Below are positions 1 through 64,000 of a DNA stretch of 64,000 bases, in pieces. The translations under genes were made by a program, and so were the position numbers. Source of the stretch: Thiogranum sp. (GTDB taxonomy: Bacteria > Pseudomonadota > Gammaproteobacteria > DSM-19610); assembly GCA_030148775.1 (NCBI GenBank), contig JASBST010000104.1, forward strand, positions 1 through 64,000, written 5' to 3'. A model generated the notes under the pieces. That model was given only the letters and a program-made list of their open reading frames with translations, made no database searches and had not been told where the DNA came from. Numbering within the stretch: position 1 is the first letter of the stretch; the number at the start of each line of letters is the position of its first letter.

Positions 1-482
1 ATACCCGGGTCGGCGAAACGGAACGCCGGCAGATTGGGGACGCTGCCGGTGAAGCGCAGGCGCGTGACCGACGGGCCGAAGGCCAAGTCCCAATTGCCCG
101 GGACGCCGACATCCACCCCCAGGGCGTTGATGGGGTCGACCACGGCATTGCCGAGCGTGAAGGTCGCTTCCACGCCGCCGTGGAAAGTATCGCCGATATT
201 CATCAGGATGCTGTTGGGGTTGTCGGCACGGATTTGTTTTACCAGCGTGGCGATTCGCGCCAGTCCGCCACGTTCCACGATCTCGCTTCCCGAGGCGGTG
301 GCGACCCGATCCAAGTGTGGCGTCAGGTGGGCGTGCAGGTCGTTATAATGAATGAAGCTGACAGTCCCGGCCGCCGCCGGCGTTTGATCTCCCGCGGATT
401 GGTCTGTCGAGCCGCCGCCGCAGCCGAGCAGCAGCAAGGTTGCCCCCCAGATTGTCACCTGAATCGTCTGACGTATTGCCAT
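1..482 (-). CDS. 5'-nucleotidase/SoxB-type metallophosphoesterase lipoprotein (partial)
   Basis: These are the first 160 codons; the rest lies beyond the window edge. The N-terminus is a lipoprotein signal with lipobox LLGC (Cys21), so the protein should be envelope-anchored. Metal-site motifs of the calcineurin-like fold follow in order: HYNDLHAHL (DxH type), MNIGDTFHGG (GD) and GNWDLAFG in the place where most relatives have GNHE/GNHD; a Trp here is known in SoxB-like members. The family hydrolyses nucleotides or related phosphoesters in the periplasm, but the substrate cannot be told from this half. The ATG at 482 is preceded by only a weak GGGG ribosome site. It diverges from opgG across a 487-base gap. 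Confidence 0.8.
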   Translation of the reverse strand, partial: MAIRQTIQVTIWGATLLLLGCGGGSTDQSAGDQTPAAAGTVSFIHYNDLHAHLTPHLDRVATASGSEIVERGGLARIATLVKQIRADNPNSILMNIGDTFHGGVEATFTLGNAVVDPINALGVDVGVPGNWDLAFGPSVTRLRFTGSVPNLPAFRFADPG

Positions 483-566
483 GGAAAAACCCCAGTTGTT
501 GTCGGCCCAAGGGCCTCGAGTCCTGTACCAGCGGCGCAGTTATAGCAGGACAGAGCGGCGCTGCCT

Positions 567-581
567 GTAACACTGTGTTTC
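567..581. promoter_or_regulatory. operator-like inverted repeat, copy 1
   Basis: GTAACA-CTG-TGTTTC is an imperfect inverted repeat with one mismatch between 6-base arms. It is closely related to the perfect repeat at 665-679, and both are preceded by CCT. It lies 85 bases upstream of the metallophosphoesterase start at 482, so it could serve that gene. Which regulator binds it is unknown. Confidence 0.4.
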
Positions 582-664
582 AAACTTGCGCGGGCTGGGC
601 GCAGGCAGATCGGACAACCCCTGGAATTCCGGCGCGAGTCCCCCGTCTACGGCGGTACAACCCT

Positions 665-679
665 GTAACACACTGTTAC
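665..679. promoter_or_regulatory. operator-like inverted repeat, copy 2
   Basis: GTAACA-CAC-TGTTAC is a perfect inverted repeat with 6-base arms and a 3-base spacer. It starts 98 bases after the related site at 567, inside the divergent gap between the metallophosphoesterase and opgG. The symmetric form fits a dimeric helix-turn-helix regulator, but no regulator gene is adjacent. Confidence 0.45.
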
Positions 680-969
680 CGCGACTGCTCGGGGCGGTCG
701 ACTCCTGGTCGCGACGCGCCAGCGGCGCCGGAAGAATACGGGTGGACGGGAACCTGTGGCGCCCTGGTTGTCCGTCGGTATCCCTGTTATGCCCGTCCGG
801 GTGGTTTCTCGGCTGCAAGCCCCGGACGCGTAAGAATGTAGGCGGCTGGGAAAGGTTGTGTGGGAAACCGCGGCTTGCCGCCCGGCGCTGCCGTACAGTG
901 TCATATGTATTTGTCTGCGGCGGGTCGGCCAGGCTAAATAGGAGGCTTCACCCGTTGACGAGGATCTCC

Positions 970-2562
970 ATGAACCGTTGGACTGTGCTCTCAGGTTTAT
1001 TCTTTATTGTTCTTAGTGTCGCTCAGCCGGCGACCGCCGATGGTGTCAAGACATTGGGAAAGGCTGAAGCCTTCGACTATGCCGGACTGAAGGGGATGGC
1101 GCGGGCGCTGGCCGCCGAGCCTTATGTGAGTCACGCAGGGGAATTGCCGCCGGCGCTGCGCGACCTCAGTTGGGATGAGTATCAACAGGTGGCCTTCGAG
1201 CACGACCAGGCGTTATGGAAGAATGATCCGCGCTCGCTGTTCAGGGCGGAGTTTTTCCACCTCGGGCTCAATTTCGACACGCCGGTGACACTCTATGAAC
1301 TTGTTGACGGCAAGGCGCGCGAAATCGCCTACAGTCCGAGTCTGTTCGACTACGGGAAATCTGGCATCAAAGCCGGGCGCCTGTCCGAGCGGCTGGGATT
1401 CGCCGGCTTTCGTTTCAACTTCCACACCGATTGGCAGCGCGACTTGCTGGCGTTTCTGGGGGCCAGCTATTTCCGCGCGGTGGGCGGCGAGATGCAGTAC
1501 GGCATGTCGGCGCGCGGCCTGGCGATCGATACCGCGTTGGATCGTCCCGAGGAGTTTCCGCGGTTTACCCGGTTCTGGTTGCAAAAGCCGCCGCCGGGCG
1601 GCGCCACGGCCATGGTGTACGCGCTGCTCGACTCGCCCAGCGCGACCGGCGCGTTTGCATTTGCGATCACACCGGGCCGCACGTTGACGATGCGTGTTGA
1701 TGCCGCCATCTATCCGCGCAAGGCGATAGAAAGACTCGGTATCGCGCCCCTGACCAGCATGTATATGGTCGGCGAGAACGATCGTCGCGCCCACTGGGAC
1801 TGGCGTCCTGAAATCCACGATTCCGACGGGCTGGCCATGCGCACCGGTGCCGGCGAATGGCTTTGGCGGCCACTGACCAATCCGCGGCAGCTGCAATTCA
1901 ACGCCTATGCCGACGCCGCTCCCAAGGGCTTCGGGTTGTTGCAGCGCGATCGTAATTTCGACCATTATCAGGATGACGGTGTTTTTTACGACAAACGGCC
2001 CAGCGTCTGGGTCGAACCGCTCAACGATTGGGGCGAGGGTAGCGTCCAGTTGGTCGAGATTCCCACCGAGGACGAGACTTTCGATAATATTGTCGCCTTC
2101 TGGAATCCGGCGGCAGACGTCGAGCCCGGGCAGGAGTTGTTATACAGCTACAATCTGTATTGGGGCAGCCGGCCCCCCTTTGATGCCGAGCTGGCCCGGG
2201 TGGTCGATACCTTTACCGGCCTGGGGGGCGTGGTCGGACAGAAGCGGAATTATTACAGCCGACGTTTCGTGGTCGACTTCAAAGGTGGGAAGCTGCCGAT
2301 GCTGGGCGCGAAAGCGGCCCTGGTCCCGGTGATCGACGCCTCGGCCGGCCGGATAGAAACGACTTCCGTGCGCCCGCTGGGCAGTGTCGGCGGGTATAGG
2401 GCGATTTTCGACCTGGTGCCGCCGGCCGGTGGCCCGGAGCCGATCAATCTGAAACTGTATCTTGAGCAGGACGGCCAACCGATGAGCGAGACCTGGATCT
2501 ACCAATGGACCCCGCCGCCCCAGAACGAACGGCAGCTGCACAACCCCGGACATCTGCAATAA
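970..2562 (+). CDS. opgG: periplasmic glucan biosynthesis protein OpgG/MdoG
   Basis: This 530-residue protein has the length and sequence character of the OpgG/OpgD family, needed for synthesis or branching of osmoregulated periplasmic glucans. A Sec signal peptide (MNRWTVLSGLFFIVLSVA, ending QPATA) leads into family motifs such as RGLAIDTA and FPRFTRFWLQKP. The ATG at 970 is chosen because the signal peptide begins there and GAGGAT lies about five bases upstream. The usual membrane glucosyltransferase partner OpgH is not adjacent; the next gene is a convergent histidine kinase that begins directly after the TAA. OpgG versus OpgD cannot be separated with certainty by eye. Confidence 0.88.
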   Translation: MNRWTVLSGLFFIVLSVAQPATADGVKTLGKAEAFDYAGLKGMARALAAEPYVSHAGELPPALRDLSWDEYQQVAFEHDQALWKNDPRSLFRAEFFHLGLNFDTPVTLYELVDGKAREIAYSPSLFDYGKSGIKAGRLSERLGFAGFRFNFHTDWQRDLLAFLGASYFRAVGGEMQYGMSARGLAIDTALDRPEEFPRFTRFWLQKPPPGGATAMVYALLDSPSATGAFAFAITPGRTLTMRVDAAIYPRKAIERLGIAPLTSMYMVGENDRRAHWDWRPEIHDSDGLAMRTGAGEWLWRPLTNPRQLQFNAYADAAPKGFGLLQRDRNFDHYQDDGVFYDKRPSVWVEPLNDWGEGSVQLVEIPTEDETFDNIVAFWNPAADVEPGQELLYSYNLYWGSRPPFDAELARVVDTFTGLGGVVGQKRNYYSRRFVVDFKGGKLPMLGAKAALVPVIDASAGRIETTSVRPLGSVGGYRAIFDLVPPAGGPEPINLKLYLEQDGQPMSETWIYQWTPPPQNERQLHNPGHLQ

Positions 2563-3765
2563 TCAGAATCGCCCCGGCGCCAGGGTAAAACAGAATTCGG
2601 CTCCCTGATCGCCGGTCGAACGGCCCCAGATTTTGCCTCCGTGGCGACGGATGACCCGCTGGACGGTGGCCAGGCCGATGCCGGTACCCGGATAGTCACT
2701 GGGATGATGCAGTCGCTGAAACGGGACGAACAGCTTGTCGGCGTAGTGTTCGTCAAAGCCCGCGCCGTTGTCCTGTATGAAATAGACCTGATCGCCCCGC
2801 TCTTCGCGGCAGCCGAAGCGGACCCGCGGCTGCGGACTATGCGCGGTGAACTTATAGGCGTTGCTCAAGAGGTTCTCCACCACGATGCGCAGCAGCCGGG
2901 CATCGCCCAGCGCGAGCATATTGGCTTGTATCTCCAATTCGACACGCGTCTCCTGATAGTCCTGCGCGATCCGTTCGGCCACCGAGGCAACCAAGGCACT
3001 GAGGTCCACGGCGGTGGTGTTGAAGTGTGAGCGTGTCACCCGCGAAAGCTCCAGCAGATCCTGGATGAGTTCTTCCATGCGCCGGCCGGAGGTCAAAATG
3101 CGCTGAATGTATTCCACGGACTGGGCGTCGAGTTGATCTTGCGCCTGGTCCAGCAGCGCGCGGCTGAATCCGTTAATGGCGCGTAACGGGGCCCGCAGAT
3201 CATGCGAAACGGAGTAGCAAAAGGATTCCAGCTCCTTGTTCACCAGTTCCAGTTGTTCGGTCCGCTGGGCGACACGTCGATCGAGTTCCTTGGCGTGTTG
3301 CAACGCCTCCTCGTGTAGATCGGCGATCTGCTGAGTGCGCGCCTCCACCAGTTGCTCGAGGCCCTGGCGTTGATTGATTAAGGCCAGATAATTGTGCAGA
3401 TTGGCGGTCACAACCGCGGGACTCAGGGGCTTGCGCAGGTAATCAACGCCGCCCGCGGCAAAACCGAGGTTTTCACTCTCCCAATCCTGATCATCGGTCA
3501 GGAAGATGATCGGGATCAACGCGGTGCGAGGGGTTCGTTTCAGTTCGCGACAGACTTCCAATCCGCTCATACCGGGCATGCGCCAGTCGAGCAGAATCAG
3601 ATTCGGAGAAGGATCGGACGCGGCCCGGCCTAACGCCTGTTCTCCCGAATGAGCCACGGCCACCCGGCAGAGAGGGCCGAGCAGTCCGGCAAGCTCGTCG
3701 GTGTAGCATCGCTCGTCGTCGACGACCAAAATGCTGGCTTCCAGGTAGTGCGCTGGTTTTTCCAT
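2563..3765 (-). CDS. response regulator receiver-histidine kinase hybrid
   Basis: This 400-residue cytoplasmic signalling protein begins with a receiver domain (about residues 10-125; acidic pair VVDDE, phospho-acceptor Asp60 in LILLDW, Lys in LRKPLSP). A coiled-coil linker follows (about 130-180), then a HisKA domain with H-box SVSHDLRAPL (His188) and a HATPase domain with N-box ENLLSNAYKF, DNGAGF and GTGIGLAT. There are no membrane segments, so it probably takes its input through the receiver or through protein contact, as phytochrome-like and bacteriophytochrome-associated kinases do. No cognate output regulator is adjacent. It ends against opgG with no gap and diverges from the metallophosphoesterase at 3931. 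Confidence 0.9.
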   Translation of the reverse strand: MEKPAHYLEASILVVDDERCYTDELAGLLGPLCRVAVAHSGEQALGRAASDPSPNLILLDWRMPGMSGLEVCRELKRTPRTALIPIIFLTDDQDWESENLGFAAGGVDYLRKPLSPAVVTANLHNYLALINQRQGLEQLVEARTQQIADLHEEALQHAKELDRRVAQRTEQLELVNKELESFCYSVSHDLRAPLRAINGFSRALLDQAQDQLDAQSVEYIQRILTSGRRMEELIQDLLELSRVTRSHFNTTAVDLSALVASVAERIAQDYQETRVELEIQANMLALGDARLLRIVVENLLSNAYKFTAHSPQPRVRFGCREERGDQVYFIQDNGAGFDEHYADKLFVPFQRLHHPSDYPGTGIGLATVQRVIRRHGGKIWGRSTGDQGAEFCFTLAPGRF

Positions 3766-3930
3766 GAAAGGGGCGCCCCTTGCGTGCCGTCGCCGACCAA
3801 TGATCGCAGTGAATCGCGAGGTTGGGCGTCAGTTTATGTGATAACGCGTGTCGGCAGAAGGTGGCGCGGGCTGAAGGCTGCGATGGGCGAGTGGATTTGG
3901 CGTCAGTTCCTATTATATGATCCGGCCTCC

Positions 3931-4869
3931 ATGAAGCCGGACATTGTCCAACGACTCGAACAACGGCTGGGCCGGCAATATGTCCGTCAGCGTCTGGCGC
4001 TCGAGGACGACCATCATTCGCGGCTGAAGGGTCGGAGGCTGGATTTTTTTCACCCCGAAGGCTGGTACTCCGTTCATACCTTGATACGTAACACCCTGAA
4101 AATCACGGGGCTCTACGCCCGCGGCCGGAAAAACGCCGCCTGTGTCGAACTGCGTCATAACCGCGTGTCCCTGTCCGGTCTGCCGCCGGCTTTCGAAGGA
4201 TTCACCCTGTTGCACATCAGCGACATGCACGTGGATATGAGCCACGAGGCGATGTCCTGTCTGATCGAACGTGTGCGGGATATTGACTACGACCTGTGCG
4301 TACTGACCGGCGATTACTGCGGCAACGATTTCGGTGCGCGGGACAGTGTGTTGCGCGAAATGGCCCGGGTGTGTCGGCATTTGCGTGGCCAGGTGTTCGG
4401 TGTTCTCGGCAATCATGATTCCCTGCGTCTGGTACCCGGTCTGGAGGATCTGGGTATCCGCATGCTGCTCAACGAATCGGTGGCGATCGAACGCCGGGGG
4501 GAACGGATTCATCTGGCGGGTATAGACGACGCGCATTATTTTCGCGTGCATAACCTCGCCAGGGCTTGCGCCGATGTCCCCGCCGAAGGCTGTGCGTTGC
4601 TGCTGTCGCACACGCCGGAGATCTACCGTCTGGCGGCCTGCGCCGGTTTCAAGCTGTTGCTGTGCGGTCATACTCACGGTGGGCAGGTCTGCCTGCCGGG
4701 CCGGCTGCCGATCACACTCGACGCGCGCGTGCCGCGTCACATGGGCGCGGGGGCGTGGAAATTTGCCGATCTGATTGGCTATACCTCGGTTGGCGCGGGC
4801 GCTTCGGTGGTGCCGGTACGTTTCAATTGCCCGCCGGAAATCACCCTGCACCGGCTGGGCGCGGCGTAG
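3931..4869 (+). CDS. metallophosphoesterase (YaeI-like)
   Basis: This 312-residue calcineurin-like phosphoesterase shows the motif series LLHISDMHVD (DxH), LTGDYCG (GD), GVLGNHDS (GNHD), LLSHTPE and LCGHTHGGQVCLPG (GHTHGG). The last pattern and the order of motifs are those of the YaeI/YkuE group, known as phosphodiesterases acting near membrane lipids. An N-terminal extension of about 85 residues lacks a signal peptide. The ATG at 3931 is preferred over in-frame ATG 3883 because a TATTAT -10-like element sits at 3911. It ends in TAG at the usual family C-terminus. Confidence 0.82.
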   Translation: MKPDIVQRLEQRLGRQYVRQRLALEDDHHSRLKGRRLDFFHPEGWYSVHTLIRNTLKITGLYARGRKNAACVELRHNRVSLSGLPPAFEGFTLLHISDMHVDMSHEAMSCLIERVRDIDYDLCVLTGDYCGNDFGARDSVLREMARVCRHLRGQVFGVLGNHDSLRLVPGLEDLGIRMLLNESVAIERRGERIHLAGIDDAHYFRVHNLARACADVPAEGCALLLSHTPEIYRLAACAGFKLLLCGHTHGGQVCLPGRLPITLDARVPRHMGAGAWKFADLIGYTSVGAGASVVPVRFNCPPEITLHRLGAA

Positions 4870-4873
4870 TCGA

Positions 4874-5356
4874 TCAATAAGGCCGTTTGCGGATACTGAG
4901 GCGGAAAAAAAGCGGCGACAGCAGCCGCTCGCTGACAAAAAAGGCCAGCACGATGAGCCCCAGATCGATAGGACCGAATCCGAGCAAGGGTTTGCAGGCG
5001 AGCGCGGGAAACAGGGATTCGGGAATCTGGTCGAGACCCGTCGCCTTGCTGCTGGACGGCAGACGTAGACGACGCTTGATGAAACTGGAGAACAGATCGC
5101 CGCTCATCGCGAACAGGCCGGTGAGCGCCCCGACCTGCCATTGCAGACCGATTGCCGGCGCCGCCAGCGTCGTCACCAGCACCGACAGAATGACGCCGCG
5201 CAGGGTTTTGGAGCGACCCAATAACGGCTGATGATCGAAAAAGCGCGCTCCCCCATCCAAGGGGCGGGAGAAACGCTGGCCTAAAATCAACCGGGCCAAT
5301 ACCGGGGTGGCGTTCGCCACCCCCACCAGCAGCACGAATTTGATAATCAGCATCAC
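4874..5356 (-). CDS. CDP-archaeol synthase (CarS)-like membrane protein
   Basis: This 160-residue, strongly hydrophobic protein resembles the CarS/DUF46 family, best known from archaea as CTP:archaetidate cytidylyltransferases and also present in many proteobacteria. Visible features are about four membrane segments, a FDHQPLLGRSKTLRG stretch and the polar segment MSGDLFSSFIKRRL, which matches the GD-x3-S-x-KR pattern of cytidylyltransferases. It probably handles a lipid phosphate at the inner membrane, but its bacterial substrate is not known to me. It lies 21 bases downstream of the HAD phosphatase on the same strand, suggesting one transcript. Confidence 0.7.
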   Translation of the reverse strand: MMLIIKFVLLVGVANATPVLARLILGQRFSRPLDGGARFFDHQPLLGRSKTLRGVILSVLVTTLAAPAIGLQWQVGALTGLFAMSGDLFSSFIKRRLRLPSSSKATGLDQIPESLFPALACKPLLGFGPIDLGLIVLAFFVSERLLSPLFFRLSIRKRPY

Positions 5357-5377
5357 GGTTGTGGCTGGCGGCCGGGA

Positions 5378-6175
5378 TCAGTTCTGTACATGCTCGCGCC
5401 ACCAGCGAGGCAGGTCGGCGAGGGAGTCGACAACGGCATCGGGCTTGATCCCACGCCGCAGATCGGACGGCTGGAACTTGCCGCTGCGTACCTGCATGGT
5501 TTTCAAGCCCGCCTGTCGGGCGCCGTCGATATCCGCGCAAATGTCGTCGCCGACCATCAAAAGCTCCGTCGGCCTCACGCCCAGCGCTTCGGCTCCGCTC
5601 AGGAAAAAAGTTTTTTCCGGCTTGCCGGTCACGATCGCCTGCCTGCCGGTGGCGTATTCCAGCGCGGCCACGAAGGGTCCGGTGTCCAGCCGCAGGCCGT
5701 CGGTGGCGCGCCAATAGCGTGTCATCCCCAGTGCCAGCAACGTCGGTGCGCCCGTTTGCATGAGTAATTCGAAAGCCAGATTCAGGCGCGCGAAATCCCA
5801 GGCCAAACCCAGGTCGCCGAGGACCACGCTGGCAACCGCCCTGCTTGTGTCACCGTCCCACACCGGTACAGCGGCGAATTCGGCCTCGGTTGCGCGGGGA
5901 ACGAACAGCGCCGCCGGCCCGCCGTCGGCGTGCTCGCTCAGCCACTGCGCTGCTACCACCGGCGGGGAGATGATCTGCGCGGGTGGCGTGTCGATACCGA
6001 ACGCGGAAAGTTTGTCGCACAGACTCTGGCGTGGACGCGAGCTGGTATTGGTCACGAACCGGTGCGCGATACCTTCCGAGCGCAGCCAGTCCAGGGCCTC
6101 CACGGCACCGGGGACCGCCTGCTCGCCGACATAAACGACGCCGTCCAAATCCAGCAGAACACCACCAAGTTTCAT
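5378..6175 (-). CDS. HAD-IIA family hydrolase (LHPP/NagD-like)
   Basis: This 265-residue HAD phosphatase has motif I LLDLDGVVYVG at residues 6-16, motif II FVTNTSS, motif III Lys in VTGKPEKTFF, and motif IV MVGDDICADIDGA. The long cap between motifs II and III is the class IIA type found in NagD and the eukaryotic LHPP phosphatase. The substrate is uncertain; family members remove phosphate from small molecules. It is followed on the same strand by the CarS-like membrane protein. Confidence 0.85.
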   Translation of the reverse strand: MKLGGVLLDLDGVVYVGEQAVPGAVEALDWLRSEGIAHRFVTNTSSRPRQSLCDKLSAFGIDTPPAQIISPPVVAAQWLSEHADGGPAALFVPRATEAEFAAVPVWDGDTSRAVASVVLGDLGLAWDFARLNLAFELLMQTGAPTLLALGMTRYWRATDGLRLDTGPFVAALEYATGRQAIVTGKPEKTFFLSGAEALGVRPTELLMVGDDICADIDGARQAGLKTMQVRSGKFQPSDLRRGIKPDAVVDSLADLPRWWREHVQN

Positions 6176-6523
6176 TCCCGGCTCCCGCGCACCGGCGCTT
6201 CGCCCCGGACCCAGCCTAAATAGGCTCGTAGGGGTTTGACAAGGCGGGGCGCCAAAAATGCCGCCGCAGGCGGAGAATAAATCCGCCGGTTGTTCCGTCT
6301 AGACTGAAGTGGAAAGACCGAATAAAAATAAAGACAGGAGGTTAATAAAGCTATTTATATTGCTGAATATATTGGTTTTTATTATTGTTTTTTCGGTCAT
6401 TTCAACGGCCGATAAAACATCCCGCCTAGAGCCGGTCAATGGCGGGCCCGACAGCGTTAATACGTTCTTGCGCGACAGCGGTGGCACCTGATTCGCCATG
6501 GCGGTGATGCAGGTCTTCTGTCG
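6176..6523. other. AT-richer intergenic island
   Basis: This 348-base gap is noticeably AT-richer between about 6310 and 6420 than the surrounding genes. It contains the possible small membrane ORF at 6309-6491, an AGGAGG at 6338 and a short GCCGCC/GGCGG inverted repeat near 6260 that lacks a T-run. No other gene is supported. Confidence 0.5.
6309..6491 (+). CDS. possible small single-pass membrane protein
   Basis: A 60-codon frame starts at GTG 6309. It has a basic, charged N-terminus (MERPNKNKDRRLIK) followed by one strongly hydrophobic segment (LFILLNILVFIIVFSVIS) and a short polar tail. That layout is typical of small inner-membrane proteins, with the charged end inside. The ribosome site for GTG is weak, although an AGGAGG occurs inside the frame. 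I recognise no family. An opposite-strand frame covers the same bases, so coding is plausible but not proved. Confidence 0.3.
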   Translation: MERPNKNKDRRLIKLFILLNILVFIIVFSVISTADKTSRLEPVNGGPDSVNTFLRDSGGT

Positions 6524-7699
6524 CTATTTGGCCTTGGAGAAATAGCGGATCCGACTGCCTTTGCCCTGTTGGATTTCGATCCAGGCGACGTGCAGGGCGC
6601 CATTGGGGCTGTAAGCGATTACCGGACTGTGGACTTCTTCGGCGTCGTCGGACAAGTTGGTGTTGGCACCCCAGGTCATGCCACTGAGTTTCGCCGACCA
6701 GATGCAGTTCATGTCTTCGCGCGCATCCATCCAGACAGCCATCACCCGGTCGTGGCCATCGGAGGCGACCGCCGGCGTCCACTGCGGCACCACCGCGCCC
6801 CACTCGTCGATGATGTCATAGTTGTCACCCCAACTGATGCCGCCATCGTTGCTGAACGCGGAGTAGACCTTGTAGCCGGCCCGGCTGGCACGTTTGTCCA
6901 GCCATACCGCCACCAGGCGCTGGTGCTCGCCCACGGCCAGGGTGTTGCGTACCGCCGACGAACCGCTTCCCCATTCGTAGGACTTCTTGATCAGCTCGTT
7001 GATCTGCGTCTGCGTGTCCAGTTGCTGCAGGCTCTTGCCGGAGGTGGCATAGAGCAGATTGGTGCCGGAGCTGCGATCGTGCCAGGTGATGACCACCCTG
7101 CCCTTGGCATAGGCCGCGCCGGGATTGGTCTGGAAACGGTAGGTGTCGCTCGCTGCCACCGCAACCGGCGTCTGCGTCGTCAACCGGTCTTTTTCGGTCT
7201 GTACGACCGTTGCACTGACGGCGTAGCCATTGCCCTTGCGGGCGCTCCACGCCAGCAGCGCGCTGTCTGTCTGACAGCCAATGCTCAATTCATTGATCGA
7301 CCCGCTCACAACGGTAACGACGGGGAGTTCCTGCCCCCCGGTAAACGCGGTGGCGCGGATGCTGTCCTGCTCTATCCAGGCGGTATAGAAATGGCTGCCA
7401 CAGCGCGCGATCACCGGGTTGAACGCGTCATTTTCGCCGAGCACTATCGGCGTGCCAAAAGGTTGATCGCCCGCCAGCGGCCGAAATGCTAGATGGCTGG
7501 CCGTGTGACCGCCCCGGGTCTCTTCCCAGACCAGGGCCACGCGTTGATCGTCGGCCGCCATGTTCTTGCGTCCGGAGGATTCGATCTGAAAGAAATCGGC
7601 GGTATTGTCGGTGGCCGCCACTGTGAACTGGTTGGAATCGGCCGCAGCGCCCGCCGCCGTGAGCGCACAGCAGAGCAACAACAAAACTCTGGAGATCAT
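6524..7699 (-). CDS. secreted BNR-repeat (sialidase-like beta-propeller) protein
   Basis: This 391-residue exported protein has a signal peptide ending near AAGAAADS. At least one clear BNR/Asp-box occurs (SNDGGISWGD), among repeated blades with the pattern VAVWLDKRASRAGYKV, VMAVWMDAREDMN and LHVAWIEIQQG. The blade pattern indicates a six-bladed propeller of sialidase-like shape, but I do not see the full arginine triad that would mark a true sialidase, so a carbohydrate-binding or scaffold role is equally likely. It overlaps the upstream thioredoxin gene by ATGA and is probably translated with it. The stop is TAG. Confidence 0.75.
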   Translation of the reverse strand: MISRVLLLLCCALTAAGAAADSNQFTVAATDNTADFFQIESSGRKNMAADDQRVALVWEETRGGHTASHLAFRPLAGDQPFGTPIVLGENDAFNPVIARCGSHFYTAWIEQDSIRATAFTGGQELPVVTVVSGSINELSIGCQTDSALLAWSARKGNGYAVSATVVQTEKDRLTTQTPVAVAASDTYRFQTNPGAAYAKGRVVITWHDRSSGTNLLYATSGKSLQQLDTQTQINELIKKSYEWGSGSSAVRNTLAVGEHQRLVAVWLDKRASRAGYKVYSAFSNDGGISWGDNYDIIDEWGAVVPQWTPAVASDGHDRVMAVWMDAREDMNCIWSAKLSGMTWGANTNLSDDAEEVHSPVIAYSPNGALHVAWIEIQQGKGSRIRYFSKAK

Positions 7700-8205
7700 T
7701 GTGCGCTTGGAGAGGGATTATCTGCGCGGGCGTACTGACCTTCCTGGACATAGTGGTCCATTTCCAGCAATTTGGCGGGGTCCTGATAGCCGTATGCCTT
7801 GAGAATCTGTTTGCCATCGGGCTGCAGGAAGAAAAATACCGGCGTGCCCAAGGTGTTCATGCGTTCGCCGAGCTGCATTTCAGTGATTCGTTCGCCAGTG
7901 GGAAGGGTCAGTCGGTCCATGCTTTCGGAATTGACATACACCAGCACATAGTGCTGCGAATAGGCGGCTTTCACCTGCGGGTCGGCGAAGCCGACTTTAT
8001 TCGTCTTGTCGCAGTAGCCGCAGCCGTACCGACCAAAATACACGAAGATCGGACGCTGCTCCTTCTGCGCCAGCCGCAAACCGTCATCGTAGCGCACGAA
8101 TTGGTAGCCCGGCGGTGGCTCCGCATGGCTGACACCGAACGGCAGGCTCAGAGCCAGGCAGCAGGCCAAGGCAAGCCACAACTTAGGGGCGGCGCTGTTG
8201 TCCAT
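7696..8205 (-). CDS. exported thioredoxin-fold protein (SoxW-like)
   Basis: This 169-residue periplasmic protein has a signal peptide (ends near GVSHA) and a thioredoxin fold with active site YGCGYCDKTNK. The later LGTPVFFFLQPDGK carries the cis-Pro. The sequence resembles SoxW and related periplasmic reductases that keep partner cysteines reduced. It is the first gene of a two-gene operon with the propeller protein, overlapping it by four bases. The ATG at 8205 has a strong GGAGG five bases upstream and a promoter at 8230-8258. Confidence 0.85.
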   Translation of the reverse strand: MDNSAAPKLWLALACCLALSLPFGVSHAEPPPGYQFVRYDDGLRLAQKEQRPIFVYFGRYGCGYCDKTNKVGFADPQVKAAYSQHYVLVYVNSESMDRLTLPTGERITEMQLGERMNTLGTPVFFFLQPDGKQILKAYGYQDPAKLLEMDHYVQEGQYARADNPSPSAQ

Positions 8206-8229
8206 TCCATCCTCCGGAAGACATTTCTG

Positions 8230-8258
8230 ACTATCTGGCTACTTTATCAACCCGTAAA
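8230..8258 (-). promoter_or_regulatory. sigma70-type promoter of the thioredoxin/propeller operon
   Basis: On the reverse strand TTTACG (8258-8253) and GATAGT (8235-8230) are separated by 17 bases. This places the start point near 8223, about 18 bases before the start codon at 8205. Similarity to the sigma70 consensus is good but not perfect. Confidence 0.5.
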
Positions 8259-8383
8259 CCTTTTTTAAATAGTTAATTACCGTCGATGCATCATCCCGCG
8301 GGTGGTTATTTCCAGCGCCATACCCGTCTTTCGGCGCGGGGGCGGGGTAGCAGCCCTCACCGGCTTTGGCTGTCCGAGCCGTT

Positions 8384-9475
8384 TCAGGCGGCGAATTGCG
8401 CGATGCTTATCGGCAGGCGTCGCGCGCCCCAGACGCCGGGGGCCGGCTCGTACAGGCCGGGACAAGGCGCCAGACAGTGGCGACAACGGCCACGGGCGTC
8501 CAGCGACCAGTCGTTCAGTACATACCAGTCGCGACCGATCAGTTTTTTCCCGCACCGGTGGCACCAGGTGCTGGAGCCCAGCGGGTCGTGTACGTTGCCG
8601 GTGTAGACGTAGCGCAAGCCGTTGGCACGGGCGATGGCGCGCGCACGTTTTAAGGTGGCGGGCGGTGTAGGCGGCAGGTCGCGCATCTTCCAGTCGGGGT
8701 GGAAGGCGCTGAAATGCAGTGGCACATCGGCGCCAAGATGTTCGGCGATCCAACCCGTCAGCGACTCGATTTCCCGGGTTGAATCATTGTTGCCGGGTAT
8801 CAGCAGCGTGGTGATTTCCAGCCAGACCGCGGTCTCGTGCTTGAGATATTGCAGCGTGTCCAACACCGGGGCCAGCCGTGCCCCGGCGACTTTGCGGTAG
8901 AACGTCTCGCTGAAGGCTTTCAGATCGATGTTGGCGGCGTCCATGTGGCGATAGAATTCACGCCGTGGCTGCGCGCAGACGTAACCCGCGCTGACCGCCA
9001 CAGTCTTTACGCCGCGTTGGTGGCAGGCGACGGCCACGTCGATGGCGTACTCGTGAAAGATCACGGGATCGTTGTAGGTGAAGGCGATGCTGCGGCAGCC
9101 CAGCCGGTGCGCGGCTCGCGCTATTTGCTCGGGCGAGGCCATATCGGACAAGGTGGCGGTTTCCCGCGATTTGCTGATATCCCAGTTCTGACAGAATTTG
9201 CAGGCCAGATTGCAGCCGGCGGTACCGAATGACAGTACAGGGGTACCCGGCAGGAAATGATTCAGGGGTTTTTTTTCGATCGGGTCGACACAGAATCCGC
9301 TCGAGTGACCATAAGTGGTGAGCACCAGTTTCCCGCCCTGACGCCGGCGCACAAAACACAAGCCGCGTTGACCTGGGTGAAGCTTGCAGTAGCGTGGGCA
9401 GAGATCGCACTGCAGGCGACCGTCGTCAAGGCGGTGCCAATAGCCGGCGTCAACGACACTGTCGGCGTTTGTCAT
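8384..9475 (-). CDS. amrS: AmmeMemoRadiSam-system radical SAM enzyme
   Basis: This 363-residue radical SAM protein resembles PflA-like AmrS. The cluster motif is GCNLACKFCQNW, with Cys88, Cys92 and Cys95 (CxxxCxxC). An extra N-terminal cysteine group CDLCPRYC is typical of this family, and a C-terminal CHRCG...CRHCLAPC looks like an added zinc-ribbon. The reaction is unknown. The family's usual companions (Memo and AMMECR1 proteins) are not adjacent; the upstream neighbour is a DUF2934-like protein 17 bases away. The ATG at 9475 is chosen because upstream residues are not conserved, but no clear ribosome site is visible. Confidence 0.85.
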   Translation of the reverse strand: MTNADSVVDAGYWHRLDDGRLQCDLCPRYCKLHPGQRGLCFVRRRQGGKLVLTTYGHSSGFCVDPIEKKPLNHFLPGTPVLSFGTAGCNLACKFCQNWDISKSRETATLSDMASPEQIARAAHRLGCRSIAFTYNDPVIFHEYAIDVAVACHQRGVKTVAVSAGYVCAQPRREFYRHMDAANIDLKAFSETFYRKVAGARLAPVLDTLQYLKHETAVWLEITTLLIPGNNDSTREIESLTGWIAEHLGADVPLHFSAFHPDWKMRDLPPTPPATLKRARAIARANGLRYVYTGNVHDPLGSSTWCHRCGKKLIGRDWYVLNDWSLDARGRCRHCLAPCPGLYEPAPGVWGARRLPISIAQFAA

Positions 9476-9492
9476 TCGATGGCCGAGCGGGA

Positions 9493-9882
9493 CTAGGCTC
9501 GGTTTTCGGTAGCCGATTTGATGTCGCTGATCTCGGCGCTCTTGCCTGCGACCAGATCGGCGCGCTTCCAGCCGCCTAACAACAGGTGGTCGACTTCCAT
9601 TTCCGCCTCCAGCCAGTCCTGTTGCGGGTCCCCGCCGACGAATCCCCGCCGCTCGGCGCGCAGATAGGCGCACTGTTCGACCAGCCGGCGCCTGGCGTCG
9701 ACGTCGGTGATCGGCCCGGACCGGCGTGCCTCGGCGCTGTCGATTCTGGAGCGTAGTCTTTCGCTGGCCTTTTCCAGAGCGCTTTCCAGGCGTCGTTCGA
9801 AGCGGGTTTCCAATTTGGTCAACTGGTTGCGCAGACCTTCGAGTTCGTCCGCTAAAGCTTTGAGTGAGAGTTTTTCCGCCAT
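9493..9882 (-). CDS. coiled-coil protein with DUF2934-like C-terminal region
   Basis: This 129-residue soluble protein has an N-terminal half that is a charged heptad-rich coiled coil (about residues 5-55). Its second half contains RRLVEQCAYLRAERRGFVGG followed by DPQQDWLEAEMEVD, which fits the short DUF2934 pattern (AY...G...DW..AE). Function is unknown. The start has a strong GGGGAGG about ten bases upstream. It probably shares a transcript with amrS. It ends with TAG. Confidence 0.65.
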   Translation of the reverse strand: MAEKLSLKALADELEGLRNQLTKLETRFERRLESALEKASERLRSRIDSAEARRSGPITDVDARRRLVEQCAYLRAERRGFVGGDPQQDWLEAEMEVDHLLLGGWKRADLVAGKSAEISDIKSATENRA

Positions 9883-10168
9883 GAGTTTTATCCTCCCCGG
9901 ATAGTCACAGTGGCAGTTGTAGGCGTACTTTGGTGACGGTGGCGATCGTCAATATGCCGCCGCAATTGCGCCGGCATCGGGGGCGGTCGAGACCGTCGTC
10001 CATTGACTATAGTACCAACTGCACAGCCGTGCACAGTTCAAATCCCTTGCCCTGCCCCGGCTTCGGGCGGTTCCCTTATGCGTTCAAGTATAGTATTGAT
10101 AGTCGTACATAAGATCACACGATTGCCGCGGTCGCCCCTGGCTCCGACGGCCATGACCGGACGGGCTT
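9883..10168. other. divergent intergenic region, no gene seen
   Basis: This 286-base gap separates the DUF2934-like gene from the exported protein at 10169. A forward TTCAAG with TACATA 17 bases later (about 10083-10111) is a weak promoter candidate. GTTCAAATCC near 10036 resembles a tRNA T-loop but its flanks do not pair, so no tRNA is called. Confidence 0.4.
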
Positions 10169-11182
10169 TTGAGAACAGCTTTTTTACTGTTGGTATTTGT
10201 TGTGTGCCTGTTTGCAGCGGACTCGGTCACGCGAACGGCCCACGCCGCCGAAGCGCAAGCGCTGACGGCGGACCGGGTTCAGCGCCGGTTGTCGGAAAAC
10301 CTCAACAACGCCGCCCAATGGATCGACTCGTTTTTTGATGACGAGCGCTTCAGCGCCGAAGACGCCAGCAGCAAGCTGCGCCTTGGCCAGGGCGTGTTTC
10401 TCGAAGTCGGTGACAACCCCCGGCTCAAAACCCGCGTCAACCTGTCGCTGGACGTGCCGCGTACGGAGAAGAAACTGCGCGTCTTCGTTGGCGGTGAGGA
10501 CGACACCAATAAATCGGCCGGCGTTGTGCCCGATAGCGTCATTGACACTAACAGCGGCGGTTCGGCGGCCGGCCTGCAGTTTTTCGCCAAGGCCAATGAT
10601 CGCCAGAATCTCAGTTTTTCCACCGGCGTGAGAGTCTCCAACGCGGAATTGTTTGCCGGCCCGCGCTACCGCCACACCTTCCGCTATCACAATTGGCAGA
10701 CGCGTTTTACCCAGGAGGTGCGCTGGTATACCCGGCGCGGATGGGAATCGCGCACACGGATTGATTATGAGCGCCTCGCCGGGCAGGACCTGTTTTTCCG
10801 CCAGTCCGTCGACGGCCGCTGGCGGGAGGAGGATCCGGGCTACCAGTACGAATTCCGTACCAGCCTGATTCAGGCCTTGCGCCGGCGCAAGGCCATCGAG
10901 TATCAGTGGGCGAATCTGTTTCGCACCCATCCGCACCAGCGCCTCGAAAGCACGGTGGTGCGGGTCCGCTATCGGCAGAATTTCTGGCGTCGGTGGCTTT
11001 TTTACGAAATGAACCCTCAGGTGGCAATGCGCAACGATGAAGGTTTCAAGCCGAAACCGGGTATTGTGCTGCGTATCGAGGTGGTGTTGAGCGGGAAACG
11101 CTATTTGTCGTCACATGGGCAGGGATCAGGTCACGCCCTGGCCGACCGCGGCCCGAACGCCGACTACCCTAGCCTTCAGTGA
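10169..11182 (+). CDS. exported protein of unknown function, probable outer-membrane barrel
   Basis: This 337-residue protein begins with a signal peptide (MRTAFLLLVFVVCLFAADS, cleaved near TAHA). The mature part is rich in alternating hydrophobic and polar strands with aromatic residues (for example HTFRYHNWQTRFTQEVRWYT and RRWLFYEMNPQVAM), which suggests an outer-membrane beta-barrel. I do not recognise a named family. The start is TTG at 10169, supported by the signal peptide and by the lack of an in-frame ATG. Its last 14 bases overlap the convergent gene at 11169. Confidence 0.6.
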   Translation: MRTAFLLLVFVVCLFAADSVTRTAHAAEAQALTADRVQRRLSENLNNAAQWIDSFFDDERFSAEDASSKLRLGQGVFLEVGDNPRLKTRVNLSLDVPRTEKKLRVFVGGEDDTNKSAGVVPDSVIDTNSGGSAAGLQFFAKANDRQNLSFSTGVRVSNAELFAGPRYRHTFRYHNWQTRFTQEVRWYTRRGWESRTRIDYERLAGQDLFFRQSVDGRWREEDPGYQYEFRTSLIQALRRRKAIEYQWANLFRTHPHQRLESTVVRVRYRQNFWRRWLFYEMNPQVAMRNDEGFKPKPGIVLRIEVVLSGKRYLSSHGQGSGHALADRGPNADYPSLQ

Positions 11183-11549
11183 CGGCGTTGACGGCGGCAA
11201 ACAGCTGGTCTTCCGGTATAGGGAAGGCGAAGGTACGGTAGAAACTGCGGGTCGCCAGTAACCGCTGCAGCTGGTGGTGGTATTCCTTTTCATAGAAGAC
11301 CACGACGTGGGTGTCCGGGATGCGTTCCACCACCGACATCATGGATTCCAGCGAACTGGTACGGTCGCGAAAATCCGACTGGAAGTTGAACTCGGCGACG
11401 ATTATTCGCGGCTGCTGGCGTTTAATGGTGGCCATGGCCTTGCGCATGCGTGTTTCCAGCAGCACTTCGAATCCGGCCTTCTCGTACAGCGGTCGGAAAT
11501 CGGGGTAGCCGCCGATTTCAACAATGGACAGCAATCTGGGCTTCTGCAT
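11169..11549 (-). CDS. receiver-like protein lacking the phospho-acceptor site
   Basis: This 126-residue cytoplasmic protein has the alternating strand-helix pattern of a CheY-like receiver: LLSIVEIGG, PRIIVAEFNF, THVVVFYEKE and TFAFPIPEDQL at the positions of strands 1, 3, 4 and 5. The expected phospho-acceptor Asp at the end of strand 3 is absent (IIVAEFNF), as is the Thr/Lys pair. It could be a pseudo-receiver or simply an unrelated Rossmann-like fold. It converges on the exported protein, with a 14-base overlap. Confidence 0.55.
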   Translation of the reverse strand: MQKPRLLSIVEIGGYPDFRPLYEKAGFEVLLETRMRKAMATIKRQQPRIIVAEFNFQSDFRDRTSSLESMMSVVERIPDTHVVVFYEKEYHHQLQRLLATRSFYRTFAFPIPEDQLFAAVNAVTEG

Positions 11550-11630
11550 CCCGTCATTCTAACCGATTCTCAAGTATTTGGCGGACTTACCACTATAAGA
11601 GGGAGGCTCATCCCGGTACACGGAGACGAC

Positions 11631-12413
11631 ATGTTCGCGGGCGGTTTTTTCAAGCAGGTGCGAGTACTGGTCCTGTTGCTGACGTTGTTTGCGGTCGCGC
11701 TGAATGCCTGGCTCACGCACTGGCGCAGCACGTCATGGGAGCGCAGCCTGTGGATGGCGATCTATCCGATTAACGGCGACGGCAGCCAGGTCACGCAACG
11801 CTACATTGACAGCCTCGGCACCCGAGACTTCGTCGATATCGAGGAGTTTCTTGCCACCGAGGCGCACCGCTACGGTGTGACGATCGCCGACCCCGTGACC
11901 GTTCGTCTGGCGGCGCAAGTGCGGGATCTGCCGCCGTCGCCACCCGTCGACGGCAACACGCTGGCGATCATGCTGTGGAGCCTGAAATTGCGTTACTGGG
12001 CTTACCGACACGATGATTATGCCGGCCCGACACCCGATATACGCATGTTCGTCGTCTACCACGATCCCCGGCTCAACGACCGGTTGCGTCATTCCCTGGG
12101 TCTGCAAAAGGGAATGATCGGCGTGGTCAACGCCTTCGCCAGCCGGCCGTTGGCGGCGCGCAATAACGTAGTGATCACCCACGAGTTGCTGCACACCGTG
12201 GGCGCTACCGACAAATACGACGCGGCGAACAACCTGCCGCTGTTCCCGCAGGGCTACGCCGAACCCGAGCTCCAACCCTTGTATCCGCAGCGGCTGGCCG
12301 AGATCATGGGCGGCCGGATTCCGTTGTCGCCGCGACGGGCCATTATGCCGAAATCACTCGCGGCGGCCGCCATCGGCCGCCAGAGCGCGCGGGAAATTCA
12401 CTGGATCGACTGA
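11631..12413 (+). CDS. membrane-anchored zincin-type metallopeptidase, putative
   Basis: This 260-residue protein has an N-terminal hydrophobic anchor (VRVLVLLLTLFAVALNAWL). It carries the zinc-protease motif HELLHTVGATDKYD (HExxH plus a conserved extension) and a downstream acidic candidate for the third ligand in GYAEPE or RLAEIM. The body should face the periplasm. The substrate is unknown, and I recognise the motif but not a named peptidase family. GGAG lies five bases before the ATG. The neighbours give no functional hint. Confidence 0.65.
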   Translation: MFAGGFFKQVRVLVLLLTLFAVALNAWLTHWRSTSWERSLWMAIYPINGDGSQVTQRYIDSLGTRDFVDIEEFLATEAHRYGVTIADPVTVRLAAQVRDLPPSPPVDGNTLAIMLWSLKLRYWAYRHDDYAGPTPDIRMFVVYHDPRLNDRLRHSLGLQKGMIGVVNAFASRPLAARNNVVITHELLHTVGATDKYDAANNLPLFPQGYAEPELQPLYPQRLAEIMGGRIPLSPRRAIMPKSLAAAAIGRQSAREIHWID

Positions 12414-12526
12414 TCCGGTCGACCGCAGATGCCGCCAGGCGGAACAATCCTGTATTGTGTCTGTGTTTAAATGGACGCTTTTCCAGTAACGTATCCCTGT
12501 TCGAAAACAGCGTTCCAGAGGAAAGA

Positions 12527-13213
12527 ATGACAGATTATCGGCCCGGGGTGCGCGAGGCTCACTTGCTGCGTAAAAAAGACAACCCCTTGTTTCCGCCGGC
12601 CGCGCGGGAAATCAGCAATGAAGCGCTGGCCGCTGCGCGGTTGCAGGACGGACAGGAGATGGACCGGTTCATGCAGTCCTTCCAGGAGCTGGTGCAGCGC
12701 GCGGTGTCGCTGCCACCGAACGCGCCGAGCGAAACCATACTGGAGATCAAGGAGCAACTGGACCGCAGTTACCAGATGGCCTGCGCCCTGCCCGGCGATC
12801 AGTCGCAAATCACGGAGGCGATCAGTAAATTGCTGATGGTGATCATGAACGCCGTACGCGCGGGCATCGGTGACGATGCTTACGCGGCGCGCCAGCTGGA
12901 GGAGGAAGTCCTGGCACGCGAAGCCCACTTCGCGCTGCAGCAGTTGCCGCTGGTGGCCGCGCTGACGCACGAGGATTCTCCGGTGGCCGAAGACGAACTG
13001 GTGCCGTCGCTGCTCAGCGAAGATGAGACCCGGCTGGAACAGACGCTGGCGTTGTTCGACCACGAGCAGCTCGAAGTTATCTCTCGAGATGCGCAGGCCT
13101 GGCTGCAACGCATCGATGCCGACCGTTCGCTGGGCGATGCCTGGCGCCGTCTGGTTTTGATCCAGTCCTATTATCAACAACGGGTGCGTAGCGATGCCGA
13201 CATCGACGGATAA
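12527..13213 (+). CDS. conserved helical protein of unknown function
   Basis: This 228-residue, mostly alpha-helical, acidic protein is rich in Gln and Leu (for example MDRFMQSFQELVQRAVSLPP and MACALPGDQSQITEAISKLL). It has no signal peptide, membrane segment or catalytic motif that I recognise. The ATG at 12527 has AGAGGAAAG just upstream. It overlaps the ferredoxin reductase gene fpr by 20 bases in another frame, so the two are probably translated together and could be functionally linked, but this is inference only. Confidence 0.7.
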   Translation: MTDYRPGVREAHLLRKKDNPLFPPAAREISNEALAAARLQDGQEMDRFMQSFQELVQRAVSLPPNAPSETILEIKEQLDRSYQMACALPGDQSQITEAISKLLMVIMNAVRAGIGDDAYAARQLEEEVLAREAHFALQQLPLVAALTHEDSPVAEDELVPSLLSEDETRLEQTLALFDHEQLEVISRDAQAWLQRIDADRSLGDAWRRLVLIQSYYQQRVRSDADIDG

Positions 13214-13970
13214 AGACGCTATCGATCGCAAGCGCTGGTCCCAGGGGCGGGTGCGCGAACTCCATGCCTGGACCGACAAACTTTACTCCGTGCGCGTGGA
13301 CGCGCCGGTACAGCCGTTCAAGGCCGGCCAGTTCACCAAAATCGGGCTGTTTATCGACGACCAGTTGGTGTCGCGTCCCTACTCCTACGTGAATGCGCCT
13401 CACGAGGAACCGTTGGAGTTCTATTTCGTCACTGTCCCGGATGGCCCGTTGACAAACCGGTTGGTGGAACTGGCTCCTGGTGACCCGATCGAGGTAATGA
13501 GCAAGGCGTCCGGTTTTTTAACGCTGGATGAAGTGCCGCAGGCACCGCAGTTGCTGTTGTTGTCCACCGGCACGGCCATCGGTCCGTTCCTGTCGATCCT
13601 GAAAACCGATCAGCCGTGGCAACGGTTCGAGCGAGTGGCGCTGGTCCACGCCGTTCGTCTGGCCGAAGAGCTCAGTTTCGCCGAGACGATTGCGGGGGTG
13701 CGTGCCGCGCATCCGGACAAGTTCGATTTCGTGCCGGTGGTCAGTCGGGAAGATACTGATTTCGCCTTCCGCGCCCGCATTCCCGCGCTGATCGAGGACG
13801 GGCGACTGGAGGCGCGTCTGGGGCTGACGATCGCGCCGCAGACCACTCAGGTGATGCTCTGCGGTAATCCCGACATGGTAAAGGCCACCAGCGCGACCCT
13901 GGCGGCGCGGGGACTGCAGCGCAACCGGCGCCGCGAGCCCGGTCAGATCTCGGTGGAAAATTATTGGTAG
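13194..13970 (+). CDS. fpr: ferredoxin/flavodoxin-NADP+ reductase
   Basis: This 258-residue protein is the bacterial FNR (Fpr) that moves electrons between NADPH and ferredoxin or flavodoxin. It shows the FAD-binding RPYSYVNAP (RxYS), the pyrophosphate motif LLSTGTAIGPFLS of the NADP domain, CGNPDMV, and the family's characteristic C-terminus ISVENYW, whose last aromatic stacks on FAD. It stops with TAG directly after that canonical end, which shows that TAG is a real stop here. It begins inside the 3' end of the preceding helical protein gene. Confidence 0.93.
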   Translation: MPTSTDKDAIDRKRWSQGRVRELHAWTDKLYSVRVDAPVQPFKAGQFTKIGLFIDDQLVSRPYSYVNAPHEEPLEFYFVTVPDGPLTNRLVELAPGDPIEVMSKASGFLTLDEVPQAPQLLLLSTGTAIGPFLSILKTDQPWQRFERVALVHAVRLAEELSFAETIAGVRAAHPDKFDFVPVVSREDTDFAFRARIPALIEDGRLEARLGLTIAPQTTQVMLCGNPDMVKATSATLAARGLQRNRRREPGQISVENYW

Positions 13971-14085
13971 TGCGTTTTATCTCCCCCCTCCAAGACCGTA
14001 TACTGGCCCGGGTTATAGCATCAAGTTTATGTGAAAATGCCCAAATAATTCTTTTATATTCAATTGATAATGAAGTATTTATAAG

Positions 14086-15219
14086 ATGCAATATGAGAAT
14101 GATTTGGGAGACCGCCGTAGTTACGCGGAGCGGCGCCGGCGCGCAGACCGTCGGGTCTCGTCCGAGTCTTCCCGTCCCGGGTTTCGTTACCCGACCTGGC
14201 CGGAGCAGCGCGTACAGTTTCTGACACGCTATCTTTTCCTCCTTCTGGGCGTGTTGTTTTTCAATTTTGTCGAAGACATCGAGCCGGCGCACTGGTCGCG
14301 GACGTCGCTCAATAGCGCCTTCGCCGTCTACTTTTTCCTCAACACATTGCTGTTTTGGCACGCACGCCGGGATCCTATCCACTGTCGGCGTTTTTATGCC
14401 GCCATGTGGGTGGACATCTTCATTATCACTGTCAGTGTGTTGAACGACCCTTATGCGATCCCACCCAGTCTGCTGGTTTTTATCATGGTCGTGTTGGGAA
14501 ACGGTATGCGTTATGGCATGCGCTTGTTCGCCGTCTCATTGGTCGGCAGTTTTGTCGCCACCATGTTGATTTTGTCTGTCCGTTACGCCTTGAGCGGTGC
14601 CGCGGTGTCGCCGGGTCTGTTGTTTCTGAACGTGTTCGGCGGCATCATCCTGGTATACGCTTATATCCTCATGGGGCGCATTGAGCGCAGTCGACAGGAA
14701 CTCGAACTGCACAGCAATCTCGACACACTGACCGGACTGCACAACCGGCGCGCCCTGTATGATATCGCCGCGATGATGTTCCAGCGTCTGCAACGGGGCC
14801 GTGCGACGTTTACTATGTTGTTCGCCGATCTCGATAAATTCAAAGCGGTCAACGACGCCCACGGCCACTCCGCCGGCGACCGGGTGCTGAAAGCCTTCGC
14901 CGACATACTGCGCCAGACCATTCGCAGCACGGATATGGCGGCGCGCTTCGGTGGCGATGAATTTGTCGTACTGCTTGAAGACACCAGCCTGAAGGAAGCC
15001 GAGGTGGTGACACTGCGCATTCAGAATCGGCTCGGGGCCTGGACACGAGAACACGGAATCGACTTCAGCGTCAGTTTCGGTCTGGGCGAGGCGCCCACGC
15101 ACGGCGGCGATTTCGCCGCGCTGCTCGAACGGGTCGATCAGGCCATGTATGATTCGAAAATCCGGCACGCCGGCGGCGGCCTGACTTACGCCGAGCCGAT
15201 ACCGGCGTCTTCCGGCTGA
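14086..15219 (+). CDS. membrane-bound diguanylate cyclase
   Basis: This 377-residue inner-membrane protein starts with a basic cytoplasmic N-terminus of about 45 residues. Five to six hydrophobic segments follow (about 45-205), then a C-terminal GGDEF domain that makes cyclic di-GMP. The catalytic motif GGDEF is at 289-293 and the product-inhibition site RxxD is at 280-283, five residues upstream, so feedback control should be intact. DTLTGLHNRRAL marks the domain start. The ATG at 14086 has a weak ribosome site in an AT-rich leader. It is not co-directional with an obvious partner. Confidence 0.9.
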   Translation: MQYENDLGDRRSYAERRRRADRRVSSESSRPGFRYPTWPEQRVQFLTRYLFLLLGVLFFNFVEDIEPAHWSRTSLNSAFAVYFFLNTLLFWHARRDPIHCRRFYAAMWVDIFIITVSVLNDPYAIPPSLLVFIMVVLGNGMRYGMRLFAVSLVGSFVATMLILSVRYALSGAAVSPGLLFLNVFGGIILVYAYILMGRIERSRQELELHSNLDTLTGLHNRRALYDIAAMMFQRLQRGRATFTMLFADLDKFKAVNDAHGHSAGDRVLKAFADILRQTIRSTDMAARFGGDEFVVLLEDTSLKEAEVVTLRIQNRLGAWTREHGIDFSVSFGLGEAPTHGGDFAALLERVDQAMYDSKIRHAGGGLTYAEPIPASSG

Positions 15220-15246
15220 GAGCAACTTTCCCACCAAGTGACGGTT

Positions 15247-16653
15247 ATGATGGAAGAACAAGTAGATGTCGCCATTATCGGCGCCGGTAGTGCCGGGCTG
15301 TACGCCTATGCCCAGGTTAAACGAATGACCGACAGTTGTGTGCTGATCGATAGCGGCGAACTCGGAACCACCTGCGCGCGAGTCGGTTGCATGCCTTCGA
15401 AGGCCTTGATCCAGGTCGCGGAGGATATGCACCGTCGCGGCCTGTTTGCGCGCGAAGGGATCGAGGGCGCCGACGGCCTGAGCGTGAACGGGGCTGAGGT
15501 CATGGAGCACGTGCAGGATCTGCGCGACATTTTCGTCGATAAAGTGCTGTCGACCAGCACTGATGAGATGGGCGATGAATTCATCGAGGCACAGGCCCGG
15601 TTTCTCGAGCCCGGCCTGTTGGCCGCCGGCGAGCGGCGGATTCGCGCACGCCGGGTCGTCATTGCCAGTGGGACCTCGCCGGTTGTGCCGTCGGCGTGGA
15701 AGTCGTTCGGTGAGCGCGTGCTGACCACCGATGAGATTTTCGAGCTCGAAGCGTTGCCGGAGAGTCTGGCGGTCATTGGCCTTGGGGTGATCGGGCTGGA
15801 ACTGGGACAGGCGTTGAACCGTCTCGGCGTCCGGGTGGTCGGAATCGACCAGCGGGACACTATCGGGAATCTCGACGATCCCGAGGTCATCCCACAGGCC
15901 GTGCAACTGCTCGGCAAGGAGTTCCCGCTGTGGCTGGGTCAGGCGGCGACGGTCGAGGAGGCGCACGGGGGACGTCTGCGGGTCTCGGCTGGAGACAACA
16001 GCGTGGAAGTGGACAGAATTCTGGTGGCCATCGGCAGGCGTGCGAATCTTGCGGCGCTCGATCCGGAGAAAGCCGGGATTGTGCTCAACCAGGCGGGGGT
16101 GCCGGAGGTGAACCCGAACACACTGCAGATCGGCGATCTGCCCGTCTTTCTGGCGGGCGATGTCAATTCCGATCGCCAGGTGCTACACGAAGCGGCCGAC
16201 GAAGGCCGCATCGCCGGCATCAACGCGGTGGCCGACAAACCGGTGGCCTTTCGTCGCAAGACGCCGCTGACCATCACCTTCAGCGATCCCAATATCGTCA
16301 TGCTCGGTTGTCGTCACAGTGAGCTGGATATGGACAAGACCGTGATCGGTTCGGTGTCCTTCGGCATGCTCGGTCGCGCCCTGATCATGGGCCGCAACCG
16401 GGGTACGTTACGCCTCTACGCCGACAAGGCCAGCGGCCGTTTACTGGGCGCGACAATACTGGCCCCCCACGGCGAACACCTCGGGCACTTGCTTGCCTGG
16501 TGTATAGAACAGCGACTGACGCTGTTGCAGATGTTGCGCATGCCTTTTTATCACCCCGTACTTGAAGAGGCGATACAGCCCGTGTTGCGGGAGCTTATCG
16601 CCGCATCTGACTGGCACGACAGTCCCTACCCTCCGGATCTCGAAGTTCTGTAG
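15247..16653 (+). CDS. dihydrolipoyl dehydrogenase-like FAD/NAD disulfide oxidoreductase
   Basis: This 468-residue class I pyridine nucleotide-disulfide oxidoreductase has an FAD dinucleotide motif IIGAGSAGLYAY and a redox disulfide in GTTCARVGCMPSKAL (CxxxxC). The NAD motif is GLGVIGLELGQALNRLG, and the C-terminal HPVLEE supplies the His-Glu pair that completes the active site. It fits stand-alone Lpd paralogues rather than a complex-bound E3, since no 2-oxoacid dehydrogenase subunits are nearby. ATG 15247 or 15250 is preferred to GTG 15238; no ribosome site decides between them. gshA starts two bases after its TAG. Confidence 0.85.
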   Translation: MMEEQVDVAIIGAGSAGLYAYAQVKRMTDSCVLIDSGELGTTCARVGCMPSKALIQVAEDMHRRGLFAREGIEGADGLSVNGAEVMEHVQDLRDIFVDKVLSTSTDEMGDEFIEAQARFLEPGLLAAGERRIRARRVVIASGTSPVVPSAWKSFGERVLTTDEIFELEALPESLAVIGLGVIGLELGQALNRLGVRVVGIDQRDTIGNLDDPEVIPQAVQLLGKEFPLWLGQAATVEEAHGGRLRVSAGDNSVEVDRILVAIGRRANLAALDPEKAGIVLNQAGVPEVNPNTLQIGDLPVFLAGDVNSDRQVLHEAADEGRIAGINAVADKPVAFRRKTPLTITFSDPNIVMLGCRHSELDMDKTVIGSVSFGMLGRALIMGRNRGTLRLYADKASGRLLGATILAPHGEHLGHLLAWCIEQRLTLLQMLRMPFYHPVLEEAIQPVLRELIAASDWHDSPYPPDLEVL

Positions 16654-16655
16654 CC

Positions 16656-18230
16656 GTGTACACACAATTGAGGCAGCGATTGGGTCGACTGCTCGGGTTG
16701 GGTCATACCCACCTGATGCGCAACAGCGCGATCGGCGTGGAAAAGGAAAGCCTGCGGGTGAACCGCGAGGGCAGCATCGCTCAGACGCCACATCCGGCGG
16801 TACTGGGCGCGACGCTCACGCATCCCTATATCACTACCGATTATTCGGAGGCGTTGACGGAATTCATTACGCCGCCGTTCCATCAAATCAGCGAGGTGCT
16901 GGATTTCCTGCGCGATGCCCAGCAATTCGTCTACCAGCACCTGGACGACGAGTACCTGTGGGCGACCAGCATGCCTTGCGTAGTGGCCGGCGAAACCAGC
17001 ATCCCGGTCGCCGAATACGGCATCTCCAATGCCGGGCGTATGAAACACGTCTATCGCCTGGGGCTGGGATACCGCTACGGACGGGTTATGCAGGTGATTG
17101 CCGGCGTGCATTTCAACTATTCCTTTCCGCCGGAGTTCTGGACTGTTTACAGCGAATTGGAAGGGAACCGGCTGCCGATGCAGGACTTCATCTCCGAGTC
17201 CTACATGGCGCTGATCCGCAATCTGCAACGCTTCGGCTGGTTGATCCCCTATCTGTTCGGGGCTTCACCGGCGATTTGCAAATCCTTCCTCGGCAATGCG
17301 CCCACCCGGCTGCAGGAATTCAACGAAAACACGTATTACGAACCCTATGCGACTTCCCTGCGCATGGGCGACATCGGTTATCAGAACAACAAGGAAAACG
17401 AACATGGGATCAAAGCCGATTATGATTCGTTGTCGGCCTATATCGACAGTCTGACCTGCGCGATCAACACGCCCTGCGCGGCCTGCGAGGCCATCGGCGT
17501 GGTGGTGGACGGCGAGTATCGCCAGCTCAACGCCAATATTCTGCAGATCGAGAACGAGTACTACAGCACTATACGGCCCAAGCAGCTGCTTAAAGGCAAT
17601 GAGAAACCCACACTGGCGCTCAGGCGTCGGGGTATCGCCTATGTCGAACTGCGTTCGCTCGATGTCAATGCCTACGATCCTCTGGACATCAATGAACGCC
17701 AGCTTTATTTTCTGGAATGTTTTCTGCTTTTCTGCCTGCTCCACCAGAGCCCGGCCATCAGCGCCGACGAACGACTGGCCATCGACGACAACGAGCTGCG
17801 CGCCGCGCACCGGGGCCGGGACCCGAACCTGAAGCTGGTCCGTGGCAGCGGCCCGATTCCCTTGCGCGAATGGGCGGCCGAACTGCTACAGGAGATGCAG
17901 CCGGTATGCGAGCTGCTCGATCAGGGCAGTAGTGGCACACCCTATTGCGCGGCGCTGGCGGAGCAACAGCGCAAGGTGGCCGATCCGGCTCTCACCCCCT
18001 CGGCGCGTATGCTCGCCGATATGCGCGACCGCGGCGAAGGTTTCTACCACTTCGCCCGGCGGATGTCTGAAATACACCAGCATTTTTTCAACAATCTGCC
18101 TTTGAGCGAACTGCGGGAACGCTACTTTCGCGAATTGGCGCAAAAGTCGATAGAAGACCAGAAAGCGCTCGAAGCCGCTGACGAAATCAGTTTTCCCGAG
18201 TACCTGCAACGTTACTTCGCCCAGTCATGA
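16656..18230 (+). CDS. gshA: glutamate-cysteine ligase
   Basis: This 524-residue gamma-glutamylcysteine synthetase of the proteobacterial GshA type catalyses the first, ATP-dependent step of glutathione synthesis. Recognisable segments include RNSAIGVEKESLRV, TTDYSEALTEFITPP, VIAGVHFNYSFP and GVAYVELRSLD-like RGIAYVELRSLDVN. Length matches the family (about 520). The start is GTG at 16656, two bases after the Lpd-like gene, and its stop overlaps the yceF start by ATGA, so the three genes form one operon. gshB is not in the window. Confidence 0.95.
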   Translation: MYTQLRQRLGRLLGLGHTHLMRNSAIGVEKESLRVNREGSIAQTPHPAVLGATLTHPYITTDYSEALTEFITPPFHQISEVLDFLRDAQQFVYQHLDDEYLWATSMPCVVAGETSIPVAEYGISNAGRMKHVYRLGLGYRYGRVMQVIAGVHFNYSFPPEFWTVYSELEGNRLPMQDFISESYMALIRNLQRFGWLIPYLFGASPAICKSFLGNAPTRLQEFNENTYYEPYATSLRMGDIGYQNNKENEHGIKADYDSLSAYIDSLTCAINTPCAACEAIGVVVDGEYRQLNANILQIENEYYSTIRPKQLLKGNEKPTLALRRRGIAYVELRSLDVNAYDPLDINERQLYFLECFLLFCLLHQSPAISADERLAIDDNELRAAHRGRDPNLKLVRGSGPIPLREWAAELLQEMQPVCELLDQGSSGTPYCAALAEQQRKVADPALTPSARMLADMRDRGEGFYHFARRMSEIHQHFFNNLPLSELRERYFRELAQKSIEDQKALEAADEISFPEYLQRYFAQS

Positions 18231-18826
18231 CCGGTAGCGACGACAAACCCAGACTGTTGGTGCTGGCCTCGACTTCGCCGTATCGACGCCAGTTGCTGGC
18301 GCGCCTGGGGGTCGAATTCGAGGTGTTCGCGCCCGCAGTAAACGAGAAACGCCAGGCCGAGGAAACACCCGAGCGGTTGGTGCGGCGACTGGCCGAAGCC
18401 AAGGCACGCGCCGGCGCGGCCAAGTTCCCGCAGGCGCTGATTGTCGGTTCCGACCAGGTGGCCGTATGCGACGGCGAGGTGCTGGGCAAACCGGGCGGGC
18501 ACGCCGCCGCCTGCGCCCAACTCGCACGGCTGTCGGGAAAACGGGTGAGTTTTCAAACGGGCTTGTGTCTGTATGATGCCCGCGCAGCGCGGGCGCGGGT
18601 GGCGGCAGTCGAGTTTGTGGTTGAGTTTCGCCGCCTGGACGCCAAGCATATCGAGCGCTACCTGCGTCGCGAGCAACCGTATGACTGCGCCGGCAGTTTC
18701 AAGTCCGAAGGGCTGGGTATCAGCCTGTTCGAGCGTCTGTGCGGCGAGGATCCCAACGCGCTGATGGGGCTGCCTTTGATCCGGCTCGTCACCTGGTTGA
18801 ACGAGGCCGGTATCGAAATCCCCTGA
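18227..18826 (+). CDS. yceF: Maf-like nucleotide pyrophosphatase, YceF type
   Basis: This 199-residue Maf/Ham1-fold protein shows LASTSPYRRQLL at residues 13-24, the catalytic base motif VGSDQVAV, LGKPG and the YceF-like segment CAGSFKSEGLGISLFERL with NALMGLPLI. YceF enzymes hydrolyse 7-methyl-GTP and clear modified nucleotides. It overlaps gshA by ATGA and converges on sppA 17 bases further on, with no clear terminator between. Confidence 0.92.
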   Translation: MTGSDDKPRLLVLASTSPYRRQLLARLGVEFEVFAPAVNEKRQAEETPERLVRRLAEAKARAGAAKFPQALIVGSDQVAVCDGEVLGKPGGHAAACAQLARLSGKRVSFQTGLCLYDARAARARVAAVEFVVEFRRLDAKHIERYLRREQPYDCAGSFKSEGLGISLFERLCGEDPNALMGLPLIRLVTWLNEAGIEIP

Positions 18827-18843
18827 AGCCGGACGTTTTGCGC

Positions 18844-19812
18844 TCAGCGCAGCCGGTATTCCCCGCCCAGTACCTGCGCCAGTCCCAGTCCGATCGCCGT
18901 GCCGAGTTTCTTGCTGAAGCGCTCGTACCAGTCCTCCTGGCGCGTGTAGTCGACGATGGTCTCGGCGCCCACGACGTCGCGGGCGACCTGGCCGGCGCTC
19001 CCCAATGCATCCACCAGGCCGATCGTCACGGACTGTTCGCCGGTCCAGACATATCCGCTGAACAGATCGGGTGTATCGGTTTTCAGCCGATCGCCGCGGC
19101 CGGCCTTCACCGTGTCGATGAATTGCCGATGGATGTCCTCGAGCATGGATTTGACCTGGGCCACGTCCTGCGGCTTGACCGGCTGGAAGGGATCGAGGAA
19201 GCCTTTGTGTTCGCCGGCGGTGAGTAGCCGTCGTTCGATACCCAGTTTTTGCATGGCGTCGACGAAACCGAAGCCGTCCATGCGAACGCCGATGGAGCCG
19301 ACGATACTGGCTTTGTCGGCGTAGATTTTGTCGGCGGCCGAGGCCACGTAATAGGCGCCGGAGGCACAGATATCGCTGATCACGGCGTACAGGGGCTTGT
19401 TCGGATATTCCTTGCGCAGCCGCTTGATTTCGTCGTTGATATATCCCGACTGCACCGGGCTGCCGCCGGGGCTGTTGATGCGCAGAATGACCGCGCTGCT
19501 GTTGCTGGCCTTGAAGGCGTCGCGCAGGCCCTTGATGACATTATCGGCACTGGCTTCCTTGTCGGGTGCGATCACCCCCTTCAGTTCCACCATGGCGGTA
19601 TGGTTGGCCGCTGCCCCGGGCACGGTTTCCAGCGACGGGAAGTACAGATACAGCAACAGCGCCAGATAGGCGAACATCAGCAACTTGAAAAAGATGCTCC
19701 AGCGGCGCGCCTTGCGCTGCTCCTGCAGTGATGCGAAAGCGAGATCGCGGATCATCGCCTGCTGCCAACGTGCGGAGGATTTATCGGAATCGTTGCCGTG
19801 GTTTTCGTTCAT
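18844..19812 (-). CDS. sppA: signal peptide peptidase SppA, short type
   Basis: This 322-residue inner-membrane serine peptidase of family S49 degrades leftover signal peptides. One membrane segment (FFKLLMFAYLALLLYLYFPSL, about 45-65) precedes a ClpP-like domain. ILRINSPGGSP marks the substrate groove, SDICASGAYYVASAADKIYA holds the catalytic Ser, and SIVGSIGV follows. This is the 36 kDa single-domain form rather than the 67 kDa E. coli form. It is the last gene of rluC-gph-sppA, nine bases after gph. Confidence 0.92.
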   Translation of the reverse strand: MNENHGNDSDKSSARWQQAMIRDLAFASLQEQRKARRWSIFFKLLMFAYLALLLYLYFPSLETVPGAAANHTAMVELKGVIAPDKEASADNVIKGLRDAFKASNSSAVILRINSPGGSPVQSGYINDEIKRLRKEYPNKPLYAVISDICASGAYYVASAADKIYADKASIVGSIGVRMDGFGFVDAMQKLGIERRLLTAGEHKGFLDPFQPVKPQDVAQVKSMLEDIHRQFIDTVKAGRGDRLKTDTPDLFSGYVWTGEQSVTIGLVDALGSAGQVARDVVGAETIVDYTRQEDWYERFSKKLGTAIGLGLAQVLGGEYRLR

Positions 19813-19821
19813 GCCCTTTCC

Positions 19822-20550
19822 TCAATCGGCGGCCGCCAGCGGCGGCTGCGGCAATAGGTCCGCATTCAGCAGACTGTGTTCGGCCAACCAGTCGATCAAT
19901 TCGCTGATATTGTCCAGGCAGACCAGCGGATCGAACCGCGCCAGCCGTTGACGTTCATGTACTCCATAGCTGACCGCCACCGGATGAACGCCGGCCTGGC
20001 GCGCCATGCGCATGTCGTATTCAGTATCCCCCACCATCAACGCCTGGGCCGGTTCGATCCGCAGTTGCCGCAGGATTTCCTCGAGCATCTGCGGATGAGG
20101 TTTCGAACGGCTTTCGTCGGCGCAGCGGGTGGTCGCGAACAGCGCATGCATCCGCGTATGTTGCAATACCCTGTCCAGTCCCACCCGGCCCTTGCCGGTG
20201 GCCACCGCCAGCGTGAAACCGGCTTCGTGCAGAACCTCCAGCGTTTCCCGCGCGCCCGGAAACAGATCCGAGTCTTGGGCACTGGCAAACCAATGGTGGC
20301 GGTAACGTTCGACGAACCTGGCGGTGAAGGCCTCGTTCTCGCCCGGATACAACGCCTGTATCGCCTCGCGAAGTCCTAGGCCGATGATGTCACGACACTG
20401 ATCAGCATTGCGTGAAGCCACCCCCAGATCGGCGATGGCATTCAACAGGGAATGCACGATCTGGGTTTCGGAGTCCATCAAAGTGCCGTCCCAGTCGAAC
20501 ACGATCAACTTCACGCTCTGCGGCATTCTTTCCCTGTCTGCTGTCGTCAT
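19822..20550 (-). CDS. HAD-IA phosphatase (phosphoglycolate phosphatase-like)
   Basis: This 242-residue HAD hydrolase has motif I VFDWDGTLMDSE, a helical cap, motif II AVATGKGRVGLD, motif III Lys in SRSKPHPQML and motif IV MVGDTEYDMRMARQAG. The family includes Gph, which removes 2-phosphoglycolate, and beta-phosphoglucomutases; the position beside rluC and sppA is common in gammaproteobacteria. The ATG overlaps the rluC stop (ATGA). The substrate is inferred only from family resemblance. Confidence 0.85.
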   Translation of the reverse strand: MTTADRERMPQSVKLIVFDWDGTLMDSETQIVHSLLNAIADLGVASRNADQCRDIIGLGLREAIQALYPGENEAFTARFVERYRHHWFASAQDSDLFPGARETLEVLHEAGFTLAVATGKGRVGLDRVLQHTRMHALFATTRCADESRSKPHPQMLEEILRQLRIEPAQALMVGDTEYDMRMARQAGVHPVAVSYGVHERQRLARFDPLVCLDNISELIDWLAEHSLLNADLLPQPPLAAAD

Positions 20551-21530
20551 AAGGTCTGTCCATTGTCCGCCACTGTATCGGGCGCCGTTTCCAGATGTTG
20601 AATCACGTTTCTGAGATCGTCGCTCAGCGGCGCGCTGAGTTCGAGGCTGCGTTCGCGGGCCGCATCGGCGAATGCCAGATAGTGGGCGTGTAGAAACAGC
20701 CGCTTGAGCCCGTGTGTGCGCATTTTGCGGTTGAACGCCGCGGCGCCGTATTTAGCGTCGCCGGCCAGCGGATGGCCCGCGTGGGCGGCATGTACCCGGA
20801 TCTGATGGGTGCGGCCGGTGGCGATCTCGGCTTCCATCAGGCAGGCATCGCCGAAACTCTGCAGGTGGCGGAAGCGTGTCAGGGCTGTTTTGCCGGCGTG
20901 GTCGACGCGCACCAGGCGTTCGCCGCTGCTGAGCTGGTTTTTGCGCAGCGGCGCGTCGATTTCCCACGGCCCCTGCCGCCAATCCCCCGCCACCAGCAGT
21001 AAATAGCGTTTACGGATGTCGCCATTACGCAGCAACTCGTGCAGGTTGCGCAATTCGCTGCGTTTTTTCGCTATCATCAGACAGCCGGAGGTATCGCGAT
21101 CGAGGCGATGCACCAGTTCGAGAAACGGCGCCCGCGGTCGCAGCGCACGTAAGCCCTCGATCACGCCGTAGTCGACTCCGCTGCCGCCATGCACCGCCAT
21201 GCCGGAGGGTTTGTCCAGAACCAGCAGGCGCTCGTCCTCGTGGATAATCGCCGCGGCCAGGCGCGCCAGCGCCGCCTCGCCGGGAGCGGTCCGCGTGCCA
21301 TCGCCGCCGAGCCGCAGCGGCGGGATGCGCACACAATCGCCGCTGACCAGGCGGTACTGGGGCCCGATACGGCCCTTATTGACACGCACCTCGCCTTTGC
21401 GCAGCAGCCGGTATACGCGGCTTTTGGGGACGCCCTTTAGCACGCGCAGGAGGAAATTGTCGATGCGTTGACCGGCCTCTTCCGGCTTGATGTCCCGCCA
21501 CTGCACTGCGGGTTTGACGGTGTTTTCCAT
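20547..21530 (-). CDS. rluC: 23S rRNA pseudouridine synthase RluC
   Basis: This 327-residue RluA-family pseudouridine synthase has an N-terminal S4 RNA-binding domain (about 12-75; QRIDNFLLRVLKGVPKS) and a catalytic domain. The active-site Asp lies in VHRLDRDTSGCL. RTHQIRVHAAHAGHPLAGD is the conserved base-binding segment. In E. coli RluC modifies 955, 2504 and 2580 of 23S rRNA, and its position divergent from rne is the classical arrangement. The ATG at 21530 is the natural family start; a 9-base-arm hairpin lies at 21565-21589 in the leader. Confidence 0.94.
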   Translation of the reverse strand: MENTVKPAVQWRDIKPEEAGQRIDNFLLRVLKGVPKSRVYRLLRKGEVRVNKGRIGPQYRLVSGDCVRIPPLRLGGDGTRTAPGEAALARLAAAIIHEDERLLVLDKPSGMAVHGGSGVDYGVIEGLRALRPRAPFLELVHRLDRDTSGCLMIAKKRSELRNLHELLRNGDIRKRYLLLVAGDWRQGPWEIDAPLRKNQLSSGERLVRVDHAGKTALTRFRHLQSFGDACLMEAEIATGRTHQIRVHAAHAGHPLAGDAKYGAAAFNRKMRTHGLKRLFLHAHYLAFADAARERSLELSAPLSDDLRNVIQHLETAPDTVADNGQTL

Positions 21531-21564
21531 GGGCGCGGATTCTAGCAGCCCAAGGCCGTGGCTG

Positions 21565-21589
21565 CGCGGAAATTCCCTCCATTTCCGCG
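21565..21589. repeat. inverted repeat in the rluC leader
   Basis: CGCGGAAAT (21565-21573) and ATTTCCGCG (21581-21589) form a perfect 9-base inverted repeat with a 7-base loop. On the rluC strand the loop reads GGAGGGA. There is no T-run, so it is not a terminator. It could be an RNA hairpin in the rluC leader or an operator. Confidence 0.4.
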
Positions 21590-21635
21590 TTAATAGAGCG
21601 GGTTTGGCGGGGCGCGAAAAGACGCTATAAGCATT

Positions 21636-21664
21636 TGATATAACGGCAATGTCTTGATATAGTC
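21636..21664 (+). promoter_or_regulatory. sigma70 promoter of rne
   Basis: TTGATA (21636-21641) and TATAGT (21659-21664) are separated by exactly 17 bases, close to the sigma70 consensus. Transcription should start near 21671. This leaves a leader of about 327 bases before the rne start codon, in keeping with the long leader used for RNase E autoregulation in E. coli. Confidence 0.7.
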
Positions 21665-21670
21665 GGGAAG

Positions 21671-21997
21671 TCGGGCGCAACCACTGGAAATGCTGCATGG
21701 CAGCCGGTTGGCCGACTGAATACCCGTTTTCGTTTCCACCGCGTTCAGGTCCCGGGATGGCCGGACGCGGGGATCGAGCAGAGGCTCTCAGGCCTCTACC
21801 TGTGGATTACATCAACATAGTGGACGCTCCTGTGTCTTTAACGCTCGCCTTGATGATTGGACTGATATATGGACTGAAAGCCCGGGCTCTATCCGGGCGG
21901 TTCGGCGCGCCGGCAATACTGCGCCGCCCCCAGCCGCTGTCGGTCCCGGTTAGCAGCCGAGCGCGCGACATGGTCGAGCGCATGAGAGATAAATACA
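21671..21997 (+). promoter_or_regulatory. long 5' leader of rne
   Basis: About 327 bases lie between the predicted start point and rne. No gene is supported here; a frame from 21697 overlapping the rne start has no recognisable family. In E. coli the rne leader folds into hairpins through which RNase E cuts and limits its own mRNA. A matching fold is likely here but I have not verified specific hairpins. Confidence 0.45.
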
Positions 21998-24556
21998 ATG
22001 AAACGTATGCTAATCAATGCCACGCAGCACGAAGAGCTGCGGGTTGCCCTGGTCGACGGCCAGAAACTCTACGACCTCGATATTGAGGTTCCTTCTCGCG
22101 GCCAGAAAAAATCCAATGTCTATAAAGGAAAGATCACCCGCGTAGAGCCCAGCCTCGAAGCGGCCTTTGTGGATTACGGCGCCGAACGGCATGGTTTTCT
22201 ACCGCTCAAGGAAGTGGCGCGCAAATATTTCCGCGAAGGCAGTGGCGACGGCGGCCGCGTCAGCATCAAGGAGGCGCTGCGCGAAGGACAGGAAGTCATC
22301 GTCCAGGTCGAGAAGGAGGAGCGCGGCAACAAGGGAGCGGCGCTTACCACCTTCATCAGCCTGGCCGGGCGATACCTGGTGCTGATGCCGAGCAACCCGC
22401 GCGCCGGCGGCGTCTCACGGCGTATCGAAGGCGACGACCGTAATGTGGTGCGCGACACCATGGCACAGCTGGAATATCCGGCGGATATGGGACTGATCGT
22501 GCGTACCGCCGGGGTCGGCCGCCAGGCGGAAGAACTGCAATGGGATCTGGACTATCTGTTGCAGTTGTGGGAATCCATCGATCGCGCCTCCACCGAGCGT
22601 CCGGCGCCCTTTCTCATCTACCAGGAAAGCAACGTCATTATCCGTGCGCTGCGCGATCACCTGCGCGGCGATATCGGGGAAATACTGGTCGACGACGCCG
22701 AGGTCTTCCAGCACGCGCAGGACTTCATGACCCAGGTCATGCCCCACAACCTGAAGAAACTCAAGCGCTACAATGACCCAGTACCCCTGTTTTCCCGCTA
22801 CCAGATCGAAAGCCAGATCGAATCGGCGTTCCAGCGAGAAGTCAACCTGCCCTCCGGCGGCGCCATTGTGATCGACCATACCGAAGCGTTGTTGTCGATC
22901 GATATCAATTCCGCGCGCGCCACCAAGGGCAGCGATATCGAGGAAACAGCGCTCAACACCAACCTGGAGGCGGCCGACGAGATCGCCCGCCAACTGCGGC
23001 TGCGTGATCTGGGCGGGCTGGTGGTCATCGACTTTATCGATATGCAGCCGACCAAGCATCAACGCGAGGTGGAAAACCGCCTGCGCGAGGCGCTGAAAAT
23101 GGACCGCGCGCGCGTGCAACTGGGCCGTATCTCCCGCTTCGGCCTGTTGGAGATGTCGCGCCAACGCCTGCGTCCGTCGCTGGGGGAGTCGAGTCAGATC
23201 GTTTGTCCGCGTTGTAAGGGCCAGGGCACTGTGCGCGGGGTGGAATCGTTGGCCCTGTCGATTCTGCGCATCATCGAAGAGGACGCGATGAAGGAGAAAA
23301 CCGGCCGAGTGATCGCCCGGGTTCCGGTCGACGTCGGTACCTATCTGTTGAACGAAAAGCGGGAAATTCTGTTCAATCTGGAAAAGCGCCACAAACTGGA
23401 CGTCATTCTGATCCCGACCCCAAGCCTGGAAACACCGCACTACGACATCAAGCGCGTGCGCAGTGACGAGATGGAGGGTGAGGACGGCGCTGTGAGCCAT
23501 CAGCTGCCTGGTGCGCTCGAGGATGAACCGGAGCTGGATTTGGGGACGACACGAACAGTGGAGGCGGAAAAACCGGCTGTGCAAACGGTCGCCCCCGCCG
23601 CTCCCGCGCCCTTGATCGTGCGTGAGCCGGTATCTGACCAACCGAGTGGTGGTGGCGCCGCGCCGGGTCTGTTGCGACGTATGTGGACGAGTATGTTCGG
23701 CAAAAGCGTGGAAGTCGAAGAGATGACAAAAAAGGCCGAGCAACCGCCGCGCCGTGCCCGTGATACTGCCGGCAACGGCAACGGCCGCGGCCGCGACCGG
23801 TCCGGCAGCGGCGGCCGCCGGCGGAGTAGCCAGAATCCACGCCGTGCCGAGGGTGGCCAGCAGCGTGGCGCCAGCACGCAGAAACGTCGCGCCAATAACG
23901 GCAACGCCGCGGAAGCCACCGATAAGAAGGAACCGGCCGCGACCAGTCCCACGCCGGCCGAGGCCAGACCGGCGGCCAAAGAAAGCAAGCCCGCCGAAGG
24001 CAAAAACGGACAAAGCCGCGGCAATCGTCGCGGCCGCCGCGGCGGTCGTCGTCGCTCCGGGCGGCGTGACGGCGAGGCCGCCAAGACTGACGCCGGTACT
24101 GTCGAAGGTGCCGGGAAGCCGGCCGCCGCTTCAGCGGGGAGCAGCGCGACCAAGGCAGCCGAAAGCAAGGGGGGCGATCCGGGGCAGGTGACCTCGATCC
24201 AGGAGGCCAAAAAAGCGGCCCCGGTGGTAGCCTCCAGGGACGACGCCCAGGGGGCGGCTGCCGATAGACCGCAGACGCCTTCGGCTGATCGTGCCGCGGC
24301 TGCTGACAGGCCCGCGCCGACGGACAAGCCGGCATCAGCAGACGTATCGATGCCCGCACAGACACCGCCGACGCCGAAGGTGACGGAAAAGAGCGCCGCC
24401 GAAAGTCCGACCGCGAAACCCTCGCCGGCGCCGCTCGCCGATCAGACGGCGAGGAAACAACCGGCTGACGTTTCCCCATCGGTTGCGGTAAAATCCAGCG
24501 GCGACGAAACCAAAGTGCCGACGGATAAAAAATCCGCGGCAATCGGCGACGACTGA
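21998..24556 (+). CDS. rne: ribonuclease E
   Basis: This 852-residue endoribonuclease is the core of the RNA degradosome. It begins [14 protein letters not shown], as in E. coli, with an S1 domain near 35-125, the RNase H-like/5'-sensor and DNase I-like catalytic region ([20 protein letters not shown] with active-site Asp; VVIDFIDM), and the zinc-link CPRCKGQG (Cys403, Cys406) joining protomers. From about 500 the sequence is low-complexity, rich in Lys, Arg, Ala, Pro and Gly: the scaffold part, including an Arg-rich stretch [16 protein letters not shown] for RNA binding. It is shorter than E. coli Rne (1061). A zinc-uptake operon begins 17 bases after its TGA. Confidence 0.96.
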
Positions 24557-24573
24557 CAACAGGAACCCGCGCT

Positions 24574-24861
24574 GTGCGCCTAGGTGTGAGACATTGTCTA
24601 CCGGCCTTGTTACTGGTGCTTTGCCAGACGCTGTTGCTGGTGCACCAGGCCGACATCGACGCGCATGCACACGGTGGGCACTGCAGCATCTGTTTGCAGG
24701 CACACGGATTGGACAGCGCGCCTCCCGCGGCAATTGTCGTTTCCGCGCACAAACCCGTCGCCATTATTCCCCCGTCCTTCGTGGTTGCGGGCTGTTCGCG
24801 GCCCGCCGAAGGCTTTTACTTTAGTCGCGCCCCTCCCCTGCACCCACAGCCTCTCAGTTAA
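24574..24861 (+). CDS. small exported His/Cys protein (DUF2946-like)
   Basis: This 95-residue protein has an N-terminal hydrophobic signal (ALLLVLCQTLLLVHQA) followed by a metal-ligand-like segment DIDAHAHGGHCSICLQAHG and a Pro-rich tail. Short periplasmic proteins with an HxHxxHCxxC pattern, often grouped as DUF2946, accompany metal transport genes. It opens a forward cluster with an outer-membrane protein and ZnuA/ZnuB-like genes, so a role in metal handling is likely but inferred. The GTG at 24574 has AGGAAC about nine bases upstream. It lies 17 bases after rne. Confidence 0.6.
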   Translation: MRLGVRHCLPALLLVLCQTLLLVHQADIDAHAHGGHCSICLQAHGLDSAPPAAIVVSAHKPVAIIPPSFVVAGCSRPAEGFYFSRAPPLHPQPLS

Positions 24862-24922
24862 CCGACTTTTTGTTGTTTGACGCGCGGCGCCTGTTGCCCC
24901 GCGCTGAATTGTGGAGTGTGTC

Positions 24923-26326
24923 ATGTATAAACTGATATTGCCGGCGCTGGCCTGCGCGTGCCTGTGCGCGCCTGGGTCAACGTTTGCCGCCGGCGACGAT
25001 CTCGATGAGCTGCGTAACCAGATCGGAGCTCTCAAGCGTAGCTACGAAACACAGATCAAGGCGTTGGAGACGCGCCTGCAAAAGGCCGAATCGCAGGCCG
25101 AGGAAAACCGCAACGCCTTGCAGGAGACTGACGCTGCGGTGAATGCGATACCGCGTACGGCCCAGTCGCGCATCAACGCGTTCAATCCGGCGCTGTCGCT
25201 CATTTTGCAGGGATCGGCCAACAGCTATTCCCGCGATCCCGACGCCTACGCGTTGCACGGTTTCCAGCTCGGTGACGAGGCTGGTCTGGCGCCTAAGGGA
25301 ATGACGTTGGACGAAAGCGAAATGACCATGTCCGCAAATGTGGATCAGGTGTTTTACGCGCAAAGTACCTTTGCCCTGCATGACGATCCATCGGGCAGCG
25401 AGATCGCCGTTGAAGAAGCCTATATCGACTCCCTTGCGCTGCCGGCGGGTATCGGTGCGCGTTTCGGGCGATTCTATTCCGCGCTGGGTTATCTCAATCC
25501 GACGCATACCCACACCTGGGATTTCCATGACGAACCGCTCGCTTACCGCGCGTTTCTCGGCCGTCAGTATGGCGACGACGGCGTGCGCGTCACCTGGACG
25601 GCTCCCACCGATCTTTATCTGATGCTCGGCGGCGAAACGCTGGCCGGCAAGGGGTTTCCGGCGGGAGAGTCGGAGAGCGTCAAGGGCGATGTACAGACGC
25701 TGTTCGTCAAACTGGGGGGCGACATCGGTCCGAGTTCAGCCTGGCAGGGGGGGCTGTCGATGCTCACCGCCGCGGTACACGATCGGGAGGGTGCGCCGAG
25801 TCCGGACGGCAGTGTGTCCTTCTTTTCGGGGGATTCGGATTTATACATCGCCGATTTCGTCTACAAGTGGGCCCCGGGCGGCAACCCGGACCAGCGCAAT
25901 TTGAAACTGCAGACGGAGCTGTTCTACCGCCGCGAAAACGGCACCGTCGACGTGCTGCAGTACGCCGCTCCCGCAACGCTGGACTATAAGGGTTGGCAAT
26001 CCGGCGCCTATGCCCAGGCGATCTATCAGTTCGTACCGCACTGGAGGATCGGTCTGCGTTACGACCGTTTATGGGCCGACAACAGTCTGCGGGTTGTCGA
26101 CACCGGAGGCTTTGCCACCAGCGCGGATGTGGTCGCACAATCCGGCCTGGACGACCAGGGACACGAGCCGCACCGCTGGAGCCTGATGCTCGATTGGAGT
26201 CCGAGCGAATTCAGCAGGCTGCGGGCGCAATACAATCGCGACGCCTCGCGCCCCGGCGCTGTTGACGATCAATGGATGTTGCAATACATCATGACCGTCG
26301 GCAGCCACGGCGCGCATCTGTTCTAA
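24923..26326 (+). CDS. outer-membrane porin-like protein of a metal-uptake operon
   Basis: This 467-residue exported protein has a signal peptide (ends near GSTFAAG), a short coiled coil (about 28-70; DELRNQIGALKRSYETQIK) and then a barrel-like domain with many alternating strands and a terminal aromatic, HLF. A His-rich segment (YLNPTHTHTWDFHDEP) could touch metal. Such coiled-coil porins are common next to zinc ABC transporters and presumably pass metal across the outer membrane; this is inference from context. The ATG at 24923 has GGAG six bases upstream. znuA-like follows 14 bases after the stop. Confidence 0.7.
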   Translation: MYKLILPALACACLCAPGSTFAAGDDLDELRNQIGALKRSYETQIKALETRLQKAESQAEENRNALQETDAAVNAIPRTAQSRINAFNPALSLILQGSANSYSRDPDAYALHGFQLGDEAGLAPKGMTLDESEMTMSANVDQVFYAQSTFALHDDPSGSEIAVEEAYIDSLALPAGIGARFGRFYSALGYLNPTHTHTWDFHDEPLAYRAFLGRQYGDDGVRVTWTAPTDLYLMLGGETLAGKGFPAGESESVKGDVQTLFVKLGGDIGPSSAWQGGLSMLTAAVHDREGAPSPDGSVSFFSGDSDLYIADFVYKWAPGGNPDQRNLKLQTELFYRRENGTVDVLQYAAPATLDYKGWQSGAYAQAIYQFVPHWRIGLRYDRLWADNSLRVVDTGGFATSADVVAQSGLDDQGHEPHRWSLMLDWSPSEFSRLRAQYNRDASRPGAVDDQWMLQYIMTVGSHGAHLF

Positions 26327-26340
26327 CCGAGGTGATAATC

Positions 26341-27252
26341 ATGTATCAAAAATGGATGGCCGGTCTGACCGGCATGTTGTTGTTATGTGGTGTGCTGACG
26401 AACGCTCAGGCCACCTTGCGCATTTTTTCCTGCGAGCCGGAATGGGGGGCATTGGTCAGAGAACTGACCGGCGATCAGGCGTCGGTATATACCGCGACCA
26501 CGGCGCACCAGGACGCCCACCACATTCAGGCGCGTCCGAGCCTGATCGCCCAGGCGCGCCGCGCCGATCTGGTCGTTTGTACCGGTGCCGGGTTGGAGGT
26601 TGGCTGGTTGCCGCTGGTGTTGCGCCGCGCCGGGAATCCGCGCATACAGGTCGGCACGCAGGGTTATCTGGCGGCCACTGATTATGTGACGCTGCTGGAG
26701 AAGCCGCAGCGGCTCGATCGTGCCGATGGCGACGTGCACGCCGAAGGCAACCCGCACATTCAACTGGATCCGCGCAATATTCAGCGTGTGGCGGATGCTC
26801 TCGGACAGCGTCTGGTCTAGCTCGACGGCGCTCACGCGGCGTTATATCGCCAGCGTCTCGCGGATTTCACCCGACGTTGGCAGGCGGCGATACAACGCTG
26901 GCAGAAACAGGCCGCCCCCCTTCGCGACATGCCCATTGTCGTCTATCACCGTGGCTGGACCTACCTGAACCATTGGCTGGGATTGAAGGAGCTGGCCGAG
27001 TTGGAACCGCTGCCCGGCGTTCCGCCCACCAGCAGTCATCTGTCCGCGCTGTTGCAGACACTCAAAGCGCAACCGGCCAAGGCGATAATACGTGCCCCGT
27101 ACCAGGATCCGCGGCCGGTGCAATGGTTGCACGCGCGCACCGGGATCGCCGAGCTCGTCTTGCCGTTCACCGTGGGCGGCAACGAACAGGCCGGTGACCT
27201 GTTCGGCCTGTTCGACAGTACGCTGCAGTTGCTCCTCGGAGTGAATCAATGA
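26341..27252 (+). pseudogene. znuA: ZnuA-like zinc-binding protein gene with in-frame TAG
   Basis: The 304-codon frame encodes a metal ABC transporter substrate-binding protein (cluster A-I), but codon 160 (26818-26820) is TAG. Both halves are in the same frame and together make one normal protein. First half: signal peptide (MYQKWMAGLTGMLLLCGVL), HQDAHHIQARPS (first His ligand region), EGNPHIQLDP (second His). Second half: LDGAHAALYRQRLADF, YHRGWTYLNHWLGL (third His), GGNEQAGDLFGLFD (acidic ligand). No frameshift or deletion is seen, and the stop could arise from CAG by one C-to-T change. Start ATG 26341 has GAGGTGA upstream, and the end overlaps znuB by ATGA. It is either a nonsense mutant, a suppressed gene or a sequence error. 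Confidence 0.85.
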
Positions 27253-28067
27253 ATCTCGACGGACTCGACGCCGCCATCCTCCTGCCGGCGCTGGCCGCCG
27301 GCGCGCTGGTAGTGGCGACACATGTGCCGCTCGGTTTACAGGTGCTCAAGCGCGGCATCATTTTCATCGATCTGGCGATTGCGCAGATTGCCGGGCTCGG
27401 GGTGCTGCTGGCCACCGTGATGGGTTTCGAGGATAGCGGCTGGGGTCTGCAGCTGACCGCCTTCGCCGCCGCCTTGATCGGTGCCCTGTTGCTTTATGGC
27501 TGCGAACGGCGCTGGCCGCAAGTATTGGAAGCGGTGATCGGTAGCGTGTTCGTGCTGGCCGCCAGCGCGGGAATTCTGCTATTGGCGCACAACCCCCATG
27601 GCGGAGAACATCTGAAGGATCTCCTGGTAGGGCAGATCCTTTGGGTGGGATTCGACCAGTTGCCGCCCGTGGCCGGGCTTTACGCGGCGGTGCTGGTTGC
27701 CTGGTTCACGTTGGATGTGGAGCGCCGTCCGATCGCCTTCTATGTGCTCTTCGCCTTGAGCGTGACCGCTTCAGTGCAACTGGTGGGCGTTTACCTGGTG
27801 TTTGCCAGCCTGATCCTGCCGGCGCTGGCGGCACGCCGGCGGCGAACCCGGTCGCGTGCCTTGCTGGCCGGGTATGCGACCGGCATCCTGGGTTATGTCG
27901 GCGGTCTGCTGCTCGCCGCGCTGGGCGATCTGCCGGCCGGAGCGGTGGTCGTCTGGGCGCTGCTGGTCAGCGCTTTGCTGGTCGCCGGTTCGGGCGCCTG
28001 GCGGCGACGGCCGGCCGGTGCGAGTTCTTCCGGCTCAGCCCAATCGCCGACGGATGTCGTCGAGTAA
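27249..28067 (+). CDS. znuB: zinc/manganese ABC transporter permease, ZnuB type
   Basis: This 272-residue ABC-3 family permease has about eight membrane segments (for example IDLAIAQIAGLGVLLATVMG and LVGVYLVFASLILPALAA). It would form the inner-membrane channel for the metal delivered by the ZnuA-like protein. It overlaps that gene by ATGA, so its translation is coupled to ribosomes reaching the end of the interrupted frame. No ATPase (ZnuC) gene is in the cluster. Its 3' end overlaps the convergent phosphatase gene by 33 bases. Confidence 0.88.
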   Translation: MNLDGLDAAILLPALAAGALVVATHVPLGLQVLKRGIIFIDLAIAQIAGLGVLLATVMGFEDSGWGLQLTAFAAALIGALLLYGCERRWPQVLEAVIGSVFVLAASAGILLLAHNPHGGEHLKDLLVGQILWVGFDQLPPVAGLYAAVLVAWFTLDVERRPIAFYVLFALSVTASVQLVGVYLVFASLILPALAARRRRTRSRALLAGYATGILGYVGGLLLAALGDLPAGAVVVWALLVSALLVAGSGAWRRRPAGASSSGSAQSPTDVVE

Positions 28068-28514
28068 ACCGCGTGCGCCCTGCTCTACCAGATCCAGCAC
28101 GCGCACAAATCCCTGCGCGCCGCCGTAATAAGTATCGGGCACGTCGCGCACCGAGTCGGTGTCAGCGAACTCCAGAAACAGACGTACCTTGTGGCGTTCC
28201 GACTGTGGGCAGACGCGCAACATGTCGTCGTAGTTGTCGCTGTCCATCGCCAACAGATAGTCGTAGCGGGTGAAATCGGCCGTCTCGATACGCCGCGCCC
28301 GTTGACGGCTCAAATCGACGCCGCGCTGGGCGGCGGCTTCAGTGGCGCGTCGATCGGGAGGATCGCCCACGTGATAGGCATGGGTCCCGGCAGAATCGAT
28401 CTGCACCCGTGTGTCGAGACCGGCTTCGGCCACCAGCGCCTCGAACACGCCCTGAGCGGTCGGTGAACGACAGATATTCCCCATGCATACAAATAATACT
28501 TTTATTTTTTCCAT
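28035..28514 (-). CDS. low-molecular-weight protein tyrosine phosphatase
   Basis: This 159-residue enzyme has the signature P-loop VCMGNICRSPTA (CxxxxxR-S) at the N-terminus and the general-acid motif DVPDTYYGG (DP-loop). These enzymes dephosphorylate tyrosine kinases controlling exopolysaccharide export, although no such kinase is in the window. Its first bases lie in an AT-rich divergent gap. Its last 33 bases overlap the 3' end of znuB on the other strand. Confidence 0.92.
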   Translation of the reverse strand: MEKIKVLFVCMGNICRSPTAQGVFEALVAEAGLDTRVQIDSAGTHAYHVGDPPDRRATEAAAQRGVDLSRQRARRIETADFTRYDYLLAMDSDNYDDMLRVCPQSERHKVRLFLEFADTDSVRDVPDTYYGGAQGFVRVLDLVEQGARGLLDDIRRRLG

Positions 28515-28572
28515 AGATACAAATGAAACTTAAACTTGATTGTTTTATAAAATCCGTTCAAAGTAACGGGAT

Positions 28573-28827
28573 ATGGACCGGCAATTACTACAACAGTTGC
28601 GCGCGCTGATCGGCCGAACATTGACTTACGGCGGCCATAGCTGCCGCATCATCGAAATTCTCGATCACGAAGACGCCCTGGTTTTGCGCTGCGAAGACAG
28701 TGAGCGGGTGATCCAGGGCAATCAGTTCGGGGAAGCCAACCGGCGCGTCAAACGTACCCATACGCTGCCCCTGTTCGACAATCATCGCAGTCTGAATCCC
28801 GTGATACGGGCCTGGCTGGAGTCCTAG
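28573..28827 (+). CDS. conserved small protein of unknown function
   Basis: This 84-residue soluble protein (starts MDRQLLQQLRALIGRTLTYG) shows a beta-rich centre (HSCRIIEILDHEDALVLRCE) and a basic middle (RRVKRTHTLPLF). Composition and codon use match neighbours. No signal peptide or motif is recognised. It stands alone between divergent and convergent genes in a 58-base AT-rich gap that may hold both promoters. It ends with TAG. Confidence 0.6.
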   Translation: MDRQLLQQLRALIGRTLTYGGHSCRIIEILDHEDALVLRCEDSERVIQGNQFGEANRRVKRTHTLPLFDNHRSLNPVIRAWLES

Positions 28828-28838
28828 TCCAGCGGCGC

Positions 28839-29615
28839 TCAAGTTTTCGTCCGCGCCTGCAGCAGCTGTTCGGCGATATGCAGATCGTCCTCCGTATCCA
28901 CGCCCGGTCCAGGTCGTTGACAGGCCTGCGCCACGTGTATGCGCTCACCGTACCAGAGCGCGCGCAATTGTTCGAGCTGTTCGGCCTGTTCCAACGGGCA
29001 CGGCCGCATCTGCGCGTAGCGCCGCAGATAGCCGACACGGTAAGCATAGATACCGATATGCCGCAGCGGCACCACCCCCACCGGCAGCGTCTTGATATCA
29101 TCCTGCAGCAGGTCCCGATCCCAGGGGATCGATGCCCGGCTGAAATACAAGGCGTAACCGTCTCTGTCGGTGACCACCTTGACCACGTTGGCGTCGAAGA
29201 ACTCGCCGGCGGCCACCAACGGGGTGGCAATCGTGGCCAGGGCGGCAGCACTGTTGGCGGCAAGATCCCCCGCCACCTGATCGATCAGTGCCGGTGGCAT
29301 CAGCGGCTCGTCGCCCTGCAAGTTGACAACGATGGTCTCGTCAGACCAGTCGAGCCGGTCGACGACTTCGGCCAGCCGATCGGTGCCGCTGGCGTGCTCC
29401 GTCGACGTCATGCAAACACGGGCGCCGAAATCGAGCGCCGCCCGCTCGATACGGGCGTCGTCGGTGGCGACGAGGACGGTGTCGGCACCACTGGCGCATC
29501 CGCTTTCGAAAACATACTCCAGCATCGGTTTGTGCAACAGCTTGCGCAGCGGTTTGCCGGGCAGGCGGGTGGAGGCATAGCGTGCCGGTATGACGACTTT
29601 GTAGTCGTTTGGCAT
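28839..29615 (-). CDS. kdsB: 3-deoxy-manno-octulosonate cytidylyltransferase
   Basis: This 258-residue CMP-Kdo synthetase activates Kdo with CTP for lipopolysaccharide inner core synthesis. The motifs are VIPARYASTRLPGKPL at the N-terminus, VNLQGDEPLMPP and YFSRASIPWDRD. It is the last gene of the block exbB-exbD-msbA-lpxK-trm112-kdsB and starts 18 bases after the Trm112-like gene. Length and motifs are normal. Confidence 0.96.
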   Translation of the reverse strand: MPNDYKVVIPARYASTRLPGKPLRKLLHKPMLEYVFESGCASGADTVLVATDDARIERAALDFGARVCMTSTEHASGTDRLAEVVDRLDWSDETIVVNLQGDEPLMPPALIDQVAGDLAANSAAALATIATPLVAAGEFFDANVVKVVTDRDGYALYFSRASIPWDRDLLQDDIKTLPVGVVPLRHIGIYAYRVGYLRRYAQMRPCPLEQAEQLEQLRALWYGERIHVAQACQRPGPGVDTEDDLHIAEQLLQARTKT

Positions 29616-29633
29616 GAGGTCGGTATCCTGGTG

Positions 29634-29813
29634 TCAGACTTCTTCTTCGGCCGGCATCTGCCGGGCTTCTTCCTCGAGCATGACGGGAATGTCGTCGCGT
29701 ATCGGATAGGCGAGCCTGTCCGCCTTACACACCAGTTCCTGCGTTTTCTGATTGTAAACCAGCGATCCTTTGCAGACCGGACAGGCGAGGATGTCGAGTA
29801 GTTTCTTGTCCAA
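29634..29813 (-). CDS. Trm112/YcaR-family small zinc-ribbon-like protein
   Basis: This is a 59-residue protein starting with TTG (29813-29811) two codons after the lpxK stop. It reads [16 protein letters not shown]..., the standard YcaR/Trm112 N-terminus. Only three Cys remain (CPVC and a later VCKAD), and [12 protein letters not shown] closes the domain. YcaR-like proteins regularly lie between lpxK and kdsB. Their role is not settled; eukaryotic Trm112 activates methyltransferases. The short length and TTG start make it easy to miss. Confidence 0.85.
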
Positions 29814-29816
29814 TGT

Positions 29817-30833
29817 TCAATGCTCCTGTGTGACCATGGTCGTCAGCCAGTCGGTGAACTGCGGGTCCAGGCGGGCCTCGACCGTTACTACCCAGGCCTC
29901 CGGCAGGGGGAAATCCCGGCATTTTACCGCGTCTTTCGCAGTCATCAACACCGCCCCCGGGGTGTCGAAGCGAAAATCGTCGGCGACATAGTCGTGGTGG
30001 TCGTCGAAGGCGTGGGTAACGGGGTGCAGGCCGGCCGCGCGAAATTGGGAAAAAAAACGTTCCGGACGGGCGATTCCGGCCACCGCGTGTATCGGCTCTC
30101 CGATAAACGCGCGCAGCGGACGGCGTCGGTCGGCGTCGTGCAAATGCACCGCCTCGGCGATGAGGTAGTCCATGACCGTGTCGGCTTGCGCACAGGCCTG
30201 CCCCAGCGCGACCACGGCGTCGGCCTGGCGCAGCCGCGAGCGGGGCTCGCGCAGCGGTCCGGCCGGCAGACAGGCGCCATTCCCGCAGGGGCGTTCACCA
30301 TCGATCACAATAATTTCGAGGTCACGGCGCAGACGGTAATGCTGCAGGCCGTCGTCGCAGAGCAACAGGTCGCAGGCGGTCTCGCGCAGCAGTCGACGCC
30401 CGGCCGCCAGCCGGTCCGGGCCGGCCATGACCGGCAGGCCGGTCGCCTGCGCCAGCAATACCGCTTCGTCGCCGACGACGCGCGGGTCGCTGTCGGTATG
30501 GACGCGCTGCGGCCACTGGCGCGCTCGGCCACGGTAGCCACTGCATAAAATTCCGATGCGGAGCCGGGTGGTGCGCAGAGCGCGTGCCAGCGCGATCACC
30601 AGCGGGGTCTTGCCGCCACCGCCGGCGACAAGATTGCCGACCACCACGACCTGACACCCCAGGGCCTCACTGTGCAGCAGACCGCGGCGGTAGGCGCTCT
30701 GGCGCACTCTGACCAGGCAGGCGTAAACCCAGGATAACGGCAACAAGGCACGATAGGCGCTCGACTCGCCGTACCACAGATCCCGCAGGCGACGTTCCAG
30801 TTCAGCCCTGCGCACAGTTGTCGGCGGCCTCAT
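29817..30833 (-). CDS. lpxK: tetraacyldisaccharide 4'-kinase
   Basis: This 338-residue lipid A kinase phosphorylates the 4' position of tetraacyldisaccharide-1-phosphate. It is a membrane-associated P-loop enzyme with Walker A VVGNLVAGGGGKTPLV. LLCDDGLQHYRL (catalytic Asp region), RPCGNG and LPAGPLREP are family motifs. Its first 32 bases overlap the end of msbA. Its TGA is followed at two codons by the TTG of the Trm112-like gene, so the block is tightly coupled. Confidence 0.95.
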   Translation of the reverse strand: MRPPTTVRRAELERRLRDLWYGESSAYRALLPLSWVYACLVRVRQSAYRRGLLHSEALGCQVVVVGNLVAGGGGKTPLVIALARALRTTRLRIGILCSGYRGRARQWPQRVHTDSDPRVVGDEAVLLAQATGLPVMAGPDRLAAGRRLLRETACDLLLCDDGLQHYRLRRDLEIIVIDGERPCGNGACLPAGPLREPRSRLRQADAVVALGQACAQADTVMDYLIAEAVHLHDADRRRPLRAFIGEPIHAVAGIARPERFFSQFRAAGLHPVTHAFDDHHDYVADDFRFDTPGAVLMTAKDAVKCRDFPLPEAWVVTVEARLDPQFTDWLTTMVTQEH

Positions 30834-32568
30834 CGCGAAACTGCAAACGGTAGAGTTCGGCGTACAAGCCGTTTTTAGCCAGCAGCTCGGCGTGGGTGCC
30901 GGACTCCGCCAGACGTCCCTGATCCAGTACCAGGATACGGTCGGCCCGTTCCACCGTGGACAGGCGGTGAGCGATGATCAGCGCGGTACGATTCTGGCTC
31001 AGGCGCGCCAGCGCCGATTGCAGCAGATGTTCGGATTCGCTGTCCAGCGACGAGGTGGCCTCGTCCAGGATCAGGATCGGCGCGTCTTTCAACAGGGCAC
31101 GGGCAATGGCGATGCGTTGGCGCTGCCCGCCCGAAAGCAGTACGCCGCGTTCGCCGACGTGGGTCTGCAAACCCTGTGGCAACGCCTCGATAAACTCCAG
31201 TGCGTTGGCGTTCGCGGCTGCCGCTTCGATTTCATGCGCGGCGGCTTGCGGATTGCCGTAGCCGATATTGTGCGCCAGCGTGTCATTAAACAGCACCACA
31301 TCCTGCCCCACCACGGCGATCTGACGCCGCAGATCGCCGAGCCGGTATTCGCGCAGATCATGTCCGTCCAGACGCAGTGAACCGCGTTGGGGGTCGTAGA
31401 AACGCAACAGCAGGTTCACCAGCGTACTTTTGCCGCAACCCGAACGTCCGACCAGGGCCACCGTCTGTCCGGGTTGTATACTGAACGACAGTTCGCGGAT
31501 CACTTCGCCCTTGGTCTCGTCGTAGGCGAAACTCACCTGGTGGAATTCGATCAACCCGCGTGCCCGGGTCAGCGGTAGTTGCCCTTCATCCGGCTCCCCG
31601 GGTTCGTCCAACAGCTGGAAGATGCTGCGCGCCGCGGCCAGACCCCGTTGTATCAGCGCGTTGACATTGGCAAGACGCTTGATCGGCTGTAACAACAGCA
31701 TCATTGCCGCGATAAAGGAGACGAAGCTGCCGACACTGATCTGTCGGGTGATCGAGTCCAGCGTGGCGAGATAGATCACCAGCGCCAGCACGCAGGCGGC
31801 GATCAGTTGCACCACCGGTGCGCTGGCGCCGACCACGGCCGCCATCCTCATCTGCAGGCTGCGGTTACGTTCATTGACCGCTTCGAACTGTTGTTCCTGC
31901 CAGCGTTCGCCGTTGAAGGACTTGACCAGACGCTGGCCGTGGATGACCTCCTCGCTGTATTGGGTCAGTTCGCCCATGGAATCCTGGATCCGCCGGCTGA
32001 GCAGTCGAAACCGTCGGCTGACTACGCGCAGCAGCGCTATCAACACCGGTCCGGTGATCAGAAACAACAACGTCAGCCAGCCGCTGATCCAGAACATGTA
32101 GATGAGCAGAAACAACGCCGTCAGCGAATCGCGCACCAGCACGGTCACCGCGTTGGTGGCCGCTTCGGCTACCTGCTCCACATCGAAAGTCAGGCGCGAC
32201 AGCATGCGCCCGGCCGGATGCCGGTCGAAGTAGCTCGCGGGCAACCGCAGCTGGCGCTGGAAGACCTCCCGGCGCAATTCCTGGACGATGCGTCGTCCTA
32301 TCCAGGTCATGATGTAACGGCTGGAGAAACCGGTCAGGCCACGCAGCAAAAACAGACCCACCAGGGCCAGCGGCACAAACCGGATGGTCCGGGGGTCACG
32401 CTGGATGAAATTGCCGTCCAGCATCGGTTTCATCAGCGCCGCCAGCCCGGTATCGGTGGCGGCGAACAGCACCATGGCCAGGACGGCGAGTATGAACAGT
32501 CGCCAGTAGGAAGCGGCGTAGCCCAGCAGGCGTCGGTAGACTGCGGTGGCCGACCGCGGCGTCGTCAC
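30802..32568 (-). CDS. msbA: lipid A export ABC transporter MsbA
   Basis: This 588-residue fused permease-ATPase flips lipid A-core across the inner membrane. Six membrane segments occupy about residues 15-310. The ATPase shows Walker A GRSGCGKSTLV, Q-loop VGQDVVLFNDT, signature LLSGGQRQRIAIARAL, Walker B ILILDEATSSLD and the H-loop IIAHRLSTVE. GTG start at 32568 overlaps the exbD stop (GTGA), and the 3' end overlaps lpxK. Confidence 0.95.
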   Translation of the reverse strand: MTTPRSATAVYRRLLGYAASYWRLFILAVLAMVLFAATDTGLAALMKPMLDGNFIQRDPRTIRFVPLALVGLFLLRGLTGFSSRYIMTWIGRRIVQELRREVFQRQLRLPASYFDRHPAGRMLSRLTFDVEQVAEAATNAVTVLVRDSLTALFLLIYMFWISGWLTLLFLITGPVLIALLRVVSRRFRLLSRRIQDSMGELTQYSEEVIHGQRLVKSFNGERWQEQQFEAVNERNRSLQMRMAAVVGASAPVVQLIAACVLALVIYLATLDSITRQISVGSFVSFIAAMMLLLQPIKRLANVNALIQRGLAAARSIFQLLDEPGEPDEGQLPLTRARGLIEFHQVSFAYDETKGEVIRELSFSIQPGQTVALVGRSGCGKSTLVNLLLRFYDPQRGSLRLDGHDLREYRLGDLRRQIAVVGQDVVLFNDTLAHNIGYGNPQAAAHEIEAAAANANALEFIEALPQGLQTHVGERGVLLSGGQRQRIAIARALLKDAPILILDEATSSLDSESEHLLQSALARLSQNRTALIIAHRLSTVERADRILVLDQGRLAESGTHAELLAKNGLYAELYRLQFRDEAADNCAQG

Positions 32569-32990
32569 TCTCCCCCGCTTTCCGGCTGACTGGTGGCCAG
32601 GGACATCTTCGCCAGCCCGAGTTGGGCGGTAGCGTCCATGGCGCGTACGACTGATTCGTAAGGCGTGCGTTTATCGGCGCGGATGACCACCGGCACGTCG
32701 GTCTGTTTGCCCAGATACTTGCGGATGGCGCGCTTGAGCGTGTCCAGCTGGGTATTGACCACCTGTCGCTGGTCGATGAAATAGCGACCCTCGGCGTCGA
32801 TGACGATCTCCAGCAGTTCCTTGTGCTCTTCGGTGGGCTGTCCGGTGGCCTGGGGTAATTCGACCTTTATTTGCGATTCTTTCTGGAAGGTGGTCGAGAC
32901 CATAAAAAAAATCAGCAGTATGAACACCACGTCGATCAGCGGCGTGAGGTTGACCTCCGGTTCGTCGCTGCGCGACTGGCGCAGGTTCAC
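32565..32990 (-). CDS. exbD: biopolymer transport protein ExbD/TolR family
   Basis: This 141-residue protein has one N-terminal membrane helix carrying the proton-sensitive Asp (NLTPLIDVVFILLIFFMVS) and a periplasmic domain. It works with the ExbB homologue as a proton-driven motor for TonB or related partners. No tonB gene is adjacent. This exbB-exbD pair before msbA is a common gammaproteobacterial order. The GTG start overlaps the exbB stop and its own stop overlaps the msbA start. Confidence 0.9.
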   Translation of the reverse strand: MNLRQSRSDEPEVNLTPLIDVVFILLIFFMVSTTFQKESQIKVELPQATGQPTEEHKELLEIVIDAEGRYFIDQRQVVNTQLDTLKRAIRKYLGKQTDVPVVIRADKRTPYESVVRAMDATAQLGLAKMSLATSQPESGGE

Positions 32991-33622
32991 AGCTGATCCT
33001 CGATGACGTTTTCGCGCGAGCGTTGCCCGTGCAGAACCTCGACCATGCGCAGGGCCTGTTGTTCCATGCGAATGACCAGCATGTTGACCTTGCCGCGAAA
33101 ATAGCGATAAGCCATCAACGACGGAATCGCCACCACCATGCCGGCGGCAGTGGTGATCAGGGCCTGGGAGATACCGCTGGCGAGCGCGCTGGGATTGCCG
33201 ACGCCCTGGGTGGTGATGGTGGAAAAGACCTGGATCATGCCGATGACGGTGCCGAGCAATCCCAGCAGGGGCGAAATCGCCGCGATGGTACCGAGGGTGT
33301 TGATATAGCGCTCCAGCTCGTGCACCACATGGCGACCCGTGTCCTCGATGGCCTCCTTCATGATTTCGCGACTGGCGTTACGATTCATCAGTCCGGCGGC
33401 GAGAATACGGCCCAGTGGCGACCCGGCGCGCAGATCCTGCAGGCGCTCCACGTCGAGTTTCTTGCCCTTGGCCTGATCCCAGACCTGAGCGACCAGTTGG
33501 CGTGGAATGACGCGCTTGATCCTCAAGGTCCACAAGCGCTCGGCGATGATGGCAAAGGCGATGATGGAGCAGGCGATAATGGGGAGCATGAGCCAGCCGC
33601 CCGCGGTAACCAGTTCAAACAC
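32987..33622 (-). CDS. exbB: MotA/TolQ/ExbB proton channel family protein
   Basis: This 211-residue inner-membrane protein has three membrane segments: one near 10-28, and a pair near 108-130 (ISPLLGLLGTVIGMIQVF) and 150-172 (ALITTAAGMVVAIPSLMAY). The pair contains the conserved Thr/Pro positions of the proton path. It forms the stator with the ExbD homologue translated from the overlapping GTGA. The GTG start at 33622 is preceded by AAGGAC-like purines. Confidence 0.9.
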   Translation of the reverse strand: MFELVTAGGWLMLPIIACSIIAFAIIAERLWTLRIKRVIPRQLVAQVWDQAKGKKLDVERLQDLRAGSPLGRILAAGLMNRNASREIMKEAIEDTGRHVVHELERYINTLGTIAAISPLLGLLGTVIGMIQVFSTITTQGVGNPSALASGISQALITTAAGMVVAIPSLMAYRYFRGKVNMLVIRMEQQALRMVEVLHGQRSRENVIEDQL

Positions 33623-33709
33623 TTATCTGTGTCCTTCCTCGTGATGAGTCGGTAAACGCCCGCCATCATACGCGATTTGCGTGGCGATACGAAAGCATCG
33701 GCGGGGCGC

Positions 33710-36010
33710 TCAGCCGGGATCGCGCCAGATACGGGGATGGGCCGGGCGCCAGCCCTGTACGTCGAGCGCCTGTCCGGCCTCGACACGCACCCTGACGGCG
33801 CCGCTGCTGGCGGTGTCGAGCGTCCGCGCGCCGGCGCGCGCATAGCGGCGCACGACGCCCGCTGCGGGAAAGCCGAAACGGTTGCGATAGCCGGTGGAGA
33901 ACAGCACCAAGGCCGGCGCCACCGCGGCAACGAATGGCTCGCCGGAGGAGCTTTTGCTGCCGTGGTGGGGTGCGATGAGGACGTCGGCGGCAAGCCCGGC
34001 CCGGCAGCAGTCCACCAGCGCGGCCTCGGTCGCCACGCAGATATCGCCCGGCAACAGCGCGCTCCGCCCATCGGCGGCGACGATTTTCAATACGCAGGAA
34101 AAGGCGTTGTCGACGCCCCGGACAGGTGCCAGGGGCAGATAATGGAAGCGCACGTCGTCCCACTCCCAGGCGGGCTGTCGCCGGCAGTCGTTGGCCCTCG
34201 CCCAGTCGATTTTACCCGGTTCTCCGGCGTCTACTTCGAGCGCGCCGAACGCGGCGGCCACGGCCTGTCCGCCGCCGCTGTGATCCTTATCGCTGTGGCT
34301 GATCACCAGTCGATCCAGACGTTTGTGTCCACGCCGGCGCAGAACGGGCACCACGATGTCGCGGCCGCTGTCAAAGCCGCCGTCGAATGCCGGGCCGGCA
34401 TCGTACACCAGCACATGATCGCGGGTCTCTATCACCAGGGCGAGCCCCTGCCCCACGTCCAGCAGGGTCAGCCAGAAATCTCCGCGCGCGGGACGGGGAG
34501 ACGGCGCGGTCAACAGCGGTAGGATCAACAGTATCGCCAGCGCCCGTTGGCCGGTCGTTGCCGCGGCGGTGGCGATCACCACCGCCAGTGCCAGCAGGCC
34601 CAGTGTGGCGGGACCGACGGCGGGCATCTGCCACATCAGATTGCCGCCGGCCGCGGCCAGGGTTTCTAGGAAGCGCCATAAACCCTGCAACGACCAGACT
34701 GCCAGCTGCAGCGGAATCTGCGCCAGCGCCGGGGCCAGCGGCAGCAGCAGTACCCCGAGCAGCAGTGGTGGCACCAACAGCAGTCCGACCCAGGGTACCG
34801 CGACCAGGTTGGCAAGGGGTGCGGCCAGCGGCGCCTGCCCGAACCAAAGCCAGACCAGCGGCGTGATGGCGGCCACCAGCGCCAACTGCAGGCGCAGCGC
34901 CTGGCGCCAGCGGGGCGGGCGGCCGTGCCAGCCCAGTGACAGAAACAGGAGCACCGCCACGGCGGAGAACGACAACCAGAAACCCGCGCCGAGGACCGCC
35001 AGGGGGTGCAGCAGCAACACCGCCCACAGAGCCAGGGCCAGTACCCGCCAGGGTTGCGCCGCGCCGGTGGTCAGCAGCGCGGCCATCCACAGTGCGGTCA
35101 TCAATGCGGCGCGTTGCGCCGGCACCTGAAAACCCGATAACAGCGCGTAGGCGAAGGCCGCTACCAGGGCACTTAGCGCCGCCGCCCGCGGCGCGGCGAG
35201 CCAGCGCGCGGCGCCCAGCCAGCGCCACCCCCGTTGCACCAGCACGAACACCAGTCCGGCCACCAGTCCGATATGCAGTCCGGAGATCGCCAGCAGGTGG
35301 CTGGTACCGGTGCGTTGCAGCAACTGCCATTGTTCGGCGGACATCGCCGAACGGTCGCCCAGCGCCAGCGCCCGCAGCAGGGCCAGTTGACCGGGATCGA
35401 ACGGCAGCCGCTTCAGTGCAGCCGCTGCGCGGCCGCGCAGCGACTGCCACAGCCATACCCCGGCTACCCGCAGACGCCGGTTGGAGGGCGCCGAACGTAC
35501 ATAGCCCGTGGCGCCTATTCCCTCGGCGAACAGCCAGCGTTCGTAGTCGAAGCCGGCTGGATTGACCCGTCCATGCGGTTTTTTCAAACGTACGCGCAGC
35601 TGCCAGCGTTCGCCGGCGCGCATCGGCGGCGCGTCGCGGTACCATACCAGTCGCAGCGGCAGCGCAAGCGGCTGCCAGCCGTCACGCCGGTGCCACGACT
35701 CGAGCAGGAAACGCAGACGCAGACGATTGTTGCCCAGCCGCTCGGGCAATCCCTGGACCGTGCCGCGGATATCGAGGGTTTGTCCTTCCAGCTGCGGAGG
35801 CAACGACGCCCCGGCGACCAGCAGTCCATGGCATCCCGCCCAGCAGAAGCCGCCGAGTAGCAGGAGCGGGAATGGGGTCAGGCGGCGACGCCAGTACCAT
35901 GCCGGCAGCAGCAGGAGCGAGACCGCGCCGAGCGTGGTGGCGTCGGGCAGGCGCGGCAGGCACGATAACAAACAGATCCCGGCTAGAAACGCCAGTGCGC
36001 AAGCGAGCAT
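33710..36010 (-). CDS. comEC: DNA uptake channel ComEC/Rec2
   Basis: This 766-residue inner-membrane protein for import of single-stranded DNA in natural transformation shows an N-terminal membrane pair with an OB-like DUF4131 region (about 50-180). The Competence domain follows with about seven more membrane helices (LLAISGLHIGLVAG is its signature near 245), then a C-terminal metallo-beta-lactamase domain with VISHSDKDHSGGG and HHGSKSSSGE. All three domains are present and full length. A perfect CRP-type site lies 47 bases upstream of its start. No other competence gene is in the window. Confidence 0.93.
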   Translation of the reverse strand: MLACALAFLAGICLLSCLPRLPDATTLGAVSLLLLPAWYWRRRLTPFPLLLLGGFCWAGCHGLLVAGASLPPQLEGQTLDIRGTVQGLPERLGNNRLRLRFLLESWHRRDGWQPLALPLRLVWYRDAPPMRAGERWQLRVRLKKPHGRVNPAGFDYERWLFAEGIGATGYVRSAPSNRRLRVAGVWLWQSLRGRAAAALKRLPFDPGQLALLRALALGDRSAMSAEQWQLLQRTGTSHLLAISGLHIGLVAGLVFVLVQRGWRWLGAARWLAAPRAAALSALVAAFAYALLSGFQVPAQRAALMTALWMAALLTTGAAQPWRVLALALWAVLLLHPLAVLGAGFWLSFSAVAVLLFLSLGWHGRPPRWRQALRLQLALVAAITPLVWLWFGQAPLAAPLANLVAVPWVGLLLVPPLLLGVLLLPLAPALAQIPLQLAVWSLQGLWRFLETLAAAGGNLMWQMPAVGPATLGLLALAVVIATAAATTGQRALAILLILPLLTAPSPRPARGDFWLTLLDVGQGLALVIETRDHVLVYDAGPAFDGGFDSGRDIVVPVLRRRGHKRLDRLVISHSDKDHSGGGQAVAAAFGALEVDAGEPGKIDWARANDCRRQPAWEWDDVRFHYLPLAPVRGVDNAFSCVLKIVAADGRSALLPGDICVATEAALVDCCRAGLAADVLIAPHHGSKSSSGEPFVAAVAPALVLFSTGYRNRFGFPAAGVVRRYARAGARTLDTASSGAVRVRVEAGQALDVQGWRPAHPRIWRDPG

Positions 36011-36056
36011 CTCATCCCTGAGCCCCCCGTGTGTGTGAATGACGTCCTGTCATAGT

Positions 36057-36072
36057 TGTGAAACCGATCACA
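36057..36072. promoter_or_regulatory. CRP/Vfr-type binding site
   Basis: TGTGA (36057-36061), six bases, then TCACA (36068-36072) exactly match the CRP core consensus TGTGA-N6-TCACA. The centre is at 36064.5, between comEC (reverse start 36010) and the outer-membrane barrel gene (forward start 36134). If a forward start point falls near 36106, from a weak TAGGCT -10 at 36095-36100, the site would sit at about -42, the class II activation position. Confidence 0.65.
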
Positions 36073-36133
36073 TGTCGGTCGTTGGGCTATATGTTAGGCT
36101 AGGCGGACATCTGTCACAAGGAGAGTACGTCCT

Positions 36134-36889
36134 ATGCGTTACCTGTTGCTTCCACTGCTCGGCCTGAGCCTTTTTCTGTCATCCGCGCGGGCGGATGTCA
36201 TCGGTTTCTGGGCGGGTGCCAATTACTGGAATTACGATATTAGCGGTACCGCGCGCTATCGGAGCAACAACGCCAGTGACGACGTCGATGTCAACGACGA
36301 CCTGGGATACAACGACGGGTCGTCACCGGTGATTTACGCCACGCTGGAACATCCCCTGCCCTTTCTGCCCAACGTGCGCCTGATGTACACGGATATCGAC
36401 GAAAGCGCCGCCGGGGTGCTGAGCCGGACGGTGACTTTCGGCAATACCACCTTTACCGCCAGCGAAGCGGTAACCAGCAGCGTGTCGTTGAAGCAGACGG
36501 ACGTCACGCTTTACTACAGTCCGCTAGACAATATCGCCAACCTCGATCTGGGACTGACGCTCAGATATATCGATAGCAAAACGCGCATCACCGGTCAGAG
36601 TTCGGGCAGCGAACAGGCAGACCTGTCGGCGTGGGTGCCGATGTTCTATGCCGGGGTCGGGATCGATCTGCCGCTGAGCGGTCTGGCGGTGGGCGCCGAG
36701 GGTTCGGCCGTGGCCTATAGCGGAAGCAGCTTATACGATTTTACTGTCCGCGCGACTTATCTCACGCCCTGGCGCGTCGGCATCGATCTGGGCTATCGCA
36801 AATTGCGCTTGAAACTAGACGACATCGACAACTCGTCGGCCGATCTCGAATTTTCCGGGCCCTACGCCGGCGCTTACCTGCACTTCTAG
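36134..36889 (+). CDS. TIGR04219-type outer-membrane beta-barrel protein
   Basis: This 251-residue exported protein has a signal peptide (MRYLLLPLLGLSLFLSSARA) and a mature part starting DVIGFWAGANYWNYDISG. Alternating strands run to the C-terminus AYLHF. The terminal Phe is the assembly signal of outer-membrane barrels and shows that the following TAG is a genuine stop. The sequence matches the TIGR04219 group of small barrels of unknown function. A strong AAGGAGAG lies about nine bases before the ATG, and a CRP-type site is upstream. Confidence 0.85.
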   Translation: MRYLLLPLLGLSLFLSSARADVIGFWAGANYWNYDISGTARYRSNNASDDVDVNDDLGYNDGSSPVIYATLEHPLPFLPNVRLMYTDIDESAAGVLSRTVTFGNTTFTASEAVTSSVSLKQTDVTLYYSPLDNIANLDLGLTLRYIDSKTRITGQSSGSEQADLSAWVPMFYAGVGIDLPLSGLAVGAEGSAVAYSGSSLYDFTVRATYLTPWRVGIDLGYRKLRLKLDDIDNSSADLEFSGPYAGAYLHF

Positions 36890-36915
36890 ACGAGGGCTGG
36901 TAAGCTAGGCCGGAA

Positions 36916-37839
36916 ATGGCCGCTTCCTCCAAAAAAGTCATCTATGCCGCACTGATCGGAAACGCGCTGGTAGCGGCGACCAAATTCGCCGCGGCTGCCT
37001 TCACCGGCAGCTCGGCGATGCTTTCCGAAGGCATCCATTCGCTGGTGGACACCGGCAATCAGATGTTGTTGCTGTTCGGCCTGAGGCAGGCCCGCAGACC
37101 GGCCGACGCCCGCTTTCCTTTCGGACACGGCAAGGAAATCTACTTCTGGAGTTTTGTCGTCGCGATCCTGGTGTTCGCGCTCGGCGCCGGGATATCGATC
37201 TACGAGGGCTACCACCATCTGCGTCATCCGGTGGCGATTACCAATCCGCTGATCAATTACGTGGTTTTGGGCCTGGCGATGATCTTCGAAGGCGCCGCCT
37301 GGTATTTCGCCATGAAGGAGTTCTCGCGCAGCAAAGGTAAACTCGGATATGTCGAGGCGGTGCAGCGTGGCAAGGATCCGACCACCTTTGTCGTGCTGTT
37401 CGAAGACTCGGCGGCCATGCTCGGTCTGCTGGTGGCTTTCGCCGGTATTGCGCTGAGTCAGGCCACGGGCCTGGCCTGGTTCGACGGACTGGCGTCGATT
37501 TTTATCGGACTGATACTCGCTGCCACGGCGATTTGGCTCGCCGTGGAAACCAAGGGGCTGCTGATCGGTGAAAGCGCCAATCGCTGGATTGTCGACGGCG
37601 TGCGCGAACTCGTGGCCGGGTACGATGCGGTCGCCCACATCAACGATGTGCTCACCATGCATATGGGGCCCGAATTCATTCTGGTCACCATCAGCGTGGA
37701 TCTGCGCGACGATCTCCCGGCCCGCTCGGTGGAGCGCATCGTCGCCGATCTTGATTGTCAGATCAAAGCGCACTATAGCAACGTGAAACGGGTGTTTGTG
37801 GAGGCCCGCGCACGCGATGAAGCTACGCAAACGGTTTGA
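36916..37839 (+). CDS. cation diffusion facilitator (SLC30A9-like branch)
   Basis: This 307-residue inner-membrane antiporter for divalent metals has six membrane segments and a C-terminal cytoplasmic domain. The first metal site is EGIHSLVDTGNQ (HxxxD in helix 2). The helix 5 site reads LFEDSAAMLG instead of the usual HxxxD, which is the form seen in the SLC30A9-like branch. It probably exports zinc, cobalt or similar, but specificity is not shown. Its last 23 bases overlap the following lipoprotein gene. Confidence 0.88.
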   Translation: MAASSKKVIYAALIGNALVAATKFAAAAFTGSSAMLSEGIHSLVDTGNQMLLLFGLRQARRPADARFPFGHGKEIYFWSFVVAILVFALGAGISIYEGYHHLRHPVAITNPLINYVVLGLAMIFEGAAWYFAMKEFSRSKGKLGYVEAVQRGKDPTTFVVLFEDSAAMLGLLVAFAGIALSQATGLAWFDGLASIFIGLILAATAIWLAVETKGLLIGESANRWIVDGVRELVAGYDAVAHINDVLTMHMGPEFILVTISVDLRDDLPARSVERIVADLDCQIKAHYSNVKRVFVEARARDEATQTV

Positions 37840-38452
37840 ACCGGGCGTCGTCGCCCTGTCCCTCTGTTTCGTCCTGTCCGCGCTGCTGGTGGTGTCGTGT
37901 TCCCACGCTCCACCGCGCAATATCGTTGACAGCTGTCGTATCTTCGAGGAGAAAAGCGGTTGGTACGAGGCGGCCCGCGACAGCTACAAGAAATGGGGGG
38001 TGCCGATCCATGTGCAACTGGCGATCATCTACCAGGAGTCCCGCTTCGTTCACGACGCCAAGCCGCCGCGCACGCGCCTGTTGTGGGTGATTCCCTGGCG
38101 GCGGCTTTCGTCGGCCTACGGCTATGGACAGATCAAGGATTCGACCTGGAAGTGGTATCTCAAGTCCACCGGCAGGCGCTGGGCGGACCGCGACGACTTC
38201 GACGATGTGGTCGATTTTATCGGCTGGTACGTCAGCATGTCCCACCGCCTGCTCGGAATCTCGAAATGGGACGCCTATAGCCAGTATCTGGCCTATCACG
38301 AGGGCCAGGGCGGTTACCGACGCAAGAGCTATCTGAAGAAGCCATGGTTGCTGAAAGTGGCGAGAAAAGTCGATCTGCGGGCGAAAAACTACTACGGCCA
38401 GTTGAAACGCTGCGAATCCGAGTTGGATAAAGGCGGATGGTGGTTTTTCTGA
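37817..38452 (+). CDS. lipoprotein with SLT-type lytic transglycosylase domain
   Basis: This 211-residue protein has a lipobox LVVSC near residue 28, then a goose-type/SLT lysozyme-like domain. The catalytic Glu lies in LAIIYQESRF, with AYGYGQIKDSTW and YLAYHEGQGGY as the other conserved elements. It should cut peptidoglycan from the envelope side, like small membrane-bound lytic transglycosylases. The ATG at 37817 inside the end of the transporter gene starts the signal peptide. Confidence 0.85.
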   Translation: MKLRKRFEPGVVALSLCFVLSALLVVSCSHAPPRNIVDSCRIFEEKSGWYEAARDSYKKWGVPIHVQLAIIYQESRFVHDAKPPRTRLLWVIPWRRLSSAYGYGQIKDSTWKWYLKSTGRRWADRDDFDDVVDFIGWYVSMSHRLLGISKWDAYSQYLAYHEGQGGYRRKSYLKKPWLLKVARKVDLRAKNYYGQLKRCESELDKGGWWFF

Positions 38453-38488
38453 ACCGCACGTCACGCGGCGCTGCCGTATTCGAACCGC

Positions 38489-39169
38489 TCAGGCCGTCAG
38501 TCTGCCGTCTTCAAGTTGTAGTACGCGGTCCATTCGCGCCGCCAATTCGCCGTCGTGCGTGACGATGACAAAGCTGGTATTCAGATCTTTATTGAGCGTC
38601 AGCATCAGTTGATATACCTGTTCGGCATTGCGGCGGTCCAGATTGCCGGTGGGTTCGTCGGCCAATACACAGTCGGGTTGCGTGACCAGTGCGCGTGCCA
38701 CCGCGGCGCGCTGGCGCTCACCACCGGAGAGCTCTCCCGGTTTGTGCCGGATCCGGTCCTCGAGGCCGACCCGCTGCAGCATTTCGAATGCGCTTTGATG
38801 CGCGCGCGCCACTTTCATTCCGCCGATGACCAGCGGCATGGCGACATTCTCCAGCGCGGTGAATTCGGGTAGCAGGTGATGGAATTGGTAGACGAAGCCG
38901 AGGTGGCGGTTGCGCAACCGACTGCGTGCCGCCTCGCTCAATGTGCTGAAGGTCTATCCCGCCAGCTGTACTTCGCCCGACGAGGGTTTGTCGAGTCCGC
39001 CCAGAAGGTGTAGCAGTGTACTTTTGCCGCTACCGGAGTTTCCCACGATAGCGACCTGCTCGCCGGCGCCGACGACAAGATCGACATGACGCAGGACAGT
39101 GACATCGAGGTCGCCTTCCTTGAACTGGCGGCTCAGTCCCTGGCACGCGAGCACGGCGCCGCTATTCAT
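38489..39169 (-). pseudogene. lolD: LolD lipoprotein-release ATPase gene with in-frame TAG
   Basis: The 227-codon frame encodes the ATPase of the LolCDE complex, but codon 72 (38956-38954) is TAG. Upstream: [18 protein letters not shown] and Walker [18 protein letters not shown]. Downstream, in the same frame: [23 protein letters not shown], signature [15 protein letters not shown], Walker [11 protein letters not shown] and VTHDGELA. E. coli LolD has GQPMSKL where this gene has G-stop-TFSTL, so the replaced residue aligns with a Gln and could arise from CAG by one C-to-T change. A product ending at codon 71 would lack ATPase function. ATG 39169 overlaps the end of lolC by eight bases. Confidence 0.88.
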
Positions 39170-40409
39170 AGCGCAGCGCCTCGGCCGGCTGGGTGCGTGA
39201 AGCACGCCAGGCGGGATACAGGGTGGCGACGAAACTCAGCAGGAAGGCCACGCCGCCGATGTGCCAGACGTCGGGCCAGTCGAGCTGAGACGGCAACTCG
39301 CTGATGTAATAGATGTCGGGTGGCATGAAATGCACGCCGAAGGTATTTTCTATCGCCGGCACGATGGTTTCCACGTTCAGCGCCAAAGCCACGCCCCCAG
39401 CGACCCCCAATGCGGTTCCGAGCAGGCCGATCAGTGCCCCCTGGATCATGAATATCCGCAAAATGGTTCCCGGTGTCGCGCCGAGGGTGCGCAGGATCGC
39501 GATATCGGCGCGCTTGTCGGTCACCACCATGACCAGGGTCGAGACGATATTGAAGGCGGCGACGGCCACGATCAACGTCAGGATGACGAACATGACCCGT
39601 TTTTCGGTCTGTACGGCGCGAAAGAAATTAGCGTGCTGGCGGGTCCAGTCATCCACTTGCAGATTGCCCCCGAGTTGACCGGCCAACTCGTGCGCTATCC
39701 GCGGCGCCTGGAACATGTCGGCCAGCTTGAGGCGAACGCCGGTGACGGCGTCCCCCAGCTTGAACAGCTTCTGGGCGTCATGCAGATTGATCAGCGCCAC
39801 GCCGCGGTCGTATTCATACATGCCGATTTCAAAAATGCCGACGACACGGAAGCGGCGCAAACGGGGCAGTACCCCGGCGGGGCTGAAATTCGCCTGCGGA
39901 GTCACCATGGTGATCTGGTCACCCACCCGGGCGCCGAGGTTGAACGCCAATTCGCTTCCGAGCACGATACGGTACTCGCCGGCGCGCAATTGCGAGAGCC
40001 GCCCGGCACGCATATGTTCGCCCACGGTGGAAACCGCCGGTTCCCGATCCGGCAAAATGCCCTTGACCAGCGCGCCGCTGACTTTGCTGCCTTTTGTGAG
40101 CATGATCTCATTTTGTACATAAGGGGCGACGCCGACGACTTCGGGGTGTTCGCTGGCGAGTTTCGCCGCGCGTTGCCAGTCCTGCAAGGGTTCGCGGTAG
40201 CCGCTGATGCTGGCATGGGAGGCCATGCCCAAGATCCGGCTGCGCAGTTCCTGTTCGAAGCCGTTCATGACTGATAGCACCGTGATCAGCGCCGCTACGC
40301 CCAGGGCGATGCCGGCGATGGAAATCGACGAAATGAACGAAATGAAGTGATTGCGGCGCTTGGCGCCGGTATAGCGCAGGCCGATCGAAAGAGCCAGGGG
40401 TCGGAACAT
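39162..40409 (-). CDS. lolC: lipoprotein-releasing permease LolC/LolE
   Basis: This 415-residue inner-membrane permease of the system that extracts lipoproteins for transfer to LolA has one N-terminal membrane segment ([20 protein letters not shown]), a MacB-like periplasmic domain (about 45-270) and three C-terminal segments ([20 protein letters not shown] and others). It ends with the canonical ALRYE before TAG. Only one permease gene is present with lolD, so a LolC/LolE partner may be elsewhere or a single-permease version is used. Confidence 0.93.
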
Positions 40410-40490
40410 GGCGCAGCATTAAATCACAAGCGCGAGCTGCCGAAAACCAATATCGACTCATTGCATTATCGGCATATAAGGATCAACAGC

Positions 40491-40769
40491 ATGCGACGTA
40501 TCGGCATTTTGGTAATTCTGGCATTGGGCCTGTCTGTAGGCGCCGCCAGCGGGGAGACCCTGCGGCTGAACGCGTCGGCTGCCGGCGGCGGGGTGGAACG
40601 GCCGACCCGGGGTATGAGCATGGACGGTGTGTTACAGCGATTCGGCGAGCCGGCCAGCCGTCGCGGCCCGGTCGGCGACCCGCCCATCAGCACCTGGGAA
40701 TATGGCGATTTTGTGGTGTATTTCGAACGCAACCACGTTATTCACGCGGTAGTCCCGCCGCATCGCTAA
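40491..40769 (+). CDS. small exported BamE/SmpA-like protein
   Basis: This 92-residue protein has a signal peptide (MRRIGILVILALGLSVGAAS) and a short domain with GMSMDGVLQRFGEPASRRGP and TWEYGDFVVYFERNHVIHAV. That helix-then-strands pattern resembles the BamE/OmlA fold. It is soluble in the periplasm, as no lipobox Cys is present. AAGGA lies about eight bases before the ATG at 40491. The role is unknown; small BamE-like proteins are common in gammaproteobacteria. Confidence 0.72.
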   Translation: MRRIGILVILALGLSVGAASGETLRLNASAAGGGVERPTRGMSMDGVLQRFGEPASRRGPVGDPPISTWEYGDFVVYFERNHVIHAVVPPHR

Positions 40770-40828
40770 GCGCCGGCGGCGCTTGTGCCGATGGTAAATC
40801 CGTCATCGGCGTCTTAGAATGCGCCGCC

Positions 40829-41893
40829 ATGCCTAGCCCCGCCAATTCGCTCCGCCTGCCCGCGGAATGGGAGCCCCAAGCTGGTGTCATGTTGACCTGG
40901 CCGCACCCGCATGGTGCCTGGGCGGACAGTCTGGAGGCGGTGGAGGCGGTTTTCAGGCGCCTCGCCTGCGCCATTGCGCAACGCCAGAATCTGTTGATCA
41001 ACTGTCACCGGCCGGATTCGGCCAGACGCCTGCGCAGCACACTGCAGGCGGCCGGCGTGGCGCCTTCGCGGTTGTTCCTGCACTCAGTGGCATCCGACGA
41101 CAGCTGGGCGCGCGATCACGGCCCGGTGACGGTGGTTCAGAATGCGCGGCCACGGTTGATCGATTTCCGCTTCAACGGCTGTGGCAACAAGTATCCGGCG
41201 GCGCAAGATGACGCCATCAACGCGGCGTTGCATCTGGCCGGCGCCTTTGGCGAAGTGCCGATGACGGCCAGCGAACTGGTGCTCGAAGGTGGCAGTGTCG
41301 ACAGCGACGGACTGGGAAGCCTGCTCACCACGACCTCCTGTCTGCTACACCCGCAGCGCAATCCCGCGCTCACACTGGCTGAAATCGAGCGCCGTCTGGC
41401 GGATCTGCTGGGTGCCGAGCGCCTGTTGTGGTTGGAAAACGGCTGTATCGAGGGCGACGATACCGACGGTCACATCGACATGCTGGCGCGATTCGTCGAC
41501 CCGCGTACCATCGTTTATCAAAGTTGTGATGAAAAAGGCTACGCTTGCTACGACTCGCTTGCGGCCATGCAGGCTGAACTGGAAGCGCTGCGGGACAGGG
41601 ACGGTCGACCTTATCGCCTGCTGCCCCTGCCCTGGCCGCAACCCAAACTGGACCGGGATAGCCGGCGCATGCCCGCCAGCTACGCGAATTTCCTGCTGAT
41701 CAACGGCGCGGTGTTGCTGCCGACGTACGACGATCCGGCCGACGAGCGCGCCGTGGGGGTGCTGCGGGCGTGCTTCCCCGAGCGCGAGATAGTGCCTATC
41801 GATTGCCTGCCGCTGATCGCCCAGCACGGCAGTCTGCATTGCCTGACCATGCAATTTCCCGCCGGCGTGGATTTTTCGCCCGGCACATTGTAG
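40829..41893 (+). CDS. aguA: agmatine deiminase
   Basis: This 354-residue enzyme converts agmatine to N-carbamoylputrescine and ammonia. Conserved segments are DDSWARDHGPV, ENGCIEGDDTDGHIDM and the catalytic Cys338 in GSLHCLTMQFPAG. Together with aguB, which starts 74 bases later, it completes the arginine-decarboxylase route to putrescine. The ATG at 40829 has no clear ribosome site. It ends with TAG. Confidence 0.94.
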   Translation: MPSPANSLRLPAEWEPQAGVMLTWPHPHGAWADSLEAVEAVFRRLACAIAQRQNLLINCHRPDSARRLRSTLQAAGVAPSRLFLHSVASDDSWARDHGPVTVVQNARPRLIDFRFNGCGNKYPAAQDDAINAALHLAGAFGEVPMTASELVLEGGSVDSDGLGSLLTTTSCLLHPQRNPALTLAEIERRLADLLGAERLLWLENGCIEGDDTDGHIDMLARFVDPRTIVYQSCDEKGYACYDSLAAMQAELEALRDRDGRPYRLLPLPWPQPKLDRDSRRMPASYANFLLINGAVLLPTYDDPADERAVGVLRACFPEREIVPIDCLPLIAQHGSLHCLTMQFPAGVDFSPGTL

Positions 41894-41967
41894 GCTCGCC
41901 GGCGTTTCCGTGGCCGCGCGAATCTTCTAGAATCGCGGTAGTCCTGTCCGCCAACCGGAATACGCCA

Positions 41968-42861
41968 ATGAACGCAGCTACCGAGCTTCAAGTCGCACTG
42001 ATCCAGATGTCCTGTCAGCCCGACCGGGCGGCGAATATGGCGCATATCCGCGACCGCATCGGCGCAGCCGCGGCGGGCGGCGCGCGGCTGGTTTTACTGC
42101 AGGAGCTGCACAACAGCCTGTATTTCTGCCAGTCCGAGGACCCCGCGCAGTTCGATCTGGCCGAGCCGATCCCCGGTCCCAGCAGCAACGAACTGGGGGC
42201 GCTGGCGGCGCAGTATCGTCTGGTGATCGTGGCGTCCCTGTTCGAACGTCGCGCGCCGGGGCTGTATCACAATACCGCCGTGGTGCTGGACGACGACGGC
42301 GCGCTGGTGGGCAAATACCGGAAAATGCACATTCCCGACGATCCAGGCTATTATGAAAAATTCTATTTCACCCCGGGCGATCTGGGTTTCGAGCCGGTGC
42401 GCACGGGGGTGGGAAAACTCGGTGTGCTGGTATGCTGGGACCAGTGGTATCCCGAGGCCGCCCGATTGATGGCGCTGGCCGGCGCGGATCTGCTGCTCTA
42501 TCCGACCGCGATCGGCTGGGATCGTGGTGACAGTGCCGATGAACGGCAACGTCAGTTCGACGCCTGGCAGACCGTTCAGCGCGCCCACGCCGTCGCCAAC
42601 GGCCTCCCGGTGCTGGTGTGCAACCGCACCGGGCGCGAGGCCTGCGCGGCCGGCAACGGCGAGATCGACTTCTGGGGCGGCAGTTTCGTCGCGGGTCCAC
42701 AGGGTGAAATCCTTGCCCAGGCGCCCACCGGAGAGGCGCAACTGTTACTGGCCGAGCTCGATCTGTCGCGCAGCGAACGCGTTCGCCGCCTGTGGCCGTT
42801 TCTGCGCGACCGGCGTATCGACGCTTACGCCGATCTGTCCCTGCGCTATCGCGACCGCTGA
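41968..42861 (+). CDS. aguB: N-carbamoylputrescine amidase
   Basis: This 297-residue nitrilase-superfamily enzyme hydrolyses N-carbamoylputrescine to putrescine, CO2 and ammonia. The Glu-Lys-Cys triad is visible in LLQELHNSLYF, KYRKMHIPDDPGYYEKFYFT and GVLVCWDQWYPEAARL. The latter two are specific for the AguB branch. It pairs with aguA and is followed 26 bases later by a DAHP-synthase-like gene. Confidence 0.94.
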   Translation: MNAATELQVALIQMSCQPDRAANMAHIRDRIGAAAAGGARLVLLQELHNSLYFCQSEDPAQFDLAEPIPGPSSNELGALAAQYRLVIVASLFERRAPGLYHNTAVVLDDDGALVGKYRKMHIPDDPGYYEKFYFTPGDLGFEPVRTGVGKLGVLVCWDQWYPEAARLMALAGADLLLYPTAIGWDRGDSADERQRQFDAWQTVQRAHAVANGLPVLVCNRTGREACAAGNGEIDFWGGSFVAGPQGEILAQAPTGEAQLLLAELDLSRSERVRRLWPFLRDRRIDAYADLSLRYRDR

Positions 42862-42887
42862 ACAATACGAAGAATAAAGGAACCGGA

Positions 42888-44018
42888 ATGATTTTGATCC
42901 TTGCGCCCAATACCCGCACCGATAGCGAAGAATTCAAACGCCTCGAGGATTTTCTGCGGCAGATGCCGAATATCCGCCACCGGGTGCATCAGGAAGTCGG
43001 CGAACAGCAACTGCTGACCGAAGTCTACTTGATCGGGGACACCGCATCGCTGTCGGTCGACGAAGTCTCGACCCTGCCGACGGTCGAGCGCGTGGTGCGT
43101 ATTTCTGAGGAGTACCGTGTACTGGGCCGGCACCAGGATGACCAGCGTTCCACCAGCTTTGAGTATAATGGCGTGCGCTTCGGTCAGGATACGCTGCAGG
43201 TGTTCGCCGGTCTGTGCGCGGTCAATACCCGCGAGCACGTCGAGCGCATGATGCAGGCGTTGCGTTCGCACGGCCAGGTGTGCACCCGCATGGGTGCCTA
43301 CAAACCGCGCACCAATCCGTACTCGTTCCAAGGGCACGGCAAGGAATGCCTGCCCTACGTGTTTGAGCTCGCCGGCAAATACGGTATCAAAGTCATCGCC
43401 ATGGAAATCACCCATGAAGCGCACGTCGATGAAATTCGCGCCGCCTTGCAGCAAACCGGGAATCCGACCGGTGTGATGCTGCAGATAGGGACGCGCAACA
43501 CGCAGAATTTCGAGCTGCTGAAATATGTCGGGCGACAGCACGAATTCCCGGTCCTGCTCAAACGGGGTTTCGGAATCACCCTGGAGGAGTCTCTCAACGC
43601 CGCAGAGTATCTGGCCAGCGAAGGCAACCGCAAGGTGGTATTCGGATTGCGCGGCATGAAAACCAACATGGGCGACCCGCATCGGAACTTCGTCGATTTC
43701 GCCCACGTTCCGGTGGTCAAACGTCTCACCCGCATGCCTGTGTGCATCGACCCTTCGCACTCGGTGGGCGCCCGGGACAAGGCGCCGGACGGCTTGCTGG
43801 ATCTGATGCACGCCACCGCCCAGGGGGTGATCGCCGGCGCCAACATGATCCTGGTCGATTTTCACCCGGATCCCTCCAAGGCCCTGGTGGACGGGCCGCA
43901 GGCGCTGACGCTGGAGGAACTGCCCTATTTCCTCGACGACGTGGGTATCGCCCGTGAAGCCTATGAAAAGCGGGTAAAACTTGCCGGGCGCTTTAAGCCC
44001 GGTGTCTTTTCGGTCTGA
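42888..44018 (+). CDS. divergent DAHP synthase-like (AroF type I-beta) protein
   Basis: This 376-residue protein has an N-terminal regulatory-type domain (1-95) and a TIM-barrel aldolase domain as in Thermotoga DAHP synthase. Retained: GAYKPRTNPYSFQG, LLKRGF, IDPSHSVG, and metal ligands aligning to Cys110, His291, Asp324 (Glu in the model enzyme) and Asp335. Changed: AGPCSVE is AGLCAVN and the PEP-site CERG is GLRG (253-256). A C-terminal extension of about 35 residues is present. It may be a DAHP synthase or an aldolase with another acceptor. It follows aguB by 26 bases with a good AAAGGAA site, so a link to polyamine metabolism is possible. Confidence 0.75.
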   Translation: MILILAPNTRTDSEEFKRLEDFLRQMPNIRHRVHQEVGEQQLLTEVYLIGDTASLSVDEVSTLPTVERVVRISEEYRVLGRHQDDQRSTSFEYNGVRFGQDTLQVFAGLCAVNTREHVERMMQALRSHGQVCTRMGAYKPRTNPYSFQGHGKECLPYVFELAGKYGIKVIAMEITHEAHVDEIRAALQQTGNPTGVMLQIGTRNTQNFELLKYVGRQHEFPVLLKRGFGITLEESLNAAEYLASEGNRKVVFGLRGMKTNMGDPHRNFVDFAHVPVVKRLTRMPVCIDPSHSVGARDKAPDGLLDLMHATAQGVIAGANMILVDFHPDPSKALVDGPQALTLEELPYFLDDVGIAREAYEKRVKLAGRFKPGVFSV

Positions 44019-44070
44019 TCCGCCGCGCCGCGCCCTGCAGGCGTCTTTCCCGCATTCGTCCGCTCGCAAG

Positions 44071-44116
44071 GGAGTTTCCAAACTCCAGGTAAACTATCGA
44101 TAAATCCGGTCGATAG
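44071..44116. promoter_or_regulatory. two inverted repeats upstream of the HD-GYP operon
   Basis: GGAGTTT-CC-AAACTCC (44071-44086) is a perfect 7-base palindrome. Eight bases later CTATCGA (44094-44100) and TCGATAG (44110-44116) form a second perfect 7-base inverted repeat with a 9-base spacer. Both lie 46-90 bases before the HD-GYP start codon and could be operators or leader hairpins. There is no T-run. Confidence 0.4.
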
Positions 44117-44161
44117 CTCTATTTGGGCGTTCTTCAATGCCCGCTCACGAATCAGAGCGCC

Positions 44162-45439
44162 ATGAGTCACACGGAATCGAAAATTTACGTCGAGGATTTG
44201 AAGATCGGGATGTACGTATCCCGGTTGGACCGCCCGTGGGTGGAGACGCGTTTTCTGTTTCAGGGATTTCGCATCAGTACTCAGGAAGACATCGACGAAC
44301 TGCGTGATTTCTGTGAGTACGTTTATATCGACCACGAACAGCGTGATATCGCTCCGCCGACGGCAGACGTTATGGCGGGCGCGCGAGCCCGAACCAAACC
44401 CACCGTCTCAGTGATTGTGCATACAGGCAAGGCCGATAAACTGGGCGAGATTTTCCGTGCTCCGCCGCAACGGGAGGTCTATCCGGTGACCACCTCCCTT
44501 GACAAGGAGATGGCACCGGCGCGGGCGAGCCGGGATGCCACAATCGGGCTGGTGAGCGATCTGATCACAGACCTGAAGGCGGGCCGCAACATCGCTCTGC
44601 CGGCAGTGCGCAACGGGGTGGGCGAGATGATCGACAGTATCATCCGCAATCCCGCCGCCTTCATGTGGCTGACCCGGCTCAAAAACAAGGACTCCTATGC
44701 CTATACCCATTCGGTGGACGCCTGTGGACTGGCTGTGGCCTTCGGCCGCCATTTGGGTATGGCGAAAAAGGAGCTGGAGAATCTCGCGCTGGGAACCTTG
44801 TTGTTTGATATCGGGAAGCTGCAACTCCCGGACAGCTTGCTCACCAAACCTGGACGCCTTACGGAGAAAGAGTACAAGCTTATCCTCAGACACGTGGAAT
44901 TCGGTGTGGAAATCGCCGGCGAAACCGAAGGTATCAATGAAGACGTGATATCGGTCATTGCGCATCATCACGAGCGCCACGACGGTTCGGGCTATCCGCG
45001 CGGCCTTCCCGGACATCAAATTCCCGTGAACGGTCGAATCGCGGCCCTGGTGGATTGCTACGATGCCATCACCAGCGACCGGCCGTACAGCCAGGCCCTG
45101 TCGACCTACGATGCGATCCAGTCGCTGTACGAGTGGCGTGACAAGGATTTTCAGGCGGCAATGGTCGAACAATTCATTCAGTGTATCGGCCTCTACCCCA
45201 CTGGGACACTGGTGGAGCTCACAACCGGTGAGGTCGGCGTTGTTTTGGCCCAGAACCGGGTGCGTCGTTTACGGCCACAGGTATTGGTACTGCTGGACGA
45301 AAACAAATACGCCTATGACACCCAGCCGGTAATCGACCTGATTGAGGAACCGGAGGACGGCAACGGCAATCTCATCGAAATACTCCGCCCCCTCCCGGCC
45401 GGTGCCTATGGTATCAACGTCGGCGATTATTATCTGTGA
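44162..45439 (+). CDS. HD-GYP domain protein with altered HD motif
   Basis: This 425-residue cytoplasmic protein combines an N-terminal DUF3391-like domain (1-100; MSHTESKIYVEDLKIGMYVS) with an HD-GYP domain (about 175-310), which usually cleaves cyclic di-GMP. YTHS (His183), HHH near 268-270 and GSGYP (277-279) are present. The motif expected as HDIGK reads LLFDIGKLQLP, so the His metal ligand at position 215 is Phe. It may bind metals differently or act as a sensor. It overlaps the GGDEF-EAL gene by GTGA. Confidence 0.85.
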   Translation: MSHTESKIYVEDLKIGMYVSRLDRPWVETRFLFQGFRISTQEDIDELRDFCEYVYIDHEQRDIAPPTADVMAGARARTKPTVSVIVHTGKADKLGEIFRAPPQREVYPVTTSLDKEMAPARASRDATIGLVSDLITDLKAGRNIALPAVRNGVGEMIDSIIRNPAAFMWLTRLKNKDSYAYTHSVDACGLAVAFGRHLGMAKKELENLALGTLLFDIGKLQLPDSLLTKPGRLTEKEYKLILRHVEFGVEIAGETEGINEDVISVIAHHHERHDGSGYPRGLPGHQIPVNGRIAALVDCYDAITSDRPYSQALSTYDAIQSLYEWRDKDFQAAMVEQFIQCIGLYPTGTLVELTTGEVGVVLAQNRVRRLRPQVLVLLDENKYAYDTQPVIDLIEEPEDGNGNLIEILRPLPAGAYGINVGDYYL

Positions 45440-46782
45440 AACCCATGTCTCCTGCTTCTGACGCCGGCGCGCTGTTGGTCAATAACAGTTGGCGCAGCCG
45501 TCTGTATGGCAAGTTGTCGCTGGAACTGACGGCCGCGCGGAATCGCGATGAGCAACTTGCGCTGCTGGTGGTCAATCTGGTCAAGTTCCGTCAGATCAAC
45601 GCGGATTTCGGCTACGCTGTTGGTGACAAGGTGCTGGCGGAGGTATACCGGCGCATCGCTAATGCGTTGCGTGAGAGCGATTTTCTGTATCATCTTGGTA
45701 ACGATGAATATGCGGTCATCCTGACGCAATTGCGTGTCCCCCAGGCACCGGAACTGGCAATCAAGAAAATCCTGAAACAGATCGGCGAAAACATGGCAAT
45801 CGACCGACAGGTGTTGTCGGTCAGTGCCACCGCCGGCGCGGCGGTTTTTCCAGAACATGCATCCGATAGCGACGAGCTGCTCAAGGCCGCCAATGCGGCC
45901 ATGCTCTACGCACGCGAACAACAGGCCGGTTATATCATCTACGACGCCACTACGCGGACCGAGGACATACGCCAGGCGGAACTCAAAGGCAGTCTGCGTA
46001 CCGCTCTGGATAGCGGAGAACTGATGCTGCATTATCAGCCGCAGCTGAATCTGCAGCAGGGCATACTCTGCGGTTGCGAAGCCTTGGCTCGTTGGCAGCA
46101 TACGGAGATGGGCTGGATATCGCCGGAGCTGTTTATCGGCGTGGCGGAAAGAGCCAGCATGATAGATTCACTGACCTACTGGTCGATCAACGTCGCCTTG
46201 CGCGAATGGTTTCAATTCTGTACCACCAGCGAAGCGGCCTCCGTCTCGGTCAATCTTTCGGCGCAGCTGCTGCATTCCCCGGAGCTGGTTCCGATGGTCG
46301 AACACGCGGTGAATATCTGGGGAGCAAAGCCCGGTTCCCTGGTTCTGGAGGTTACCGAAAGTGCCATGATGATCGATCCGCGAGCCGCGTTGCGTACGCT
46401 GCACCAGTTGCATGAAATGGGAATCAAACTGTCCATCGACGACTTCGGGACCGGCTATTCGTCACTCACTTATCTGAAGAAGCTTCCGGTTTCCGAACTC
46501 AAAATCGACAAAAGCTTCATCCTTCACATGGCCGAACAGCAACAGGACCGACGAATCGTCCAGTCGGTGATCGATCTGGCTCATACACTCGACATGGTGG
46601 TGGTGGCCGAGGGCATAGAAAACGAGCAAATATTGAACATGCTGGTGGCGATGGGTTGCGATTACGGTCAGGGGTTTTTTATTGCACGGCCGATGCCGGC
46701 GGCCGAGCTGCACGTTTGGGCCCGCTCGAGCGTCTGGGACATGCCTGAAGAGGTTTTGTCCAAATTGTCATGCGAGGCATAA
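45436..46782 (+). CDS. GGDEF-EAL protein with degenerate GGDEF, likely c-di-GMP phosphodiesterase
   Basis: This 448-residue cytoplasmic protein has an N-terminal GGDEF-like domain whose catalytic motif is LGNDEY, so it is probably inactive. The C-terminal EAL domain looks intact: CEALARW, SVNLSAQLL, LEVTES, IDDFGTGYSSL, SELKIDKSF, AEGIE and QGFFIARP. The likely activity is hydrolysis of cyclic di-GMP. The start is GTG 45436 overlapping the HD-GYP stop (ATG 45445 is an alternative), so the two c-di-GMP proteins are made together. Confidence 0.9.
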   Translation: MKPMSPASDAGALLVNNSWRSRLYGKLSLELTAARNRDEQLALLVVNLVKFRQINADFGYAVGDKVLAEVYRRIANALRESDFLYHLGNDEYAVILTQLRVPQAPELAIKKILKQIGENMAIDRQVLSVSATAGAAVFPEHASDSDELLKAANAAMLYAREQQAGYIIYDATTRTEDIRQAELKGSLRTALDSGELMLHYQPQLNLQQGILCGCEALARWQHTEMGWISPELFIGVAERASMIDSLTYWSINVALREWFQFCTTSEAASVSVNLSAQLLHSPELVPMVEHAVNIWGAKPGSLVLEVTESAMMIDPRAALRTLHQLHEMGIKLSIDDFGTGYSSLTYLKKLPVSELKIDKSFILHMAEQQQDRRIVQSVIDLAHTLDMVVVAEGIENEQILNMLVAMGCDYGQGFFIARPMPAAELHVWARSSVWDMPEEVLSKLSCEA

Positions 46783-46861
46783 GGCTCGGCACATCGACAT
46801 TTCCCACGATCGTTCGCCGCGGATTGACTATACTGGGGTAAAGTGCAATCGGGAGTGTCTC

Positions 46862-47371
46862 ATGGCGAACAAGGACCTGCTGGTAGTGATTTTGCTGCTC
46901 TTCCCCGTCGGCGGCGCCGAAGCGCGGGCGGAGTTTGAACAAACCCCGTATGAGGAACCTCGGGTGGTTTTCGATTTCTATTTCGACGAACCACAGAAAA
47001 TCAACTCCGCGCTGTTCTGGATCCGCTCCTTGACGGCGCCGCTGTTGGATTCGCCCTACGACATGGCGCCTGAAATGATGGATATCAAAGTCATTATCCA
47101 TGGCACCGAGATCGTCACGGTGGCCAAACACAACTTGAGCAAGTACCGCGAAGCTGTAGACCGCATGCGCTACTATGCGTCCCTTGGCGTGGAATTTCGC
47201 GTCTGCGGCCTGGCTGCCCAGGACTATGGTTACTCGCCGGAAGACTTCCACGATTTCATCATAATGACCCCGTCGGCCATTACTGATCTGGCGCACTGGC
47301 AGCAACGCGGCTACGCGCTGATCGCGCCGAAAATCATGGTCAAGAAATATGCGATTGAGGAAATTCGCTGA
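46862..47371 (+). CDS. exported DsrE-family protein
   Basis: This 169-residue protein of the DsrE/COG1416 fold carries an N-terminal signal sequence (MANKDLLVVILLLFPVGG, cleaved near EARA), so it is probably periplasmic. DIKVIIHGTEIVTVAKHN and the single-Cys segment GVEFRVCGLAAQDYGY are typical of the family. Cytoplasmic relatives carry sulfur or act as subunits in sulfur metabolism; a secreted form is less common and its partner is unknown. GGAG lies seven bases before the ATG. Confidence 0.8.
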   Translation: MANKDLLVVILLLFPVGGAEARAEFEQTPYEEPRVVFDFYFDEPQKINSALFWIRSLTAPLLDSPYDMAPEMMDIKVIIHGTEIVTVAKHNLSKYREAVDRMRYYASLGVEFRVCGLAAQDYGYSPEDFHDFIIMTPSAITDLAHWQQRGYALIAPKIMVKKYAIEEIR

Positions 47372-47395
47372 CCGCCGGCGTTCCAGCGCACATGT

Positions 47396-48172
47396 TCAGC
47401 GTGTCCGGGAAAGACTGTTGCGGTTGAAATCCCGCTCCTCCAGACCGGTTTTGAAACGATAATCGCTCCACACGAGCCGGGTGCTTTTCCCCGTCTGATG
47501 GTTCTCCATGTACATCTCGTCCGCACGCCAGAATTTGTCCAGATATTGACGATAGCCGCTATAGGTCAGGGTCTTGAGCAGACTGTTCTTGCGATCGTAA
47601 AAAACGATTTTCTGCGGTCGGTACTCCTGTTTGTCGAGCCACACTACCTGGCGGGTATAACCCGAGTCCTTGTCCCGCGGGTAGCGTTCCACCACGAAGC
47701 AGTCGAGGTCGTTGTAATTTTCGTCGCGCAGGTATTTATAGGAGTACTTTTCGACCTCTTGTGAGGACAAATCCTCGTAGGCGAATTCGCTGCCCATGAA
47801 GGGGCCGGATTTGTTACGCGAGGAAATACGCTTGACACGTTTCAACGCCGGAAGATACAGCCACTGATCGTCCGGTCCGGTCTTATGGGTGAAGCTGAGA
47901 AAATTCGTCCCCTTGACATCCGCCGGTTGCTCGAACGTCGTCAGGCTTTTATCGCCGTCGTCGAGCTGTTCCAGGGTACGGACATGGATCTTGCGCCGGC
48001 TCTCCTCGCCTTGGCTGTTGCGCAAAATCATCTGCAAATCGGCTGTCTGGTCATGGAAACCGGTGTCGCGGCGATCCGCTTCCCGGGCTATCTCCAGACC
48101 TTTTTGCTGGGCCTCTTGTGCCAGAAGACTAAAGGGGAGACTTAACAGAATCAGCAAGCTGAGCGCTTTCAT
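47396..48172 (-). CDS. LolA-like exported lipoprotein-sorting protein
   Basis: This 258-residue periplasmic protein has a signal peptide (MKALSLLILLSLPFSLLA) and an 11-strand LolA/LolB-like half-barrel. It contains FLSFTHKTGPDDQWLYLPAL and KRISSRNKSGPFMGSEFAYED, typical of the group that accompanies MMPL transporters. It probably carries a lipid or lipidated substrate delivered by the MMPL protein upstream. Its first 44 bases overlap the end of the MMPL gene. AAGGA precedes the ATG. Confidence 0.85.
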   Translation of the reverse strand: MKALSLLILLSLPFSLLAQEAQQKGLEIAREADRRDTGFHDQTADLQMILRNSQGEESRRKIHVRTLEQLDDGDKSLTTFEQPADVKGTNFLSFTHKTGPDDQWLYLPALKRVKRISSRNKSGPFMGSEFAYEDLSSQEVEKYSYKYLRDENYNDLDCFVVERYPRDKDSGYTRQVVWLDKQEYRPQKIVFYDRKNSLLKTLTYSGYRQYLDKFWRADEMYMENHQTGKSTRLVWSDYRFKTGLEERDFNRNSLSRTR

Positions 48173-50459
48173 AGGCGTCCTTGTGGTCCAGGGTCATCAG
48201 GAGAGTCGGCAACAACAGAAAATCGGCCATCAGTGCTAGGCCTATGGTGATGGCAGTGAGCAGGCCCATGTCGGCGTTGAGTTCGAACGGTGAATAGGTC
48301 AGTACCAGGAAGCCGGCCATTAGCACCACCGAGGTGGTCCAGAGCGCCGTGCCTACCGTGTGGAAGGCGTAGCGCACTGCATCGGGCGGCGACAAACCCT
48401 CCTCGCGGCGCGCGCGCAGGTACTTGCTGAGAAAATGCACGGTATCGTCGACGACGATACCCAATGTCATGCCGGCGACTACCGAGAGTGCCAGGCCGAC
48501 GTTGCCGACCAGCAGTCCCCATAGGCCGAAAGCCATGCCGGCGGGGACCAGGTTCGGGATCAGGCTGATGAGGCCTATACGCAATGATTTCAACGCGAAG
48601 ACGAGTATCAGCGAAATCAACAACAGGGCGACCGTGGCGCCGATAAGCATGCTGCGGATGTTTCTAGACCCGATATGAGAGAACATCACCGAAGGGCTCG
48701 CGCCGTGGGTTTGCATCGTAGCCGGAGCGTTATCGGCCAACCACTGGCGGGCACGTTCTTCCAAGGCGATCGTGGCGTTGCTGGATATGCTTTTTAGCGA
48801 CACGTCGAGCTTGGTGGCGGATTTGTCGACATTGATCTGATTGTTAAGGTCCAGTCCGTAGGGCAACGACATCTCGTACAAAAGCAGATATTGCGCCGCC
48901 AGCTCGCGCGAGCCGGGAATCCGGTACCACGAGGGGTCGTCGCCGTGCAGATTTTTGTTCAGACGTTTCATGGTATCGGACAACGAACTGACATGGATGA
49001 CTTCCGGTTGTCGGCGATACCATTGAGCGAATTCATCGAGTTTGCGCAGATAGTCGGGCTCGCTGATGCCGCCGGAACCGCTGCTCTTCAACGAATAGGC
49101 GATATTGTAAAGCCCGGTAAGATTCCGGGTGGTGAAATCGGTGTCGACTCTGAACGGCACCCGTTCATCGAAATATTTGACGAATTCGTCGTTGAGTTCG
49201 TTGTTGGGGATGAAGATAATCAAGCCGATCACCGAAGCGCTCGTCGCGGCCAGCACCGGCCGTCGGTGCTGTACCACGAAATCGGCAAAACGGTCCATGA
49301 ACGCCACCGAGCGGTTGCGCACGGCCGGTACCCGCACCGGGAGGGCGATCATCAGCGCGGGCAGCAGCGCGATACAATAAAAAAACGCCGCCATGACACC
49401 AATGGCCACGATATTCCCCAGGTCGCGAAAAGGCGGTGCGTCGCTGAAATTCATCGACAGAAAGCCGATGGCGGTGGTCAGGCTGGTGAGGAAGATCGGC
49501 TGCAGGTTGATGCGCAAAGCTTCGACCATTGCGGTGCGGCGTTGCGGCGTATGGCGCAGTCGCTGCAAAAAACTGACCAGCAGGTGTACGCAATCGGCCA
49601 CCGCGAGCGTCATGATCATCGTGGGCGCGCTGGCCGAGGGCGGTGTCAGACGGATCCCCAGCCACCCCGCGATGCCGATGGCGCTGACGATCGATACCGC
49701 AATCACCGCCATGGTGGTGAGCGTGCTCCACAACGACCGCAGCAGCAGCAACAGGAACAGCATGATGACGCCGAACATGATGGGTACCAGCGTGCTCATA
49801 TCCTTTATCGAATTTTCGGAGAAGGCGTTATTGAGCAGCACGATGCCGGTGAGATGCACCTTGACGGCGGGAAAGCGGGTTTCCAGGTCCGCGGCGAGGC
49901 CGCGGGCGAAGGCCACCACCTCCGGCCCCTCGGCCGCAGGATCCAGCCCGGGGAGCTGAATGGTGACGTTGACCCCCGTCACCCGCCCGTCAGGCGCGAC
50001 CAGGCGATGGACCAACAGCGGCTCGTGCAGCGCCACGCGTTTGATCTCCCGCAGCTGGGCGTCGGTCAGGTTCCCGGCCTCGCTCACCAGATCCCCGACA
50101 ATCAGATCGTCGGCCTGCGCCCGGGTGTGTTGGAAATTCGTGACCGAGTCGACGCGTATGGAATACGGGATCTGCCACGCCTGCTGCGTCAGCCATTCAA
50201 CGGCGGAAAGCGTTTGCGGTGTGAAGACCTGGCCGTCGGCCGGCTCCAGCACGAACAGGACATTATCCGACTTGGTGTAGGTGTTCTGCAGCTCTTCGAA
50301 GGCCAGCAGCTGCGGATTTTCCCGACTGAAAAAGACACGGTAGTCGTTCGAGAAGCCGATATAGCGGGCCCCCGCGGCACTCAAGCCCAGTGCCAGTAAC
50401 GCCAGTGCGAACAACCACCAGCGCCAGCGTACCAGGCTTTCGGCCAGAGAACGGGTCAT
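48129..50459 (-). CDS. RND/MMPL-family lipid transporter
   Basis: This 776-residue inner-membrane protein has about 12 membrane segments and two large periplasmic loops. Sterol-sensing/MMPL motifs include MTLAVADCVHLLVSFL and LSVVAGMTLGIVVDDTVHFL, each with the proton-relay Asp/His. MMPL proteins of this branch export lipids such as hopanoids, glycolipids or fatty-acid derivatives. It sits between TetR (15 bases upstream) and the LolA-like protein (44-base overlap), so the three form one operon. The stop is TAG. Confidence 0.9.
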   Translation of the reverse strand: MTRSLAESLVRWRWWLFALALLALGLSAAGARYIGFSNDYRVFFSRENPQLLAFEELQNTYTKSDNVLFVLEPADGQVFTPQTLSAVEWLTQQAWQIPYSIRVDSVTNFQHTRAQADDLIVGDLVSEAGNLTDAQLREIKRVALHEPLLVHRLVAPDGRVTGVNVTIQLPGLDPAAEGPEVVAFARGLAADLETRFPAVKVHLTGIVLLNNAFSENSIKDMSTLVPIMFGVIMLFLLLLLRSLWSTLTTMAVIAVSIVSAIGIAGWLGIRLTPPSASAPTMIMTLAVADCVHLLVSFLQRLRHTPQRRTAMVEALRINLQPIFLTSLTTAIGFLSMNFSDAPPFRDLGNIVAIGVMAAFFYCIALLPALMIALPVRVPAVRNRSVAFMDRFADFVVQHRRPVLAATSASVIGLIIFIPNNELNDEFVKYFDERVPFRVDTDFTTRNLTGLYNIAYSLKSSGSGGISEPDYLRKLDEFAQWYRRQPEVIHVSSLSDTMKRLNKNLHGDDPSWYRIPGSRELAAQYLLLYEMSLPYGLDLNNQINVDKSATKLDVSLKSISSNATIALEERARQWLADNAPATMQTHGASPSVMFSHIGSRNIRSMLIGATVALLLISLILVFALKSLRIGLISLIPNLVPAGMAFGLWGLLVGNVGLALSVVAGMTLGIVVDDTVHFLSKYLRARREEGLSPPDAVRYAFHTVGTALWTTSVVLMAGFLVLTYSPFELNADMGLLTAITIGLALMADFLLLPTLLMTLDHKDAYESAQLADSVKSPL

Positions 50460-50474
50460 GTCATTCGCCTTCGC

Positions 50475-51098
50475 TCAGGTTTCCAACGAATGCAAATAGT
50501 CGATGAGTCCGCGGTTGCAGGCTATCAGACGCGTATTGCTCTGCGCGTTCTTTGCGATGCCGATACAGCCCTCGACGGCAGCGAGAATAAAGGTCGCGGT
50601 CTGGTTGCAATCGATATCCTCACGGATACGGCCTTGCTGGCGGGCCCGTTCCAGGGCCTGTTCTATCACGTCGTGCCAGACGCGGAAGATGTAATCGATC
50701 CGTTGACGGAAGCCTTCGTCGAGCGGTGACATTTCCTGCGCCAGATTGTTGAGCGGGCAGCCGTAGCGAAGCATTTCCGGCGGTTTCATCTCCGGCAACT
50801 GCTCGATCACCGTTTTCAGCCCTTGCAGCGGGTCGACGGCATTTTTCAGTGGCTGCAGCCACATCCCCTCGACAGTCGGCAGAATGATCTCGTCGACCAC
50901 GGCATAGCCCAGGGCGCGCTTGTTGGGGAAATGGTGATACAGGGCACCCTTGGTCAGACCGGTTGCCGTCAATACCTCATCCAGCCGCATACCCTGGAAG
51001 CCGTTACGGTAAACTTCCAGGAAGGCGGCCTCCAGAATTCGCTGCCGGGTCATATCCGGATTGCGCTCGATACGGCTTATATTGTCCTTGGAATTCAT
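50475..51098 (-). CDS. TetR-family transcriptional regulator
   Basis: This 207-residue repressor has an N-terminal helix-turn-helix (TRQRILEAAFLEVYRNGFQG, VLTATGLTKGALYHHFPNK) and a C-terminal ligand domain of the AcrR/TetR_C type. It probably senses a lipid-like ligand and controls the MMPL/LolA-like genes that follow and the divergent genes from 51240. Two matching boxes at 51156-51167 and 51187-51198 are its likely operators. The ATG at 51098 is the first in-frame start after the promoter. Confidence 0.9.
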   Translation of the reverse strand: MNSKDNISRIERNPDMTRQRILEAAFLEVYRNGFQGMRLDEVLTATGLTKGALYHHFPNKRALGYAVVDEIILPTVEGMWLQPLKNAVDPLQGLKTVIEQLPEMKPPEMLRYGCPLNNLAQEMSPLDEGFRQRIDYIFRVWHDVIEQALERARQQGRIREDIDCNQTATFILAAVEGCIGIAKNAQSNTRLIACNRGLIDYLHSLET

Positions 51099-51149
51099 AG
51101 ACGTACCTATTGCTTTTGGAGCCTGGCCGAGCGCCGGTCTGCGGTTCGC

Positions 51150-51203
51150 TTGACAAACCGGCCAGTCTGTCCGTATTCTACAGACTGACTGGTCGGTTGG
51201 CAA
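51150..51203. promoter_or_regulatory. overlapping divergent promoters with TetR-type operator boxes
   Basis: Forward promoter: TTGACA (51150-51155), 18 bases, TATTCT (51174-51179). Reverse promoter: TTGCCA (51203-51198), 17 bases, TAGAAT (51180-51175). The two -10 elements lie on top of each other. Boxes AACCGGCCAGTC (51156-51167) and GACTGGTCGGTT (51187-51198) are inverted copies with 11 of 12 matching positions, one inside each promoter spacer. CAGTCTGT/ACAGACTG at 51163-51187 adds an inner inverted repeat. TetR bound here would block both directions. Confidence 0.75.
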
Positions 51204-51239
51204 ACCCCCCGCCGACCCGGCACAGCAGCGGGGCACCCT

Positions 51240-51698
51240 ATGTCACAAGAACAACTTTCCCATCTGAGTATTGGGGATCATATCCCAGAGCGCCGTCTGG
51301 GCGCCAAATCCTACACCGGCACGGTACAGCTTGAGGGTAAACCGGTGCATATCGAAGTCAGCCCGTCGGCGGTTAAGGCGATCATGCAGCGGGAGCAGGC
51401 CTTACTGGTCGAATTAGAGCTGTACTTCAGCTGTCTGGTGCGTAAACAACTGCGTTTTCGTCCGCTGCAGGCCGACGAAGCGGCGCAGGACCGCCCGGTA
51501 CAGGTCCTGCCCGGTCTGTATATGCGCTTTCGCGCGGTCACCACCCGGCATTGCGCTGTGGTCGACGTCGGCGGCAAGCCACCGGTCGATACGATGCCGA
51601 TACGTCACCCGGAACGCTTTGTTCCGGATTGGATCAAGATCGATTTTCGCGCACGTCAGTGGCTCGGTGAATACGGTTTTGCCGGTAACACCGCATAG
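51240..51698 (+). CDS. conserved protein of unknown function in a TetR-controlled operon
   Basis: This 152-residue cytoplasmic protein begins MSQEQLSHLSIGDHIPERRL. It has no membrane segment or motif that I recognise; two Cys (FSCLVRKQ and RHCAVVD) and a C-terminal basic/aromatic stretch (FVPDWIKIDFRARQWLGEYG) are visible. It is the first gene after the forward promoter of the TetR region and precedes a DsrE2 protein by 36 bases in the same frame, separated by its TAG stop. A joint role in sulfur or lipid chemistry is speculative. Confidence 0.65.
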   Translation: MSQEQLSHLSIGDHIPERRLGAKSYTGTVQLEGKPVHIEVSPSAVKAIMQREQALLVELELYFSCLVRKQLRFRPLQADEAAQDRPVQVLPGLYMRFRAVTTRHCAVVDVGGKPPVDTMPIRHPERFVPDWIKIDFRARQWLGEYGFAGNTA

Positions 51699-51734
51699 CC
51701 CCATTTATCCCTGATACGGACAGGAGTTAACAGT

Positions 51735-52337
51735 ATGAACGCACAGCTAGACAACCCGAATATGGACCAGTGGCTGAACCAGAAACTGGACGAGCTCTTA
51801 CCCGGTAAACTGGCGCAGATCGAAGCCGACAAAACGCCGTCGATGGCGATCATTGCCACCAAGGGCACTCTCGATTGGGCCTACCCGCCCTTTATTCTGG
51901 CCTCCACCGCCGCGGCCCTGGGCTGGGACACCTCTATTTTCTTCACCTTTTATGGCTTGTTGTTGCTGAAAAAGGAAATTCCTTCGGAGGTATCACCGCT
52001 GGGTAATCCGGCGATGCCGATGAAGATGCCTTTCGGTCCGAAGTGGTTTCAGGACTTCAACTGGCCGATGCCCAACCTGCTGATGGCCGGCGTTCCCGGG
52101 TTCGAGAAAGTCGCCACCGGCCTGATGAAGAAGACATTCAAGAGCAAGGGCGTCGCCAGCGTCGAGGAATTGCGCAGCCTGTGCCTCGAAGCCGATGTCA
52201 AAATGGTCGCCTGCCAGATGACGGTCGACGTCTTCGGTTTCGAGCGCAGTGAGTTTATCCCGGAAGTCAACGACTACGTCGGCGCCACTTATTTCCTGCC
52301 GGTGGCGCAAAAATCCGACGTCTGTCTGTTTATCTGA
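51735..52337 (+). CDS. DsrE2-family (DsrE/DsrF/DrsH-like) protein
   Basis: This 200-residue protein of the DsrE2/PF13686 type has MAIIATKGTLDWAYPPFILA and a hydrophobic FFTFYGLLLLKK segment. The Cys pair lies in RSLCLEADVKMVACQMTVDV. DsrE2 proteins are linked to sulfane sulfur transfer together with TusA and rhodanese proteins, none of which is in the window. AGGAG lies nine bases before the ATG. An intrinsic terminator follows at 52362. Confidence 0.88.
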   Translation: MNAQLDNPNMDQWLNQKLDELLPGKLAQIEADKTPSMAIIATKGTLDWAYPPFILASTAAALGWDTSIFFTFYGLLLLKKEIPSEVSPLGNPAMPMKMPFGPKWFQDFNWPMPNLLMAGVPGFEKVATGLMKKTFKSKGVASVEELRSLCLEADVKMVACQMTVDVFGFERSEFIPEVNDYVGATYFLPVAQKSDVCLFI

Positions 52338-52361
52338 CCCACCCGTCTACCTCCACCCGTT

Positions 52362-52388
52362 ACCGGCGCTAGTCGCCGGTTTTTTTTT
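52362..52388 (+). terminator. intrinsic terminator after the DsrE2 gene
   Basis: ACCGGCG (52362-52368), loop CTAGT, CGCCGGT (52374-52380), followed directly by a run of eight further T. It ends the TetR-controlled forward operon before mfd. Confidence 0.88.
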
Positions 52389-52433
52389 GCCGTTGTTGTG
52401 CGACAATAACGCGTTTTCAGCCGACTGCGCGTT

Positions 52434-55400
52434 ATGTCCACTCATCCCCTCGCCGCCGACAGCACCCCCCTCGGCGATGACAATCCTTTGCGGCCGCCGT
52501 TGCCCGAGGCGGGCAGCCGCCTGATCTGGTCGCGGCTCTACGGCGACAGTCTGCCCCTGGTACTCGCGCGTGCGGCGGAAAATCGCGACGGTCCGGTGCT
52601 GGTGGTCACCGCCGATAGTCAGGATGCCGAGCGGCTGCAGCAACAGCTGATTTTCTTTCGTGCCGACAAATCGCTGGATGTGCTCTGTTTCCCGGACTGG
52701 GAAACCCTGCCGTACGACCGTTTTTCGCCGCACCAGGACATCGTGTCGCAACGACTGCAGACGTTGCACCGGCTGCCCGGTTTGCAGCGCGGTATTCTGC
52801 TGGTGCCGGTGGCGACGCTGCTGCAACGGCTGCCGCCAGCGGATTTTCTCGACCGCTACACCCTGATGCTCGACCGCGGCCAGAAGCTCGACCTGGACAG
52901 TATGCGCGCGCGTCTGGAAAAGGCCGGATACCGGTGTGTTTCCCAGGTGATGGAACACGGCGAATTCGCCGTGCGCGGTTCAATTCTGGATCTGTTTCCG
53001 ATGGGCTCGCGGACGCCTTACCGGATCGACCTGTTCGACGACGAGATCGAGAGTATTCGTACCTTCGACCCGGACACGCAGCGTTCGCAACAACCCGTCG
53101 ATAACATCCGTCTGCTGCCGGCACGAGAGTTCCCGGTCGACACCGAGGCCGTCACCCGCTTTCGTCAGGCCTGGCGCGAATGTTTTGAGGGCGACCCACA
53201 GCGCGCGTTGATGTATCGCGACGTCAGCAACGGACTCTTCCCCAATGGCGTTGAATACTATCTGCCGTTGTTTCTCGAGCGCACCGCGACCTTGTTCGAC
53301 TATCTGCCAAACACCACCTGCCTGGTGACGACGCACGCGGCCGACAGCGCCATTTCCGGCTTCCGCCAGTCCCTGGCCGAACGTTATGAATCCCTGCGTC
53401 ATGATATCGAGCATCCCCTGTTGCCGCCGCGGCGTCTGTATCTGGACGAGGCGGAACTGGCCCGGGTGACCGACGCTTACGCCCGTATCGACGTACAGCG
53501 CGCCGAAACCCTGGAAGACACAGACACGGCTCGAAAATTTGCCACCCGCGCCCTGCCGACGCTGCGCGTGCAGGCGCGCGCTGAACGGCCGGCGGCGGCG
53601 TTGCAGGATTTTCTGGCCGATCTGCACGGACGGGTGTTGATTTGTGCCGAATCCGCCGGCCGGCGGGAAACGCTGCTGAGCCAATTGCGTGAATTCGGCC
53701 TCACGCCGCGCCCCATGGACGGCTGGCGGGAGTACTGCGAGTCCGACGTCGGTCTGGCCATTACCGTGGCGCCGCTGGAACAGGGAATGTGGTTGCGAAC
53801 CACGCCACCGATCGTGGTCATTACCGAGCCGCAGCTGTTCGGTGAACGCGCTCTGCAGCAACGTCGACGTCGGCCGCGGCGGGATGCCGATGTCATTGTT
53901 CGCAACCTCACTGATCTGAACGCAGGCGCTCCGGTGGTGCACGAGGATCACGGTGTGGGGCGTTACCTGGGGTTGAAAACGCTGGCGGTCGGCGGCTTTG
54001 AAACCGAATTCCTCGCCCTCGAGTATTCCGGCGGCGACAAACTTTATGTGCCCGTGGCATCGCTGCATCTGATCAGCCGCTACACCGGTGCGGCGCCGCA
54101 AAGTGCGCCACTGCACAAGCTGGGCAACGACCAGTGGGAAAAGGCGCGCAAGAAAGCCGCCGAACGCGTGCACGATGTGGCTGCGGAATTACTCGACATC
54201 TACGCCCGACGCGCGGCGCGCAAGGGTCATGCCGCGAACCTGGACAACGACGAATATCAGGCTTTTTCCGCCGCCTTTCCCTTTGAAGAAACCCCGGATC
54301 AGGCACAGGCGATCGAGGCGGTGCTCGATGACATGCGCTCGCAGCGTCCGATGGACCGCGTTGTGTGCGGCGATGTCGGTTTCGGCAAGACAGAGGTGGC
54401 GATGCGCGCGGCGTTTATCGCCGCGCAATCCGGACGACAGGTGGCGGTTCTAGTGCCGACCACCCTGCTCGCCCAGCAGCACTACCAGAATTTCAGCGAT
54501 CGCTTCGCCGATTGGCCGGTACGTATCGATGTGCTGTCACGTTTCCGCAATAAGAAACAACAGGAACATATCATTGAGCAGTTCCGTGCCGGTACACTCG
54601 ACATCCTGATCGGCACCCACAAGATTCTCCAGGATGACATTCAACCCAAGAATCTCGGTCTGGTGATCATCGACGAGGAGCATCGTTTCGGCGTTCGTCA
54701 AAAGGAAAAGTTCAAGGCATTGCGCAGCGAAGTCGACCTGCTCACGCTCACCGCCACGCCGATTCCGCGCACCTTGAACATGTCGCTCTCGGGGCTGCGC
54801 GATCTGTCGATCATCGCCACACCGCCGGTACAGCGCCTGGCGATCAAGACGTTTATCAGCGAGTGGAACAAGGGCACCATCCGCGAGGCCTGCTTGCGGG
54901 AAATCAAACGCGGCGGACAGGTCTACTTTCTCCACAACGAAGTCGAAACCATAGACAAACTCGGGCGTGAATTGCAGGAACTGTTGCCGGAGGCCAGTCT
55001 GCAGATCGGCCACGGGCAGATGCGCGAACGTGATCTGGAACAGGTGATGCTCGACTTTTATCACCGTCGTTTCAATATCCTGCTCTGCACCACCATCATC
55101 GAAAGCGGCATCGACGTACCGACGGCCAACACCATCATTATCAATCGCGCCGATCGCCTGGGTCTGGCGCAGTTGCATCAGTTGCGCGGACGGGTCGGGC
55201 GTTCCCATCATCGTGCCTACGCCTATCTGATGGTGCCGCCGAGGCCGGCGATGACCGCGGATGCGATCAAACGCATCGAAGCGATAGAATCACTGGAAGA
55301 CCTCGGTGCCGGCTTCACCATGGCCACCCACGATCTGGAGATACGTGGTGCCGGCGAACTGCTCGGTGACGAGCAGAGCGGACAGATCCACGAAATCGGT

Positions 55401-55949
55401 TTCAGTCTCTACAGCGAATTGCTGGAACGGGCCGTTGCGGCCTTGAAGGCGGGCCGTCAGCCGGAACTCGACCGGCCGCTTAACCACGGCCCCGAGGTCG
55501 ATCTGCATATGCCGGCATTGATTCCGAACGACTATCTTGCCGATGTCCATGGACGTCTGGTGTTGTACAAACGCATTGCCAGCGCTTCCGATGCCGACGA
55601 ACTGCGTGAATTGCAGGTGGAGATGATCGATCGTTTCGGGCTCCTGCCCGATGCCGTGAAGCAGCTGTTCGCCGTTACCGAGCTCAAGCTCAAGGCTGTG
55701 CCGCTGGGCATCGCCAAGATCGATGTCGGCGCCGCCAGCGGCCGTCTGATTTTCGGCCCGCAGCCGCAAGCCGACGCGGCGACCATTGTGCGGCTGATCC
55801 AGTCGGAACCGGAGCACTACAGTCTGGACGGCGCGGACAAGATCCGCTTCCAGTTCGATATGAGCGAGCGCGAACAACGCATCGCCCGCGTGTCGCAATT
55901 GCTCGACAACTTGAGCCCGCGCGACGAGTCAGGCAGGATAGCGTCATGA
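52434..55949 (+). CDS. mfd: transcription-repair coupling factor Mfd
   Basis: This 1171-residue DNA translocase removes RNA polymerase stalled at lesions and recruits UvrA. Domain order is normal. UvrB-like N-terminal modules run from about 20-360 (VLCFPDWETLPYDRFSPHQDIV). The RNA polymerase-interacting CarD-like domain is near 500-570 (LTDLNAGAPVVHEDHGVGRYLGL, cited here as domain start), and the RecG-like helicase follows with Walker A CGDVGFGKTEVAMRA, VIIDEEHRFGV, TATPIPRTL and LHQLRGRVGRSHH. The C-terminal TRCF domain (IPNDYLADVHGRLVLYKRIA) is present. Its stop overlaps the csiV start (ATGA). Confidence 0.97.
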   Translation: MSTHPLAADSTPLGDDNPLRPPLPEAGSRLIWSRLYGDSLPLVLARAAENRDGPVLVVTADSQDAERLQQQLIFFRADKSLDVLCFPDWETLPYDRFSPHQDIVSQRLQTLHRLPGLQRGILLVPVATLLQRLPPADFLDRYTLMLDRGQKLDLDSMRARLEKAGYRCVSQVMEHGEFAVRGSILDLFPMGSRTPYRIDLFDDEIESIRTFDPDTQRSQQPVDNIRLLPAREFPVDTEAVTRFRQAWRECFEGDPQRALMYRDVSNGLFPNGVEYYLPLFLERTATLFDYLPNTTCLVTTHAADSAISGFRQSLAERYESLRHDIEHPLLPPRRLYLDEAELARVTDAYARIDVQRAETLEDTDTARKFATRALPTLRVQARAERPAAALQDFLADLHGRVLICAESAGRRETLLSQLREFGLTPRPMDGWREYCESDVGLAITVAPLEQGMWLRTTPPIVVITEPQLFGERALQQRRRRPRRDADVIVRNLTDLNAGAPVVHEDHGVGRYLGLKTLAVGGFETEFLALEYSGGDKLYVPVASLHLISRYTGAAPQSAPLHKLGNDQWEKARKKAAERVHDVAAELLDIYARRAARKGHAANLDNDEYQAFSAAFPFEETPDQAQAIEAVLDDMRSQRPMDRVVCGDVGFGKTEVAMRAAFIAAQSGRQVAVLVPTTLLAQQHYQNFSDRFADWPVRIDVLSRFRNKKQQEHIIEQFRAGTLDILIGTHKILQDDIQPKNLGLVIIDEEHRFGVRQKEKFKALRSEVDLLTLTATPIPRTLNMSLSGLRDLSIIATPPVQRLAIKTFISEWNKGTIREACLREIKRGGQVYFLHNEVETIDKLGRELQELLPEASLQIGHGQMRERDLEQVMLDFYHRRFNILLCTTIIESGIDVPTANTIIINRADRLGLAQLHQLRGRVGRSHHRAYAYLMVPPRPAMTADAIKRIEAIESLEDLGAGFTMATHDLEIRGAGELLGDEQSGQIHEIGFSLYSELLERAVAALKAGRQPELDRPLNHGPEVDLHMPALIPNDYLADVHGRLVLYKRIASASDADELRELQVEMIDRFGLLPDAVKQLFAVTELKLKAVPLGIAKIDVGAASGRLIFGPQPQADAATIVRLIQSEPEHYSLDGADKIRFQFDMSEREQRIARVSQLLDNLSPRDESGRIAS

Positions 55950-56572
55950 CAAATCTGCTAAGGGCTTTTATTGTCGCTGTGGTATGGCTCGGCGGGCCTG
56001 CCCTGGCCCAGGCCGCGGACACGCCGCGACAATATGACATAGAACTTCTGATATTCCGCAACCTGGTGGCGAACGATAACGGCGAGCTTTGGCCACAGGA
56101 TTACAGCAGCGACTGGGATAGCACAAACACCAACGGCACATCCCCGCGTGCGGCGGTAACCTGGCTGCCCGAAAGCAGTTTCCGGTTGAAGCCAGAACGT
56201 GCCGCGCTTAATCGCTCCGCGCAATACCGGACCCTGGCCTATGTGGCCTGGCGCCAGCCCGTGACCGACAGGGCCGACGCGCGTCCCGTGTCGCTGTCCG
56301 AACGCGGCGGCAACGACACCGCCTGGGTGGACGGTACCGCCACGGTTGCCGTCGAACGCTATCTGCACCTGGCGCTGGATCTGCAATTACATCTGCCGGG
56401 AACGGATGCGCAGGCGGCGCAGATCCGTCTCACCGAGCAACGCCGCATGCGCAGCCGCGAGCTGCATTACTTCGACAATCCGCGCTTCGGGGTGATTGCG
56501 CTGATTACCCCCTACGAAGCGCCGACCAAGACCGGAGATCGTCAGCCGGTCGAGCTTTCGCGCAAACCATAA
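55946..56572 (+). CDS. csiV: CsiV-family envelope protein
   Basis: This 208-residue exported protein has a signal peptide (ends near PALAQAA) and the family opening RQYDIELLIFRN. YDIE-LIF plus later ERYLHLALDLQLHLP and ELHYFDNPRFGVIALITPY match CsiV (PF10972). In Vibrio, CsiV is a periplasmic partner needed for activity of the LpoA-PBP1a cell-wall synthase. It overlaps mfd by ATGA, a common arrangement. A bidirectional terminator follows. Confidence 0.88.
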   Translation: MTNLLRAFIVAVVWLGGPALAQAADTPRQYDIELLIFRNLVANDNGELWPQDYSSDWDSTNTNGTSPRAAVTWLPESSFRLKPERAALNRSAQYRTLAYVAWRQPVTDRADARPVSLSERGGNDTAWVDGTATVAVERYLHLALDLQLHLPGTDAQAAQIRLTEQRRMRSRELHYFDNPRFGVIALITPYEAPTKTGDRQPVELSRKP

Positions 56573-56575
56573 AAA

Positions 56576-56599
56576 AAAACCGGGCCGAAGCCCGGTTTT
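56576..56599. terminator. bidirectional intrinsic terminator
   Basis: AAAACCGGGC (56576-56585), loop CGAA, GCCCGGTTTT (56590-56599). The A-run on the left and T-run on the right let it act in both directions, between csiV and the convergent gene at 56616. Confidence 0.88.
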
Positions 56600-56615
56600 G
56601 CGGTCACGACCGCTA

Positions 56616-57071
56616 TCAGGACGCGGTCTGGTATTTCTCTTTCGCCTCCCGCGCCGCGCGGGCTTCCTCGGGTTCATAAGCCTTACCCGACCAAAGCATT
56701 TCATAGGCGATTTCTTCGTTGCCGTTTTCGCACAATTCCAGGACGTCCTGGAACAGCGGCTGGAAGGTATCGCTACGGTGAGAGCGCTCGTGATCTTCAA
56801 AAGTATTCCAGAAAGTCACTATAAGCGCTTCTTTTCCTTTGAGTTCACTCTCCACGGCCTTGCCGATGGTAGAACCCTCGTTGGAAACGTCGCCCTTGTT
56901 CAGGCAGACGAAACCGCCAACAAAACCGGTTTCGGAGTGATAAGTTTTGACGTTCTCACACAGGATCGCGACGCGTTCCTGCAAATCGTCCACCGTGTAG
57001 TCCGGTTTCAGAATGACGCGATTCACCGTGACGATGCCGTTATGCGGAAAATTCTGAATCAGTCCGGTCAT
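56616..57071 (-). CDS. dimeric alpha/beta-barrel-like (ABM-type) protein of unknown function
   Basis: This 151-residue cytoplasmic protein has strand-helix segments VNRVILKPDYTVDDLQERVA, GFVGGFVCLNKGDV, KEALIVTFWNTFEDHERSHR and the heat-shock-like tail EPEEARAAREAKEK. These fit a ferredoxin-like dimeric barrel related to antibiotic biosynthesis monooxygenases, but no cofactor site is obvious. GAGGAG lies about eight bases before the ATG. A promoter with a 15-base palindrome is upstream at 57111-57140. Confidence 0.6.
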   Translation of the reverse strand: MTGLIQNFPHNGIVTVNRVILKPDYTVDDLQERVAILCENVKTYHSETGFVGGFVCLNKGDVSNEGSTIGKAVESELKGKEALIVTFWNTFEDHERSHRSDTFQPLFQDVLELCENGNEEIAYEMLWSGKAYEPEEARAAREAKEKYQTAS

Positions 57072-57110
57072 ATCTCACTCCTCTTAGTTGCCTTTTCATT
57101 AGTAAAATCT

Positions 57111-57140
57111 AATATAGTATATCCTGACTTAATAAGTCAA
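57111..57140 (-). promoter_or_regulatory. promoter with perfect palindrome for the gene at 57071
   Basis: On the reverse strand TTGACT (57140-57135) and TATATT (57116-57111) are 18 bases apart. The perfect palindrome TGACTTA-A-TAAGTCA at 57125-57139 covers most of the -35 and part of the spacer, the usual place for a repressor operator. The gap 57072-57196 is much more AT-rich than its surroundings. Confidence 0.55.
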
Positions 57141-57196
57141 GTATTAGGGCTGATATTTGTAAAACTTATGGTCTATTGTATATCAATAATTAACAA

Positions 57197-57967
57197 TTAG
57201 TTACAATCATTTGTTAATGACTCCAGAGTGGGAATCGCCGTTTCTAACAAATGACGTACTGTTTCCATTCCGTGAGAAAGATTGGCGTCAATGGCTTCGA
57301 GGTCGATTTCACCGTCGCCGTCGCCGCGACCGGCCGCCCGATTGGCCACCACCGCGCAACAGGCGTAGTCCAGCCCGAGCTCGCGCGCCAGGGCCGCTTC
57401 CGGCATGCCGGTCATCCCCACCATGGTGCAGCCGTCCTTTTCCAGGCGGTCGATTTCGGCCGCCGTCTCCAGTCTGGGACCCTGAGTCGCGCCGTAGGTG
57501 CCGTAGTCCACGAACGGGATGTTCAGGCCGGTGGCGGCGTCGATCAGCAGCCGACGCAGAACTTCGCTGTACGGATGGGTGAAATCGATATGGGTGACCT
57601 GCGTCAGGTTGCTCTCGAAATAGGTGTGTTTGCGCGACCAGGTGTAATCGATAATCTGGTCCGGTATCGCCAGCATGGGGGGTTTGAGGCCGGCCGCGAT
57701 ACCCCCCACCGCCGCCACCGCGATCACACTGTCGACGCCGGTTTCCTTCAAGGCCCAGATATTGGCGCGAAAATTCACCATGTGCGGGGGGATCGTGTGA
57801 CCGTGTCCGTGACGCGGCAGAAACACCACGTCTTTGTCACACAGTCGTCCATGCACCAGAGGGCCGGACGGTTCGCCATAGGGCGTGCGCATGACTTCGC
57901 GCTTTCTAATTTCAAGATTCTTGAGCGTAGTCAGTCCGGTTCCACCGATAATTGCCAGTTCTGCCAT
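57197..57967 (-). CDS. mtiP: S-methyl-5'-thioinosine / methylthioadenosine phosphorylase
   Basis: This 256-residue PNP-family phosphorylase recycles methylthio-nucleosides left by polyamine synthesis. Motifs: MAELAIIGGTGLT, phosphate-binding FLPRHGHGHTIPPH, VAAVGGIA, GPRLETAAEI and MVGMTGMPEAALARELG. The gammaproteobacterial form with this length usually prefers methylthioinosine. The ATG at 57967 gives the conserved start; a TTG at 57988 overlapping hpt is possible but less likely. It follows hpt, so both salvage hypoxanthine-type purines. Confidence 0.88.
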   Translation of the reverse strand: MAELAIIGGTGLTTLKNLEIRKREVMRTPYGEPSGPLVHGRLCDKDVVFLPRHGHGHTIPPHMVNFRANIWALKETGVDSVIAVAAVGGIAAGLKPPMLAIPDQIIDYTWSRKHTYFESNLTQVTHIDFTHPYSEVLRRLLIDAATGLNIPFVDYGTYGATQGPRLETAAEIDRLEKDGCTMVGMTGMPEAALARELGLDYACCAVVANRAAGRGDGDGEIDLEAIDANLSHGMETVRHLLETAIPTLESLTNDCN

Positions 57968-57984
57968 AACGTTTATAGTCCCAG

Positions 57985-58533
57985 TCAATCGTCTTTGACG
58001 GCGTAAATGCCTTTGAGGTTACGCCAGTAGCCGTGATAATCCATTCCGTAACCGAACACGTAGCGGTCGGCGACCTGCAGACCGACAAAATCCGGCTGCA
58101 CGTCGGGATGCTTGCGCTCGTGGTCTTTCTCCACCAACACCGCGCTATAGACGGCCTGCGCCCGTTGTTCGCGGCAGTAGCGCAGAATCGCCGCCAGCGT
58201 CAGACCCTCGTCGAGTATGTCGTCCACCACGATCAGGGTGCGGCCGGTCAGCGGCTGTGACGGCGGTGTGATCCATTTCAGTTCTTCGCCGCCGCGCGTT
58301 CCGTGATAACGGGTGGCGTGCAGATAATCGAGCTGGACGGGGAAATCGAGCCGGGTGAACAGCTCGCCGGCCGCCACCAGACCGCCGGTCATCACGCACA
58401 ACAACAACGGGTCCTGTCCGGCCACCGCCGCTTCGATCTCGGCGGCCATGCGATCCAGCGCCGCGGCGACTTGTGTCGGCGTGTACAGTTGGTCGGCGCT
58501 GTCACGCACCGCCAGGATTTGTTCGTTTTCCAT
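57985..58533 (-). CDS. hpt: hypoxanthine-guanine phosphoribosyltransferase
   Basis: This 182-residue purine salvage enzyme makes IMP or GMP from the base and PRPP. LLCVMTGGLVAAGELF and the PRPP loop TLIVVDDILDEGLTLAAI (acidic pair then TL) are visible, with FVGLQVADRYVFGYGMDYHG in the base pocket. Context with mtiP suggests reuse of hypoxanthine released from methylthioinosine. nagZ lies 88 bases upstream on the same strand. Confidence 0.92.
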   Translation of the reverse strand: MENEQILAVRDSADQLYTPTQVAAALDRMAAEIEAAVAGQDPLLLCVMTGGLVAAGELFTRLDFPVQLDYLHATRYHGTRGGEELKWITPPSQPLTGRTLIVVDDILDEGLTLAAILRYCREQRAQAVYSAVLVEKDHERKHPDVQPDFVGLQVADRYVFGYGMDYHGYWRNLKGIYAVKDD

Positions 58534-58621
58534 TACCTGCCTTATTGTTGCGGGATGTTCCGGCTAGTGTATGCAACGCCCGCCGACAAATACACACCTG
58601 GTTTGCTTTTCTCCGCGCGCC

Positions 58622-59671
58622 CTATTCCAGGTCCATGTCGAGCCAGCGTTCGGATTGGCAGTTTTCCAGCAACCTGGTTGCGTTAAGCCAGCGTTCGCTG
58701 CGGTGTAACGTCTCGGGGGTGGGGAATGTTTTCCCGTGCATGCGTGCCAGCCGCAGTTGCGCCGCCGGATCGGTGTAATCGGCGAGCGATTCGACGACCT
58801 CCACGGCCCGTTCGGGTTGATTGCACACCAGCACCATGTCGCAGCCGGCTTCCAGGGCGAGGCGGGCGCGTTGCGGATAGTCACCGGCCCACTCGGCGCC
58901 GCCCATGCTCAGATCGTCGCTGAAGATCGCACCCTGAAACCCCAGTGCCCGCCGCAGCACCTGTTGCAGCCAGACGCGGGAGAATCCGGCCGGTTGCGCG
59001 TCCACCAGCGGATAGAGCACGTGCGCGGCCATGACCGCGTTGAGTCCGTTACGTGCCAGGCGCTGGAAAGGAATCAGATCCTCCAGCTCCAAATCCACAT
59101 AACGCCGCGTGTCCTCGGGCAGACTGAGATGGGAGTCCACCGCCACACCGCCATGCCCGGGAAAATGTTTGCCCACAGTGGCCATCCCCGCTTCGTGCAT
59201 GCCGCGCTGGTAAGCCAGTGCCAGCTCGGTGACGACGGCTGGATCGCGATGGAACGCGCGATCGCCGATGACTTGGGAAATTCCCCGATCCAGGTCCAGG
59301 ACCGGCGCGAAGCTCAGATCCACGTTGACGGAAAGCACTTCGCTGGCCATCAGCCAACCCGCCTCGCGGGTCAGGGTCAGCGCGCGCTGCTTATCCTGCT
59401 GGTACAACTCGCCACAACGCCCCAGTGGCGGCAGGCGGAAGAAGCCGTCGCGCAGGCGCTGTACCCGTCCGCCTTCCTGGTCGACGGCGATCATCAACGG
59501 CTGCCGGCGTACCGCGTGGATATGCGTGCACAGCTCGCGTACCTGTTGCGGCGACTGGTAATTGCGGCTGAACAGGATAACGCCGCCGACCGCGGGGTGC
59601 TGCAACAGTTCGCGTTCTTCGGGCAACAACCCGGTACCGCGCAGATCGAGCATCACCGGCCCCATGCTCAT
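58622..59671 (-). CDS. nagZ: beta-N-acetylhexosaminidase NagZ
   Basis: This 349-residue family 3 glycosidase removes GlcNAc from muropeptides in peptidoglycan recycling and can feed beta-lactamase induction. Motifs: MGPVMLDLRG, VAVDQEGGRVQRLRDGF-like VDQEGGRVQRLRDG, KHFPGHGGVAVDSH (flexible-loop Asp-His pair) and IFSDDLSMGGA (catalytic Asp). The ATG at 59671 overlaps the stop of the ABC permease gene by ATGA, so it is made together with a peptide-type transporter. It ends with TAG. Confidence 0.94.
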   Translation of the reverse strand: MSMGPVMLDLRGTGLLPEERELLQHPAVGGVILFSRNYQSPQQVRELCTHIHAVRRQPLMIAVDQEGGRVQRLRDGFFRLPPLGRCGELYQQDKQRALTLTREAGWLMASEVLSVNVDLSFAPVLDLDRGISQVIGDRAFHRDPAVVTELALAYQRGMHEAGMATVGKHFPGHGGVAVDSHLSLPEDTRRYVDLELEDLIPFQRLARNGLNAVMAAHVLYPLVDAQPAGFSRVWLQQVLRRALGFQGAIFSDDLSMGGAEWAGDYPQRARLALEAGCDMVLVCNQPERAVEVVESLADYTDPAAQLRLARMHGKTFPTPETLHRSERWLNATRLLENCQSERWLDMDLE

Positions 59672-60468
59672 GCCGCGCTCCCGCGTACATCGAGCCGGTC
59701 GCGCAACCGGTCGCCGAGCAAATTGATGCTCAATACAACCAGAAACAGGGCCGCGCCTGGCGTCAATACCAGATGTGGCGCCACCAGCAGATAACGCACG
59801 CCGTCGCGAATCATGCTGCCCCAGGAGGCCGCGGGGGGTTGCACGCCAAGACCGAGAAAGGACAGCCCCGCCTCGGCGACAATCACCGCCGCGACGGCGA
59901 AGGTGGCCTCCACTACCAACGGCGCGGCGATCAGAGGTAACAGATGTCGCCGCAGAATATAGTGCCGGGGCGAACCCAGGGCGACGGCCGCCAGCACATG
60001 ATCGCGGTGTTTGACCGACAGTACCTGGGCCCGCGTCAGCCGGGCGAAACCGACCCAGCCCACCAGGCTGAGGGCGATCACCAGATTGCCGATGCCCGGT
60101 CCGAGCAGGCCGGCCAGGGCGATCGCTAGCAGGATTCCGGGAAAGGCCATGAAGATATCCAGCAGCAGCACCAGTGCCCGGTCCCAATGGCCGCCGAGGT
60201 AGGCGCCCAGACCGCCGAGCAGGGTGCCGACGACCAGAGACAGGCTGACCACGCTCGCGGCCACCCAGCAGGAAGTCCGTGCGCCGATCAGCAGCCGGTC
60301 GAGGAGCGGCCGGCCGAGATCATCGTAGCCGAGCCAGGCATTGCCGTCGGGGCCGTGCAGAATGGAGACCAGCGCCATACGCTCGGGGTGCAAGGGAAGA
60401 TAGGGCGCCAGCAGGGCCAGCGTCACCCAGCCACCGAGCAGCACAGCGGTCAGAAGCGGCGTTTTCAC
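59668..60468 (-). CDS. peptide-type ABC transporter permease, DppC/OppC family
   Basis: This 266-residue inner-membrane permease has about six membrane segments. The conserved ATPase-contact loop is VALGSPRHYILRRHLLPLI (EAA-like), and LSFLGLGVQPPAASWGSMI matches the DppC family. It starts with GTG 60468 overlapping the stop of the DppB-type gene. It ends four bases into nagZ. With nagZ and an L,D-transpeptidase nearby, a role in importing cell-wall peptides is likely but inferred. Confidence 0.9.
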   Translation of the reverse strand: MKTPLLTAVLLGGWVTLALLAPYLPLHPERMALVSILHGPDGNAWLGYDDLGRPLLDRLLIGARTSCWVAASVVSLSLVVGTLLGGLGAYLGGHWDRALVLLLDIFMAFPGILLAIALAGLLGPGIGNLVIALSLVGWVGFARLTRAQVLSVKHRDHVLAAVALGSPRHYILRRHLLPLIAAPLVVEATFAVAAVIVAEAGLSFLGLGVQPPAASWGSMIRDGVRYLLVAPHLVLTPGAALFLVVLSINLLGDRLRDRLDVRGSAA

Positions 60469-61391
60469 CGGGCCCCCAGACGAATACGTGGATCGATACG
60501 CGCGTACAGCAGGTCCGTGAGCAGATTGACCAACACGTACGACAGGCTGATCAGCAATACCGCGCCCTGTACCACCGGATAGTCGCGCCGTTGGATGGAC
60601 TCGATCAGCAAAGTGCCCAGGCCCGGCCAGTTGAAGACGTTCTCGGTGACCACCGCCCCGCCCAACAAGGTGCCGAGCTGCATGCCGAGCACCGTCAGTA
60701 CCGGCAGCCAGGCATTGCGCAGACCGTGGCCGATCCATACGCGGTAAGGCGACAGTCCCTTGGCTTTCGCGGTACGGATAAAGTCCTCGCTCATGACCTC
60801 GAGCAGGCTACTGCGAATCATGCGCGACAGGATCGCCGCCAAGGCGGTTCCCAGTGTCACGGCCGGTAATACCAGCGAGGCCAAACCGTCACGGCCGCTG
60901 ACCGGAAACCAGCCGAGCCATAATGAAAACATCAGCACCAGCAAGGGCCCTAGCCAGAAGTTGGGAATGGATACGCCCAGCAGCGCAAAGCCACTGCTGA
61001 ACGTATCCCAGGCGCTGCCGCGCCGCGCAGCCGCCAGCAGTCCCAACGGAATGGCGAGCAGCAGCGCGATACCCAGCGCGGCGACGGCAAGTTCCACCGT
61101 GGCGCCAAGTCGCGGCAGCAACAGCTCAGTGACCGCGGTCTGGCTGTACAGTGACCGGCCCAGATCGCCTTTGAACAGACCCGCGATAAAGTGGAGCCAC
61201 TGCAGCCACAGGGGCTGGTCCAGACCCAGGGCGTGGCGCATGGCTTGGCGGTCGGCGCCGTTGCCCGACTCGCCGAGCATGACCTCAACGGGATCGCCCG
61301 GCACCCAGTGGATGAGGCCGAAAACCAACGTGGCCACACCGAGAGAAACCCATACCGCACTGAAAAGACGCGCTAATAAATAGGCGGGCAT
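60465..61391 (-). CDS. peptide-type ABC transporter permease, DppB/OppB family
   Basis: This 308-residue inner-membrane permease opens with the family N-terminus RLFSAVWVSLGVATLVFGLI and HWVPGDPVEVMLG. The cytoplasmic loop is IRTAKAKGLSPYRVWIGHGLRNA (EAA-type). VTENVFNWPGLGTLLIESI marks the later segments. It forms the channel with the DppC-type protein. No ATPase gene lies between here and the binding protein at 63102, so ATPases must be upstream of the window or elsewhere. Confidence 0.92.
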   Translation of the reverse strand: MPAYLLARLFSAVWVSLGVATLVFGLIHWVPGDPVEVMLGESGNGADRQAMRHALGLDQPLWLQWLHFIAGLFKGDLGRSLYSQTAVTELLLPRLGATVELAVAALGIALLLAIPLGLLAAARRGSAWDTFSSGFALLGVSIPNFWLGPLLVLMFSLWLGWFPVSGRDGLASLVLPAVTLGTALAAILSRMIRSSLLEVMSEDFIRTAKAKGLSPYRVWIGHGLRNAWLPVLTVLGMQLGTLLGGAVVTENVFNWPGLGTLLIESIQRRDYPVVQGAVLLISLSYVLVNLLTDLLYARIDPRIRLGAR

Positions 61392-61397
61392 CGGCGC

Positions 61398-62528
61398 TCA
61401 GGAACGGAACGACTGTGGTTCGGGTTCTTCCAGATCGTCATCGATACTTTGGTAGGCGAAACGCAATTCGTCGCCTTGTTCGCGTCGCAGGCTGAAAACG
61501 GGGAACGTCTCGCCGGCCACGGTGACCGAGCGGCTCGTATCGGCCATTTCGGCGATGCAGGCGATATCGCAACGCAGTGCCGCGGCGCTGGCCGGCGCGC
61601 TCGGGTTTAGGCGCAGAGGGGGTTCCTCGCGGCCCGAATCGTCGCCGCGCAGCCGGCCCACTTCCGCGATCAGGTCATCGACCTGTAACGCCAGTTGGTC
61701 CAGATGTGCGTGCAGATCCCGCTGGGGCGGGCGGACGCAGAATTCCGCTGTCATGGTCACCGTCTCCTCCGCGGGATCGGTGATGACGCCGGCGGCGACC
61801 AGAAAACGCCGAGTGAAAACGTCCATCCCCTGCTGTGGTGTTGGCGTATCTTCGCGCAGATGGCGCTCGATTTGCGTCAGCCCGCTGGCGTAGCCGCCGC
61901 CACCGGCCGCTGCGGGCGGTTCCAGTGTGCCGAGCAATGGCAACGGCATGTCCAGATAAAACCCGGCGAGGCTGCGCAGTTTCTCGTGCGTGTGGCGTCC
62001 GCTCTGGGCGTTGTCGCACCGGGTGACGACAACGCTGGTATGGCCGGCGAACTGTTCTGCGTACAGCAGTTTGAGCAGTCCGTAGGCGGCTGCCAGGGAT
62101 TCGGGCGTCGGCGTTAGCGTCAGCAGCAACTCCGGGCTGGCCAGCAACAACGCCAAGCGGTTCTGATCCGTGCCGCTACCGGCGTCGACGAAGAGAAAAT
62201 CGTAGTCGGTCAGTCGCTGCAGACGTTCGCTGAATCGTTGCAGCTGTTCAGCATCGAGAGTATTCAGCCAACGGGCTTCACGGCAACCGACTACCAGGTC
62301 GCATCCCGGTGCCAGCTGCAACAACGAAAACCGACCGTGACCGGTCAGACTGTCGGCCAGTGTGGTGACATCCGGCCAGCGCTTTGAACCATCGCCGCGC
62401 TGGGTGGCGCCGGCGAGTGTCAGCAGGCAGACGCGCGCTCCGGAGGCGGCCGTGCGGCCGGCCAGATCGATGGCCAGACGCCGCTCTTCCTGCGTGTTGT
62501 CGCCGGTCAGTGTGATGATTCTTGTCAT
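61398..62528 (-). CDS. MinD/FlhG-like protein without a Walker A motif
   Basis: This 376-residue protein has a first half (1-200) that follows FlhG/FleN and MinD. DYDFLFVDAGSGTDQNRLAL corresponds to the switch region, ASPELLLTLTPTPESLAAAYG follows, then SVVVTRCDNAQSG. The expected KGGVGKT loop is replaced by LTGDNTQEERRLAIDLA, so ATP binding of the usual kind is doubtful. The second half (200-376) is unlike MinD and unrecognised. It lies six bases upstream of the DppB-type gene and downstream of an L,D-transpeptidase, so it is probably part of this operon. Confidence 0.75.
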   Translation of the reverse strand: MTRIITLTGDNTQEERRLAIDLAGRTAASGARVCLLTLAGATQRGDGSKRWPDVTTLADSLTGHGRFSLLQLAPGCDLVVGCREARWLNTLDAEQLQRFSERLQRLTDYDFLFVDAGSGTDQNRLALLLASPELLLTLTPTPESLAAAYGLLKLLYAEQFAGHTSVVVTRCDNAQSGRHTHEKLRSLAGFYLDMPLPLLGTLEPPAAAGGGGYASGLTQIERHLREDTPTPQQGMDVFTRRFLVAAGVITDPAEETVTMTAEFCVRPPQRDLHAHLDQLALQVDDLIAEVGRLRGDDSGREEPPLRLNPSAPASAAALRCDIACIAEMADTSRSVTVAGETFPVFSLRREQGDELRFAYQSIDDDLEEPEPQSFRS

Positions 62529-62605
62529 GCTGATAAAGTCTGAGCGCGGCTTTCACGGGCCTTGGATGCTGGCATGCCGGCATGATACCACATCGGCTCC
62601 GGGGT

Positions 62606-63097
62606 TTAGCCCCCCTCCTCGATCAGCACCGGCATGCCGACGGTTACCCGGTCGAAAAGCTCAATGATATCCGCGTTGCGCATGCGCACGCAGCCGTGGG
62701 AGCGCGCCACCCCCATCGGCTCGCTGTCAGGGCAGCCATGGATGTAGATGTAGCGACGCATGCTGTCGACCCGTCCCAGGCGATTTTTGCCCGGCTCGTC
62801 GCCACATAACCAGAGGATTCGACTGAGAATCCAGTCACGCTGCGGATGCGCCCGGGCGAGCGATTCACTATAGACTTCGCCCGTGGGCCGGCGCGCGACA
62901 AATACCGTGCCGGCGGCGCAGCCTGCACCGATTCTGGCGCGCACCCGGTGCCAGCCACGCGGCGTCTGTTCACTACCGTAGCCTTCCCCGGCCCCTTCGA
63001 GCGCGGTCGAAACCGGATATTCCGCCCGCACCCGGCCGCCCTGGCGCAGTTGCAGGCGTTGCCGGCCGAGGTCGATATGAAGATAATCCCGTTGCAT
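62606..63097 (-). CDS. L,D-transpeptidase (YkuD) domain protein
   Basis: This 163-residue YkuD-fold enzyme has the full active site IYIHGCPDSEPMG then ARSHGCVRMRN, with catalytic Cys136. These enzymes form 3-3 or lipoprotein cross-links in peptidoglycan, or cut them. No signal peptide is seen, so this protein may act in the cytoplasm on recycled peptides or leave by another route. It starts four bases after the binding protein gene and is followed 77 bases later by the MinD-like gene. Confidence 0.9.
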   Translation of the reverse strand: MQRDYLHIDLGRQRLQLRQGGRVRAEYPVSTALEGAGEGYGSEQTPRGWHRVRARIGAGCAAGTVFVARRPTGEVYSESLARAHPQRDWILSRILWLCGDEPGKNRLGRVDSMRRYIYIHGCPDSEPMGVARSHGCVRMRNADIIELFDRVTVGMPVLIEEGG

Positions 63098-63101
63098 AGC
63101 T

Positions 63102-64000
63102 CTACTTTACCCGTTGTATCTCTCTCAGCCCATCATAAGAGCCATTCGCGGCCACCTGATAGCCGCGGACCCGGGCGCTGGAGGCGGCATACTGATCTTC
63201 ATGCCAGAGCGGGACATAGGGCAGGCGTTCGAGCAGCCGCCGCTGCAGGCGCCGGTACAAATCGGCTTGCCGGGCAGAAGTTGGTGCTGCGCGCGCCTGG
63301 TCGATCAGCGCGTCGCTGAGCGTATCGGTGTAGCGCCCGCGATTGGCGCCGGCCGGCGGCACTGAATGGCTGTGAAACGCATAGCGAAAAATATCCGGCG
63401 ACTCGATCCCCACCCAGGCCAGGCCGTAGAGCTGGAAGCGCCCCGCTTTGATGTCGCCGAACAAGGTGCCCCAATCGTAGCTTTGTATTCGCAGGTCGAC
63501 ACCGATGCGCGCCAGCTGCTGCTGCAGTATGGTGGCGATGCGCAGCCGCAGCGGGTCGCTGGAGGTTTTGTAGCTCAACTGCAAGCGGTTGTCGGCACCG
63601 TACCCGGCTCGAGCCAGTAGCGCTCTGGCGCGTTCCGGGTCCGGTTCGATGACCGCTAACCTGGGGTTGCCGGCCCAGTGCTCCGGCGGCAGCAACGCCG
63701 ACGCCTGGCGCGCGGCGCCATGGAACAGGTGGCGAACGATCGCCCGGCGATCGATGCCGAGCGCGATGGCCCGGCGTACTTCGGGCCGCGCGCAGACCGG
63801 ATCCTGCAGTTGAAACCCGACGTAGGCAAACGTATTGCCGGCGACACGCTGTACCTCGATTTCGGAGCGCTGTTGCAGATAGGCCAGAAGTTCCGGTGGC
63901 AGATCGCCCTGCAACAGATCGATCTCACCGCGCAGCAGTTTCAGTACCCGCATGGTCGGGTCGTTGACCTGCTCGAAACTCACCCGCTGGCGGTCGCTGT
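63102..64000 (-). CDS. peptide-type ABC transporter substrate-binding protein (partial)
   Basis: This is the C-terminal 298 residues of a family 5 extracellular solute-binding protein; the N-terminus lies beyond the window edge. Characteristic segments are LRGEIDLLQGDLPPELLAYL, VRRAIALGIDRRAIV, DPERARALLARAGY and LFGDIKAGRFQLYGLAWVG (usual motif F-D-x-x-L-x-GW). The closing block is LPYVPLWHEDQYAA. It probably delivers peptides, perhaps murein peptides, to the DppB/DppC-type permeases downstream. It ends with TAG four bases before the L,D-transpeptidase start. Confidence 0.92.
   Translation of the reverse strand, partial: SDRQRVSFEQVNDPTMRVLKLLRGEIDLLQGDLPPELLAYLQQRSEIEVQRVAGNTFAYVGFQLQDPVCARPEVRRAIALGIDRRAIVRHLFHGAARQASALLPPEHWAGNPRLAVIEPDPERARALLARAGYGADNRLQLSYKTSSDPLRLRIATILQQQLARIGVDLRIQSYDWGTLFGDIKAGRFQLYGLAWVGIESPDIFRYAFHSHSVPPAGANRGRYTDTLSDALIDQARAAPTSARQADLYRRLQRRLLERLPYVPLWHEDQYAASSARVRGYQVAANGSYDGLREIQRVK

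Follow-up and report, generated by a model that had tools for sequence, protein, structure and literature searches.

Gene organization of the locus

The window, a stretch of 64,000 nucleotides from a Thiogranum genome (G000 in this analysis), carries on its minus strand a run of genes in which a family 5 solute-binding protein (SBP) and an ElsL-type YkuD protein precede a 376-residue protein, followed by two permeases (permB and permC) and the β-N-acetylhexosaminidase NagZ (Table 1). The 376-residue protein is called MLP, a name coined here for FlhG/MinD-like protein without a P-loop. Its gene starts with ATG at 62528 and stops with TGA; the N-terminal residues are MTRIITLTGDNTQEERRLAIDLAGR, and an upstream extension could add no more than 8 residues (open frame, 384 aa).

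The initial annotation had described these neighbours as an L,D-transpeptidase, peptide permeases and nagZ. The permeases and nagZ hold, but the "L,D-transpeptidase" is a YkuD protein that is better matched by ElsL, an L,D-carboxypeptidase of cell-wall recycling: its score with the NCBIfam ElsL model (190.9 bits) is under the cut-off of 270, and it beats that of every L,D-transpeptidase model. ElsL orthologues are reported to occur across Gamma- and Betaproteobacteria (PMC8649774); MinD as a word is absent from the main text of that study in the part available. Likewise, within the accessible portions of the literature searched, there is no report of a MinD-like protein among cell-wall recycling genes.

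Table 1. Positions of the genes and protein features discussed (window coordinates unless a locus is named)
Feature	Position	Strand	Evidence or remark
SBP, family 5	63102..63998	-	Pfam SBP_bac_5; cut by window end; complete in L126, 494 aa
ElsL-type YkuD L,D-carboxypeptidase	62606..63097	-	Pfam YkuD 8.5e-24; NCBIfam ElsL 1.3e-56
MLP, FlhG/MinD-like protein without P-loop	61398..62528	-	376 aa; ORF, FlhG/FleN homology, fold
MinD/FlhG-fold domain, residues 1-245	61794..62528	-	AlphaFold2 model, alignment to 4rz2 (model residues 1-250)
Former deviant Walker A loop, residues 9-17, GDNTQEERR	62478..62504	-	alignment with own FlhG and orthologues
D115, Walker B/switch II aspartate	62184..62186	-	motif table, 16/16 family copies
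Helix aligned with C-terminal helix of own FlhG, residues 235-246	61791..61826	-	alignment, hydrophobic moment; possible membrane helix
Leucine zipper, L272, L279, L286, L293 with L276, V283, V290	61650..61715	-	heptad leucines, shuffle test
Small beta tail, residues 331-358	61455..61538	-	model; R356, F357, A358 invariant in 8/8 alignment rows
permB, DppB/Opp2B-type permease	60465..61391	-	Pfam, NCBIfam; 6 bases 3' of MLP
permC, DppC-type permease	59668..60488	-	Pfam BPD_transp_1; start by homology
NagZ β-N-acetylhexosaminidase	58622..59647	-	NCBIfam PRK05337, 468.5 bits, above cut-off 207; start by homology
Phosphoribosyltransferase-like, then MTAP-like protein	downstream of NagZ		named by reading of sequence
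GGDEF-EAL genes at G018, G019 and G006 loci	L044:10439-12352; L045:397-2406; L039:2616-5264 and 8196-11117		domain search

Homology and fold

In a phmmer search against PDB chains, MLP is matched by FlhG (4rz3, E 2.6e-13, residues 80-203) and by FleN (E 2e-9, residues 4-202). An AlphaFold2 model built from eight orthologues (mean pLDDT 74) has FlhG 4rz2 as its best structural match (Foldseek E 5.4e-16; Z 26.6, rmsd 2.5 over 235 residues), followed by FleN entries (Z 22.1-24.4) and MinD 1hyq (Z 20.7). Together with the loop GDNTQEERR, these matches bear out the initial view of a MinD/FlhG homologue without a P-loop. With respect to the ParA/MinD (SIMIBI) group, the MinD-type fold and the Walker B/switch II aspartate (D115) are present, and the deviant Walker A motif KGGxxGK[ST] and the switch I aspartate are absent. 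No Pfam model matched MLP at E 1 or better. A defence protein was rejected on a PADLOC search without a match for the window protein, and MinD of the Min system (MinCDE) was rejected because the NCBIfam bacterial MinD model, TIGR01968, gives 12.9 bits, far under its cut-off of 212.9. No MinD over this cut-off was found in any of the five family genomes searched (G000, G003, G005, G009 and G018), and the Min system may be absent from genomes of the family.

MLP is the second, divergent member of its kind in the window genome, where a canonical flhG lies between flhF and fliA and the MLP gene does not. A single-sequence scan of the genome_contigs collection found no relative. The N-terminal DQAxxLR motif of FlhG has a role in activating FlhF; it is visible in the FlhG of the same genome, whereas MLP begins at the first strand and lacks it. 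Thus FlhG and FleN resemble MLP in fold and sequence, and the C-terminal helix of FlhG can be aligned with a helix of MLP, while they differ in having the P-loop, switch I, the N-terminal DQAxxLR extension and a flagellar operon, and MLP adds a zipper and a tail.

Distribution of the gene

Gene order was compared in one family of sulfur bacteria, the Thiogranum family, with 20 genomes. An FlhG-like gene is found at the ElsL locus in 16 of them (G000, G001, G003-G007, G009-G012 and G015-G019), and in 11 of these 16 it lies directly between ElsL and permB on a single contig. The G001 copy is split over two contig ends, and that of G004 follows ElsL and then runs into a 100-base assembly gap. In G018 and G019 the gene is just before permB, separated from ElsL by a GGDEF-EAL gene on the opposite strand, and in G006 it lies between ElsL and NagZ, the permeases being missing from the locus. 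On the other hand, the ElsL-permB junction is closed with no gene between in G002, G014 and G008; the one genome left without a placement, G013, has no ElsL in its assembly. These closed junctions indicate that the gene is dispensable at the locus. It has probably been lost twice within the genus, in G014 and in G002 with G008, a count made uncertain by weak branch support near G014 and near the G002-G008 pair (0.773 and 0.646).

In the class sample, ElsL is matched at E 1e-20 in 175 of 229 genomes, the own family included, with none over the curated cut-off. Among 30 ElsL loci outside the family no FlhG-like gene was found, and permB was within the stretch in 11. Seven larger outside neighbourhoods, chosen for permB, have ElsL-permB-permC without an FlhG-like gene, with NagZ next in five. 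SBP-ElsL-DppB-DppC without MLP is thus a common gammaproteobacterial gene order, and the absence of the FlhG-like gene from the outside loci is most simply explained by its insertion into this older order.

The position beside permB raises the question whether MLP is a regulatory subunit of the SBP-DppB-DppC peptide importer, whose operon encodes no ABC ATPase. The spacing between MLP and permB is exactly 6 bases in 8 of the 14 genomes having both genes, and a motif scan found no frame with Walker A and an LSGGQ-type signature in the seven outside importer neighbourhoods (L128-L134) or in 12 family loci, which include the window (58622-63998) and G006, the latter without permeases. However, the importer genes occur without MLP outside the family, and G006 keeps the gene with neither permB nor permC at the locus, the best permB match elsewhere in this 79% complete genome being 35% identical. 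A role as importer subunit is accordingly considered quite improbable. The sole oligo_HPY locus of the window genome adjoins other, Yej-like permeases.

Erosion of the ATP site

In the window copy both lysines and the T/S of the former Walker A loop are gone, and switch I reads TLAGATQRGD in MLP versus DADLGLANVD in the FlhG of the same genome. Switch motifs had initially been called clear, which is true of D115 but not of switch I. A sequencing or assembly error behind the loss of the P-loop was rejected, since the same state is seen in three genomes (G000, G003 and G005).

A motif table was made of the 16 family copies, with G004 and G001 (its N-terminal piece for D115) included as far as their sequence goes. 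The canonical SGKGGVGKTS is present in four copies (G009, G011, G018 and G019). The signature lysine is replaced in ten (G000, G001, G003, G004, G005, G006, G007, G012, G016 and G017), and the catalytic lysine in four, namely G000, G003, G005 and, separately, G004, which has GVGTSS. In G001, sister to the P-loop-less clade, GVGKTS persists and switch I is already lost, and the whole loop together with switch I is lost in the three genomes of the window's clade. A FastTree phylogeny of concatenated neighbour genes, 11 at most, has the branching order (G001,(G003,(G000,G005))) with every node supported at 1.0, and the tree of the protein itself repeats this order (0.959, 0.997 and 0.997). The G017 copy (L046:3063-4016; 317 aa in all) has a large internal deletion across switch I and the region after it.

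Intact P-loops in flagellar-operon homologues had been named beforehand as a sign of mere decay. What is found is different: the flagellar flhG in the window genome falls into a separate clade, and the intact P-loops of G009, G011, G018 and G019 stand at the recycling locus itself, which means that an ATPase was present there first and gave rise to the P-loop-less state.

Degenerate Walker A motifs have precedents in the superfamily. TadZ is part of a pilus system. In Eubacterium rectale it is, like MLP, a ParA/MinD-family protein without either P-loop lysine; it is reported to keep ATPase activity by means of another lysine, the likeness being drawn from its description only, in the part of that report available (PMC10482377). 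Motif loss by itself is hence no proof of an ATP-free protein. BcsQ of cellulose secretion has RGGVGTT, similar to the GVGTSS of G004, and McdA has SGGQGKT, according to Table 1 of a partly accessible source (PMC9178275). The P-loop-intact copies of G009 and G019 exceed the Pfam CBP_BcsQ cut-off (48.5 and 41.9 versus 21.3 bits), as they do for several other ParA-type families, and stay under the NCBIfam BcsQ cut-off (75.8 and 65.2 versus 157.85); the window protein is matched by no BcsQ model of Pfam or NCBIfam.

With these precedents, MLP might still bind nucleotide through a remodelled loop, in the manner of E. rectale TadZ, with an arginine pair or another basic residue in place of lysine. 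In each of the three P-loop-less copies the old loop ends in Arg-Arg, and D115 has been retained. However, the loss goes beyond the lysines to the whole GxxxxGK[ST] frame and to switch I, the window copy is missing one more residue, and lysines 49, 153 and 183 are all that remain in the protein. Nucleotide binding of this kind is judged improbable, and judging from its motifs MLP presumably does not bind ATP.

Selection on the gene

The dN/dS of the gene was compared with that of its neighbours in seven pairs of genomes; dS approaches or exceeds 1 in several of them, values above 1 being saturated. The three P-loop-less pairs give 0.24, 0.27 and 0.36 (bootstrap 0.20-0.32, 0.20-0.37 and 0.28-0.46), about twice the neighbour mean. 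The two P-loop-intact pairs give 0.13 (about 2x the neighbours) and 0.23 (about 4x), and two pairs with altered loops give 0.42 and 0.27, while the neighbour genes in the same pairs range from 0.05 to 0.29. The excess is therefore about twofold or more in all seven pairs. It is found in intact pairs as well and is no larger where the loop has gone, so that the loss brought no visible relaxation of constraint. When neutral change was simulated, 0 of 1000 replicates were free of stops at a distance of 0.74 and 2 of 1000 at 0.37. From dN/dS and the simulation together it follows that MLP is kept by selection, which is weaker than that on its neighbours.

These data bear on the explanation that MLP is an accessory ATPase in decay and about to be lost: the operon would work without it, constraint on the ATP site would have gone, and the present conservation would be a residue of recent function. 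The rate excess, the probable two losses in the genus, the loss of motifs in several lineages and the internal deletion in G017 are all in line with such decay. On the other side, the frame is intact at the dN/dS values given for the three P-loop-less genomes, neutral evolution would have put stops into nearly every replicate, the zipper and tail described below are conserved in the P-loop-less copies, and the rate excess is not confined to copies without the loop. Decay is regarded as unlikely, though it keeps a real share of the probability.

The C-terminal part

A novel C-terminal part of 170 residues had been proposed; the MinD fold reaches to about residue 245, so that about 130 residues remain, in which the model shows a zipper helix, then a linker of low confidence and a small beta tail. 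At the end of the fold is the helix that aligns with the C-terminal helix of FlhG; its hydrophobic moment is 0.39 in MLP, 0.48 in the own FlhG and 0.33-0.75 in 14 copies, as raw values without a shuffle control, and MLP may contact the membrane through it.

The heptad leucines of the zipper fall in a predicted helix (272-296). Of the 14 complete copies, 12 have a leucine at every one of the four d positions, the exceptions being G018 and G019 with V, L, V and I; this test and alignment A1 omit the split copy of G001 and that of G004 at the assembly gap. In the 12 copies with four leucines, 2000 shuffles of the C-terminal part reach the zipper score no more than 11 times per copy, as compared with 1431 of 2000 in G018 and 1358 of 2000 in G019; the register was picked after the invariant columns had been viewed, and the shuffles scan every place in the C-terminal part. 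The zipper is already present in the P-loop-intact copies of G009 and G011. It could substitute for ATP-driven dimerisation, and MLP would then be a dimer.

Folded alone, the C-terminal part reaches a mean pLDDT of 67 and a pTM of 0.29, and its best PDB match has E 0.44, with none at E 0.001. A profile of this part matches 11 of the 369 genomes of the class sample, strongly in three (G000, G009 and G016); the other eight matches are short (E 4e-4 to 1e-3) and are taken as chance coils. The profile understates the spread, since G018 of the same family is missed. Its seven named records comprise three of Thiogranum, two of Thiohalobacter and two labelled only Gammaproteobacteria, all from metagenome assemblies.

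Origin of the paralogue

In the gene tree, which left out G001C, G004, G027a and G027c, 17 FlhG-labelled sequences form with G134 a clade (0.996) that excludes the locus copies of the family; six of the 17 have flagellar neighbours in view, the rest being labelled by similarity. A recent copy of the own flhG was rejected as the source, since this flhG falls in the separate clade and the G018 and G019 copies reach only 44% over 237 residues. There are orphan FlhG-like paralogues in other gammaproteobacteria. One of them, in G101 of another family (locus L165), is a full-length relative, 41% identical to the G019 copy over residues 3-414 and with a coil and tail that appear similar by eye; unlike MLP it has an intact P-loop, and no recycling-operon gene was recognised in the 18 kb around it. 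Because the family copies stand outside the FlhG clade, the ancestor was probably such an orphan paralogue rather than flhG itself.

A single insertion into the locus is preferred, as the G018 and G019 copies are both just before permB, although this is not proven and two insertions are conceivable. The basal genomes G018 and G019 lack a strict zipper and do not have the gene beside ElsL, and in the gene tree a split (0.97) separates their copies from those of the rest of the family, on whose side G101 and G140 also fall.

In G018 and G019 the FlhG-like gene has a GGDEF-EAL gene next to it, in G006 such genes stand on either side of the ElsL-MLP-NagZ block, and the orphan FlhG-like proteins of G117, G155 and G169, of other families, are near GGDEF-EAL proteins as well. 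These neighbours are possibly a trace of the past of the FlhG-like gene. They could also indicate a c-di-GMP-related role of MLP, but among the frames labelled, neither the window nor the remaining family loci have a GGDEF-EAL gene beside it, the proximity is a raw observation without a chance control, and genomes of this kind often carry many GGDEF-EAL genes. Such a role is very improbable.

Among the orphans, one clade of five (0.995) has four members (L173, L174, L175 and L168; the fifth is G033) beside signalling genes, HDOD histidine kinases in three and REC-GGDEF-EAL proteins in three, which suggests a signalling module. The orphan FlhG-like protein of G112 (L167:2499-4052) carries a C-terminal HATPase_c domain (E 4.7e-5, 24.2 bits), just below the Pfam cut-off of 26.4.

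A proposed scaffold without an ATP switch

ParA/MinD positioning ATPases are thought to work by switching between ATP and ADP states. The best reading of the present data, held tentatively and at somewhat less than even confidence, is that a captured FlhG-like paralogue has turned into an ATP-independent, zipper-dimerised scaffold in a recycling locus. The paralogue would have been a normal P-loop ATPase, extended at its C-terminus, when the ancestor of the Thiogranum family gained it at the SBP-ElsL-DppB-DppC-NagZ locus. Its ATP switch would then have been eroded repeatedly in the genus, with the signature lysine and switch I going in several lineages and finally the entire P-loop in the window's clade. 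This loss would have been permitted since the leucine zipper, and not an ATP sandwich, would hold the dimer. MLP, perhaps placed on the inner membrane by the FlhG-type helix, would scaffold or regulate its operon partners. ElsL and NagZ appear better candidates for these than the importer, because ElsL, MLP and NagZ are still adjacent in G006, where the permeases are missing from the locus (with the completeness given above). The recycling role and the partners are suggested by gene order.

The non-hydrolysing subunit for cell-wall recycling that the initial annotation had imagined is favoured insofar as purifying selection has kept MLP at a recycling locus despite the loss of the P-loop and switch I; it is weakened by a rate about twice that of the neighbours and by the probable two losses, and its tie to recycling is one of gene order. 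A fuller version is rather doubtful, namely that within one genus an ATP switch was replaced by an ATP-free scaffold, the zipper of the captured FlhG-like ATPase having made ATP-sandwich dimerisation dispensable and the end product organising ElsL and NagZ at the membrane.

Collectively, MLP is a candidate for a conserved, operon-embedded pseudo-ATPase. The strongest part is the evolutionary series, whose intermediates are found in living genomes: canonical motif, signature lysine lost, switch I lost, catalytic lysine lost and whole loop lost. Selection keeps MLP without its ATP site, and orthologues in which the site is intact or half-eroded stand at one and the same locus, a natural series on what this fold does minus its switch. 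MLP also brings a MinD-like protein into the company of genes for cell-wall recycling.
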